Origin: Patagioenas fasciata | Lineage: Eukaryota; Chordata; Aves; Columbiformes; Columbidae | NCBI RefSeq assembly: GCF_037038585.1 | Contig: NC_092520.1 | Span: forward strand, 55,952,501-56,016,500 | Direction: 5' to 3' | Length of the DNA stretch: 64,000 bases | Shown: positions 1 through 64,000 of the stretch, piece after piece | How the letters are laid out: each line of letters begins with the position of its first letter | Position numbering within the stretch: position 1 is the stretch's first letter | Notes under the pieces: generated by a model | What the model was told of the DNA's origin: nothing | What the model saw: the letters and a program-made list of their open reading frames with translations, nothing else | Databases searched by the model: none | Translations under genes and position numbers: made by a program

Positions 1-3000
1 CTGCTCAAGATACTTTTGAAGAGGAGTAGGAACAATACTTTCTGTCGTGGTTGTGGCACACAGTAATGAGAAAAAAAGCTGCAAACTGGTGTGATGTCCA
101 CTGTCCCTCCACTGGTGGATTTGGGTAAAATGCAGACACCCCTAACACCCTCACTTCCTTCTGCTGTACAAAACCATGGTTTATTTTGATGTTTTCACCA
201 TCTCTGTGATGCTGGCCCAAGAGGTCACAGTAGTTTGGAAAGGCTTTATGTAACAGATTCACAATTTCCACATAATTTGTGGCTGATGCCTGACCCCTGT
301 TTCATGCTCTCAGCATGGTGCATGTGCTTTCTTGCAAGTTAAGTCACCCTTGTCTCCGTTCCTCGGGGTTTGCATATGCAAAGCCACGAGCAGCCACTGA
401 GGTTAATGTTTCGGTAGGTGGTTTTATAAAGTGGAAATCTGCTGATGGATATGTGGGGATATTCTAGGTGGCTATTTGCATTGGATTTGTACATATACAG
501 AAAGATGGGCTATTGACAGTCATGGCTTTTAAATACAGTACTTAAATAACAGTATGTTTAACTGAGTCTTGGTTCTATTCCTTGGAAATGGACACAGGTG
601 ATAAACTAGCAGAAGCTGCTTCTCCTCCACCACTGCTGCAAGGCCAAAAAGCATTTTGTATGTCCATTCTCATGTGGTTACACTTCTAAACCAAATGTAA
701 CCAGCTGACTTGGTTTTGTGGGTTGCCATACAAAGTCTTTGTGTGCAGTGCCTTCCTTTCCCCAGCTGTGCCGTGCATGTGGACACATATCTCCTGCTCC
801 TCAGAAGGTGCTGAGGTTAGAAGTATGGATCTAGGCCTTTTCTGAGGACAGTAGAACACATATTTTGACTCTATGTCTCTGTGGCTTCTATGTGGATCTC
901 ATAATGCTCTAGTCTTGTGAGAAGATTACAAACATAAGCAGTAAATGGTCATATTTAAGGATTCGTGCCCTGCCCCATAGCGGATTGAGTGTAAAAGCCT
1001 GTCTTTTACACCTTGAACATGATTAGTTTCTTTCTCCTTAAGGCAAACGTATTAGAGGTTGTCGGAAGGAATATCAAGATTTTGTATTGCAGCAGTTCTG
1101 AAAAAATTACAAGAACATTTAAAATTAAAGCTAAAAAGAATCTCTTAGAAATGCCAAATAAAAAGTTACTGAAATATGAATATGACTGAACTGTCCTCCC
1201 TATCTGTGGTGATATAAATCTTAAAATACAAGGATCATGTTCTGCTGTTGGACCTGACTGTCATGTCAGCTGGTAGCACTTTCTTGATAACCTTTTTATA
1301 TTCTTCACCCTTTTTCCCCTAGTTCAGCTGATGATGAATTATAGTGGGATGAAGGAAGAGCTAACTGAATGCTGACAACTCCCCAACAACCTTAATTACT
1401 GCCTTTGGTTGGCTAATGTCACCCCATAGGATGCCAACAGTTATGGCCTCACAGCGATCAACATGGTAGAAATGCAGAAGAGCAGTAGGAGTTGAAGGCA
1501 GGAGAAAAAATGCAAGTACATATGCACAGAGGACATGCAAAGAGAGTAGATTATTGCTCCATGGAACAGTATGAGAGCTGGAGGCCAGAACTGATCAGGG
1601 GGACAGGGGAGCAGACAGGACTCTTGTACAGATCTCTTTTTCTCTCTTTTTATGACTTCTATTCTAATTGTAAATGTACCATTCCTAATAAAGTAACTTA
1701 TGTTTGTTCTTCACAGTTTGTACAAAAATCTGAGAGACCAAGATCTGGTTCACCCTCTTGCCAACTCAGGATGATATCTCCGCAGATCATTCCAGGCAGT
1801 GATGCTATACTGAAGATGTTCCAGGCATCTCGCATTTTAAAAAGAATACGTAGACTGAATGTAAAAACAGATGAGTGTGCTGAGTAATTTATCCAAAAAA
1901 TATCGAGTAAAGCTGAAAGGGGACTAATGCAGAGGTTCCTTTATAATTGAAAGCAAAACCTGCTCCTATATTGTTGCAAAAACAGAGTCAGTTCCTTTTC
2001 CGTCTCAAACAGCGGAAGATCTAGACTCTACGATGTAGATGTTAAGGTAGGACACAACTGAAGTCTATATCTTGTGTCCATATGCAGTAGAGGCTTAAAA
2101 GATAATGTATCAGTGTGGGTTTGCTAAAAAAAACCCAAAACAAAACAAAATAAAAAACCCCACCAACGTGGTGATTTGTTGATAGGATACCCTAAACTGA
2201 AAAAAACAAAACAAAACAGAAACAAACAAACAAAAAGAACCCACAACACCCCAAACCAGCTAAGATACCATGTACAACACTGCCTTCTCACAGTGGGTCA
2301 GCTGCCTCTGGTGTCTCAGGAGCAAGAGGTTCTGAGCAGCACTGTAAGTGTGGTGTAAGTGTGCTGCCCTTTGGAGGCTGGCAAAACCAATGTGGGGTGG
2401 GAGGTATTTTCTATACATCTTTTGAATGTTCGTCTTCTGTAACATTTCTCCAGGCCTGCATTAGGTGAGCTTCCCTCTCTACCTAAAGAGGTCACCCACA
2501 ATTTGAGGATGGATAGTGGTCACAAGGGAGATCATGCTGCACTGTGCAGAAGTTTAAAAAGTTACCTTGATGAATACCTAGGGGTGGATTAAAATCAAAA
2601 GGGCTCTTTCTACAGGAAAATGGCTTCTTCCTTTGCTTTCTGCCAGAATTTTTCCTTCACAGCCCATCTTCAACCCTGTCCCAAACAACCACTGTTCTTG
2701 CTTTGACCATCTTGCTTCTTCCTGTGCCAGGGATGGTTTCTTATCTCCTCTCACTCCCTTGACATGCCTGTTTCTTGCTGTTTCTTCTTGTTCTCCCCAG
2801 GCCAGCCCCAAGAGAGGCAGTGAATGGGCTCCCCATGCCACAGAGTCACAGGTTACCTGCCAGTGACTCACGCGTGTGCTTAATGGGAATGGTGGTCTGA
2901 TGGTCTTGGTCTGGTGGTCACTTGAAGACCAAGCCACGCATAGAAGGATTGCGTAAGGAGAAGGATCACATGACAGCCTTGCGGCAGCATGTGTCACCAT

Positions 3001-3419
3001 TGATTAATGGATGTTTTGGAGCAGAGAGCAGAAGTAATGAAACATAAAATAAGGCTGTTATAAAAACGTATTGGAGGATTCACTCTGTGGTCATACTTTT
3101 GGGCTCTGAAGAGTATGTTGCTAATAGTTTTGTATTGCTGTTGGCTGGGGTACCTCAGCTGGTCCTGGGAGCTTTGGAGATGGTATCTGCATGTATTTGG
3201 CTCACATTTTACTGTAAGTTTATTTTTTTTTTCCTGTGAGACAGCCCTTATTGCCCATCAGATGTATTATTATCCAAGGCTGTTCCCTACCTGGTGTGAC
3301 CAAGAAGTTAAGGATTAAATAATGTAAGGTATGTGCAGGTCACACTTTTTTGTGTGTGTGTGACCTGCTTCACTGAGTAAAGAAATGGACAAAAATGACT
3401 TTGTTATTGTCTTTGAGTT
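1..3419. other. Intergenic, no gene seen
   Basis: Mostly unique AT-rich sequence. The short open frames here show no recognised domain. Contains the A-rich tract at 2127-2245 and a short TG run near 3350. Nothing else supportable. Confidence 0.7.
2127..2245. repeat. A-rich low-complexity tract
   Basis: AAAAC/CAAAACA-rich stretches at 2127-2165 and 2200-2240, in an otherwise unique region. Confidence 0.85.
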
Positions 3420-4108
3420 ATGGAGAAGGACTTGGGGGTACTGGTGGATGAAAAGCTGGGCATGAGCTGACAGTGTGCACTCTTGCAGCCCAGAAGGCCA
3501 GTTGTATCCTGTGCTGCATCAAAAGCAGCGTGGCCAGCGAGTTGATGGAGGTGATTCTGCCCCTCTGCTCCACTCTGGTGAGACCCCATCTGAAGTCCTG
3601 TGTCCAGCTCTGGAGCCCTCAGCACAGGAAAGACATGGACCTGTTGGAGAGGGGCCAGAGGAGGCCACAAAAATGATCAGAGGGCTGGAACAGCTCTGCT
3701 GTGAGGACAGGCTGAGAGAGTTGGGGTTGTTCAGCCTGGAGAACAGAAGGCTCTGAGGAGACCTTATTGTGGCCTTTCAGTACTTACAAGGGGACTGTAA
3801 GAAAGATGAGGACAGACTTTTAACAGGGCCTGTTGCAACAGGACAAGAGGTAATGGTTTCAAACTAAAAGAGGGCAGATTGAGACTAGATATATGGAAGA
3901 AACTTTTTACAGTGAGCATGGTGAAACACTGGATAAGGTTGCCTGGAAATGTTGTAGATGGTCCATCCCTGGAGACATTCAAGGCCAGGCTGGACGGGGC
4001 TCTGAGCAACGTGATCTAGTTGAAGATGTCCCTGCTCATTGCAGGGGGGCTGGACTGAATGACCTTTAAAGGTCCCTTCCGATCCAAAACATTCTATGAA
4101 TCTATGGA
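3420..4108 (+). mobile_element. CR1 LINE fragment (3' end)
   Basis: Begins inside the RT C-terminal region (frame encoding an eroded version of DLGVLVDEKLGM) and runs through the SLVRPHLKSC and ERHG/LLERGQ segments to the 3' end with gttgaagatgtccctgctcattgcagg and a short tail cattctatgaatctatgg. Several frameshifts and stops, so coding ability is gone. Ends about 0.97 kb downstream of the OXGR1-like stop. Confidence 0.92.
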
Positions 4109-5078
4109 TCTGGCACATTTATGCATCCATTCATTTCTCACCTCTGGACTAAAATTAATCCAGAAATCCCAGGTAGTAGTGTGGAAAACCTTTACAGGAG
4201 TGGTCTTGTATTATTGCATCATTAATATTCAGGTGATCACTGAAAGTACTGAACAGGGTTTTATTGCATAAGCTCCCCTTTTGGCCACCTCTGGAGGGTG
4301 ATCCATCACACTCTGTGCTAGAGCTGGGCCTCAGCTGTGTAGATGTAGGAATGAACATTTGGGTCTGTGTCTGATCTACTTACCTTTACAACCAATGGAG
4401 AGAAACAGGCACTTCTAGGTCATGATTCATCTTGTCCAAATGTAGGCATCAAGAATAATTAGGTGAATCACACTCTAAACCTGCTTATTTCTCTCCACTA
4501 GGATGGGAAATTATAAAGGAAGGACAAGGTGATTAGCAGATATGCGTACACCTGCTCTGTCAGTATCTCCAGGGAGGTGAGATGAACCTCCTCCAGGCCT
4601 AAGACAGGTGTGATAAATTGCCCTCTGGAGTCTCTTATGCCCCTCCATTGCTTCGGAAACAAGTCAAAGGCAGACACCTAGCTTAGACTAGGCACTTAAC
4701 TTCTAAGTTACTAAAATTAAATTAAATTATTCCCACCCTGAATCTGTATCTCTCACTAACAAGCTACTATTTTTTTTTTTCTGGAACTATTGACCATTCT
4801 CTAAAAGAGGTATCAAGGATCCTAGAAGCAAATATAGAGAAATTTCTGAGAAGTTCCACATAGACTTTTTTTAACATTTTATTTAAAGTTTTTTATTTTA
4901 AATTATAAGTTTTCTCTTCTGATGATCAGTTTGTAACTCCAAAACACAGAGCAGATTAACTGTCCTTTGTCATTGACAGGGTTAACCTGAGTACTCCGAT
5001 GGCAGGGAGGTTGTGCCTGACTGATTGAAGATGGGTTTGGACCCTTCTTCCATAACTCTTTGATAGCATCAATCTCTT
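4109..5078. other. 3' flank of the OXGR1-like gene
   Basis: Contains the probable 3' UTR of the minus-strand gene, with candidate poly(A) signals near 4880-4897, followed by unique sequence down to the CR1 that ends at 4108. Confidence 0.6.
4878..4897 (-). terminator. Candidate poly(A) signals of the OXGR1-like gene
   Basis: Two AATAAA hexamers on the minus strand (TTTATT at 4878-4883 and 4892-4897) lie about 180-200 nt past the TAG stop, in AT-rich sequence. Spacing is reasonable for a short 3' UTR, but the hexamer is common by chance in such DNA. Confidence 0.35.
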
Positions 5079-6053
5079 CTACTTCAGGCTCTTGTTTGTC
5101 TGAAACTTGAGGAGTGAGAGGATTGCCTGCTGGAAGTTGTCTCCCGTCACTACATAGAGCAGTAAATTTCCAAAAGTATTTAACGCTGCGAAAGGTTTAG
5201 CTATAGTAAACATAAGAAGGATCTTGTTCTTCAAGTGGCAGCTGACTGGTCGTACTCGCAGATCCAGCTGAAGCTCTCGAAGGATGTGCAAGGGGAGGAA
5301 GCACACATAGAAGACCACCAAGAGGACGATGGCGAGTCTGCGGGCCTTTTGTTTGTAGGAAGCCTGTGTCTGGGGCCCAGTAGACAAGTTGTAAATAATG
5401 AACACATAGCAAAAAGTGACCGTCAGCATGGGCAAGAAGAAGGCAAACGTGGTCAGCAGCCAGTTATACAACCGACTAGTGTCAAGGACCTCAGCAGTAG
5501 CCAGGTCTGGGCAGATTGTCCTGTTCTGTGTCTCCCTTGTGGCAATCAAGATGCTCAAGGGGCTGATGGCCACCAGGGAAATAATCCAAATTACTATGCA
5601 AGTCACCACGGCCCATTTCCGGTTTTGAACACAAAGGCATTTAATTGGATAGACAACTACAAAAAAGCGGAAGATGCTGAAGGAGCTGAGGAAGATAATA
5701 CCACTGTACATGTTGAAGTAGAAACAAAAGTGAATGAACTTGCACATTAAGTCTCCAAATACCCAGTTATTTCCATTAACAGAGTAGTGTATAAAGAAAG
5801 GAAGTGTGGCTATATATAATAAGTCAGTAATAGCCACATTTAACATAAAGATGGTGCTGCTTTTCCAGGGCCTCATCTTGAAAAAATAAACAGAAATTGT
5901 CACAATATTCCCTGGGAAGCACACCAGGAAGATTAGGCCATAAAGAACACAGAGATAGAATTTCACTTGTAAGAAATCTTCATTCTTGCAGCTTGTCAAA
6001 GGGTCTGCATGGCCTGGCAGAGCAGTAAAATTGTTGGTGCGTTCAGATGCCAT
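5079..6053 (-). CDS. 2-oxoglutarate receptor 1-like GPCR (OXGR1 paralog)
   Basis: Intact 324-aa rhodopsin-class seven-transmembrane receptor in one exon, ending in TAG. Approximate TM spans: 33-58, 67-90, 104-130, 148-170, 198-222, 238-262, 277-303. Visible landmarks are GN in TM1 (48-49), LNVAITD in TM2 (71-77), Cys104-Cys181 for the TM3-ECL2 disulfide, a probable second Cys22-Cys272 pair, the block MRPWKSSTI, and NTFGNLLLY in TM7. Sequons lie at N8 and N177. The family match is to OXGR1 (Gq-coupled plasma-membrane receptor for 2-oxoglutarate in mammals), and it is clearly paralogous to the gene at 28190-29143. Of the four basic pocket residues of human OXGR1 (R110, H114, R261, R288, from memory), this protein has H108, Y112, R259 and K286. 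The DRY position reads FRF (129-131 region) rather than FRY. The start is the first ATG of the frame, 16 nt after a candidate splice acceptor. The open frame and conserved core argue for a working gene; the ligand is unknown. Confidence 0.93.
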   Translation of the reverse strand: MASERTNNFTALPGHADPLTSCKNEDFLQVKFYLCVLYGLIFLVCFPGNIVTISVYFFKMRPWKSSTIFMLNVAITDLLYIATLPFFIHYSVNGNNWVFGDLMCKFIHFCFYFNMYSGIIFLSSFSIFRFFVVVYPIKCLCVQNRKWAVVTCIVIWIISLVAISPLSILIATRETQNRTICPDLATAEVLDTSRLYNWLLTTFAFFLPMLTVTFCYVFIIYNLSTGPQTQASYKQKARRLAIVLLVVFYVCFLPLHILRELQLDLRVRPVSCHLKNKILLMFTIAKPFAALNTFGNLLLYVVTGDNFQQAILSLLKFQTNKSLK

Positions 6054-6069
6054 GTTTGCAGAAATCTTC

Positions 6070-6071
6070 CT
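6070..6071 (-). other. Candidate splice acceptor before the OXGR1-like ATG
   Basis: On the minus strand the sequence reads ...gctttag then gaagatttctgcaaacATG, placing an AG 16 nt before the start codon. The pyrimidine tract before it is weak. Known OXGR1 genes keep the coding frame in the last exon with untranslated exon(s) upstream, and the paralog here has an AG at almost the same distance. Inference only; no transcript is visible. Confidence 0.35.
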
Positions 6072-6782
6072 AAAGCTTTACAAAAATCAGATGTTTAGTT
6101 TTAATTGATTTGTTGGGACAAATGCATTCACTGAAATATTTTGTTGCTGGAGCAAATTTTATATGTTTGACAAGGCATAGTAGAGGGAGGGAACAGGGAT
6201 TTGCAAATGTACCCAGCTCTAACCTAGACAACCCCATTCAAATGTTCAAATTTCAACCTTCTCCCTCCTTTATGTTTAATTTTGATAATGATTAATATTA
6301 CTCTTGCTTTGTTTAACCTCCCACACTGAAGAAGACAATTACTGCTTATCTACAACCCATCAGGAGTCAGAAGCACACACTTAGAGAGCTAGAGAGAGTT
6401 TGCGCTTAGATATCTGTGAATTAGTCTTAGCTCTTTATAAAGTAGAACTGTACCCATATTTTCTCTTCATTAATCTGAGCTAATAAGTGGTTTGTGCTCA
6501 TGAAACCAGAGATGCTGTTCTGGTTTCATGATAACCAAAAGATGTTAGACTTAGATAAAGACCTCAGGATCTGAAGCTCCCGTAACCTGACAATCATAGC
6601 TTGTTCCCTGAATATGATCTTATTCCCATTGAGTCGTCCAAGTATAAAACTTGTATGAAAGCTTATTTTTTTAATCAACCTTCATAGTGGCTTAAAACAG
6701 AATTAAATGATTAAAGATTGTTTCTTGAAGCACAGAGGAAAGGTGGAAAGCACAGATACTGAGTGAAGGCACTGATCTTACT
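6072..6782. other. 5' flank of the OXGR1-like gene
   Basis: Unique AT-rich sequence between the receptor start and the antisense CR1. No clear TATA/CpG promoter is seen; the real promoter may lie beyond an upstream noncoding exon. Confidence 0.55.
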
Positions 6783-8434
6783 GTACCCCTGAGACCCCGG
6801 ATGAAGCCAGGTTAATGGAGGAGTTTGCTTTAGTCGATGAGGACTGGGTTAGGGAACAATTAAGTAGTCTGGACGTCCATAAATCCATGGGTCTAGATGG
6901 GATGCATCCGCGGGTGCTGAGGGAGCTGGCTGAAGTCATTGCTAGACCGCTATCCATCATTTTTGCCAAGTCTTGGGAAACGGGAGAGCTGCCCGAGGAT
7001 TGGAGGAAAGCAAATGTCACTCCAGTCTTTAAAAAGGGCAAGAAGGAGGACCCGGGTAATTATAGACCGGTCAGCCTCACCTCTGTCCCTGGGAAAGTAA
7101 TGGAACAGCTTATCCTTGGTGTCATCTCAAGGCACATCAGGGATAAGAGGGTCATTAGGGGCAGTCAGCATGGCTTTACCAAGGGTAAGTCATGCTTGAC
7201 CAACCTCATAGCCTTTTATGAGAATGTAACAAGGTGGATGGATGATGGCAGAGCGGTGGATGTGGTCTACCTTGACTTCAGTAAAGCCTTTGACACAGTC
7301 CCTCACAGCATCCTCACAGCTAAATTGAGGAGGTGTGGTCTAGACAATAGAGTAGTGAGGTGGGTTGCAAACTGGCTTAAAGAGAGAAGCCAGAGAGTGG
7401 TGGTCAATGGTGCGGAGTCCAGTTGGAGGCCAGTATCTAGTGGAGTGCCTCAGGGGTCAGTACTGGGGCCAATGTTATTCAATATATTCATTAATGATTT
7501 AGACGAGGGAATTGAGTGTACTATCGGCAAGTTTGCTGATGACACTAAGCTGGGAGGAGTGGCTGACATGCCAGAAGGCTGTGCTGCCATCCAGCGGGAC
7601 CTGGACAGGCTGGAGAGTTGGGCGGGGGATAACCTGATGGAATTTAACAAGGGAAAGTGTAGAGTCCTGCATCTGGGCAGGAACAATCCCAAGTTCCAAT
7701 ATAGGTTGGGGCATGACCTATTAGAGAGCAGTGTAGGGGAAAGGGACCTGGGGGTCCTGGTGGACAACAGGATGACCATGAGCCAGCACTGTGCCCTTGT
7801 GGCCAGGAAGGCCAATGGCATCCTTGGGTGTATTACAAGGGGGGTGGTCAGTAGATCGAGAGAGGTTCTCCTTCCCCTCTACTCCGCCCTGGTGAGACCC
7901 CATCTGAAATATTGTGTCCAGTTCTGGGCCCCTCAGTTCAAGAAGGACAGGGAACTGCTGGAGAGGGTCCAGCGTAAGGCAACAAAGATGATGAAGGGAG
8001 TGGAGCATCTCCCTTATGAAGAAAGGCTGAGGGAGCTGGGGCTCTAGTTTGGAGAAGAGGAGACTGAGGGGTGACCTTATTAATGTTTATAAATATATAA
8101 AGGGTGAGTGCCACGAGGATGGAGTCAGGCTCTTCTCAGTGGCAAACAATGATAGGACAAGGGGCAATGGGATCAAGCTGGAACACAAGAGGTTCCACTT
8201 AAATTTGAGAAAGAACTTCTTCTCAGTGAGGGTAACAGAGCACTGGAACAGGCTGCCCAGGGAGGTTGTGGAGTCTCCTTCCCTGGAGACATTCAAAGCC
8301 CGCCTGGACACATTCCTGTGCGACCTCACCTAGGCGTTCCTGCTCCAGCAGGGGGATTGGACTAGATGATCTTTTGAGGTCCCTTCCAATCCCAAACATA
8401 CTGTGATACTGTGATACTGTGATACTGTGATACT
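6783..8434 (+). mobile_element. CR1 LINE, 5'-truncated, with RT domain and 3' tail
   Basis: About 1.65 kb of CR1 non-LTR retrotransposon, the longest and best preserved copy in the window. It carries most of the reverse transcriptase frame, the usual 3' end with the phrase ttggactagatgatc, and a tail of four ACTGTGAT octamers at 8400-8431. The 5' part of the element (ORF1, endonuclease and start of ORF2) is missing, as is normal for CR1. No clear target site duplication is seen, which is also usual. It lies about 0.73 kb upstream of the OXGR1-like start codon, antisense to that gene. Confidence 0.95.
6815..8333 (+). pseudogene. CR1 reverse transcriptase (ORF2 fragment), one frameshift
   Basis: A 410-codon open frame (6815-8047) encodes the RT domain of CR1 ORF2. 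It has [13 protein letters not shown] near residues 26-38, the first catalytic motif [10 protein letters not shown] at 151-160, [12 protein letters not shown] at 208-219, and the catalytic FADD box at 240-243, followed by the thumb/C-terminal part. A TAG at 8045-8047 ends it. The rest of the C-terminal region continues in another frame at 8049-8333 (RRLRGDL through LDTFLCDLT). Compared with the matching site of the CR1 at 3724-3743, two bases are missing here, which explains the shift. Its 5' end is truncated, so the listed start is only the first ATG in the frame. Not a host gene. Confidence 0.93.
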
Positions 8435-11400
8435 TCCCCTTTTGTGTGAATTTGAACTAAACAAACTTGTCTCTGAAAAGGTTTCTTGTGTGCCATGGCC
8501 AATTTGTATCTCTCCACAGTGAATCCAAGACAACCTTTCTTGGTAGCATTTTTAACCTGAAAGAATGGTAACCAAGAATGAAAATAATTTTGCCTAACTT
8601 CAGATATCAAATAAGTTAATTGTTTAAGCTGGAGTCAGTTATCTTAAGCCCCCCTTTATCACCAAGTGAGAGATGTAGGTTCCTCCGGAACATAATGTGT
8701 TTTCCTAGAAGAGAGGTTTCTAAGATAAATGGCTTACTCTTCTGGCATACCTATTTCTTTCCATTAATGACAAAGGCAGCCCAAGGTGACTAGTTCAGAC
8801 CTGGGTGTCTAACCTTTAGATGTCTCAGGTGAGGCAAGAGGCATGCCACTGTGGGTCTTCAGCATCTCAGGTGAGCACCACTCCTGCAGATCCTAACCTA
8901 GTCCATCTGAGAAAATATTTTAAAGTGACTTCATAAAGTGCTAGACAGGGTACTATCAAGCCCAAATTCTTCTCTTTTCCCATAAACACAGTTTTGAAAA
9001 TAAATCAATGTTACATTGAACATCCAGGATGAAGTCATCACATTAAAAAGGAAAAAAAAAAAAAAAAGACAGAAGTGTGCCTTATTGTAGTCTGGAAATC
9101 CTGTGTATAGAATTAGTTTTTGATGTGACTCAGTTGATAGCATTTAGCATGTTGCCTGGATAGATGTTTGTGAATTATCCCAAAAACTGGCAGAACATGA
9201 CAAATTTTCTCTGACAAAGCCAGTCATTAAAGCTAGGACACAATTGGAATTATTTGATCATAACCAGTCAGAAATATGGGTATCACTTCATTACTCAGGA
9301 GCGCTTCAGAGAAAAATTTGAACAGTCCTCCCATAATTTAGTTAAATTGTTAATGCTTTTCAACATGAATGTTGCTCTGGTATAGCAACTTTGCCATCAG
9401 AGATGCATTAGGTAAAGGTGGTGAAGCTTGTTTTAAACAAATCTAGATTTCTGTTCAGAGAAAAGTTAGGAATGCACTCACTGTCACCCACATTTGTGTC
9501 TCTCACTGATGAATTTCAAGCACAGTTAGATGAAATTTTCTAGAATATTAGATTCACTCCCAGTTTAAATTTCCTGAACTGCTGATATGTTCTTCACTGC
9601 AATCGTGAACCCTCCAAATTGAAAATGGAAAAATTTTGCTTACCTGAAAACTTGCAATTCTACTTCTCCCTTTGGTATTGCTTTGAGTAGAGAGCACTAC
9701 AAACGAAGTGTATTTATGTCTTCCTTACAGGGAAGCAGGTTTTAGTACAGCTTTGCAACCATATGCAATCACTCCCTGGCAGACTGAGACTCCATGTGGC
9801 TGTAAATTAGGAGGCTGGTAGAAAACCTCAGCTGCCAGCTCAGGTATCAACTCTTAGATCTGGGTGGCTCTGTGAGGTCTCTTTTGCCCTCTGTCATTCG
9901 TGCTGTCTTGCCTTCAGTGGGCAAATCACGCTCTGCTGGCAGCAATTCTGTGTGCTGATGCAGACCTGTAGTATTCAAATAGCAGCAGGTCACATTTAAA
10001 TTAGTGTGTATGTGTGCGTGTATGTGTTTATAAAAGAGAAAATTAAATTTATTCTCCATTTCCTGTGAAGTGAAAACTGATCGCTGAAGTGAATACGGCA
10101 TGTTGCATTTCAAGGTCAGGTGAAAAATGTTATGACATACTGTGTCATTAAAAACAACTTTCTAACAAAGTACAATTTTCATCTCATGTAAGAAATGAAG
10201 GGCTCTTTTGGTTTAATTTGCTTTTCAGGAACTGTAGCAAACTTTCTGTTTATTTTTGGGGAATAAAATATCTACAATTAACGTTGGCTGGTTATTGCTA
10301 GGATAGCTGAATTTGCAAGCTTGTTTTCTTTTGAGCCTTTTTTTTCCGGGCTTCATGATTCACAAAAGCTGCTATTTTCTGTGCTCCTTGAATCAAAAGA
10401 TTGTTCTTGAATAAAAATCTCATTATCATCCCTATCTCGAGGAACAAGACCAAAACAGATTATTATTTAAAAAGAAAAAAGAGCATAGTATCTTGAATTT
10501 TGAAACTGCAAGCTTCAATCCCTGAGCTGGCAACCTGGTCCTTGCAAAGAGGTCCCAGCTGCCCGGTGTGGCCAGCAGCCTTTTGGCCTCAGTGCATTTT
10601 GTAAGTTCTACTCACCTATAGTCTTATGATCCAGTACTACATGAGCAAGCTTTCATTTCTGAACATTTTGTACATAGTGTAGTTACTGAAAACCACACAC
10701 ACAAGACCACTCTTAGAAGGCCTGTCTGGACTCTCCTTGAGGACCTGTACTGTAGGTATGAGGTGGGACAAGGCTATCTGTTTTGCTTATCTTCGGGTAA
10801 AGAGTGGTAACAGGGTCAATCAAGACTGGGGCAGCAGTAATGTCTGACAGGTAGCACATTACCTATCTGTTACGATTAGGGGAAGAGCATCATCTCTGTT
10901 CTCATCTGACCAAGCTTTTCTCTAGGTCAATGCCCAGGGCACTTTAAAAAATGTCTGAAAATTCTCAATAATTGTGAAGTACACTGTTGTGTACCAGCTC
11001 AGGGATCAGCAACTGTTTAAATAGCTATTACCCTGTTCCTAGACACTGCATGTGCCATTAGAAACCATTTGTATGAGGCTGTAGTTTTATAAGCACAGAG
11101 GGAGCTAATTATAGTTAGGGTTCATTTAATGCATCCATTACTTAATCCATTATACCCCTGAGCAATAGAAAACCTGTGCAGCAGTGGGTAATATTTATCC
11201 TTGGCAGTGGCAGCACCTAATGTGAAGCAAAAGGGGCTTTCCTGGCACTGTGGTCCAGAACTGCCAGGTATTTGGGGCACTGGTGTCTCGAGCAGGCACT
11301 GGGGTCACCTTTGAGTATCTGACTCTGGGCAGGAAAAGAAAATAAAACACCCATTTTCAGACCAGTTTCAAGAGAGAGTGACTAATGGAAAGTAATTCAT

Positions 11401-14054
11401 GCAGAGCTGCTCTGCGTGGACACCAAGATACGCTCCTTAGCTTACCTGAAACCTTGTCTCATCATCAGCTGTAGAGACTGTGTGGCTCCTGCCTCCCCCT
11501 GTTCCCCCTGCACCCTTCACCAGGGTTTCAGCAGCTTCTCTTTGCACATGGACCTTCAAAAACATTGGCTTTGATTGCAGCCATGTGACTGGTCCAGAGA
11601 CTCATGTCAGGCATTTGGGAAATGATGGATGAATTAGCAAGGGCCAATTGCAAATATCTGATGGAAATGGCTTGCCTGGCATCGTGTAAGATCTCTATGA
11701 ATAAAGGCTGATCCTGCAGCATGACTTTCAACTCTTTAGTCTGTAAGCCTTTTTACCAGTAGTTTCTCCACCTCATGTCCATGGACCTTTCAAGTCTGCC
11801 CATAGGTAGATTTATATAACTCTTACCAAAAATATGGCCCTTTTTTTTTTTTTTTTTTTGCTATAAAGCTGTCCTCACCTGGGCTGCCCTCTACAAGCAT
11901 TGGAGGGAAATCAAAATTCCCTGCAGTTTCACAGTCAGTTTAAGTGGCTCTAATTGCAGACTGCTGTCAAAAGAGTTGGCAGCACCACCTCCCTCCCCTC
12001 ATCCTAAACCACATGTTTTCAGCAGCCCTGGTGCTTGTGCAGTCATGGGATGTGTTGGATAAGCAACCTGATGGAAAACAAATCAGTTTTATTACTCTCA
12101 GGTTAGCTTTGTGGCACTTGGAGGAGGGGCTGTAGGTCCTCACCACGGGCTCCAGGGTTTTTGGGGACTGACCAGGGGCAAGGACAGCAGAGGTAGACGA
12201 GCTTGCACTAGCAGCAAAGCTGCACAGTGGGTTCCTGCTGTGGGGTGGTGTTTCTCTCACCATGACCAGCAACCAGGCGTCCTCACCTGAAGCTGCTCTC
12301 CAGCAATACCCCCCTCACAGACAGCACTGATCTCTTGTTTTAACAGTCTGCATTGATTTGTCAGATGGGCTGTCATTTTCCCTAATTTGATGAGTATTGG
12401 TAAGAATTGCAAAGATCAGTAATCCAACAGCACAAAAGGTAGCTATTTGCACCTTTCCTGAAACAACCACGATAAAATCCTACAGAGTTTGTGTGTGTGT
12501 ATGAATGTCACCCCTAGTCATTGTACAGAAAGGAAACTGGAATTACTTGGTGGCACATTATTAATTCAATATTTCCTCTTAAAGCCTTATGCTATAGGCT
12601 GAGTCAGTTATCACAGAGTGCATGATGCAAATAGGATCATCATTTCATATCGTATTTTTCCTCCTGTGGCAGCACGATGAACAGGGTGCACAGAATGACA
12701 GATGAGTTTGCATACCTGGAGCACAAAAATCTTCCAGTCTAAAATACGGAAGTGGATAGCGAAGTCTAATACTTCTATTTTGCTTTGAGGCTGGTTGCGA
12801 ATGTCTCTTTCTTCTGAAGGACCTGGCAGTTAGCTGGGCATTGGGGTGGAAGAGATCACAGCACGGCTTTTTGTGGTGTCTCAGCATCACCTCTGAACTT
12901 GGCTATAATTAGGACTTATAGGCACGGGTGTCATCCAGTGCAGGGGCCATTCTTATCTAATCAAACCAGATCTAAAATCCATGGGCAGGAAAGGAAGACT
13001 CCTTTCAGAGTCAGACTTCTGAAGATGACAGCACCCGGTGCAGCACAGTAGAAATGGCAAGGATAGCTCTGAACAATAACTATGTAGGAAAACAGGCAGT
13101 TTGTTTGGCAAGGGCTAGGCTCCAGAGTGTTAAGAGCTTTCGTTATACATATTACTTTTGGTTCAGCAAACATACAATCTTTCCATGGGCTATTTTCCTT
13201 AGCAGACATATGTTTGTTTGGCTGATCTTACCCTGTGTGTGATTAAATACCTAATTACAGTTGTTATCAGACCACAGTTGGGAGAGGCTCAGTTCTGTTG
13301 AGAATGATACGGTGCATCTTCCTCACGTGGGGAAATTAGCTCCTGCTCTCCCTTTGTATTTCTCCCCTGAGACAGACTGGTAAGGGCAGTATTTTTTTAA
13401 TCCCTAAATGCACAGTAACTCTAAATTAATCACGGTTAAATGCTGCCATCCAATTATGTAGGTAATAGAGACTGCTAATGAAAACTTCTGAAAAGTAATA
13501 TTTTACCTTAGGAAAACTACATATATAATCTGGAATATAAGCAGCACTGCTGCCACATCAGTTGAGCAGTAGTTGTTCAATACAGTTCCAAAAATAGCCT
13601 GTATGGATTTGAGGCTCTATTTTATGGCTAATATTAGTCCTTGAAGTGAATTAATGCTCATCAACTACAGGACACAGAAGATAAAATCTACTGCAGCCTG
13701 CAGATGAGCGCTGAACTTCCAAAAGGTGATTTGCCCCAAGGGGAGTGGGGAGAGGAAAGACAATGGGACAATTTGCCTGCTCAAAGCCGGTGTGTGCTCA
13801 GGTACCTTGGTACAGCACCGGCAAGACAATAAACCAGTGAATAAAAAACGCCGCAGGAGCACTGAGCTATGAAGTGGCCTTAAACACAGCAGCTGCGCCC
13901 GTTAAAGTTTTCCCAGCAGACACTAAAAACCAAACACCAAACTAAACTCATCGGAGATGTGACAACAGTTGTAATTGTTTTAGGTAATGAGGCATTTCCT
14001 GAAAATGACCCAGTTTAGCTGGTCTGAAAACAGAGAGGACCAATTTGCTGCCTT
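8435..14054. other. Intergenic, mainly unique
   Basis: No gene recognised. Holds a short A run near 9050, the T19 tract at 11841, and AT-rich stretches at about 12330-12640 and 13230-13520 with homeobox-type TAAT motifs that could be conserved noncoding DNA. Confidence 0.6.
11841..11859. repeat. T19 homopolymer
   Basis: Run of 19 T in otherwise unique sequence; no retrocopy body is recognisable on either side. Confidence 0.95.
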
Positions 14055-14105
14055 GGTTTTTTGTTTTTTGTTTTTTGTTTTTTGTTTTTTGTTTATTGTT
14101 TATTG

Positions 14106-14167
<62 letters not shown>
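14055..14167. repeat. Compound microsatellite (TTTTTTG)n-(ATT)n
   Basis: Four to five TTTTTTG units (14055-14092) run into GTTTATT and then about 20 copies of ATT (14107-14167). The pure trinucleotide array is likely to be length-polymorphic. Confidence 0.97.
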
Positions 14168-16689
14168 CTATAAATTCCAAGAGAAAGCAGCCTCTAAACT
14201 CTTGTGAGTGGAGATGTACGTCTTTGGCTTCCTGCAATGTGTCAGTACAGGATTCAGCAAAGGGTTCTGTTAATGTGGCCTCCAGTGTACAGACAAATTT
14301 TCAGTCATTGAAGATACATTCCGCTGTGGTGCCGTTGGTCTTGTAATTTGTTTGCAGGGTGCTGTGCCACGTGAAGGAAAGTCTGCCCTTTGCCTTAGGC
14401 CACTCAAAGCTTTGTCTTCAGAAAGTGATTTGTACTGTCACAGCCCTCTGCACAGGAATTTAATATACACAGCCAAAGATGAGCCCTTCCATTCCCTCAG
14501 CTGACATGAGCCCTTGGCTCTTGGCAGAAGGACCCTGGGTTGCTTCGTTATTGGCTCTGGTCTCTGCAATCCTGCTACCATCATCCCCCCGCTTGCTCCC
14601 ACCCGCACCCCAATGCCTCTGGGCCCACCTCCCACTCGCCGAAATTCCTCCCACGCCTTGGAAATGAGCCTTTCCCAGCAGGACTGGTGCCAAGACAAGC
14701 ACAAGGAGGACAGGGAAGGGACACCAGCCATGTAGGATACTCTTGGTATTTTAAAAGCATCATTTCCCTCTGAGCTTATCTCTTTTAATTATTTTCTTCA
14801 CACAATCACTGAAGTTAAAAACTGGTAAATTACTTGTTTGCATTACTGGAGCATGTTTCTGATAAGGTAAGGTAATTATCAGGTAGAATTTTACTATCAT
14901 AAAGCAACAAGCAGAAATAATTCTCGGTCAAAGTGAAATTATTAGGTTGCTTGACCACACTGACAAAACAGACAACTAGAATCCTATAAGGAAATGTCCC
15001 GAAAATCATCACTTGACTGCAGAGTCAAAGGTCTTGTGTTTTAGGAGCAACCTCCCTTGCTCTCAGGGAGAGAGCAGGGAAGGTATTCAGGCTCCTCATC
15101 CCAAACATTTCCCATTCCATCCCTTCTGGCAAAGAAACCCCTCTACCAGCATGGGAGCTGAAGGCAGCTCCCTCTGTTCTGCCACTTGCCTGGCCTCACC
15201 CCAGGAGTCATGCAGGTTGCCTGCATTTGAAAGCATCCAGTGCTCTTCAAATGATGCTTAAATGCTAAGTATTATTATTCTCAGACAATTAAATGGCTCT
15301 ACAACTATTCAAATGGGGTGGAGCTGTGAGCTATTGAAACAGCCTTCAAAGAGATAATTCTTGCAAGCTGACCCTGTGAAATTAATACTTTTGTTTATTT
15401 GTTTTTAATCTAACCTTTTTTCTCTGCCTATTTTGTGCTCATCTAAATCAAATATATGAAAGGAAGGTGCTCTTCTCTGCAAATGCTTTGTCTTGCTTTG
15501 CCTTTCTATGCTATCCTTCACTGAGAACTTCAGGGCCATTCCTGGGCTTTGGTCAGATCTTCTCTTTCTGAGCTTTGCAGGATTTGAACTAACACAGCAT
15601 CAGGCTTACCCACCATGCTTGGATCAGCTGGGGATCTCTGTGATAAGCTGATATATCATATTTGTGTTCATCAGGGCACAAGTTTCAGCTAAAACACCAG
15701 CAGTTTGTTAAACATGAGTGCTGTTCGGTCAGTTTGAAGACTTCAATGGACTGGCTGCATTGGTTTATGTAGTCCAAATGCAAAAATTGTGGAGCACTGG
15801 AAAATCACAGTCACATAGTGCAGAAAGTAATATTTTTCCACTGTCTGCGGTGGAACTGGCTTCTGCTGGAGCAATTTCTTCAAAGCTAAATACTTAGTAA
15901 AGCAAGAGATGCAAGTGTGCATTTCGCTATGTCTACCCAAGCAGAGTAAGCAGAAAGCAGTTGACCTGACTGCCTTCACAAGCAGTTGACCTGGCTGCTC
16001 TGTAAACCCAGTCAGTACAGAGTAATAATGCAGTGTATTTTTGTCATTGCCCTCCAAGCTGGTGCTGTCTATTTTAAATACTGTGAGAGTATGTATCAAA
16101 GTTTGCAATAGTAGGGAAACAGGGAAGAAATCACATTACCACAGGACACTAAATTACACTTCTCAAGAAAAGACAATTAGAAGAACCTCTGTGTGCTAGA
16201 CCTTGACTTTTTATTTTTTAAAAGGGAACTGTTTAACAGTTGGTGATAAAAGTAAATGATACGATGTTTTAAAGGATATAAAAAAATACAATGCCCTGAA
16301 TGTTCAGGCTGTGTGGTATTTTAGCCACTACTCTACGTTCTGCCAACATGCAGATCTCTTGCTGCATATTGATGTGATTGATGATCTGCTGGAACCTGAG
16401 GAGGAAATTGCTAACCAGGCTTCTGCATCAGATTTTCCACATCATATTCTAAGGAGGTATAAACTAGCACATTGCCACTGGCCTTGGAACCAAGTCAATC
16501 CATCCCAGGAGAGTATCTAATCCATTTTTTTTTTGTGGCACAGTCACTGCGACAAGCCAGAGCAGACACCTCCCATCTCTGAGGGATTATCCTGGTGTGT
16601 GTAGCGAAGGAGCTTGTCTCTCCTGAAATCTGCCGTCATGATTCAGAGGGGTTTTGCCCACCGCATTGCAAGAGGTGGGGTAGAAGGAA
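14168..16689. other. Intergenic, nothing recognised
   Basis: Unique sequence. Overlapping short open frames near 14440-14770 come from a locally C-rich stretch and show no domain. Confidence 0.65.
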
Positions 16690-17305
16690 ATTCCTCAGGA
16701 CATGCTGTCCATTTGCTGCCCCAGACAGTGTCACATCCTTGGTTGTTCTAGCAGATGCTTTTCCAACCTCTTCTAAAAATTCTCTACCAAACTACTCCCC
16801 TGATTCTCTGCACCCAAAGGACATGTAAACTCATCTCTGACGTCTTCCCAAGCTAGCACAAATCAGGGCTGTTCTGCTTTCTAGGTACAGGTCACACACG
16901 TAAAGGTCACCATCATCTTTCCTTCAGTGCTGCTTCTACTAGATTGGACAGATTTTTGAATTAGATTTTTTTGAACATCTGTTCTGCTCCCTGTCCAGTG
17001 GTACGATATCCTTCTTGAAGCATGGTGTCAGAGTAGGCATGCCACCTCAGGAGACATATCGCCAAAACAAAGGTTTACTTGTCCAGCCTGGTAGTCTGTG
17101 CTCTTATTTCTATGTCTCATCCTGCTGTTTGCCATTTTCAGAACAGCACAACATACTTGACTGATGTTCAGCTTGTGACTCGTGTAGGCCTTTGATTCTT
17201 TACTGCAGTACTGCTGCCTACACAGATAGTTCAGAATTGTGCAATTTTAGTTATTTCCTACAAACATAAATTTTTGCGTTTTTCCTCATTGAATTGCATC
17301 CATTT
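16690..17305 (-). mobile_element. Old, decayed CR1/L3-like LINE fragment
   Basis: Highly diverged but colinear with the C-terminal RT and 3' region of ancient amniote CR1/L3 elements in reverse. Recognisable stretches include ttttccaacctcttctaaaa (16759 on), tgttcagcttgtgactcgtg (17164 on), actgcagtactgctgcctac, and a final segment resembling the conserved tttgttgaatttcatc phrase near 17290. Much older than the CR1 that starts at 17311. Boundaries are approximate. Confidence 0.6.
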
Positions 17306-17310
17306 TTTTC

Positions 17311-18172
17311 ACAGAATCATAGAATAGTTTGGGTTGGAAGGGGTCTTTAAAGGTCACCCAGCCCTCCCCTCCTGCAATGGGCAGGGACATCTTCAACTAG
17401 ATCAGGTTGCTCAGAGCCCCATCCAGCCTGGACCTGAATGTCTCCAGGGTTGGGGCATCTACCACCTCTCTGGGCAACCTATGCCAGTGTTTCACCACCC
17501 TCACTGTAAAAAATTGCTTCCATATATCTAGTCTAAGCCTACCCTCCTTTAGTTTAAAACCATTACCTCTTGTCCTGTCTCAACAGGCCCTGCTAACAAG
17601 TCTGTCCCCATCCTTCTTATAAGCCCCCTTTATAGGTACTGAAAGGCCACAATAAGGTCTCCTCAGAGCCTTCTCCAGGCTGAACAACTCCAACTGTCCC
17701 AGACTTTCCCCACAGGAGAGGTCTTCCAGCCCTCTGACCATTTCTGTGGCCTCCTCTGGCCCCTCTCCAACAGGTCCATGTCTTTCCTGTGCTGAGGGCT
17801 CCAGAGCTGGACACAGGACTCCAGGTGGCATCTCACCAGAGCGGAGCAGAGGGGCAGAATCACCTCCCTTGACTTGCTGGCCACACTCCTTGTGATGCAG
17901 TCCAGCACACATTATCAGCTCATGTCCAGCTTTTCATCCATCAGTACCCTGAATTCCTTCTCTGCAGAGCTGCTCCCAATCCCGTTGTCCTCCAGCCTGT
18001 AGGGATACCAGGAGCTGTCCCAACTCAAGTGCAGGATCTTGCAATTTCTGAAAATTGCTTTGAATCTAATGCTGTCTGCCAGCATTCTCACAGTCCCCTC
18101 ACTTGTCATCTCCATGCTTAAAGGGTATACTTTCTACTCCACTGTCCAAATCCCTAATGAATATAATAAAGG
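17311..18172 (-). mobile_element. CR1 LINE fragment with partial RT
   Basis: Starts on the plus strand with the reversed tail cacagaatcatagaatag and gtttgggttggaaggg, then the 3' region and the RT C-terminal part. Minus-strand frames at 17580-17912, 17663-17908 and 17915-18115 encode pieces such as EVILPLCSALVR and LLERGQRR. The far end (about 18120-18172) still resembles the FNIFINDLD region just before the FADD box. Multiple shifts and stops. It abuts the older CR1-like fragment at 16690-17305. Confidence 0.9.
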
Positions 18173-21100
18173 CGAGCTCACTGAATAATCTGTACTTGGA
18201 TGGGAAATTTTGTCACGGTAAACATCCTAGAGCTGGACCTTCCATTTCTCTCCTAGAAATTCCCATCAGTATTATCTGTACCTGGAATAACAGCCCAGCC
18301 ACAGCTCCCAGCAGCACCGGCTTTTGTGCAAAGTCTGAGAGAAAAAGCAAAATATCAAGTTTTGTGTCTCCTGTGTCCCCCTTCCAGACCATCTCAGAGA
18401 TAAACCTGCTCCATCTGAAGAAAAGAGCTGAATGATGTTGGACCACCCTGATGGATGATACAGCAGCCCTCTCCATCTCATCGTCACCAAATCCTCCTTT
18501 TTCCATCTGGAACTGCTTGATTAGCTGGGTAGCTACCCCGGATGCTCCATACCTGGCTTCTGTCAAGATTTTTAATAGATTCAAGATATTCACATGAAGA
18601 ATTTCAATTCCATCGATTCAGCAGTTTGCAAGAGAAAATCATTCTGTCCAATTTTTTTTTTTTTAATAGCTTTAATCAGCATATCCGATTTCTTCCCAAA
18701 TAAAGCAAGTACAGAGAAGTCAGCCCTAATTTAGCAAGTGATCGAATCTCTTTTATCTCGGGCAGGGGAATTTTTCCTAATTGCCTCCCTCAGTTTTGGG
18801 TGTACACAGATAACGCTCAGCACTAACATGACAGCAGCTGTATTGAACTGAAGTTGCCTGGACAGCAAGGGTGAATTGCTGATCTCTTTGCTAAGTGGCA
18901 GTAAAGTAACCATGTTGCCTCTGCATGTCAGGGTGGAGGACGATAAATTGTCTACTAGAGAGGAATGTGAAAGCAACAGAAAGAGGGGTTCAGCAGTGAT
19001 ATAGTTTGTTATTTGAAGATCTGATTGGGAAGCTGATACGTCACCCTCCAGTATCTCCATCTCACAACACAGGGGTGCTAGTATGAAAGCCTCTATTATT
19101 CACCTTGAAGCAGAGAAGTTGAGGGTGGAAACTTGTATTGATTAGATGACAAATTTTGTGGACCTCAGAAAGACAGCAACAAGGAGGACTTAATCTACAG
19201 CTGAAGCTATGTGTGTGGTTTAAGCTTTGTTAAACCAATGGAACAGTCTTGAATTTCTCTAATGGCCTCAAAAGTGAATATGTAAGAGGGTCCCAGAACA
19301 AAGGTAATCTCTTTGTATTTCAATATTTTTATTTCATGCAAGAAAAGGAAATTTTGCACAAGATTTAACATCAACTGCTCCCCTGAGGCAACTATTTGGT
19401 GAAAGAGCACAGCTGCCAAGATCCATCTGTTCCCTACCAAATCCAGCTTTTTGACTCCCTGCAAGAGAGGTTTTCTACATTTCACCTGCTGTCACAGATT
19501 TATGTATAACAACAACTCTTTCTTCAATAAAATACTACTTTTTTCAGAGTGATGAAGATAGAAGGTTTTTGCATGCCATCTATACTGCTGAAAGTAGCTC
19601 TCCCAATTATCATGGCAAGGATGGGTGGTAGAGGTATTGATAATCACAGAGTAGAGAAATCTGATCTTTTGAAACAGTTTAGTAGACATCAAATGTAGCC
19701 TTGTGTTAAATTCCAGATACCTCTCCTTAGCCCATACTGGTTTCCAGCAGAGCTATCATTCACACCTCAGAGTACAAATCAGATAGGGAATATATAAGTT
19801 AAGCTAATTTGGCATGGCCGTATTTGAGGATTAATGCTTATTCCTTCACTCCAATATTGTGCTGTAAAGATCTCTTTGCAATGGATTCACGTGCCCTAAT
19901 GCAGTGAAAATAGATGCTGCTGCCTGAAGGGCTCCTCTCTTTCGGTCATCAGGGTCACAAATGTCACCCTTCACCAGGTGCACCTCCTACTTAGCCTTTG
20001 ATGTGACACTCTGCCTGTAGTGCCATGTCTTGCTTTCATCAGCTCACTTGCTCACTTGACTGAAGAGTCATTGCCACCCACGAGTCTATGCGGGACCAGC
20101 AGGTGGGACTCATCTAGAACAGAGAGGCAATGTGCTCTTTCAAAAACCCACAACTATTTAGGGGGAAGATAACGCAGCACTTGTGATAGCGAACATTGTC
20201 ATGTCTGTCTTCAAAGTACAGTTAATTCAGCCTTTAATTATGCTAGTTGTGGGAGGTGTCTGGGCTGCAGAAATGCCTCTGAGACCTCCTTTGATGGAAC
20301 TTCTTTGATTCTTACTTCTGTCAGCATAAACAAGTGACATTTAAGAAGATCGAATCAAACCCTTACTTAGCATTCAAAAATGGCATTTAGCTCATATAGG
20401 TGATGCCTCTGGGTCTTAGGCCATCTTTGTAGATCTGGGACTAAACTAAAAAATAAACTCTGAGTTGTTTTGCCTTCCCTAACATTGGGCTTGTTGAATC
20501 AGTTTGAAAGCCTGCTTTGGAGAAGTAGGATATGTGGTGAGAAAACCTGTTCCCAGTGCCCTTGTCTGCAATGCAGGAAGACCCCTGAGACAGTCAGGCT
20601 CACCTGGAGATGAGCTGCCCTTTCAGGGAGAGCAAGAAGGGGAAGATATGTTGATGCCTACAGCCATACTTTCCACTCCTGCAGCAAGGTTCAGATAAAT
20701 CTGTCTGCACTTCTACAGTGGAGAAATGTGCAAGGAGAAAAAGTGAGACATTATTTCCTGCAACAGCAGAGTGGTCGTAATAAAAGAGAGAGATAAATCC
20801 ACTATTTGATGGTTTTGGCTAGGCAGTCAGGAGGGGGTGAATTCCCTGTTGCCCCAAACTGGATAAACTAATTCCTTATATTTATCCTTTCAAACTGTTT
20901 TATATGCTTAACTGGCTCCTATCACTGTAAGATAACATTCGTAGGGGCAAGATCAGCTGTATTTGATTTACGGTTTACGTGTTTATAACCACATAGCCAC
21001 TCTAGCTGTATTTGATTTAGAAGTATAAACCAGAGATTGTGTTTCTTTAGAGAAAGTTGGACTAATGCTCCCACCTTGCTCTTGCAGGTGGTATGAACAC

Positions 21101-21972
21101 CATTTTGTTCTTTCTTTTACTACTCTCTGCTGCTTCTCCAGTGCAGACCTCCTTTTCCAAATCAGTTCCCCCTCATAGTTAGCTTTTCCAGGGTGATCGT
21201 GTTAATGGAAGAGGTTTGGATACCCTCTAGCGGGAATTTCAATTATAGCACCTGCAGAGCTGCGCTGCGGGAGCTCGGTCAGCCTGGAGCCCCTTGTGCA
21301 CAGCCTGGAATTACTGCAGGACCAGTCTTCATGGTGTGTCCAGCAAACACGATGCTCCATTGCTGTCCTTCTCACACCTTCCCAGCCCCCAAGATTCAGG
21401 TTTGCATTTGGGGAAAAAAAGGATGGGTGCTATGTTTGCTAGGACTTTTTCCTGGTAAAGGGACAGATTGAGATTTTCGCTGGTGTTAATCATGTTGAAT
21501 CAAAACAAGGATGGAAATCTAGATGATGTATGATCAGTCTGTATCTTAATCTCATTTTTCCTTCTGCCAGTAGAAGAAAAGTATTGACATTCATATTTAA
21601 AGGCAGAACATGGGCTGCTGGACCTGAACTAGGGTGTGCTGGGAAGAGGCTGTCCCCAGCACTGGGGCGAGTTAGCTGAACTCGTATGCTCTCCCACCAT
21701 CGAGATACATGCGTGACGAGCACTGGTACTCTGCCCCTCAGGTGAAGGCAGCTTACTACTCATTGAACATATTTCTGACCTTTGAATCCCAGGGAGAATA
21801 ACTTCTTGACCTGCAGTGCAATGCACACATTTCAGCCTGGAACTTTTCCCTATATGCTGCTAATATTTTGTGTTAACCTGCAAATTAAGAAATACTTGAC
21901 ACAAACCTGTAAATGGGATGAATACAGCAAATTACTGGCTCTTGTTTGAGATCAAATGCAGTGGTAACCAAA
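18173..21972. other. Intergenic, nothing recognised
   Basis: Unique sequence after the CR1 at 17311. Frames such as 18213-18593 and 18731-19060 on the minus strand show no recognisable domain. Part of 18180-18450 could belong to the older CR1-like element, but I cannot align it. Confidence 0.6.
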
Positions 21973-22334
21973 CAGCCTGGAGAAGAGAAGGCTGAGAGAG
22001 GATCACAGCAATATCTCAAGGGTGGGTATCAAGAGGATGGGACCAGACTCCTTTCAGTTGTGCCCAGCGACAGGATGAGGGGCAATGGGCACAGACTGAA
22101 GCACAGGAGGTTCCATGTGAATATGAGGAGAAACTTGTTTACTGTGAGGGTGCCAGAGCACTGGAACAGGCTGCCCAGAGAGGTTGTGGAGTCTCCTTCT
22201 CTGGAGACATTCAAACCCCACCTGGACACATTCCTGTGTGATCTGCTCTGTGTGAACCTGCTTTAGCAGGTGGGTTGGACTGGATGATCTCCAGAGGTCC
22301 CTTCCAACCCCTACCATTCTGTGATTCTGTGAAA
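21973..22334 (+). mobile_element. CR1 LINE 3' fragment
   Basis: Starts at cagcctggagaagagaagg and has a small internal deletion near 22000. It then encodes the eroded C-terminus ([43 protein letters not shown]) and ends with ttggactggatgatctccag and the tail cattctgtgattctgtg. Its 3' region (cctgctttagcaggtgggttgg type) matches that of the copy at 35866-36134, so the two belong to the same subfamily. Confidence 0.93.
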
Positions 22335-22514
22335 CAACTTGGCCCCACACCTTCTCTGGAGGAAAACAGAAATGCTCCTTCCACAGATGCAGAATATGAC
22401 ATTGAGGATGAACCAGGGCCTGAGTAGCACAGAAACTGCTCTAATTCAACTTTTATTACTGAAATAACACAACCAAGCAATCAAGACTCCCTTGAAAATC
22501 TTACCCTAAGCCTA

Positions 22515-22690
22515 AAATGTACTTTGTAAAAGCTCTGGGCTGGGAACTGATCTCTTCCCTGCTTGGCTGCTAATTTGCTTTCTGACTGGAGGCAAGTCAC
22601 TTAACTCCACTGTGCCTCAGTTTCAGCACCTGTAAAATAGGGGCAATATATAAATATCTCAGAGCAACTTCCTAGCAGAAAGGTAAATAT
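22515..22690 (+). mobile_element. MIR-like (CORE-SINE) element
   Basis: The segment around 22590-22650 closely follows the conserved MIR core: ggcaagtcacttaactccac, tgtgcctcagtttcagcacc, then tgtaaaataggggcaatata. MIR is an ancient tRNA-derived SINE shared by amniotes; only the central part is well preserved, and the flanks at both ends are diffuse. Confidence 0.75.
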
Positions 22691-25600
22691 GAAGAAAGTC
22701 CTGTGGGCAGGTGCTGCTGCCTTGTCTGCTAAGATAACTTCCCGTTAATAAAAAGCATCAAGGGAAAAGGCAATTTTTAAAAAGATGTATTGCTTGAAAT
22801 TATTGCACAGTGCATTTGTATGTCACTGTCTGATAGGTCTTCTTTGTCATTGCTGAAGCCATAAGTGATTGGGCCAGCCTGGCTCACTCAGTGGAAAATT
22901 GCCCCTTTGGGATCATTTGGGGCTGGAAATAAATCCCCCCATAACGCTTCCCTGCTTTGTGCCAAGCCACCTCCTTTTTGCCCTTAACAGATCTGTAACA
23001 AAAACAGGACAGGAGGCTTTACCTCAGATGCCTTTTCAGGCACCATCAGAGGAGGCATTTTCTAGTTGCAGGTCCAGGGTGTCACTTTGCAAGGTGGCTG
23101 GCACCATGAAAGTCCTTGAAAATTGGAGGTGAGTGGTCAGAATTTTGCAGGATGCTCTTGCGATAATACCAAAATACCTTTTCACAGATCCACCCACAAA
23201 ATACAGATTCTGCCAGATGCATGGCAATTCTTGAAAGCAGGCTGAGATGCAGGCAATTAGCCATTACCAATCAGGGGCAAACAGGAACCACAAAGAGTTT
23301 AGCAGAACCATTAGAAAGGACAGAATTTATTTCCTAATCATTTTTCCAAAAAGCTGATGGGTCTTGAGCAACAGGCTTGATGTGTTGAAAGGGAGAGGGA
23401 AGGACTGAGTAACCTAGTATCATGTTTGTTAGCTTTGGTAGCAGGAAGTGTGCTGGTTATACAACCATATTTAATGAAAACAGGTGAAGGAAGATGTCTC
23501 CAGGAAGTATACATTCTACATCACTTGGTTAGGATTCTGTGGGGCATTGTCTGTTCACAAAGTTGTATGTCTTTACTCTTTGTCTTATCTTCTTTAACTG
23601 TTTTACAAAGTAAAAGGAAATCCATAAAGTAATTTGGAAAAACGTCTACTTCCTCATTAAAAAAAACGCAAAAAACGGAAGCTCAGAACTTTGTTCTCCT
23701 TATAAGAGTGAAGAGTATCACTAGTACTACAGCTTCCAGGCAACCACGTCTCTTTTGGTTTAGAAATCAGTGGTATCAACAATTTTGGGAGCAAAGAAAC
23801 TGAGGAGAGATCTCAGAAGATAAAATACCTTTTAATTCACATGTCTTCTAAGGTTCTAGCAATCATGAATCAAACAAACTCTGCATTATACGTGCCTGCA
23901 GCAGCCTTGAAAAATCATGTTGCCTCTGTGTGTTTTAAAGAATCAGCATTTCAGCTTTAAATTTTATTTTGGAAAGACAACTTTTTTACCAGCTTTACTT
24001 ATTGTCATTCTGGCCCCAGAGTCCACCTCTGACTAAAAGCAGGAACTTCTTTTTTTCTTCTTCTTTTGAAGATGTCCAACTTGCCCTGCTCTGCACTGCA
24101 GCACTCACTAAGTTCAGGCACCAAGCCAGCAAGACACCTTGGTAAAAAATACAGCTCTTTTTCAGTAGTTATTCAGAAAACAGGCCTTGAAATACACTTT
24201 GTTTAGAGTAAACTTTTCTCCCCCTCCTAGACTTAGTTATGTGGCCTTTACATTGAAGTGGTGTCAGCTGGCACCATTGGATGCCTCTACTGTCACAAAA
24301 CATAACGGAGCTTTAAGAGCACACACAAAGTATTTTTCTTTACATCTCTTCTCCTTTTCTACTGGCAGGGAAAGGCAAATACAGTTTGGGGCTTGTGGGA
24401 GTTGAGTAGCAATGTGTTCACTTGTTGTTTGCTACTTTAAAGTTTAGGTTCGCTCAACCTAGATTTTCAGAGTGCAAAATATTGACAGATGGAAACAGTC
24501 ACTCAACGTTTACTCCACTAGCTTAGCCTTATCAGCAAAATGACAACATCTATCTGAGGCCTAAGTGACTCAGTGGTGAGCCTGGCACTAATCTTCACTT
24601 TACATGGTAGATCCCTACCCCACAGTTACACCATACAGCAAAGACAACAGCATCCCAGTGATGTGTACCATTACATTGGGGTAAAATTGCAGCCTTGTCT
24701 CACATCATTATCCAACACAGACCCGGTTGAAGTAGACCATGCTCTAACTATTTTAGCCTTTCTCTCTACTAACTCTTCACCATGCTATTCATTTTGACCC
24801 TACGCACAGTCTTCTCAGGCGTTCAGTATGACGCAGAATTGCTTGAAAGGCAGATAGATGCAGCCAGATTAAAAATACAGTTCGACATGTCTACAAAAGC
24901 AGTTGGTAATTCCAAAATTTCCTGTTCAGTATTGTCAGAGCTGACATCCCCCAGAAGTGATGTGAACCCTGTTTCCCTGACAAAGTTATTCTCTTTGTCC
25001 CTCTGTAGTCCCAGGCAGAGAGCAGCTCACTGGTAGGTACTTGAGTTGACGTGACAGTCTTTGCAGACAAACATAACAGAGGCTTTTGACAGGATCCTGG
25101 TTACTGGAACATTCCTGTGCTGTGAATTAGCCTGCAGTAGTGTAGTAATTTATGTAGCTGTGTTGTCACATTGTGTACAGAGCTTGGAAAGTGCCTCCTG
25201 TTTGCCGCAATTGAAACACTTATTCTTGTTTAAGCATTAAACAGCTGCTAAAAATAGAAGCTGTCGAGATGTCACCCTTCACAGTAAACAAAAGGAATGA
25301 GTCAGATGAGTCTCTCAGTCCTGCAGAACACCTGAGCAGTCCTTGAATGCTTTAAAAATTTACTGTTGAGCTTTTGTCCTTTTCTGGATCCAGCTGTACT
25401 ACTGGAAGATGTGACATCCCTTCTCCTGGAGGTTCTTGCCCCACCAGCAAACTATGGAGCATTCCCTTACCTACTTGAGCACTTTACAATCAGCTAGTTT
25501 AGCCCAAACTAACAGAAGAGAGATGGTGGATAAGCAGGTGAGATAGGAAGAAGGCAACCAAACAACAGCTATGTTAAGAAAGGAGGAGGAGGCAAAAAGC

Positions 25601-26519
25601 TCTGAAAGGTCACTGAAACTGTGGGACTGCCACTCTTGCTGTCAGAGATGGAAAGCGTTCAATACTTCCATTTCACACTTTTTACGTTAAGCTGCTCCAT
25701 TTTATATTGTATGTGTAGCTGTATTTTAAGAGCTTCTGTTGGTGTGTGATAAGCTGAGCTTGGGCTTGAGAAGGAAGAGCTTCTGAGAACAAGAATTAAA
25801 AATGCTCTGAGAGAGGAAAAAAGATATTTTTTAATCCACTCTTTCAGTCGTGAATGTGTAAGTGGTAGACACATCTTGTGCTTTCACTTATATGGAAGAG
25901 GAAGAGAATTTATGCAGTGTGTTTGTACTTTTTGCTCATGTTGGGGAGCTGGGATGTTATGAACGTAGATCAGAAAATGTTTATTTCATGTGAGCTGTCT
26001 TATGTGTTTGTGTAACTTGCGGATTTGAATCAAACAGGCATATGTGAAAACAGGTAGCTTGTCCATGGATGATCACCATCTAGTGGCAACCTGTAAAATT
26101 CACGCTTTGACAGAAGAGGACAATCTAAAACAGAAAACATCAAAAGGCCTGTGGCATTGCTTCAAAAACGTGTACCTGATGGCTGAGCCTGTGCCAAATT
26201 AGTTATGTCAAATTCCACAAATTAAAACACTACGGTGCCATCATAGGTGTCGTACCCAAGCCATGGGGTGGGATGAGCTCCAGCACTGGGGATGCTCCTG
26301 GGCATTGCTTGCTTCACTAGCGCCATTGTTACCAGTAACATATGCCTGATTGCAAAGCCTCGTGGCCAAAAGGGACATCCAGAGGACAGGCAGGCTTGTG
26401 TCCCTCTTGCTAAGCACCTGGCTAGCCTGTTCCTAAGCACACCCATGGGTGGAGAGTTCTCCTGTCCTTTCCTGTCCTTTCCTGTCCTTTATCACCCATC
26501 CTGAGAGAACGTCCTTCCT
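22691..26519. other. Intergenic, nothing recognised
   Basis: Unique sequence downstream of the MIR-like element. Short frames only, plus the 10-bp triplication at 26461. Confidence 0.6.
26461..26490. repeat. (CCTGTCCTTT)3
   Basis: Three perfect copies of a 10-bp unit. Confidence 0.95.
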
Positions 26520-27750
26520 GCTGACTGCCCTTGAGGAGTTTTGAGGCCATTTGGTTTTCTGTCCGGTTACTTTCCCTCTAGTAGTTTCTCTGAGTGCTCT
26601 CACTACGCTCCTCTTACCTGTGCCTTACCTGAAGGGCAGCCTCCAAGACTGAACACGGTGCTCCAGCCAGGTGGGTAACAACGTTGCTAAGGGTGAAAGG
26701 GCTGCTTCGCACATCTTGTACATTATATTCTTATTCATATATCCCAGCATCATGGCACCTGCCTTTTTTTTTTCACCTACAGCAGACACTGTCAGCCCAC
26801 TGAAGCTGTCAGCTTCTGACCAGCCTGTGATTCACAGTGACCACAGATCATTCTCTCCCAAACTGCTACTTATTTTTTTCTCCCCTTTTGTGTTTGCACA
26901 GTTCATTATTTCTGCTTAAACATGGTACTTTGCACCTGTCACTGTCTAACAGCATCCTGTGCATTTTCCAACCATACTTGCAATTTGTCAACAGAATTTT
27001 GTCCTCTCGGCTTCATGTCATCTGCAAATATAATAACCAGACTTCATTTAATCACCCAATTTGTTAATGAAAACACTGAATGTCCCTAAACCCTGGACAC
27101 ACTGGTCAAATCCCCACTCAGTGGCTTCCCCTACTGATAGTAAATCACTAGCTTGTCCACTCTGAGTGAAACTCTGCAACCAGCAAAAAATTTCCTCCAG
27201 ATAATTTCCTTAGCTTATACACAAGAGTGTCATCTCAGACAGTGTCAAAATTCCTTCTGAAGTCAAGATACATGACATCTTTTTCTTCACGTATGAGCCT
27301 GTTATTTTGTTGTAGTGAGAAATGAGAATGATCTAGGACTGTACATAGCTGATAGATCCATACTGGCTAGTACTCACCTGAATTCGTCTTCTGTAGACTT
27401 ATAATCTGATCATTTGTGTCAGTATTTTTCTGAGATGGACATTAACATGACTGTTAATTCCTTGTTCCTTCATTTTTCCATATATGTATATCCTTATATA
27501 TATCTCTATCTCCTTGTATATATCTATATCTATATATATCTATATAGATACATATCCTTGTATTCACCACATATGGCCTCCTCTGGTACTCCTCCCATCC
27601 TTCGCTTGGCCAGCTCCAAGTTTTCACCATTCAGTTCCTCAGTGCCCTGTATGGAATTTCATCAGCTCCATTTCATTTAAAAACATCTGATTTATCTAGG
27701 TGCTTTCTAAGTACGTCATTCAGAGATTTCAGCAACCATGACAATATCTG
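26520..27750 (-). mobile_element. Long decayed CR1/L3-like LINE fragment
   Basis: About 1.2 kb that reads, on the plus strand, as the reverse complement of an ancient CR1/L3 RT region. In order I recognise gaacacggtgctccagccag (26650), atcccagcatcatggcacctgcc (26740 on), a segment like catggtactttgcacctgtc (26920), atgtcatctgcaaatataat (27015), agtgtcaaaattccttctga then agtcaagatacatgacatct (27240-27280), agatccatactggctagtac (27354), and gatggacattaacatgactg (27434). These follow the standard order of the family. No open frame remains. It ends about 0.44 kb from the OXGR1 stop codon. Confidence 0.7.
27476..27552. repeat. (TATATC)-rich low-complexity tract
   Basis: Imperfect TATATC/TATATG units inside the decayed CR1/L3-like element, interrupted by tccttg segments. 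Confidence 0.85.
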
Positions 27751-28189
27751 CTGTGGTTTGCTTGGGTTATAACAAACAGAACACTACCTCAGTGACAACC
27801 CTGAAACCAATGGAGATTGTTCTCATGTTCAAACTAAGCTCTCCATGTTTCTGTAATCAGCGGCCAAGCCCAGAGCAAGAGAACACTGCACTCCCCAAAT
27901 AATTTTGGAAACAGCCCAGTCCAGTAGTTTTATTTTCCACCTTCAAGGTGTCTCACAATATTTTCTTTTGTCTCCCCATTCTTTGTTTGCTCCCAAGACA
28001 GCTTTTTGACAAGTGCTCTACTGCAGGGAGAGGGAGAAACCATCTGCAATTCTTGCTAACATATCAACACAGCTGCCTTTGCAGGAGCTTGTAGCACGGA
28101 TTGCTGGTATTCCTTCATAACTTTAATGTGATTTGTGACTTGGTCACATAATTGTTGCTCCCAGACTGCTGGACATATATGCTCCACTT
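27751..28189. other. 3' flank of OXGR1
   Basis: Probable 3' UTR and downstream DNA of OXGR1, with a candidate AATAAA at 27929-27934, bordering the decayed CR1/L3-like element. Confidence 0.55.
27929..27934 (-). terminator. Candidate poly(A) signal of OXGR1
   Basis: An AATAAA hexamer on the minus strand about 255 nt past the TGA stop of OXGR1, upstream (in plus coordinates) of which begins the decayed CR1-like element at 26520-27750. Weak evidence from one hexamer. Confidence 0.3.
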
Positions 28190-29143
28190 TCACCTTGAAA
28201 GAGAGAGGATGGCCTGCTGGAAGTTACCTCCAATCACAACATAAAGCAGCAGGTTGCCACATGTGTTGAGTGCAGCCAGTGGCCGAGAGATTATATAGAT
28301 GGAGTGGATTTGCTTCTCCACATGACAGCTGACGGGACACAGCCGTAGTTCAACCCGAGCCACCCGAAAAACATGGAAGGGGAGGAAGCACACATAGAAG
28401 ACCACCAAGAGGACGATGGCAAGTCTGCGAGCTTTTTGTTTGTAGCAAGCCTGTGTCTGGAGCCCAGTAGCCAAGGTGTAAATAATGAGCGCGTAGCACA
28501 GAGTCACCATCAGCAAAGGCAAGAAGAAGGCAAACGTGGTCAGCAGCCAGTTATACCACCTGATTGTGCCCAGGTTTTCAGAGCTGGTAAGGTCCAGGCA
28601 TAAGGATCTGTTTTCCTCCTCTTTTGAGGAGATCAAGAAGTTGATGGGGCTGACAGCTGCCAGTGAGATCACCCAAACTGCTGCGCAAACTACCGCTGTC
28701 CACCGCTTCCTCTGGGTGTGAAAGAACCTCATAGGGTGGACAACCACCACGTAGCGGAAGGCACTGAAGCAGGTGAGGAAGAGGATGCTGCTGTACAAGT
28801 TGAAATGGAAGCCAAAGCGGATGAACTTGCACATGAATTCACCAAAGACCCAGTGCTCCCCACTGGCATAGTAGTGTATCAGGAAGGGAAGGCTGATGAG
28901 GTAGAGCAGGTCTGTGAGTGCCAGGTTCATCATGATGATGGTGCTGCTCTTCCAAGGCCTCATCTTGAAGCTGTAAACACAAATTGCAATGACGTTTCCT
29001 GGGAAGCCTACCAGGAAGACGATGCTGTACATAACAGGGAGGTACAAAGTCTTCAGGCCGACTTCCACATCAGTGCAATTGGGAAAATCACCTTCAGTGT
29101 CTTGCCAGGTGGTGGGCTTGGCTAAGTCGTCACTTCTATGCAT
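28190..29143 (-). CDS. OXGR1: 2-oxoglutarate receptor 1 (OXGR1/GPR99)
   Basis: Intact 317-aa class A GPCR in one exon, ending in TGA. Approximate TM spans: 34-58, 69-92, 104-131, 149-171, 199-222, 240-262, 279-304. Diagnostic OXGR1 blocks include YLPVMYSIVFLVGFPGN, KMRPWKSSTIIMMNLALTD, SLPFLIHYYASGE, KFIRFGFHFNLYSSILFLTC and SRPLAALNT. Cys105-Cys182 form the TM3-ECL2 disulfide and Cys23-Cys273 a likely second one. Sequons are at N22 and N178. The basic ligand residues known in the family are all present: R109, H113, R260, R287. In mammals OXGR1 senses extracellular 2-oxoglutarate through Gq in kidney and other tissues, and leukotriene E4 has also been proposed as a ligand. The C-terminus stops right after helix 8 at AILSLSR, about 20 residues shorter than the 337-aa human protein as I recall it. 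It lies 22 kb upstream of its paralog in the same orientation. A 15-nt 5' leader separates the ATG from a candidate splice acceptor. Confidence 0.95.
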   Translation of the reverse strand: MHRSDDLAKPTTWQDTEGDFPNCTDVEVGLKTLYLPVMYSIVFLVGFPGNVIAICVYSFKMRPWKSSTIIMMNLALTDLLYLISLPFLIHYYASGEHWVFGEFMCKFIRFGFHFNLYSSILFLTCFSAFRYVVVVHPMRFFHTQRKRWTAVVCAAVWVISLAAVSPINFLISSKEEENRSLCLDLTSSENLGTIRWYNWLLTTFAFFLPLLMVTLCYALIIYTLATGLQTQACYKQKARRLAIVLLVVFYVCFLPFHVFRVARVELRLCPVSCHVEKQIHSIYIISRPLAALNTCGNLLLYVVIGGNFQQAILSLSR

Positions 29144-29158
29144 GTTTGTTTCTTAGCG

Positions 29159-29160
29159 CT
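29159..29160 (-). other. Candidate splice acceptor before the OXGR1 ATG
   Basis: The minus strand reads tttctctcctccttaag followed by cgctaagaaacaaacATG. The pyrimidine run followed by AG makes a good 3' splice site 15 nt before the start codon. It suggests that the 5' UTR begins in an exon further upstream (higher coordinates), so the promoter is not directly next to the ATG. Confidence 0.45.
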
Positions 29161-30512
29161 TAAGGAGGAGAGAAATGCTTAGTGTTCACTGACAGATAAG
29201 ACCTTCCCATAGCCTGTTAAAAACAACTAATAATTACATATTTCTTTTCAGCTTCACATCAGTGCCTCTATCAAGATGCCTTTATCAAATAAGGAAAGAC
29301 TTTGGTGCTTTGGTAAGAATTCATGCTGATCTAGAGGCCTTTTCTCATATCTATATAGAGAAATATATTATTATATTTTAAAATACGTATTTTCGTGGAA
29401 GGGTCTGGACAGGCACAATGAAACTGTTAAGTAAGGGATTCCTGACACCACAGTGTGATGTGCATCCCCTGGTATATGAAGTTCACTTTCTGCTGTCAAT
29501 TGAGGCTCAAGTGGAGCAGAAGGACGAACTAGTCATGTTGCGCTACTGATCGAAAGTATAGAGAGCAATGTCCAAAATGTAACTGGTCCATAAATGCTGT
29601 TTGCATCCTTGTAAATTAAGCGGAAAACAGGGCAGATGTTGAAATGTTTTCATATTCTTTTTGATACTGGAGTTGGTTAACATTTTTTTCCCTGCTCTTT
29701 GGAAACAACTGATAAAGGAATATTTCATTCTTTTAGTTCATTAACAAGATTGATGTTGCAAAGAAATATGTTATTTTTAGGCTTGTCATTAGTTGCTGTG
29801 TAAATTTGCTTCCTGTAAATGGTGTTTTTGCAGACATTAATCTTAGATAGAAGTTTTCTGAAACACCAGGATAAATTAATCCAACTTTGAAAAGCAGCAA
29901 TATGAGACTTGAGCAGGATTCAAGGGAAGATAGCCCACTACTCTGTACAACAGAAAATACAGAGCCACTGAAGCACATGGCAAATATTCTAACTGCTAAC
30001 GTTGCATCCAGTAAGTGCATTTGTGTGAATGCCTTCTTCCTTTCAAAGTGGAGGAGATGTTTTGATGGAAAAAATGAATAAATCTCTACTGCAATTTTTC
30101 TGGAAGAATTCAACATCTTACAGGATGATCCCTGTCCTCAAATTACTGTGGCCTGGATCTGTTAAAATGGATCCTACTGAATCACCACTTCTATTTCTGA
30201 TTCCACTCTTGAATTTTTTTGTGTGTAGCTTCTACCCTCAGTCATGAGATTTCACAGAGACAGGTTGCAGGATTTGAATTCAAGTTTGTGTAGAACATTT
30301 GGTTCAAACATATATAAAACACTTTTGAAACTGAAGCTGGAGCTTGAGGAGACACATGCCAAACACTGGCATTTGTTTCTAAAGAGCAAAACAGTTTCAA
30401 ATCTCTTCTCATGGCTGAGGATGGTGCAGGGGGTGGTTTGGAGAAATTAGTGGCTCAAATTCAGTTAAGAAGTAATGCAGCAACACCGTCATCCTCAAAC
30501 AAACTGGAAGGC
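29161..30512. other. 5' flank of OXGR1
   Basis: Unique AT-rich sequence upstream of OXGR1. A noncoding first exon may lie here or further on, but none can be identified by eye. Confidence 0.55.
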
Positions 30513-30813
30513 ACTGGTATGGAGACAGATTTTTTAGCAGGGCCTGTTACAATAGGACAAGAAGTAATGATTTTAAACTAAAAGAGGGGAGATTCAGGCT
30601 GGATGTGAGGAAGAACTTTTTTTACAATGAGGGTAAAACACTGGCCCAGGTTGCTTGGAGAGGTGGTAGATGCCCCACCCCTGGAGACATTCCAGGCCAG
30701 GCTGGGCGGGGCTCTGAGCAACCTGATCTAGTTGAAGATGCCCGTGCTCATTGCAGGGGGTTGGACTAGATGACCTTTGAAGGTCCCCTCCAGCCCAAAC
30801 CATTCTATGAGTT
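30513..30813 (+). mobile_element. CR1 LINE 3' fragment
   Basis: Begins at gagacagattttttagcagg and continues through acactggcccaggttgcttgg, cctggagacattccaggcc and gttgaagatgcccgtgctca to a 3' end cattctatgag. Same subfamily by its tail as the copies at 3420, 17311 and 32790. Confidence 0.92.
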
Positions 30814-31449
30814 TAGATTCACAGATTCTACCATTCTGCGGCTAATGGTTAACCAGGTTAACAGTAAAGGCTACACCCTGCAGCAGCAGCAGGTTGCAGC
30901 ATGCTGTCTGCTGCTGGAACCATGTGGGCTGTGCACACTGTGGTGTTTACAGTGCACAATTATTAAATGAGTTGAAGGACATGACTGGGTGCTGCTCCCC
31001 ACATCACTTTCTTTGTGGTTTTGTGGGACTATCATTTTGTCAGCAGCTTCTTTTCCACCAACCAGCGTACTGCAACCATATATGGGATGGAGAGCAAATA
31101 ACCTATGACTGACGAAGAGCGTGCCAGCAGCACTCAGTCTCTGCAATCTGACAGCTGCATTCTCTCAGGTGCTTTCAGAGCCATCTCCTTTGCTATTGGT
31201 GAGGTATTGGTGAGGCTGGATTTGCGTTGGGGAACATGGGTCTCCCTCACAGGCCAGGCCATCCCCAAGCCCAGTGCTGGTTACAGGAATCTGAGGTGGG
31301 GCAAGTATTGCAAGAAAAGCACATGGGTGTGGGGGGTCTTGCTTCTGAACTGCCCTCAGATTATATCCAACCTAACAGGTTACCACAGGGACCAAAGAAA
31401 GGAGACAGCAAGCCTTTGCTGTCGGCCTTGTTATTTTGCTGTCTGAATT

Positions 31450-31960
31450 ACAAATAGAATTTAGACAAAACTTAAATCTAATTAAGGAACAGTTTGTACC
31501 ATGGGAGATTTTATCACACTAAGTAATTGGCCATAATGGGACTTCTGCAGCCCAAGCTGAGGGCAAATGATATATGCTGTAGACACATAATGAACTTTAA
31601 ATAAATTATCCAAGAGCAGAACTCGTAATAAAAGGGAACTAGATTATTGAAATAGAAGCCCTCTTTCAGTCTTAACAGTGGAGTCACTGCTGCATTACAT
31701 CGTATTCTTTACTGTAACCAATTGATTTGAGTCACTTTAAAAAATGTTGTGATTGCATGTCTTTAATTGCAGTCACGTATAAGGGAAACTTGTCTGCTCC
31801 TGCATTGTGATAATTTAATTAGAGCCTACTGGAAATAAAAGCCAAATGGCTGCAGCCATGGTAAAGTAACCTAATGCCTTTAATTGGACTATATTTCACA
31901 CAGATATGTTGCTGAATAAATTAAATAGGATTTGACTTGCAGTGTTTGACTCTTTTACTG
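31450..31960. other. Possible conserved noncoding element
   Basis: Repeat-free AT-rich stretch with several homeodomain-type cores (taattaag near 31479, taattgg near 31524, taatttaattag at 31811, taattgg near 31880) and no open frame. Its texture resembles vertebrate conserved noncoding enhancers. Inference from composition only. Confidence 0.25.
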
Positions 31961-32789
31961 GCTCAGAGTCGAGAGATGCAAGTGACATATTTAAGGACAA
32001 AGACGTGAGCCCTCCTTCCCTTGCCCTTTTTAATTCAGGGAGCTATCTCGATGCAGAAAGAGTGTGTGGGTTTAATGTGAGCATTGGATATGCATCCCAG
32101 ATAAATTAAATTTGTTCCATGCTTCTATCATCCTTTAACCCTTTGCTCATCTTGTTCCACTTCACCCTGCCCTCTATATTCACACCTGTAAATCAAAATA
32201 TGCATTTTACCTGTAAATCCTCAGTGCTGTCTTCTCTCCTCTTCATAGCTCCTTCCTCGAATACCCTACTCCAGCTGGCACAGTTTTCTTTTAAATCCCC
32301 TGGGCCTGTGCAGTGAGACTGTCTGGGAAAGCTGTGGCAACCCCTTCAGGCTATTGGTCAGGTTGCAGGAATGCTCTGCCTCTGTTCCCAGCTCTCTGCA
32401 GGGCAAAGGCACTGTGGGCTTCCCGGTGCTGAGCAGGAGCTGCTCTGACCCCTCTCGCCTTCCTGCAGACTGGCTGTCACGCTGATAGTGGTGGTGGGGC
32501 TGCCCTGGTGTCAGGTGTTCTCCTGTCTGTCCACTGCTGCCTGCGTGAGATGTGGAGACCTGCGCTGTATTGCTCACAAAATTGGTCTGGACTGCCTGTA
32601 ACCTGTCTGGTTGGCCTGGAGCGGTTTGTTATGGGCACTTCCGGCCCTTGGAGAGGGAGGCAGGCTAGCAGCATTCAAGCAGGGAGAAGCAGCATCACCA
32701 CAGTGCCTACCTGAAGGAATATCTGCTCCCCGAGTCCCAGCGCATAGAATAGGAGAGGTGGGAGACGGGGAGAGGTGTGGGGAAAGCAG

Positions 32790-32998
32790 GGTTTCAAACT
32801 TTATAATAAGGGTGAGGAAACACTGGCACAAGTTGCCCGAAGTTGTAGTAGATGGCCATCCCTGGAGACCTTCAAGGCCAGGCTGGACGGGGCTCTGAGC
32901 AACCTGATCTAGTTGAAGATGTCCCTGCTCATTGCAGGGGGTTGGACTAGACGACCTTTGAAGGTCCCTTCCAACCCAAACCATTCTATGAGTCTATA
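32790..32998 (+). mobile_element. CR1 LINE 3' fragment (short)
   Basis: Last ~200 bp of a CR1: gggtttcaaactttataata, gaggaaacactggcacaagt, then ctggacggggctctgagcaa, ttgaagatgtccctgctcat and the tail cattctatgagtctat. Confidence 0.92.
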
Positions 32999-35865
32999 AA
33001 CTGGCAGGAGTTGCTGAATGCTCTGAAGGAGAAAGAAGATACCCATGCTGTCCAAACTGGGAGCTTGGTGGGACAAGCTACCCCTCCTGCAGGGAAGGAC
33101 CTGAGTCTGAGATGAGCTGGGATTGCACCACCAGGAAACAAGCAGGGTCTTGTGACTGGCAGAGATATCAAAGGCCATGTGCTTGTGAAGGTAACCTGGC
33201 TGCAGGAGGGTTTTGCTGGAGAAAGGGATTGCATGACTGTCAGACAACTATCCTGACCATATTACATGTGTAAGAAGCTTTTCTGCTAGCATGACTTGTC
33301 CAGAGGTCAGAGAAATAAAGAAGCCTAGAAAGGAAGTCAAACTATGTACTCTCTCTGCACACGGTTTGAAAAAATACCCAGCTTGCTGTGTGATCTGGAG
33401 TGTTTTACAGTCCTCAAATATCCAGGCAATAAAGCAGAATAAAGATTAGCACTTCCTTGAATGTGTTGGACAACCCTCAAGAGGGGGCTAGCAGAAATCT
33501 CTTCTCCCTTTGAAGAGGGAAGAAGGGCACAGGCACCTTCTGGAATGCCCTACAGCAGAGCTTTTACTTCCTTTGCATGTGAACTGCAAGGAGCACAGGC
33601 CTTAATTACCAGGGTAATTAAGGTGTGGATGTTAAAGATTTTTTGGGTGACTTAGCTTTCCGGGGTGTGGTACCAGCTGAGACTACAACATTGTGGAGAT
33701 TTCCTATAGAACCAATATTTGCATATTTTGCTTGATCTCCACCTTCCTTTTCAACAGGTTTTGATTCTTGGGATAACTGTGCTCCATTGACTGTCATCTT
33801 GTTTCAAAGCAGTGATCCTTACACCAGTTTCAGGCTTTTTTTTTTTCCCTCACAAAGAAGAAAATACTTTCAGATGCATAAGCATTCCAGATTTGATTTT
33901 GAATTAAATATTTGCAAACTTCTGTGAACAGGTAGGAAAGTTATCATCTTGAGAGGGAAATGTTTAGATGAGGCTGAAAAGAACTTGAATGTTTTCCAAC
34001 ACTGAACATAATTTCATATCTTGTTTGAAGCTCTTATTTACTTTCTTATGATGATAAGAGGTGTGAACCTGGAAACATGAGCAATTATGTACTGCATAAT
34101 GTAATGGTGAATCAGGCTTGAATTATTTAGTAAATATAACTTTTAAAATGATTGCGCAACTGTCGTGTTTCTTTACCTGATGCTTTCAGTATTTGTCATC
34201 TTCATATGAATGACTTTCAGTTTATTGGTCGTATGTAATCTGTTCTCCCTAACTCTTCCTGGTGTAACTTTGGGTACATCAACCTTAAATGTGAACATTA
34301 ATTTTGGACTCCTAAATACAAATATTCAGAAATAGACTGGCAGTTGTCAACATATCCCTGAGCAACCACTAATATGAGCCACCTTTGTTTATAGGAAGAG
34401 TTGAAACTACTTTTGACCGTGTGACTAGCTACCAGTTAATAGTAATTTCAGTACTCTACATCATGGAAAGTGTGCATTCTGCAAAATGCAAAAGACCCTT
34501 TGCAAAGGGCATATGGGGAGCCATGGAGAGACCAGGTACATGATGCTGTGTCTTCTCAGTAGTCCCAGTTTATCTCTACACACATAGATTAGGAAGTTTC
34601 TGCATTTTATTTATAAGTTCCTGTATACAGGATATCAAGTTCATTGCTCGTTTTTTTTTGTGTGTGTTTTTTGTTGTTCTTGTTTTGTGTTGTTGTTTTG
34701 TTGTTGTTTGTTTGGGTTTTTAAAAATTAATTGTTTTATATTTGTCTGCTCTGGTATGATAATTTTGAGTAAGAATGGATATTGTTCTGGTATTATGATT
34801 CAAATTATATTATTTATACATAAATACGGGATCATTACTTGAATATTTCATCTCAGACTTAGTGTTTGTAGTTCAGGAAAAGAGTTTGAAAAATTGTGAG
34901 GAGCTGGAAAAGAGCTTTGGGAGTGAGTGGAGTACTGGGAGATATTGTGTCCTGTCTTGAGAGACTTTCGAGGCTCTAGGAATTCTCTCTGGCTAGTTTA
35001 TTCAAGAACAGATTTAAACGGGAAGGAGTGATAGCCATGGTCATATCCATGGGAAGAGACTCCTGGCATCAGCATAGCTGGAGCTATGCCAATCCAGGCT
35101 GCCAGTGAAGCATAAATATTTCTTGGTGATGCTGGATAGCTACTAAAACTAATCACCTTAGTAATATGGTAGATTCTTAGACTCTGGAATTTTTAAACCT
35201 ACATTGAGTATTTTTTGCATAAAAGTTGGTACAGGTGTAGAGCACCATGAGACGATACTGTCATGCAGCTTCACGGGAGAGATATAGGTTTTAAAGACTA
35301 GAAGTACCTCTAGAAAACCCAGTCTAAAGTATTGTGTGCCCAAGGCCATATGTACCCAAGGCCATAGGATTTATCTCAGAATTTACAATAACTTGTATTT
35401 AGTGCCTTTTTTCTTTTTTTTTTTCTTAATAGGAGGACAATCTTGATTTGAAGAGAGAGGAAGAATCCTCTTATTCCTTTGACAACTTGTTCTAAAGGTG
35501 GATCATGCCCACAGTTGAAATCATGTCCTTAACTTTAATACAATTCTCTAATTTGCGCTTCCAGCCTTTCAACTTCTTCATACGAGTCTCTGCTGTAAGG
35601 AGAGAGAAACACATTTAAGCAACGGCTTTTCTGGTTTTGTGGAAGTATTTAAACATTATAATCAAATCACCTTTCATACTTCTTCCTGATTAGTTTGGTA
35701 GCATAGGGCATCCTACAATAGTATCTGGGCTTCTCCAGCCTATCCTTTTTCCTCCCGTTGGCTTTTTTAGGTAGAAAACAAGGTCCTTCAGCCTCCATCC
35801 TGGATTTCTGCATGTTGGGCAACATGGCTGGAGCCACATCTCCGCCTGTGCTACCAGGCTTGCAG
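32999..35865. other. Intergenic, nothing recognised
   Basis: Unique AT-rich sequence with the T/G-rich tract at 34650-34735; no gene or mobile element recognised. Confidence 0.65.
34650..34735. repeat. (TTTTG/TTG)-rich low-complexity tract
   Basis: T/G-rich stretch with repeated TTGTT and TTTTTTG units and a short TG run. Confidence 0.85.
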
Positions 35866-36134
35866 ATCATAGAACAGCTGGGGTTGGAAGGGATCTCTGG
35901 AGATGATCTAGTCCAACTCACCTGCTAAAGCAGGTTCACCCAGAGCAGATCTCACAGGAATGTGTCCAGATGGGTTTTGAATGTCTCCAGAGAAGGAGAC
36001 TCCACAACCTCTCTGGGCAGCCTGTTCCAGTGCTCTGGCACCCTCACAGTAAAGAAGTTTCTCCTCATATTCAGATGGAACCTTCTGTGTTTCAGTCTGT
36101 GCCAGTTGCCCCTTATCCTGTCATTGGGCACCAC
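35866..36134 (-). mobile_element. CR1 LINE 3' fragment
   Basis: Plus strand begins with the reversed tail atcatagaacagctggggtt and ends near ctgtcattgggcaccac. The minus strand still encodes [20 protein letters not shown] and [18 protein letters not shown] over 60 codons. Closely similar to the plus-strand copy at 21973-22334. Confidence 0.93.
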
Positions 36135-39074
36135 TGATTACAGTGAACTGAGAACAGTGAATAGAGATAAAAGGTTTGTGCCTACAGAAAATGAAAGTCT
36201 TATACAACATGCAAAAAAGAAGATACTTTAACGATGATGTCAACTAGTCTTTCAAGAAAATACACTCTTCCTCCTCAACACCTGCATCAGAATATTATCC
36301 CAGGCATCCACATTGTGCATGCACCAGTCAGCTTTGCCTAAGCTCCCCTGTAGGATACTGCTGAGGGGTGTCAAAGGTGGCCTGTTGTGCATGCTCGACC
36401 CTCCTGAGGTCTTATATTCTCTTGAAACAGCTGGGGATTCTTTCCTGCTCTGGGGCTCTCTGTCCCTCCATCCACTGGTAGCATAGGTATTCCCTCTCAC
36501 CCTGGCTGGAGTACCACGTGATGATTGTGGATACTCTCTCCTGGCAGGGGAGGAGGAAAGCAGGGAAGATCATTATATCCTTGCCCTCTTGAAAAATCTA
36601 GAAATAGAGAAAATCTTCTCCACCACCATGGTGGAAAGACAGGAATATAAAGAGATATCCTGTGCTAGAAAACTATCACCCAGGGTGAGAAAGGCAGAGT
36701 CAAAGGATCACAAAAAATCATTCTGCTGCTGCGCCAGCAACAGCAAGGAATGAATTGTTCTGCCCAGTTCTATCAATGAAAACTCTGTCATGCAACATCA
36801 GCAACACATTGGTTTTGTCAGAGTGTCTCTCTCTTACTTTTCAGGCCTGGCTATGCTGTGCTATATTGTCTTCAGCATGCTTCCAAAATATGCATCCTGG
36901 TGTAATACCTTGAGGTGATCCAATTGCCCGAGAGTGCGTCCTTCTGACAGAAAATAAATGTGCTTTCACTGCTGTCTCTCCAGCAAAACCTAATAGTTTT
37001 GTTTATTTTCTCCTTGGAAATAGTTTTTCTTAAATAATTTAGTTATCTTGGATTCTTTACTAAAATTAAGATGTTCTTTAGTGTGTGTTCTTAGACAAAT
37101 TCCATATGATCCATTGTGTAATCTCCCTATATACAGTTTTGAACCATTTTCATCTTGTGTAAAGAATATTTGTCTTTGAAATTGCTCCGGATTTGCCATG
37201 ATTTTTTCAGGTCCTTTGTAACGGAAGACTTCAAAGATGTTATCTTTACCAGATTTCATGCTGACTGGCAGTAGATTTTCAAAGGCATTATGGGCATCAA
37301 TAGGGGTTGGATACTAATTGCCCTTATTCCTCTAATAAATACCTTCCTCTGACTTCATTGGCCACTTGCTTCCCTCCTCCCATGTTTCCCAACAGAGAGT
37401 TTTTATACTTGCAATTAAGACTTTTTAAGGGCCTGCCATTGAAATGTGTTCACTGATTGTAATCAAGGTGATTTAAAACCTGCACAACACGTGCATATAT
37501 TTTCATTTACACCCACGATTTTTTGTTTGGGAAAAATTTTCTTTTTCCTTTGATTCGCCATAAGATTCCTAGGGTGCAGCTGTCCCATGAGAGCTGGCTG
37601 CTTGGCGATTTTTGCCACTGAAATGCCTACAGCACAGGTTCTTCTGGCCATTCTTTGCCCCTTCCTGCACTTGGTGCTTCCTTCCTGCATTCAGTGGGAA
37701 ACTCAGACTGCTAAAACATGATGCTGATACCTGTGGTTTTGCTCTTGGTACAACATCTTTGCCCCCAGGGGCGTATTGTTGTGCCTGCAGGACCTAGCAG
37801 GGTAGATGGATGCATGCCAGGTGGATGCACACCCTTCCTGTGCATGGCACCTCTTCAAGTCAGAAGTATATATCCCAAGTATATATATTTGTTCCAAATT
37901 TATTTTTCCACACGTTTTGTAGTTGTTTGTTGTAGTGAAAACCAAAACCAGGCCAACCAACAAACAAAACCAAACGAACAATCAAACAAACAAAACCACC
38001 AAAACTCAAAACAAAAACAAATCAAAAACCTGAAAATACCCATGGGCCCTTGTACAACATATGTAACTGCTACATTAGTCTTTGGTATGTTTTATTTGTG
38101 GCACTTTTTCTTTAAATTCAGTGGGATTGTGGTGCTATGGCAAATTAGGTAACTACTACAGAGCACGTATTTCAGGGATGGGTTATCATATATCACACTT
38201 GCGGGCTCACTCTCTGTGTCTTATCTAGAAGTTCATGCTTCTTAATTTGATTTTCTGCTTTCACTTCAGCTTTCAAGGGTTTGACATTTTTTTCTAGCTA
38301 TATGGCATTGAGAAACTCCTTCTCCTTCCTTGTTTGTGCTACACCCTGCTGAGGATTTCTCTTATCTTTCAGGGTGCATGTTCTGCCAAGGGTGGGTGTA
38401 GCTGATGGATCTTTTTGCAGCTCAGCTAAGTTCTCCAAAGTCATTTCCTCATTCTCTTTCCCTTTACTAGGTTTGCAGCATGAGTTACATGACCAGTTCT
38501 TAGTAGTTAAGGACAAACCCTGCTGCTTTTCTTTACCTGCAGAAGTCTTGTTTAGACCAAACAAGCACAGCATGAATGCAGAAAGGCAAGAAGGAGAGAG
38601 TGGTCCCCAACAGGGAGGCGGGGAAGTGAAGCACGGAGCCAGCTGGGAAAGGAGGAAGATGAAGCTCAGGAAGCCCCTGAAAACTAGCTCAGGCAAAAGG
38701 CAAGCATTGCCATGGATCACCTTTGTTCTTACCTCCTTTCAGTGGAAGGCAAGAATAAAACATCCGCATATGACATCCTTGTCCTGCACAGGCACCAGTT
38801 ATGAAACCCTGAGCATGTGCTGTGGAAGAGCAGACAACAGTTGAGATCTAGGTGTCACAGTCACCTCTTGTCAAACATTTCTTTGTCATAAGCAGTGCCT
38901 GAGCCAGTCTGCTGATATTTGTATATTCTTCTCCTTGCATGGGCCAGCTGGTGTTCATAAAAGACTGTGTTTTCCCTTATTTCCCTCTGTTGCTGCTCTT
39001 CTGTGGTTAAAAACTGAAAATGCCATCCAGACAGATTTTGTGGGAAGAAGAATTTGGAGAGCATGGTAAGAGAA
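36135..39074. other. Intergenic, nothing recognised
   Basis: Unique sequence with the CAAA-rich tract at 37955. Overlapping frames of 140-156 codons near 37718-38152 and 38298-38844 show no domain and overlap on opposite strands. Confidence 0.65.
37955..38030. repeat. (CAAA)-rich low-complexity tract
   Basis: Repeated CAAACAAA/CCAAAAC units on the plus strand without purine-free or strictly periodic structure. Confidence 0.85.
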
Positions 39075-39285
39075 ACCTTTTCTCCATCAAGACAGCTGGG
39101 CAGTAGAACAGGTCACCCAAAGAGGCTGTGCAGTTGCCATCCCTGGAGATTTTCAGGTCCAAGCTGGACACAGCTCTGAGAAACCCAGTCTGAAATTAGT
39201 GCCAGCCCTGCTCTGAGCAGGAAATTGCACTGGAGGCCTCCTGATGTCCCTTCCAACCTGTTTGATTCCAGGATCTTATGTTTCT
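39075..39285 (+). mobile_element. CR1 LINE 3' fragment (old)
   Basis: Eroded CR1 end: agaacaggtcacccaaagag, atccctggagattttcaggt, aagctggacacagctctgag, then a diverged tail near gatgtcccttccaacctg and gattccaggatcttatg. Confidence 0.8.
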
Positions 39286-39871
39286 CTGAAGTCTGCAAGC
39301 TGTAAAAGTCAAGGGTAAGATCAAAGAGTCACCATTTCAAGAGAAAGAAGTATGTAAGTATCCTACTGCTTCAGGAAAGACAAATCGTGATATAGGAAAA
39401 CTACCCTGGAGCTCATCCAATTCTTTCCACATCTAGAGAGTCGTTTTCATGAGCCTGGCTTGTCTGTCCAATCCCTGTTTCTCAGCAGTCTTGAAGGCTG
39501 CAAAACTGAAGTTGTTATCTGAAATAGCTTAATTTTCTGTGTGCATATGTCTGTGTGCTTATGTGCATGCTTGGTTACCCCCAGCATTCACATGCAGAAA
39601 GCAGCCTGGATTTAAACAGAAATTTGTATCTTGAATATAGTCATTTGACTGAAACTGTGGTCTGGAAAATATTTCTATTGTTTAAGCTAATTTCTGAAAA
39701 ACAAATTGTCAAGCTGGTTAGCAAGAATCCTTTCTTGCAGGTCTGCACTGTGGTATTTCATTGTGGAACAAGGCTAGGAGTGCACAAAAGTCCTGGCAGG
39801 GAGGCTTTGAGATATGTGTTCACAGATTAGGTTGTAAGCTGGTTTTAGTATCAAAATGCTTCAGCATTCAA

Positions 39872-40018
39872 ATCATAGAATCATAGAATGGTTTGGGTTG
39901 GAAGGGACCTTAAAGATCATTTAGTCCAACTCCCCTGTGATGGGCAGGGACACCTTCCACTAGACCAGGTTGCTCAAAGCCACATCCAGCCTGGCCTGGA
40001 ACACTCCCAGGGGTGGCG
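39872..40018 (-). mobile_element. CR1 LINE 3' fragment (short)
   Basis: Starts with the reversed tail atcatagaatcatagaatgg and gtttgggttggaagggacc, continues through actagaccaggttgctcaaa and ccagcctggcctggaacact, then stops abruptly at about 40018. Confidence 0.93.
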
Positions 40019-40531
40019 TGTTTGATTTGAGTTCAATTTCACAGCCTGGATTGTCATCCCCTGTAGACTCCTCTTCAAATTGAAAAAGGATCTGTCTCTC
40101 TGTTTATGTACCCCTAATTCTTGAGAGCTCCCACCTTCTTGATTCGCATGCTTTGGTACTCACAACTCCAAATTTCATTTCTTTTCATCAACCAGAAGTT
40201 TGGGCAATTTACTAATGTTTATTAAAATAGTGACTCTCATGAACTTTAATTGACAATGCAGACTGAAGACCTGGGGGCAGAAATGCGCAGTGTCCTTCTA
40301 ACCCGCGGAGGTTGTGGGGCTGCCAGCAAGACAGTGGTGTGACAGCTGGCTGTGACAGACAGTAGATGTCACTCTTGCCTAACGATAGAGCTTGGTTTCG
40401 TTACTGAAAGGATGGAGCCTCTATAAAAGTGTGTATGGGGGGTGGGGGAGTGACTGCTGGTCATGGTTGCTACTGAGGGAAAACTTCATTTCCAAATGAC
40501 AAGACGACTATATAGAAAACCATAGTTTTAT

Positions 40532-40866
40532 AAAATATGGAATGGTTTGGGTTGGAAGGGACCAACCTCCCTGCCACAGCAGGGACAACTTTCACTAGAC
40601 CAACTTTCTCGTAGTCTCATCCAACCTGATCCTGAACACTTCCAATGATGGGACATCCACAACTTGTCTGGGCAGCCTGTTCCGGTCCCTCACCACCCTC
40701 ATCACAAATAATTTCTTTTTTATGTCTAATCTAAATCTACCCACGTTAAAACTATCACCCCTTGTCCTACCACAATAGGCTCTGGTAAAAAGTCTCTCAT
40801 CATCTTTCTTATAAGCCCTCTTTAAGTATTGAAAGGCCACAAAAACATAACCTCAGAGCCTTGTCT
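40532..40866 (-). mobile_element. CR1 LINE 3' fragment
   Basis: Reversed CR1 end from aatggtttgggttggaaggg to cctcagagcct. The minus strand at 40595-40840 keeps an 81-codon remnant with YKKDDERLFTRAYCGRTRGD and RVVRDRNRLPRQVVDVPSLE. The stretch between the tail and the first coding remnant is shortened. Confidence 0.9.
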
Positions 40867-43083
40867 TTGCTACACAAGATGTTGTACCCACACCTGGTTC
40901 TGAATCCCTCAAGGTATATTGAATCCTTAATGAAAGGTGTATCGAATCTTTAATAAAAGGTATGTTTCCGGGCTTTTTCTTGATACAGTTTTGGGCTTTT
41001 TTTAGCTCAGTCTTTGAAATGTGTGTTGGAACCTCCTGAATTGTGCTGAAGTGCCCATCTCATTAAAAACTTGCTGTTTTGATACATAAACCAGTGGAAA
41101 CTTAACAGTAAATTTGGACACTGAGGGACTGAAGGAGAGTTCCTTGGCCAACCGTGTTATGTGTGAAGAACAAACCAAATCCACTCCAGTGTCTGTGACA
41201 GTGTCTGGCATCAAAAGATGCCGGCCTGGGCAATGCAAACACATGCTGCGTTCGTCGCTGCTCAACATCTCTCTGGCAGCTGTGCAACCACCTCCTTGCT
41301 GTTATCCCCCAAGCACTGAGGACTGCAGCTTTCAAAAGGGTGCAGAGAGATTCATACCACAATTGTGTGTGTCACTATGCCTCAGTTATTATTAATAGCT
41401 TGTTCAGTTTCTCCTTGAGTATCTTGGGAGACCACACTAGTGCCCAGGCCTGCAAAGCTGCAACCTGTATGAGCATCTGTGCCATTTGTTTGAGCCAAGC
41501 TCCCTGAACAGAAGTATTAGATACTCTCACAGGAGTGACAATTCCTGACATACATCGTGATAAACTTCATGGTTTAGAGATGCATGGAAATCACAGCAAT
41601 TTCTGATTTCTGCTGGGATTCTGAGTGCTGGTCTCCTATTAAAATCAGGTGCTCTCCCAAATAGTAATAATTTTAAAGACTTCACATACGCTAATTTTCC
41701 TTCAAGAAAATAAATCCACCGTTTCGATATATCGACTACATAAATGCTTCCAGTTATCTCTCGATCCCTAGAAGCTGGATTTTACTCTACAGGACCAGAA
41801 GGTGTTTACAAGAAGAGACACCAATTGTCTTTATTATTAATGTCTGCTGAGGATATGCGATTTCAAGAGTGAGGCAGAATGGAGGAATTACACAACTGGG
41901 ACATCACTTGCGAGAGATGCTGAAGGCGAGACATTTGAGTAATACACATCTGCCACAGACTCCTCTCCTTCTGAATTCCACCCTATACCCACCCCAACAG
42001 AGATATCAGTCAAGCATTAAATGCTTGTTTTTAGAATAATATTTGAAAAAATCTAAGATTTATAAAATTAGCAGTCTTATTAATAACTCTAGTGAAGACA
42101 GTGACAGAGATGTATGTCAGTCTGACAGTTCTTTAATTTCTCCAGAGAAGTCAATGTACATCTTCTTTCATAACAGCAAGTCACATCCACCCAGGAGATT
42201 GCACAAGAGAATGGTAGTGTGTCAGGAGAAAATAAATTGTTGGCAACTGTACCAGTCTAATTAAACTAAGTGATTTAGGTAACATCAAGGGAAACCTCAT
42301 AGATCCAGCCATATGCACGATTTGTGAATTGTATTTGGCTGAAAAGGATTATTTGGAAATAGGATGCTGTCATGGGCGAGAAACTGAACAACAGCCTGCG
42401 GTGACTCTAGATAACTGGGGTTTATTTAAGAAACAGTAACATAAGAGTTCTGCCCTATTTTTTGAGAGTAGTCCCTTGCTGTTTCCACCACCACAGTCAC
42501 AAGGTCTCACTATCCATCTCAGCAAGGATGTTGCTGCTGGCCCAAGATGGTCAAGCAGAAGGTCAGGTTGATTTATGCTTTGCCGATCTTCATTAACAGT
42601 CTCAGGCATTATAAACTATGAGCTGTCTGATCTCCTGCATCTTCCCCCACTGCTGGGTTATTTCCTCGGGCAAGATCTTTGCTTTCTTTTTTTCAGGCTC
42701 CCCATTTCTTTCTGAGTCAACCAGTTCATTTTGGGAAGCCCTCTCTTTGGCACCAGCTCTTCTTTCCAGCACCCTGAGCCTAATTTTTGCAGTCTAAAAG
42801 TCTGTGTGGAGAAGCACAACATGTGATCAGCCTCCTAACTGCAGGGTTTGTCTCATGTCTATTTATTAACTGGAAGATTTAGGATGTACAATGTTTGTTC
42901 AGTTCAGGTGGGATGAAAATTTACAACATACTGGTTGCAGCTGGAAAGCAGCAGGCTTCAGCTTGAGAATTTGGAAGTTCAGTTTCAGAAAGACACCCAC
43001 CCTGACATATACATCCAGTTTTCTACTGCTTCTTTGCATTCACAATAAATTTTTTTTTGGCTTGTTCTTGGTTGTTTGTGGAG
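40867..43083. other. Intergenic, nothing recognised
   Basis: Unique sequence between the CR1 at 40532 and the polypyrimidine satellite. No recognised gene. Confidence 0.65.
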
Positions 43084-43416
43084 TTTTTCTTTTCTTTTCT
43101 TTTCTTTTCTTTTCTTTTCTTTTCTTTTCTTTTCTTTTCTTTTCTTTTCTTTTCTTTTCTTTTCTTTTCTTTTCTTTTCTTTTCTTTTCTTTTCTTTTCT
43201 TTTCTTTTCTTTTCTTTTCTTTTCCTTTTCTTTTCTTTTTTCTTTTTTCTTTTTTTCTCTCCTCTCCTCTCCTCTCCTCTCCTCTCCTCTCCTCTCCTCT
43301 CCTCTCCTCTCCTCTCCTCTCCTCTCCTCTCCTCTCCTCTCCTCTCCTCTCCTCTCCTCTCCTCATTTTTTATTTTCCTTTTTTTTTCTTTTCTTTTTTC
43401 TTTTCTTTCCTTTTTA
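43084..43416. repeat. Polypyrimidine satellite (TTTTC)n-(CCTCT)n
   Basis: 43084-43223 is about 28 tandem TTTTC units. 43224-43257 is a transitional T/C-rich piece. About 43258-43364 is about 21 CCTCT units. From 43084 to 43364 there is not one purine on the plus strand (281 nt). T-rich sequence with a few A residues follows to 43416. The long low-complexity open frames over it (SFLFF/RGEER repeats) are artefacts. Confidence 0.98.
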
Positions 43417-44992
43417 ATTATTCCTGACATCTAAAGCACAGAAACTCAGGATACTTCATTTTCAATCCAAGATTCGACACCAGGTTTGCTATGGTCAGTC
43501 TGAAGCGTTGTCACTAGGTGGTAATGTCTTCATCCTTAAAAAACCCCAAACTCACACAACCCTCTTTTGGAGATACAGACTCAAGCATTAATTATTTCTG
43601 AAAGGTTTATGTGTTATGGAGGAATCAGAAAAAATATGGCTGCTCTGAAGTAAAGCCTTTGATTATCAGCTCACTGCACAGCCACATGCCTGTCAGGCAA
43701 ACAAAAGATGTGGGAGATTTATGCTGGCCTCACACTTTCCTTTGCTGCAAGCAGAAGTTTGGTAGGACAGGAAATTGGGCTTTTTAGACATATTTTGGAT
43801 CTAATATGTGATTATAAAACATCACGCAAAGGAATGCGGTTTTTTATGTTTCTTGAAACAGAACTATTATACCAGACCGTAATGCCTTTATAGACGCCAT
43901 ACGTTAGCTATACACACATTTACCGTGCTGAAGGGCAATAGTTTTGATTTCTGTGTACTCAATTTTAGGATATTAATACAGAGCATAAAACAGCTTCTCA
44001 GCAACCAAGCTTCTCAGCTTGGCTGTGCCATCTCCCAGTTACAATGATTTTCCACTCAACAGCAGCTCATGATGAGAGTGTCTGTCCTTACCTTCATGAT
44101 GCTTCAGTGAAGCTCATCATCAGGTGCTGGGCAGCTGAAGCGCTAAGGTAAGGATCATGACCTGTCCTGATTGGAGATGGGACACTGAGAGCCCTCCATG
44201 GTGAAGGTAAACCTCACCCCTGGAGGAGGGTTCCTGCAGGCTCCAAAAAGGCCCTAGGACTGACTTACTGAAGACCCTCGTTGCCCTGGATATCATCAGT
44301 GCCAGTGTCACCAGCTCGATCCCAGTACACGTACTTGGCTCTTCACTTTGACTTCAGATGTGAGTGCATAAAACTGATTAAACATCACACACACACAAAA
44401 CCAAAAAACAACAACGACAACAAAACACTAACAAAATTCATTTTAGAAACTTCATAGTAAGATAATTACCTTGGACAGAAAAATTAAACAAATCGGTATG
44501 TAGCAAATGGTGTCCAGGCCTTTTGGGCAGTGTTCAGGCAGCACAGTGGTGCCTATGGTGCTATATGAATACTTAACAGATTATACTTCTGGCAATAATT
44601 GTGAGGGCTTTCCTTCCAATGTCAAACCGTGTTTTTGTTTCAAAATAAAGAAAAAAAAAAGATCCTAAAACATATCTTAATCCTATTTCCCTTTTCACGG
44701 TGTACACTCAACAAGTAAACGAAAAGAAAGTGAAATAAGGTGTAATATAAAACATTAAACTATTTTTTTTTATCATCAGCACAAGCAAAAGAAATAAAAT
44801 GCTCTACTATATTACCAAAAGCCTCCCAAAAGCTGACCTGCCTCTGCTAGCTTTTACCCAACAGCTCAAGGAGAGCACAAGCGCCTGTCCTAAGGAAGAG
44901 TTATTTTCACCTGACCCAGCTACTTGAACCATATTTCTAAGGCTGACTGATTGCCAGTCTCTCCTGCAGTACAGCTGCATGTTGTTAAAAAG
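43417..44992. other. Intergenic, with an unexplained segment
   Basis: Mostly unique. 44040-44340 is GC-richer than its surroundings and could be a decayed exon, retrocopy or repeat, but I cannot identify it. A short CA/CAA tract lies near 44387-44430. Confidence 0.55.
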
Positions 44993-45282
44993 TCATAGAA
45001 TCATTTAGGTTGGAAAAAACCTTCAAGATCATCAAGACCAACCATTAACTTAACACTGCCAAGTCCATCATTACACCGTGTCCCTAAGTGCCACATCTAC
45101 ACATATTTTAAACACCTCCAGGGATGGTGACTCAACCAGTTCCCTGGGCAGCCTGTTCCAATGCCTGACAACCCTTTCTGTGAAAAAACGTTTCCTAATA
45201 TCCAATCTGAACCTCCCCTGGCCATTTCCTCTTGTCCTGTCACTTGTTACATGGGAGAAGAGACCAACACCGTCCAGTATTC
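44993..45282 (-). mobile_element. CR1 LINE 3' fragment (different subfamily)
   Basis: Reversed CR1 beginning tcatagaatcatttaggttg, with the tail variant caagatcatcaagaccaacc and accattaacttaacactgcc, which is unlike the other copies here, then cacctccagggatggtgact and cctgggcagcctgttccaat. Ends near 45282. Confidence 0.9.
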
Positions 45283-46445
45283 TCCCTGCTCAAAGCTCAT
45301 CTAACATTTCTGTTTCCACTTCAGAAACAACTTGCCTTTCAGCACGGATCAAGACTGGAATTTTCAATGAAAGTCAAGAAAATGTTACGGAAGTCAATAA
45401 AACGTTACACACATGCAGCTAGAATGTAATTAACTATAGCTGGAATACTCTTTGGTCATTTGCTGTCTTTTAAGAAGTATATGATCTTTTAATGCTGAAA
45501 ATAGGATATTTTAAATCAGCACTTTCACATCACAGATTGAATTTTTGACCAGCTCCATATCCTTCAATGGTAACTGACATTCTCAATATTATAGTTTAAT
45601 ACCTTTCTTACACTATGTGAACTTTATGTATCATGGTTTAAAATACTTCTCAGTGGGCTATTTATACTGCAATATTTTCAAGGTAGAGTGTTTTCCAGAA
45701 AGGTATTCTCAGCTGGTTTTAGTCACTAATCTTGTCCACCAAACTCTAGCCTACACAGAAAGCACTGAAAGATTTTCACCAGGGGCTTATGCTAGAAAAC
45801 TGTCCTGGTGCAGCCTAGATATTTTTCTTCTGCTAATAATGAAGTACTAAAAAAGTAATTCGGAGCTGCTATTATTACACCAATAATTTATCTATTGAGT
45901 CTGAAGTTTCACAGAGGAAAATGAAAAGGTAGAGTTAGTGGTACACTAAAGATTTCCTGAACTGAGATAAGCACTGAAATGAGTGTTAAGGCTGGGAAGA
46001 GAACTGCAAAAGAGCTACTAAGAAAACAGAGTGGGGCAAGAAAAGCTTGCTGTATCTGATGCTATGCCTAGCATGTGATTAAATACTGTAGCATAGCAAA
46101 AGGTGCTCAGCTGCCAAGGGCACGCATTTGTTTCCCCCTGCAGTCACGAGCAAGCAACTTGGCAGGAGCTAAAAGGCATCACAGATCCTATGCAGTTTAT
46201 AGGATATTCTGACCTTCATACCTTGACTCGTCCGTAGGCACTGCAGAGGCACGCGTGGCTAAGGCCAGCTCGACCCCAGAAATATTTGCCAGTGTCATGC
46301 TGCTGCAGGGCACAGTATTTTTAAACAACATCTCTATAATAATGCGGTTAAATGCAAGTGCAGAGCAAAAGACTGCAGTGCTGCCGCTGTCCCTCGTTTT
46401 GTACAGAAAACTCGAATAATGAACGCCGGTCTAATTTTGGGCTTC
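45283..46445. other. Intergenic, nothing recognised
   Basis: Unique AT-rich sequence between two CR1 fragments. Confidence 0.65.
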
Positions 46446-46740
46446 TTCAAGGATCCACCACCTCTCTGGGCAAACTGCTTCAATGCTTAACCACCTCCAC
46501 GGGGAATTTTTTGTTCCTTGTGTCCAACTAGCATTTTCCTTCCTGCCACCAGTGACTGTGTCACCCCTTGTCCTTTGTTGGGCACCAGGGAGAAGGGTTG
46601 GATTTCGTCCCTTTGTTGCCTGCCAAACTCTGCCTCCCCTCCTTGGGGCACAGCCCGACTGCCCCCTACCACCCCTATATCCTTTCTGTGGGGCCTTGAT
46701 GTTTTTTACAGTGGGGAAGCCCTAACACCTCGCTCCTTGT
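46446..46740 (-). mobile_element. CR1 LINE fragment (old)
   Basis: Plus strand has accacctctctgggcaaact, gcttcaatgcttaaccacct, accccttgtcctttgttggg and caccagggagaagggttgga, in the order of the reversed CR1 C-terminal/3' region. It lacks the 3' tail. Boundaries are approximate. Confidence 0.7.
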
Positions 46741-46849
46741 CCTGTAGGGAGCGGGTAGAGGGCACCCCAGGGAGGCCATCACCACAGGGGAGGCAGGGAA
46801 GGGCTCCTTTAAAAAATTACAACATTTTTCTGCCATTTTGTTTTCATTT

Positions 46850-47180
46850 AGGTTTTAAATACTAAAAGCTTCATTGTGATGCCATTCATTATTTGCATCT
46901 CAATCCAATAAACTTCCTACTCTTCCACCTTGACATTTATTTGCTGTTAATGCAGAGGCCAGAGTCACTGTGGTTTATTTGGCCCAGGTGAAGGTTATTT
47001 GCCCGTGAGCAAGAAGCAGACAGAAGACATCATTGTGATATTTGCAGGAACTGTAACTGAACTCTGTACCGCTTAATTGCAAACAAAAGCAGCACCGCTA
47101 TGTGTTATTTCCGTGCTCTGTGCACAGTGCTCAACTTGTGTACACTTTGAACCGTGAAAAAAGTCCATTTAGGCAATCTC
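46850..47180. other. Possible conserved noncoding element
   Basis: Repeat-free stretch containing a perfect POU octamer ATTTGCAT (46891-46898), a taattgcaaac motif near 47074, and no open frame. Composition suggests a candidate enhancer; conservation was not tested. Confidence 0.25.
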
Positions 47181-50100
47181 TTTTTACTTCTTGCTAATGG
47201 AGAGACAGAGAAAACAGAGAAAAAACACACAAATCCCCATAATAGCAATAAAAGAAATATAAAAATAAAGATGACAGTTTAATGGAGATTTGTTTGAACA
47301 GTATGTTTTTCTTTTAACCAGTTATTGTGGTGCATTACTAATGTTTTCAACAGTCTGAAATGGAGCTGCTGAAAACATTATGAGGTTTGCAAACATTTTA
47401 CATCTTGGACCACTGGTTGAGCTTGCAAACAGTTCATCTGAGCTTTCAGAGCTGCAATAAATGCTCAGTTTGCACATATCAACCATCATGCTTCAGTTCT
47501 CAGCCTGGATTTTTTTATATACAAATTAGAATTTCTGAACAAAGAGTTATTTGTCTATTACCACAGAATAATGCTGTCACTTGATAAGACTTAATTTTAT
47601 GGCCATTATAAATAATTTTGTTATAATCAGTCTTCACCCTCATTTCAGCCTGCTTTTTGGCAAAATCCCTGGCTTACAGTAAAGGTCCTGCAAAATAAAG
47701 CACTGGAGAGGAATCACACAAGTGACCTAATATAATAGTCTTTCTCCACAGAGCTCATCACAAGACCGGTATTTCCTTAAAAAAGCTTGTATGAATTTAT
47801 AGATTTCATAGTAAGTGCTTCAAGAATAATATATAATATTGAAATGAAGAAGTAATGTCACAGAAAAACCCAAAGCAAGGTGTCTGAAGAAACCTAACAA
47901 TAAGATATTTAAAATGTATATATATGTATGCTTATAAAGTAGATATGATTCTTTCACTCTTTCTTCTACTTCTGTTGCTTCTCTTATACACTACCGACAG
48001 AAATTCACGCATATGCACAGCCTGATGGGGGCATCACAATAACCCACACAGCATTTCTCTTGTTCACTGCTGTCTCGCTCTTAAGCCATTCTGGACTTTC
48101 CTCGGTGGCTGTCAGAGCGCAGAGCCAGCTGTTCAGCTGTGTAACAGGAACAGCACAAAAATAGCCGTTCTGCTCAGCACTTCCAGCCACATCAATCTCC
48201 ATAACAGGCATCGGGATCTGTATGTGACACCCCTCCATAAAATTACTGCATGATGTGATGGTTGGCACCCAAAATAGTGTTTGAGCCCTGGCTGTCAGGG
48301 ATTAACCTCACTAGTCATTAGTACTCTGTCTGCAGGATAGTTGGGGTTTTGGTGTGACAAGGACAGAGCCATCATTGCTCCCCGCTGGTTCCTGGTGGAG
48401 AGGAGATCAGGCGTGGAAGCTGCCACTCTCATCCCTCCTTTGCCAGCCTTCTCTAACTATCACAACATCTTTTCACCTAAATCCTGGAGTAAGGACATTT
48501 CATCTCTCCTGACGGCCTGCAGGACAGTCTGGTTTCTGCCCACATGTCCCCCTGCCATTGCCCTCTTCCCCATGACCATATACATGCAGAAATATTCCTG
48601 CTCCAGGTGCCTCCATGCCTTCCCACAGACCTCCTGAAGGGAAAACCTGCCTTTCTCCAGCAGCTTTCATTTCCTACCTTTGCACCAACAGCAATGAGAA
48701 GAGGTGATGTATTAGGAGGATAAATGTTTCCAGTGCAGAAAGATCACAGTACTGAGGTCTGTTTGTATCTCCTGCAGCACCATGCTTCCTTAATTTCTCC
48801 TCTCCGCAATTGCCTTCCCTCTGGTTCAGGCCCTACTGAAACCAGTGGATCTCCTTTGTACTGTTGGGCACCCAACAAGGGGAACATCTGCACCCCCAGA
48901 AAGCCTAATAAAACCTTTATTTATATTTTGCAGGCATGGGTAGACTGAACTCATCTACAACAATCTGTACGTGGCCTATATTTTCTTTTAGTCTCACGCT
49001 AGTGGATCCCATGGTCTGTTGATACACCTTCATGTGTAGCCTCGCAAAGTAATTTTTAATCTAATATAATTTGTGTTCTCAAATGTGACAGTATTCAGCA
49101 CTTGAGTCAGCCTGATTACAATGAGCTAGGATGTAAATGCTACTAGAGGTCTCTGCGCTGCACTGTGACAACAGCCCTGCCAGAGGACGGGGACAAAAGG
49201 GAGCAGGTGAAGTACCCTGTGAGCAGACGATCTGTGTCATGCGCAGCATTCCCCTTCTGCCTAGACGATGAAAGTGGCTTCTATTTTTGCTTATATTCTT
49301 CTCCGTGCTGTGCTAGGATCATGTGGTAGCATCTCTAAAACACACAAGTGATATAAATCCCCTTTTCAGACTGAACTACTGGTATGAAATTGCAGGTGAG
49401 CAAACTGCAGCCTGTATGCGTTGTAGTACAGATATCCTGAGCTGGGCATCCAGGTACTGAAACATTATGAGCTTCAGCGACATTCAGTGCGGTTGATTGG
49501 AAAAACCTTCTCTGCTACGTGAGGAATGACCAGCTTCATGGTTTTCACTTTTCTGGACCTGGCTTGCTATATTAGCCCCGTAAGAGTTGTTGTCAGTAGC
49601 TGGATTTTTTGAATTTGCTAATTCTTCCTCTTCTTGTCTGGTTTCTTGTACCTGCAGGAATGCAGAGCTCTCTTTTTTCCACTCAAAAAAACCCAAACCA
49701 AACTGCAGCAGTATAAACTGATGCTCTGCGGTCAGCAGGAATGCTGAAGTCAGGAGTGACTTCATTTCAAAACAGCTAAACAAACTATCTATGTTGTCTT
49801 CATAGGGGATTCTATGTTGTCTTCAAGCTGGACAATACAGTCAGTGGTGTACAGGGTGGGACACTTCACCCTATAGTGAGCATTGTTCTGAAAACACCAG
49901 TGATTTACTGGCAAGACCAGTTTTGGGTATAATGGGAGATGAGATACCCAGCTCAGCTGTGGATCCCATCACCACAGGTACCTAAACTGAGGCCAAATGA
50001 ACTTGGAGGGAAGGTTAAAGCTTGATTTCAGTAGCTGACCTTGGAGTGCTCCTGAAAAGTGAATGCAGGCACATGAACAGCTATTTTTTTCCCCATCCTT

Positions 50101-53100
50101 TGACAACAATAGTGCAAATTCATGTGGTTTGGCTGATGGTCAGCTAAAAGAACAACTTCACCCTGTCAGGTGGATGGTGCTGAAGACAGGTGTTTCTCCA
50201 ATGGATTTAACATCAAGTGCATTAGAAAAGCCTTTGAAGTTTTATTCTGCATTTTATACTGTAAAATCTAAGCCACGGTAAATAACCTGAAATAATGCCA
50301 TGAGAGCTGATAAGGGCAGAGAAGGAGCAGGATGTTCAAACTGATAGTCTGAAAAATGCATAACCACATGTGTTCACAAGGCAAGCAAACTCGATACTTA
50401 TTAAATATTATCACAGACCTGACGGATCCCAACTAAGTATTAGACCTGCATTGCTCTGCAATTTGCACAAATATACAACAGAGACATTACACATCTTATA
50501 GAATTTAAATGTTCATGATGGCTGGATTAACTGCAACAGAGGCGTGGAAGAATAATTTTAATGTTGATTACATCTGAAATATATTTTATAGGATTCTCAT
50601 AATGTTTCAACTGATTAAAAATGAATGTGTATTTATGTATATGCATTTACATATGCATGTATAGAAATGTACTCACAGGTGAATATGATGGAAGATTGTA
50701 TCTGTATTTTATGCAGAGACACAGGACTGTCGCCTCCCATGCACATGTTCTCACCATTAGGCTGTAAGGTCTAATCTTTCTGCTTTTCTGCTTTTTTTTT
50801 TTCTTTTTCAATTATTTCTTGGCCTCACCCTGGACACTCTCCTTCTTCCATGAGTTCTTTGACTATTTGATGAGAAAGCTGTCATATGGCAAAAAAGAGA
50901 AAATCTCATATATTTTAAAAGAAAGCAGTAGTGGGACTTCAGTAGCCATTAAGGCTGACCTTACCTGGAAGGGGATAGTCTAGGCTCCCCTACAGTTTTG
51001 AGGCCCAGAGAGAAAAATAAAAAATATTTCTTGCGTCTCTTTTGGGCTGAGACATGGCATAGGTACCAAGTAGTTTAGACACAGATTATTTCTGTATCCA
51101 AAGTACAAACCTGGGCATTTGGGGAACTTAAACTAAACGGGTAAAGCAGCTGTAGACCACAGGTGTCCCCAGGGTTACACAGCAGCTCAGCGGGGGGATG
51201 CAGGATCTTTTGTGCTGGGCAGCTAAATTCTACCCAGGTCTTTACAGGTTGTGTCTGGACCTTAGAAATTTCAATCTCCAATCATTCCAGGACCCGTTCA
51301 TATAACAGACTAATGACCTGTAAAATTTTGGTTTAAATGCCTTCGGAGAGTTATAGTAAACATTTTAAAATGTCACAGAAGATACATTTCCATGCTGTTT
51401 TTACTCTTGCAACCCATAAAGTAGAAAGCATTTCATATAAAAAGACACTAAACCAAATCCCCTCTTCGCATTTTCATTTTACTCAAATAATCTATAAACA
51501 GTTTTATATAGAAATGCTTGTAAAATGCATACCTTTCTGCTTCTTCGGTATTGAATGTTCAGAGTGGTATGAATTTTTAAGTCTAAGCTTCTGGAGAGAA
51601 GGGCTTATAAGAAAATGTTGATGCTCTCTTAACTATTGTGCTCTGACCAGCACTGCAGTAACAGAGAACACCAATAAAGTACTACAGTGCTGTATAATTG
51701 TCTTATTAATTGGAACATTATTTACAGAGAGGGCTGCCTTCACAGCATGCACCTACTTTCTGAAATGCTCGGAGCACTCAGGACACAGCAGGCAGCCAGC
51801 ATAAAAGTTCAGTTAAAGAAACAGTAAAATAGCCATCCATATAAGTGCAAGTTAATGAATTGAGTCCTCCTGGCAGGAAGACTTGAATGTGAGCAAGCAT
51901 TTTCAAATTTAAGGAGAGGTGACCTTAAAAGCCTGCCCAACCTCAAAGGCAGTGCAACATTTATGATGATGCTGGTGGGGCCCTTTAATTTTTAGATGAA
52001 GAATAACCAACCTCAGCTATTCTATTAAAATATGTTCCATGATACATTATAAACTACATTTTGACAAAGATCTGTTTTGGAAACCAGAGGGTAAGAAAGA
52101 AAACAACCCTTTTGAGTGTGTAGGGCACTACCTCACATTTAAATTAACTTCTTAAAAAGCATTCTACATACTAAATCGTGGTCATGGCAGTTGTTTATGA
52201 AATTCTTCTTTGACAAAAGTTCTCCAAACAGCATGAAAAGTAACTGCCACACTCCCTCTACGCTCCTAAAACAGACATTAGTGCCAACTATTCAACAAAG
52301 TGCTTCATATTTCCAGTGTCCCTATAAAATCCTTTCAGCTGCCAGAAGGGATATTACAACGTCTGTTCCTCTGCCTTCACGATGTCTAACTGACTTTTTA
52401 GAAAATTCAACAGAAAAAAAAGAAAAGCATCTGGGACCAAGGCTTACAGCTTTGAAGGATTGTTTTTCGCAAGATTAATGTTTCATTATCATATATGAAG
52501 TATAGCACAGCTACTATGTCAATACTTACATTTAGAACTCGAGTGCAAAGTTCATAAATGACTATGTGGTTTATTCAGCACAGGTACACAACATTGGGTA
52601 TTTGAAGAGATTTAGGACTGGCAATATTTTCCCAAAATATCTTGTAAAATCCTTTTTATAATTTGCTTCCTAAAACATCTGATACTTGCAGACTTTTGGA
52701 TGGATTGTCCATCTTGCTTAGGACTTTACAACCTAGTTCAATTCAAAGTAGAAAGATCATTTTTGCCATTGACACTGAGTTGCCATAAATCAGGTTTTCA
52801 TTGCTGGCTCTTTCGATGCATCATTTATCATGATACAACATGCACTCAGTGCTTGGAAACTGAAAGCAGTTGCTTCCTTGGCAATTACATGGTATAATAG
52901 CAGCCTGGATCCCAGTTCATCTGCAATGAACGTTAAAGTGTTTTATGTTAGGTATTCAGTGGAAAACAGAGCACTCTAGTGCCTGATTTTCTCTGCAGAT
53001 CTAGTCATTTCTCTTTTCCTCAGAAAACACTGGAAATCAGCATTGTATTGTTTTAAAAGAATGTTTCCTACGGTGCTTTGAATAAAATCAATTAGTTTGT

Positions 53101-53460
53101 GGTTTAAAAAAACACCTATGAGTGAAATATACCCCATACTGTATCTAGGTACCTATTTGAGACAGACCTACTTCTACTTTCATCACTTTCCGTAATCCAA
53201 CCTCCATTGCTCTGTGGCTCACACTTGATTATAGCTGGGTCCACCACCATCCATCACCACAACAGCCCCTACCAATCCAAAGCAAAGAAGAAGTGACTTG
53301 TGATTTGGGCAGCACCGTGATGCAGGCGGATTACAGACACTGCCAGTTTTCAGGTCCCTCGTGTGCATTTGGGAAAAGGTACAGTGCTCTTGGGGACCAG
53401 TCAGCTGCGGAACAAGGAAATTAAAATTTCTGACTTCTCTTTAGTTCAAAACTGATGCCT

Positions 53461-53505
53461 TTTTTTTTTCTCTCTCTTTTTGTTTTTTTTTTTTTTTTTT
53501 TTTCC
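53461..53505. repeat. T-rich homopolymer tract
   Basis: Two T runs separated by ctctctc and a G, in total about 45 nt. No adjoining SINE or retrocopy recognised. Confidence 0.95.
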
Positions 53506-55780
53506 TGACAGAGTAGCTGTATTAACTTCAGTGTCGTGGACCAAATTCAGTTGAGAAAGACAATTGGCATATTACTGCTGCAGTTTCAAATACCAGTGGC
53601 ATTTCCTTGGCTCTCTGCTGAGTATAAAACTATTACATATTGTTGCTACATTTGTATGCATACTAACCAGCCTTCCTTTGAAAACCAATCAATTGCACTT
53701 TGGTAGCCTTCGGGACAGCATTTTGAGTTAGCTAACACTGTAAATAGCATCATCTTCCAATGTGAGCTTCCTTCCGAAAATGATACTTCACACCAGTGGT
53801 TCATTACCTTTTTCCAAATGGATCTGCCTCAAAATTGAGTTTTTCTGTGTTTCCATTTGGCAAAAGGAATTATAGAAGACTTAAAGAAAGTCAATTTATC
53901 CAGCCTCAGATAAGATAAGCACAGAGATTTAACACCTAGATTAGACTAGTGTTCCCATAAGATACACATGACCAACTTAGATTTGTCTCATGGGTGAATC
54001 AAGTCACTAGAACTTCACATTTCAAATGCAAACAACTACGATGAAAGAAATGGTTTTTATGTTACAATGCTACTGTCCTCTCATCATAGAGATGACCCAG
54101 ACACAGGCAAGCCCCGTAACAGGCTGTGTCCATATCTTCCCTGTCTGTCAGATATGTTCTGGCACTGGGCCTCTCTTACAGCCATTTCCTCCTGTTTCTT
54201 TCCTTCATCCTTGTCAATGACAAAGATATTTTCTGGCTACTGTAACTGCAGTGCCTCTTCTTGTTTCTGTCATAAAGTCATGGAACAAAGTTTGAGTTAC
54301 CAATGTGAAATATGAGTTGCTGAAACGTGTGAATTCATACTCCTTTATTTGCTTTTGTGATTTCTGTAAGCTTTACTGGTTCTAGTTCTGCTTTTGAGTC
54401 CAAATATGTAAAAGGCTGTTTATGTTACCAAATGCCAGAATACACAGATGGCATCCATTTAACTGAGTAGATTTTTACTATTGGTGATGGGCATTTCATG
54501 CCATCAATCTGACATCTTCCTGAAGCACTATTACTTTTTTTTTCTAACTCTTCCTTAAGGTAAATAGGTGTTCGGCTAAATCCTTCTGGCTCTACTTTTA
54601 TGAACAAATTTCATTCTGGCTGCTGCAGTAGAAAGAGAAGACTGTGGGGCCCATGATATTGAATTTATTATTCCAGTTGAAGAGCTCTTGAAATGCCTAG
54701 TAAATTTGATCTTTCTAGTAATTTCAAATACAGCATCTATATCATAGCCATATGCCTGCCACATTATACTTTTTCTTGACAGAGAAAGAAAAAAGCAACC
54801 TGCAGTCTCCTCAAATATAAAAGAAACTGGAAGAAATAAGAACCACACCTCTATACATGTGTTCTTTGGCCTAGAATGTATTTATTGATGCAGGATATGG
54901 ATCTAAACCAACACTAAATCATTCTTCAGAAATGCTGAACATTATTCTTCAAGGAGTCTGAAGGTGTGCCTGTGGAAGATGTCTGTATTTGGCAATGATT
55001 TTCCAAGTTTGAGCTTTATAAAGAATAACAGGATTGTGCTATTACACTTCTAGCTGTGATAGGGCTGGAGGAGGTTACTTGGACTCTGTGGTTACGTCAC
55101 TAAATAGAAGAGAGCCAAGAGCTAATCCTCATCACTCAGGATAAGTGGTAAGCACAGACAGATCCACGCTGCACAGGTATTGTCCCTGCAACTTGCCTCA
55201 TCCCACGTGGTGCTCATGTGATCCAAGGCAAAATGCTTCTTTTCATGTATTTTTTCCCAGTTCAAGGTGTCTGAAGTAATGTATAACCTGTGCTGCAGCT
55301 CCAGAGTGGTGGCTTTGTAACATGAAGCTGCATATGTGTATGGCACGTCTGAGGGTATAAAACATATCAGGATTGCATTGGAAAATCTTGTAGAACGGAA
55401 GGAGTTGCACTTGATGCAATCTTGTCCCTGCTGTCCTGGAATGAATTAGCTCACACAAGTGAGCCCAGACATTGGTGAGAGCCAGGAGCCATTGACCATC
55501 CCCCATTGACCTGAACTGGGGATACAATACAACTTACTGTGTTGTACAACTCTCCACACTTCAGCCTGAGACTTAGTGTTTATTTTCCTGTCCAAGCAGC
55601 TTAACAAGCTGCAAAACATTGTCCACATTTCTACCACTGCCTTTTTCCAAACCTGAAGCCCAGTATTTCAAATTCTGATGACCTGAGACCACTGTTTGGA
55701 CTATGTTAAATACACCATAATCTGTGTCAGGCAAGAAGACATTGAGTAATATGCAATATTTCACTTTCAAGCTGGCACCT

Positions 55781-55828
55781 GCAGGACAGGATCCTAAGGA
55801 AACTGCAGGACAGGATCCTGAAGAAACT
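55781..55828. repeat. 24-bp tandem duplication
   Basis: Two adjacent 24-bp copies starting gcaggacaggatcctaagg (55781-55804) and gcaggacaggatcctgaag (55805-55828), differing at two positions or so. Confidence 0.93.
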
Positions 55829-58800
55829 CAAGAGACTCTTGCATGTAGTCTGGGACAAAAGAGGCACTGCTCCCATCTCAAGACAGAGGAACAGAGGCAG
55901 GTAAAACACCAAGACTGGGGAGAAACCTTTTATACCAACTCTGGGCAGAGCTTTCTGGAATTTCAGGCTCCTGCAGGAACATGATGTTTTCCCCCCACCA
56001 CATGCAAGCACTTGTGTTAGGAGAGGGAAGCAAACTTCTCATGCAGGGCACTCTGCAGCCATTTCCAGACCAACAAAGGCAATTCCCAGGGAGCAGAGGG
56101 TTCTTGGTAGCATTCCCAGATCTTGCCGATGAGCAGCACAGCACATGCCAGCAGCCGCTCAGTAAACCTAGCCAAAACTCTATTATTGATCTCCAATGTC
56201 CCCTCCTTTTCCCAGCAAGCCACTGGAAATAGCATAAGGCTCTCCACTCGCTTGGCAGTGCAGCCTATGGACGCAGCAGGAAAGTACCATGGTACTCATC
56301 ACATGGCAGAGACAGATGGGCTCTTCCTTTGCCTGTGCTTACTCAAATGCCCTCCTCCCATTCTCTTGCAGACTGAGCTTTAGGGATATTGCCCGGCTGC
56401 AGTCAGTAGCATTGGTACCCATGACCATGCTGTCTCCTCTAGGCCCATGGCCTCAGGGGTTGCCATACCACCTGCTCTAGACCTTTTCTCTCAGCAACTC
56501 TTGGGGTATGGTTTGCAGAAACACCAGTCTACCTGAGTGTTCTCATACAAAGTCACATACTTTAGGTGTGAATTTTGGTCTAGATAACCGCACTAGGTTT
56601 TTAGTCATCTCCACACACTACCAGGTACTGGAGATACTGGCTTGGGTTTGTCCCCCAGTGTGGAGCTGGCCACCAAAAGCATACTCCCCCTTGGTGCTAA
56701 AGGAGGTGGAGGACTAGTTAGTCTTCTGAGGAACTGCTGCAGGTGCCAGGTATGATAGGCTGCCTGTCTCGGCAGGATGAAGACAGCTGTCTCATACTTA
56801 CGATACCTATGTCTAGAAAATTACATGGGAAAGACCACCTACTCCATATCCTGATGGAAGTATCAGATACTCAAGTTTGAGTCCAAAATATCTTCGGTCT
56901 ATCATGCTAATCATAACTGATGTATGCTCAGCTATGGTTTAAGACTATAGTAAACACTGTTACCTTATCTCATAGTAATTCCCTCCTCTTTTTGTCACTG
57001 TTAATTCTTTTCTTGATCAGTGCCATGTGGCTGCTACTATTACAAAGAACACAGAGAATGCAAACAAAGGGTTGGTTGGTTGCCTCACTGCTACCTTGGG
57101 GCACTCCTCTTGTGCTTAGTACCCATCACTGAAGTCTGCTCTCTGTCCGCTGGGTCTGATTTCCAGATACGCTCTGTGGTCCCAGGAGGCACTTTGCATA
57201 GTTTAAAAATCAGCACTCAGTCTGAAAATGGGAGGATTGCCAGCGAGTCAAGCAGCCCTAAAAATCATCCCTTTTTTACTCTGCCTGGCTCAGTACTCCA
57301 CCTTCTAAAAGCAAATTATACACTTTAATTTCCAGTGCTTTCCCTAGTCTTGCCCCATATTCTCAATTGAATTTTATTGTTATCTGTGCAGAACACTGCC
57401 CTGCTACAGTGAGATATAGGACTTAACCCTCCTAGTATGCTTTCTGTTTTCTTGTTCGTTTTCCTGCTTTTGTTTGGTTGGTTTGGTTTTGCCATTGTGG
57501 TTTGTTTAGTTTTAATTTTAGTTTGATCTTTAGGAACCAAATAGATGGACAGAAGGAAATAAGGAAGAGAAGGTAAACACAAGACTGACAGGACACTGAG
57601 GATGATCAGGGTAAGGAGAGAGGCCGATTAGCAGCCAGAGGCCAGAAGTCAGCTGAATTTGAGCTGCATGAACAGGTTGTTTACTTCACTGCTGTCTTGG
57701 GGGTGTGAAAAAATGAGGTCATGAGATGTGTCCACTCAACTTTTCAACACTTTTGCTTTGCTTGCTCCACTTCCAAGTCAGTTTAATCTTTGGAAAAGTT
57801 TTCTGTGTTGTCTAGTGGTCATTGGAAAGAGCATGAGTACGAGACCGTTCAAGTCCATACATTACATGCTTAATCATCGGTTCCTCTAATGCAAGTCTCA
57901 ATGTTATAAGCATGCTTTCCATTTTATGCACCCCTCCCTTGGGCCACATATAATTCTTCATATTGTGGTTGACATTCGGGCATTTAAATTGCAGCTCTCT
58001 ATCTTGCCTTGCAGACAGCAATGACTCTCTTGGCTTTAGAGTATTTGCTGTCCAGATGGTTGCTGTCAAATAAGAAACAGGTGGCATCACTGACACAAGG
58101 TTTGCCTATAAATTTCTTCAGAAAAAGGAGTAAAATTTCAAAATGTTCTTCAGCTTGATGGTTGGTGTTATTAAAAGACATTTCAGTCCTAGGTAGTTTA
58201 CTCATCTCTACGGGACTCAGGGAGAGAGAGCTTTGAAAAAGTCTCTGAGCAACTTCAAAACAACTATTTATCAGGATTGCATCTTCTTTCCTCAAAGACC
58301 CAACACTGCCCTAATGGGCTTGGATCCCACTTTGAATAATTTCTTTTCCTTTCTGCAAATTCTATAATTGCTTCTGGAGTGAGTGCTTGACAGTGGGTAT
58401 GACTACAGCAGCAGAGAGGGCACCAGCAAAGCAGGGGAGGGATGGAGGCCAGGAAAACCTCAGGAGAGGTAGTAGGTCTGGCACGTTCATTTGAATCTCT
58501 CTCCAGAGTTCCCTCCACTAGATGGTACTAGGGCAACACATTGGACTTCACAGACTTTCCCAGCAATGATAATTATAATAACAAAGTGTCCCTGCATATA
58601 GAAGCAAGAGATGGTCAGGCCTTTTGGGATGCAAGAAGCTTCTAGTGAAGATAGTTAAATTTTCAAGGTGAAGTACTCAAAATTTAGCAAAGAAAACAGG
58701 TGTCCTGAGCAAGTATAGTTTGCTTCTGCATGTGTTACAACAATCTTCAGTTGCATATATCCACTCACTTTTCCATATTCTAATTTTTATTTGTGTTCTA

Positions 58801-60370
58801 AGGGTATACATAATGTCAAATACTGTTAAAGGAAACAAACAGTAAGAATTATGCGAAAATTAGATCCTACCACTATCTGTTCCCCAAAGTTACCATTTAA
58901 CAAAATATTAATTAATTTGACTGCCCTTACAAAGACATGGATTATTTGCTGCAATATATGGTGTCCAAAGAAAGGCAAAACTAACCCTTATAGCCTATAT
59001 AGCTTAATTCAATAGCTTATTGGTGTTACTGGCAGCCAGCAGCCCAGTAAATTGTAGTGCCCATTCACTTTGCCATATTCATATTCATGACATATTCATT
59101 CATGTTTTTAATACCTGAACTTTTCTACCTTCGGGACTTTTTGCAAGTGGAGGGGCGAGTGAGAGAGTAGAGACATGAGTGAACTTACATATTCACAGCT
59201 GAATTGGGTTTCCTGTATCCTAGACTGAGTGTGGTACCTTATTTTGTGGGCAATTAAAATCTGCAGCTATGTGAGTTGTAAGACCATGTGAGTGAGGCAA
59301 GTTACATTTTGCTATTTCTCCTCCAAGATAAACAGAATTGCAATAGGTTTGTACAACTTGTCAGCCAAAAATGCTGTACAGCAATAAAGGAGCAGGACTC
59401 CCAGGTTGTGCTGGAGGCTCTGACAGCTCATCCGATGAGCACAAAGCTGTCTGAAAGAAAACAGAGATGAAATAAACACCTAGCTATTAAGGCATGCTAG
59501 TATGTTTCTCGGACTTTTAAATCCGATAATCACTGAACTTTTTTGGAAGAAAAATTTGCAGACTGTCTGCAATGATTAGCCTCTCCCGACAATTTCTCTG
59601 CATGTGACTGGAGGATTTAATGTGTTTTATATACCTCCTTCTCATATCCTCTGACTGTAAGACCTCCCTGAACTCTAGAAAAACATCAGAAGAGACAAAA
59701 GGAAAAGATAATATACCTTTCATGTTATTTATTTCTTACAACTCAAGAAGCTTTTGTTGGTTATTAGTGTTACAATAATCTACAACATTCTTAGAGAAGC
59801 TTCAGGTTGACAATATCTATCTCTGGCAAAAGTATATGTAAGATGCGTTGAGGTCATTTTTAATGAATGAAAATGGGGCTTTCATAGATCTTGTTCTTTC
59901 AATGTACACATTTCAGAATTCTATTAGAAAAGACTACTTATGGGAACACAGTTTGAGTTAGTTCCATCAGCATTAAAGCAAGATTAATTTTTCCTTTTTT
60001 TTTTCCTTTTTTTTTCAGAATTGGTACCATTTTCAAGCATGTAAAAAGCTTTTCTGCCTGCTAACAACTTTTTACTTTCTAATGAACCTATGACTGACAG
60101 AAAGTTGAGCTTTTCTTTCCTCCCACTAATACCACCATTGTCTGCGCCTTGCTCACCAGCATTGTGTATCAGTCACAAGCTGACTCCTTTGTGCCTTTGT
60201 AAAGTATCAATTTAGTCAGCACTATCTACTGGGCAGACAATGCTGCCGGTAAACGTGAACACACACAAAATCCTGGAGCATTAGAAGCCCTAAAAACAAT
60301 GGTTTGGCTAAGAGGCCTGGACGTTTGGGAGGTGGCAGCCCATCAGTGCCTGGGGCCTGCATGGTCGGAG

Positions 60371-60500
60371 GCAGCAGGCAGGCAGGACAGGCTGGGTGCC
60401 ATGGCATTGGAGGGAGTGGCCAGGCCAGCAGGCAAGACAGGCTGGGTGCCATGGTGTTGGAGGGAGCGGGCAGGCCAGCAGGCAGGATAGACTGGCTGCC
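60371..60500. repeat. 50-bp minisatellite
   Basis: GC-rich tandem repeat with a 50-bp period. The element ggcaggacaggctgggtgcc at 60381 recurs as ggcaagacaggctgggtgcc at 60431 and as a more changed copy ggcaggatagactggctgcc at 60481. About two and a half copies are visible. Confidence 0.9.
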
Positions 60501-61312
60501 AGGGCTGGCCAGGACTCAGGGACAGCTGGGAGTTCAGGCAGCATCTTCGTTCTGGCTGCCGGTTGGGTTACTTGGCTGGAAAAACAACCATGCCATCCAG
60601 ATCTGCCTGCCAACCTGCCCGCTACTTGACTATGTTGATATTTGACCGGACTGACACATTCCCAACATCTATTTTCTTTTCTTTTTTTTTTTTCTTTTTG
60701 CTTGATCAGGTTTTTCCAACAGTAAACTGATTTCTCTGCATTAAAAAGCAAAACAAAACAAAACACCACCCAAACCAAATCCTGTGGTATGCACAGAATG
60801 CAACAGCTCAGTCACTGCATCCCACGCTCCAAGGAGTCTGTGGCTCCTGGTACCTGCAGATGCAAGTTACCTCCCCATCAGTCTCTAGGCAGACTTTAAA
60901 AAGGGAGTTTAGACCAACTTGGTCTCTCCTTTCCCGTTTTCCTGCCTGGGCTATGGTCAGCAGAAACACCCAACCCCCATGGCACCAGAGAGGGGGAGGG
61001 CAGCAGCTCTGTGGGGGTTCTGTGTCTCTGGATGAAATTGTCCCTTTGTTAGTCCAAAATAGCTCAAATTGGGCAACTTTCCAAGCATGCAGTGAAAGAC
61101 GTCTGTTTGAGACAGTGCTTAGAGCAGGCTGAGGATGGAGGACTGAAAAAGAGGTGCCTGACTGGCTGGGTTCCCACCGGAGTGATTAATGTAATGTTGC
61201 TGGGATTTTACCGCATTATTAATGAACTGTTAGGGTGCCTGGAGCACTGGAAAAACATCTCTGGAAAATTATTACTAAAAATCTGAATTCGTGTATTGGA
61301 CAACCTTTCATA

Positions 61313-61337
61313 TTTTATTTATTTATTTATTTATTTT
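61313..61337. repeat. (ATTT)n microsatellite
   Basis: About six TTTA units. Further T-rich tracts follow at about 61690-61735 and 61860-61899. Confidence 0.92.
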
Positions 61338-61940
61338 TTACTTGCCTGTAGAGTCCTTATCACGCTGGAGGAAGGCTATAAATAATAACAAACAGGAGCA
61401 GGACTACGCAGGCGCTGCTCCTTCCACCTCCCCACAGAGTGGTGGTCCCACTGCTGGTGGGCTCCGGGTGCCAGCAGTCCATGAGAGCCTTGCCCGAGGT
61501 CTGGGGGAGCTCAGGGCGGCACTCACCCATCCCCTTTGAGCTCCTGGCCAGGGAGATAGTGCCTATGGAGTTCTGCTTTGTGGAACAGTATTTGGATCTG
61601 ACAGGGAATAGTCTGGGGTGGTGTAGGGCTATTATTTGTGTTGATGAAGCCTGCATCTAGGATGATCAGTATAAAATATCTGTTGTGGTTTTTTTTTTTT
61701 CCCTAAGCTGTTCTCTCTTTTTTTTTTTTTTTTTAATTGGCTTTGTCACGCCTTTCTTTTTCTTATTTTCTTATAAATCCTCAACTCTTATGTCCTATAT
61801 TTCAATCATCTCATCTTTTCTGATGGTAGGAAGTGTGGGTTTGTTTGAGGGAGGGATTTTTATTGCTTTTTTAAAATTTTTATTTTTTTTTTTTTTTAAC
61901 CGCTGTGCTTTAACCGAGCCTTGCCTGGCTAAAGCTTCCA

Positions 61941-61993
61941 GTTGCTAAGCGACTTTTCCTCTCCGCCCTCCCCGCAGCCCGGTTGCCATAGCG
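61941..61993. promoter_or_regulatory. Pair of RFX X-box-like motifs
   Basis: gttgctaagcgac at 61941-61953 and gttgccatagcgc at 61982-61994 each resemble the RFX X-box (GTNRCC...RGYAAC). They are 41 bp apart, in a locally GC- and CpG-richer segment within AT-rich DNA. Paired X-boxes occur in ciliary gene promoters and enhancers. No adjoining exon was found, so this is a candidate regulatory site only. Confidence 0.35.
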
Positions 61994-64000
61994 CTGCCAG
62001 CCTCGGCTATCAAGTAGCAGTCATTACCCAACCGAAAACAACTCAAAAACCAGGGCTGCACAGGCAAATAAACATTATCTTTCTCTTTAAATTCATTCTG
62101 CGAGCTGGCGGGAGGATCCCTGTACACATTACAGCCGTGGTTGCGCGCTGCATTATTTTCTTGCGGAAGTTTTTGGTTCGGTCTCTGCATCAAAATAGGA
62201 TGGACTGCAGTGCTGACTCATGGACACCTGTGACGTTGCTCATGGCAGCAACAGATATTTGAGAATATACTTTCTAAGAAGCTGATTTTCGTAACTAGAT
62301 GACTGGGATTGCACCCTCTGCGACTGTAATGCACCCAGCGCAAGTAGGTGCTCTGCAACTCTGCTTATCTGAGCATCTTTCCTTAGAAACCGGGTGATAT
62401 GATTAGAACTTTTCTCCCGAGGCATTTTTGAGTAACAATAACATCCTATGTACATAAATTGTGTGGTGTGCTACCATCAAAGACCAGAAGAATACACATG
62501 TTAAAAATCAGCTTTCCTTTTCAAATGCACACAAATTTGTCTGAGAAATAATATCCAAAGGCATAAAGGGCCTTTTATTTTTTTTTGTTAAGAGTGAACA
62601 CATCTCTAGTGGCTTGGGTGAGAGGAAAGTCAATGTCAACCCTAAAACATAACAAACAAGAAGGAAAATCTGACATCTTTCCGGTCTAAAATGGTGAACT
62701 TTCTTGTCATCACTTTACCAGCTGGGTGCTATAGGATAACATGGAGCATGGCAAGACAGACCTGGGGTCTCTAATCAGACATGCCATCCATCACACCCAG
62801 TCAAAAAAACCCTAAAAAATTACTTTTGTATAAAACTGAAAATATGCATGCTTGAAAGTTTGGTAGTCTAAGATTACCCATGTGAGAATATAAATCAATT
62901 TGAGTTGATATTTGGGGGAGAGAGGCTTTTCCACCAGTAAGTGTTAAAAGTGGTAGTCGAGTTGGACATAGAATAGCTTTGGTTGTTCTATGGCTTTAGT
63001 TTCCCTTAATCACAACAAAAGCCTCCACCTCGGGTTGTCTGTATAAAGCCTCTCTTAACATCCAGGGAACGTTCTTCCCACATTCTGCAGCCAGTGAGAT
63101 ATTGTGATAATAAATGCAGCAAGGAGCTAGACTCTGTGTCCTTACATGCCCTTCCATTTATCCAAACCAGCATCTGCCTTTTTGAACGAGTGCATCAGAT
63201 ACAGGCAGCGTGCCAGCTATTAAAATGTTACACCTACTGCCATGGAGCTGAATTGTACATTTTGTTTTTCCCTTGTCCTTGAAAAGGACTTACTCCTGAA
63301 GTAAGAGGAGTGTACTTAACAGCTCCTTGTCTTAAATTCCCTGTTTACCCAACTAGCTGTTTCCTGATTTGGTACTTTGTATTCTTTTTTCTTCATGCTA
63401 TTATTGCGAAAGTTAAATGTCATTGTGCAAGAGAAGTCAATTAGGAAAAAACCTTTGCCATCTGTATGGTAAACTGATTTCAAAATCCATTTCTACTCTG
63501 ATAGAGCATACAAATCAAATATCGTGATAAAAAATAGTATTTTAAAAGGCAAAACATTATTCTCAACTTTACTACCTGTTGTTCTAAAGGAATTCAGGAT
63601 TTGAGAATGGCTATGTTCAACAAGTTAGGAAATTAAGATCTACAGAACAGACTTTTTCGTCCTCGAAATATTGATTTAAGGGAAAATATTGCCAGGTTTT
63701 TTTATATGAAGGCCCTTGCCTTATCACAGAAATTGGTGAAGATCCTTATTCTCAATTAGAGTGCTTTAGCTCTAGGCTTCATTTCATCCAGAAGAGAAAT
63801 TACTGAAATAAAGGTTAAATATCCAAATCACAAATATTATTGCTTGTGTTTTTTGATGTTTGAAATGGTAATAGAACAAATTGAACATTAACCTAGTAGG
63901 ACCAAGGTATCTCTATTTGCATGGTTTTGACATCTGAATTGGACAATAACTTCTACATGCTGAAATTATGCAATGGTTGTTAGTCAGTTTTTCATTTCCT

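Follow-up and report, generated by a model that had tools for sequence, protein, structure and literature searches.

OXGR1 connects energy metabolites with acid-base balance, muscle, mucus clearance and inflammation. Copies of the gene are reportedly arranged in tandem in zebrafish, and a paper on Atlantic salmon is said to contain the phrase 'oxoglutarate receptor 1-like'. The available part of PMC13372822 (2026) describes human OXGR1 by cryo-EM in four complexes. In these, one carboxylate is coordinated by R110, H114, D185 and Y284 and the other by R288, Y40 and Y93, the linker is touched by F113 and L89, and the water network overhead consists of D185, Y93, H281 and E97. According to the same part, nearly all pocket mutations abolish activation, and potency is ligand-dependent and set by surrounding residues. 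The pocket is treated there as conserved across vertebrates, with R110 and R288 almost fully conserved and Y93 (2.64) and H114 (3.33) diverging in birds and fish. In the accessible text of PMC10014103, R110A and R261A abolished the calcium response of human OXGR1 to itaconate or 2-oxoglutarate, and H114A and R288A dramatically impaired it. The GPCR cartography of PMC6504862, in its available sections, names a number of sauropsid receptors close to the P2RY and CYSLTR branches but no OXGR1 paralog. Among the literature matches listed from open-licence PMC, judged by title and the start of the abstract, none concerned a bird or reptile OXGR1 paralog, and OXGR1 together with gene conversion gave no match in the open-licence PMC literature.

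Two OXGR1-type genes in tandem

The window, that is, the whole stretch of 64,000 nucleotides of Patagioenas fasciata DNA which was analysed, possesses two OXGR1-type genes. They are tandem neighbours on the same strand.

5079..6053, minus strand: gene A, OXGR1-like receptor with altered pocket; intact open reading frame of 324 aa; 7tm_1 domain; match to human OXGR1 at E 2.4e-107
28190..29143, minus strand: gene B, OXGR1 with canonical pocket; intact open reading frame of 317 aa; 7tm_1 domain; match to human OXGR1 at E 3e-137

The 7tm_1 domain of A scored 147.3 bits against a Pfam cut-off of 30.5, which places the protein among the rhodopsin-like (class A) receptors. Human OXGR1 was the top match among solved structures for both proteins, far above P2RY1 and SUCNR1, and identity to it over 294 positions was 54% for A and 68% for B. 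Both proteins aligned with human OXGR1 ungapped from the N-terminus through TM7. As the alignment has no gaps from TM1 to TM7, the assignment of pocket positions is secure. In a seven-row tree, A, B and human OXGR1 formed a single clade (100/100) separate from P2RY1, SUCNR1 and the CYSLTRs. The OXGR1-type motifs F128-R129 and N296-L297-xx-Y300 are present in A, and the third letter of the FRY motif is Phe (FRF). FR at 3.49-3.50 and NLxxY are thus common to A and human OXGR1, along with Y1.39, F3.32, D45.52 and R6.55. The original prediction had placed an intact paralog at 5079-6053, leaving its strand unstated, and had described the neighbour at 28190-29143 as keeping R109, H113, R260 and R287. 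The paralog is indeed intact, and the alignment with human OXGR1 confirmed the four residues of the neighbour.

Within the 64-kb window, tblastn with both proteins found no third full copy, the remaining matches being short with E values of at least 0.14. In collections of viruses, bacteria and archaea, none of the pattern matches (58 in viral and 53 in genome contigs) was confirmed as a relative by tblastn. The phage records gave no tblastn match, and an Rfam scan at the gathering threshold was empty. A pattern look for flanking MBNL-type C3H fingers returned a single match without further support, from which no synteny was established.

Residues of the ligand pocket

The positions of A that bear on ligand binding are given below with their states in B.

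5781..5783, minus strand: Ser91 of A (2.64); Tyr in B and human
5730..5732, minus strand: His108 of A (3.29), CAC; Arg CGC in B
5718..5720, minus strand: Tyr112 of A (3.33), TAC; His CAT in B
5277..5279, minus strand: Arg259 of A (6.55); kept
5208..5210, minus strand: Phe282 of A (7.35), TTT; Tyr TAT in B
5196..5198, minus strand: Lys286 of A (7.39), AAA; Arg CGG in B

His108, Tyr112, Arg259 and Lys286, the four residues named in the original prediction, correspond to human R110, H114, R261 and R288. Alignment with human OXGR1 put the changed ones at 3.29, 3.33 and 7.39 as claimed, in agreement with the labels 3x29, 3x33 and 7x39 of the numbering given in the available part of PMC13372822. The claimed loss of charge at 3.29 and 3.33 holds for 3.33, which has lost its base, while His at 3.29 is still protonatable and Lys at 7.39 is basic. 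As to the grouping of four basic positions as dicarboxylate-binding, the available text of PMC13372822 does not count R6.55 as a carboxylate contact, although R261A abolished the response in that of PMC10014103.

Of the seven residues which hold the carboxylates in the human cryo-EM structures, five are changed in A and none in B. In human numbering the changes in this shell are Y93S, R110H, H114Y, Y284F and R288K, two of which (Y93S at 2.64 and Y284F at 7.35) were absent from the earlier list. Both carboxylate sub-pockets are affected, SP1 being without R110, H114 and Y284 and SP2 without Y93 and R288. Further pocket changes beyond that list are L89F (2.60), L117M (3.36), F257L (6.51) and I285T (7.36), and the pocket mouth carries R264Q, H281L and E97N. 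Only D185 of the four residues forming the water network above the carboxylates is retained. Y40, F113, D185, L186, H258, R261 and A292 are kept in A. The polar carboxylate network Y1.39, Y2.64, R3.29, H3.33 and R7.39 is complete in B and reduced to Y1.39 in A, which therefore lacks the residue set of a dicarboxylate receptor of the OXGR1/SUCNR1 type. SUCNR1, a rhodopsin-like metabolite receptor on the same branch as A, differs from it in having R3.29, H3.33, Y2.64, Y7.35 and R7.39. P2RY1 carries these five residues as well, so that both receptors agree with B and human OXGR1. As P2RY1 and SUCNR1 share the states of B at 3.29, 3.33 and 7.39, A is the derived copy. The two positions reported as divergent in birds and fish in the available part of PMC13372822, 2.64 and 3.33, are both changed in A and neither in B. 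Since A is also without R110 and R288, that statement on divergence does not simply describe it.

Enrichment of changes was analysed by one-sided Fisher tests on those sites where B equals human, the question being whether A differs. A differs at 5/7 carboxylate-shell sites against 55/193 others (P 0.027), a test which is partly non-independent because three of the five changed residues prompted it; two of the other four shell sites are changed. It also differs at 6/9 direct contacts against 54/191 others (P 0.023) and at 11/22 sites of pocket plus vestibule against 49/178 others (P 0.030). With the list of 21 pocket residues, 19 of which were tested as B differs from human at two, the comparison was not significant (9/19 against 51/181, P 0.074). 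Among the activation and structural sites (17 listed, one dropped since B differs from human) A differs at 2/16. The comparison with these sites gave P 0.011 for the shell and P 0.030 for the pocket list. By count, the enrichment of changes in the pocket is a modest signal. The 14 kept activation and structural residues include F3.49-R3.50, N7.49-L7.50-xx-Y7.53, F6.48, F6.44, P5.50 and the cysteines. Around F3.49, two packing residues of A differ from human (I71F and I144V), and B differs too at 144. AlphaFold2 run on A with a two-row alignment (A and B) yielded no usable model (mean pLDDT 39.5, pTM 0.26).

The shared TM5-ICL3-TM6 block and the age of the duplication

A and B are near-identical from TM5 through ICL3 to TM6, a feature missed in the original prediction. 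Judged by its silent sites, this block is shared through gene conversion.

5289..5474, minus strand: gene-conversion tract in A, aa 194-255; segment score reached by 0/5000 permutations; dS 0.21 against 1.92
28376..28561, minus strand: matching tract in B, aa 195-256, probably the donor, as GC3 is out of line with the rest of the gene in A and not in B; dS as for A

From the end of ECL2 the tract runs through TM5 and ICL3 into TM6 as far as proline 6.50, and the pocket differences resume at 6.51. Between A and B, dS was 0.21 (0.08-0.39) inside the tract and 1.92 (1.18 to saturation) outside. Protein identity of the pair was 0.818 inside human positions 196-250 and 0.544 outside, while human OXGR1 against B showed no such jump (0.618 inside, 0.695 outside). 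At three of four penalties the top shared segment covered codons 196/197-257 with 16-17 mismatches in 180-184 bases, and at the strictest penalty it was codons 243-257 with 0 mismatches. In codon permutations using all bases, with boundaries that were not preset, the score was reached by 0/5000 at any of the four penalties. With silent codons only, it was reached by 12 and 16/20000 permutations at penalties 2 and 3 and by 1320/20000 at penalty 5. Silent codons are shared at 37/44 positions inside and 66/123 outside (Fisher P 0.0003, with the boundaries 196-250 picked post hoc). Protein conservation alone was considered as the cause of the common block and set aside, because the silent codons within it are shared too.

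GC3 of A was raised in the tract (47/62 inside, 121/232 outside, P 0.0008), which suggests B as the donor, although GC-biased repair might produce an equal pattern; in B the values were 45/62 inside and 156/232 outside (P 0.45). Codons 196-257 hold 11 residue differences between the two proteins, with B equal to human at 7 and A at 0, so that most of the later change fell on A. What was copied is the mobile half, which contacts the G protein; the ligand-contacting half had no part in the exchange.

Outside the tract, A is equally distant from B (identity 0.544, or 54%) and human (0.552). The seven-row tree of these positions grouped B with human at 79/83, and the alternative of A with B was not rejected (AU P 0.113). 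The tract-only tree grouped A with B at 82/89, and there the alternative of B with human was not rejected (AU P 0.245). Neither of these two branches was starred. Derived states polarised by P2RY1 outside the tract were shared by B and human at 9 sites, by A and human at 4 and by A and B at 2 (9 against 2, P 0.065); inside the tract A and B shared 4 and B and human 0. A stands apart at 54 sites outside the tract and B at 20 (P 1e-4), which fits greater age or faster change, and the branch of A was the longest of the three OXGR1-type genes there (0.46, the others 0.24 and 0.22). Taken as sequence evidence, these comparisons lean, without reaching significance, towards a duplication older than the bird-mammal split with loss towards humans. 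A recent, fast-evolving duplicate confined to birds is not rejected, given the AU result for A with B outside the tract; the grouping favoured there is B with human, at only 79/83. In a bolder version of the older date, A would be an ancient amniote receptor, present before the bird-mammal split and lost towards humans, with its own non-dicarboxylate ligand, conversion keeping the coupling half and selection guarding the pocket. We consider this possible but rather doubtful.

Function of gene A and its surroundings

The reading which we prefer, with restrained confidence, is that A is a working receptor of the OXGR1 family in which the ligand end has moved away from a dicarboxylate site while the signalling end is still OXGR1-like. 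The stop of the conversion tract at the point where the pocket differences resume speaks for it. Against it stand the wide pocket list at only P 0.074, the change of FRY to FRF, and the published alanine mutants, which in the available parts of the papers are harsher than the R-to-H and R-to-K swaps found in A. A receptor of this kind would signal like OXGR1 (Gq) through the TM5-ICL3-TM6 block. It would not bind 2-oxoglutarate or itaconate tightly and would respond to them weakly or not at all. Arg259, Lys286 and perhaps His108 may hold a different anion, probably a larger or less charged one.

The nearest competing explanation is that A has remained a dicarboxylate receptor whose potency is lower or shifted, suited to higher concentrations or to a different dicarboxylate. 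Because two of the three changed basic positions became other bases (R-to-H and R-to-K), weaker or shifted dicarboxylate sensing has room, as His 3.29 and Lys 7.39 keep the positive charge. The seven pocket residues kept in A, and the dependence of potency on ligand and surrounding residues in the available part of PMC13372822, point the same way. Yet both carboxylate sub-pockets are hit and the water network is down to one residue of four, and we regard this explanation as unlikely. A drift towards a cysteinyl-leukotriene-like lipid ligand agrees with Tyr 3.33 and Arg 6.55, which A has in common with CYSLTR1 and CYSLTR2, with the Thr or Ser that those receptors carry at 3.29 instead of Arg, and with YVNMY in CYSLTR2 as compared to YFNMY in A. 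At 2.60, however, both CYSLTRs have Arg where A has Phe, and at 7.39 they have Leu where A has the base Lys. They also form their own clade (100/99), while A groups with OXGR1 and so does not descend from them, which makes such a drift very improbable.

Another possibility is that constraint on the duplicate A is relaxed and its ligand binding is in decay, with the open frame and the converted block as leftovers. The length of the A branch outside the tract fits this, and the common block, as it came from B, need not reflect selection on A. Inside the tract, dN/dS between A and B was 0.395 (range 0.14-1.18), compatible with 1 and not distinguishable from it. Outside the tract it was 0.157 (bootstrap range 0.00-0.27), an average over both genes and branches with dS near saturation and not a test of the paralog branch. 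In neutral simulation the frame of A stayed free of stops in 57/1000 copies at 0.1 and in 6/1000 at 0.2 substitutions per site. Since so few copies stayed open, neutral drift would be unlikely to leave a frame this long intact. With the low dN/dS outside the tract, the stop-free frame of 324 aa and the retention of 14 of the 16 activation and structural residues, A does not look like a pseudogene. Its decay appears unlikely on these data, and relaxed constraint as the whole explanation we hold to be improbable. The original prediction of a new or altered ligand rather than decay is supported in part: the intact frame, the signs of constraint in dN/dS, the shell changes and the largely kept activation residues agree with it, and the choice of a new ligand over decay is inferred.

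If A is intact with a different pocket, it would represent an undescribed metabolite or lipid receptor in these species. The label 'OXGR1' in birds may then cover two genes, and the pair would offer a natural pocket change on one signalling chassis, open to direct assay.

Some other features of the window were observed around the two genes. Directly before the ATG of both genes stands CAAAC, with an acceptor-like AG 15-16 bases upstream (6054-6070 and 29144-29159); these features, read by eye, are compatible with a common upstream intron of A and B. A reverse transcriptase open reading frame of 410 aa (RVT_1) lies at 6815-8047 on the plus strand, upstream of A and oriented against it, with about 0.76 kb between it and the A start codon; it is presumably part of a CR1 LINE. 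The window thereby fits avian DNA, as CR1 elements are associated with birds, though they are also found in other reptiles. Repeat copies at 3811-4115, 30523-30809 and 32817-33006 are 83-87% alike and lie near both genes; they are likely a transposable element, outside the gene duplication. At 43085-43364, TTTTC and CTCTC pentamer arrays stand side by side and yield a spurious 178-aa open reading frame (42891-43427). A 50-base minisatellite of 2.6 copies with 85% matches occupies 60378-60505, within a 156-aa open reading frame (60308-60778) which is non-coding in appearance.
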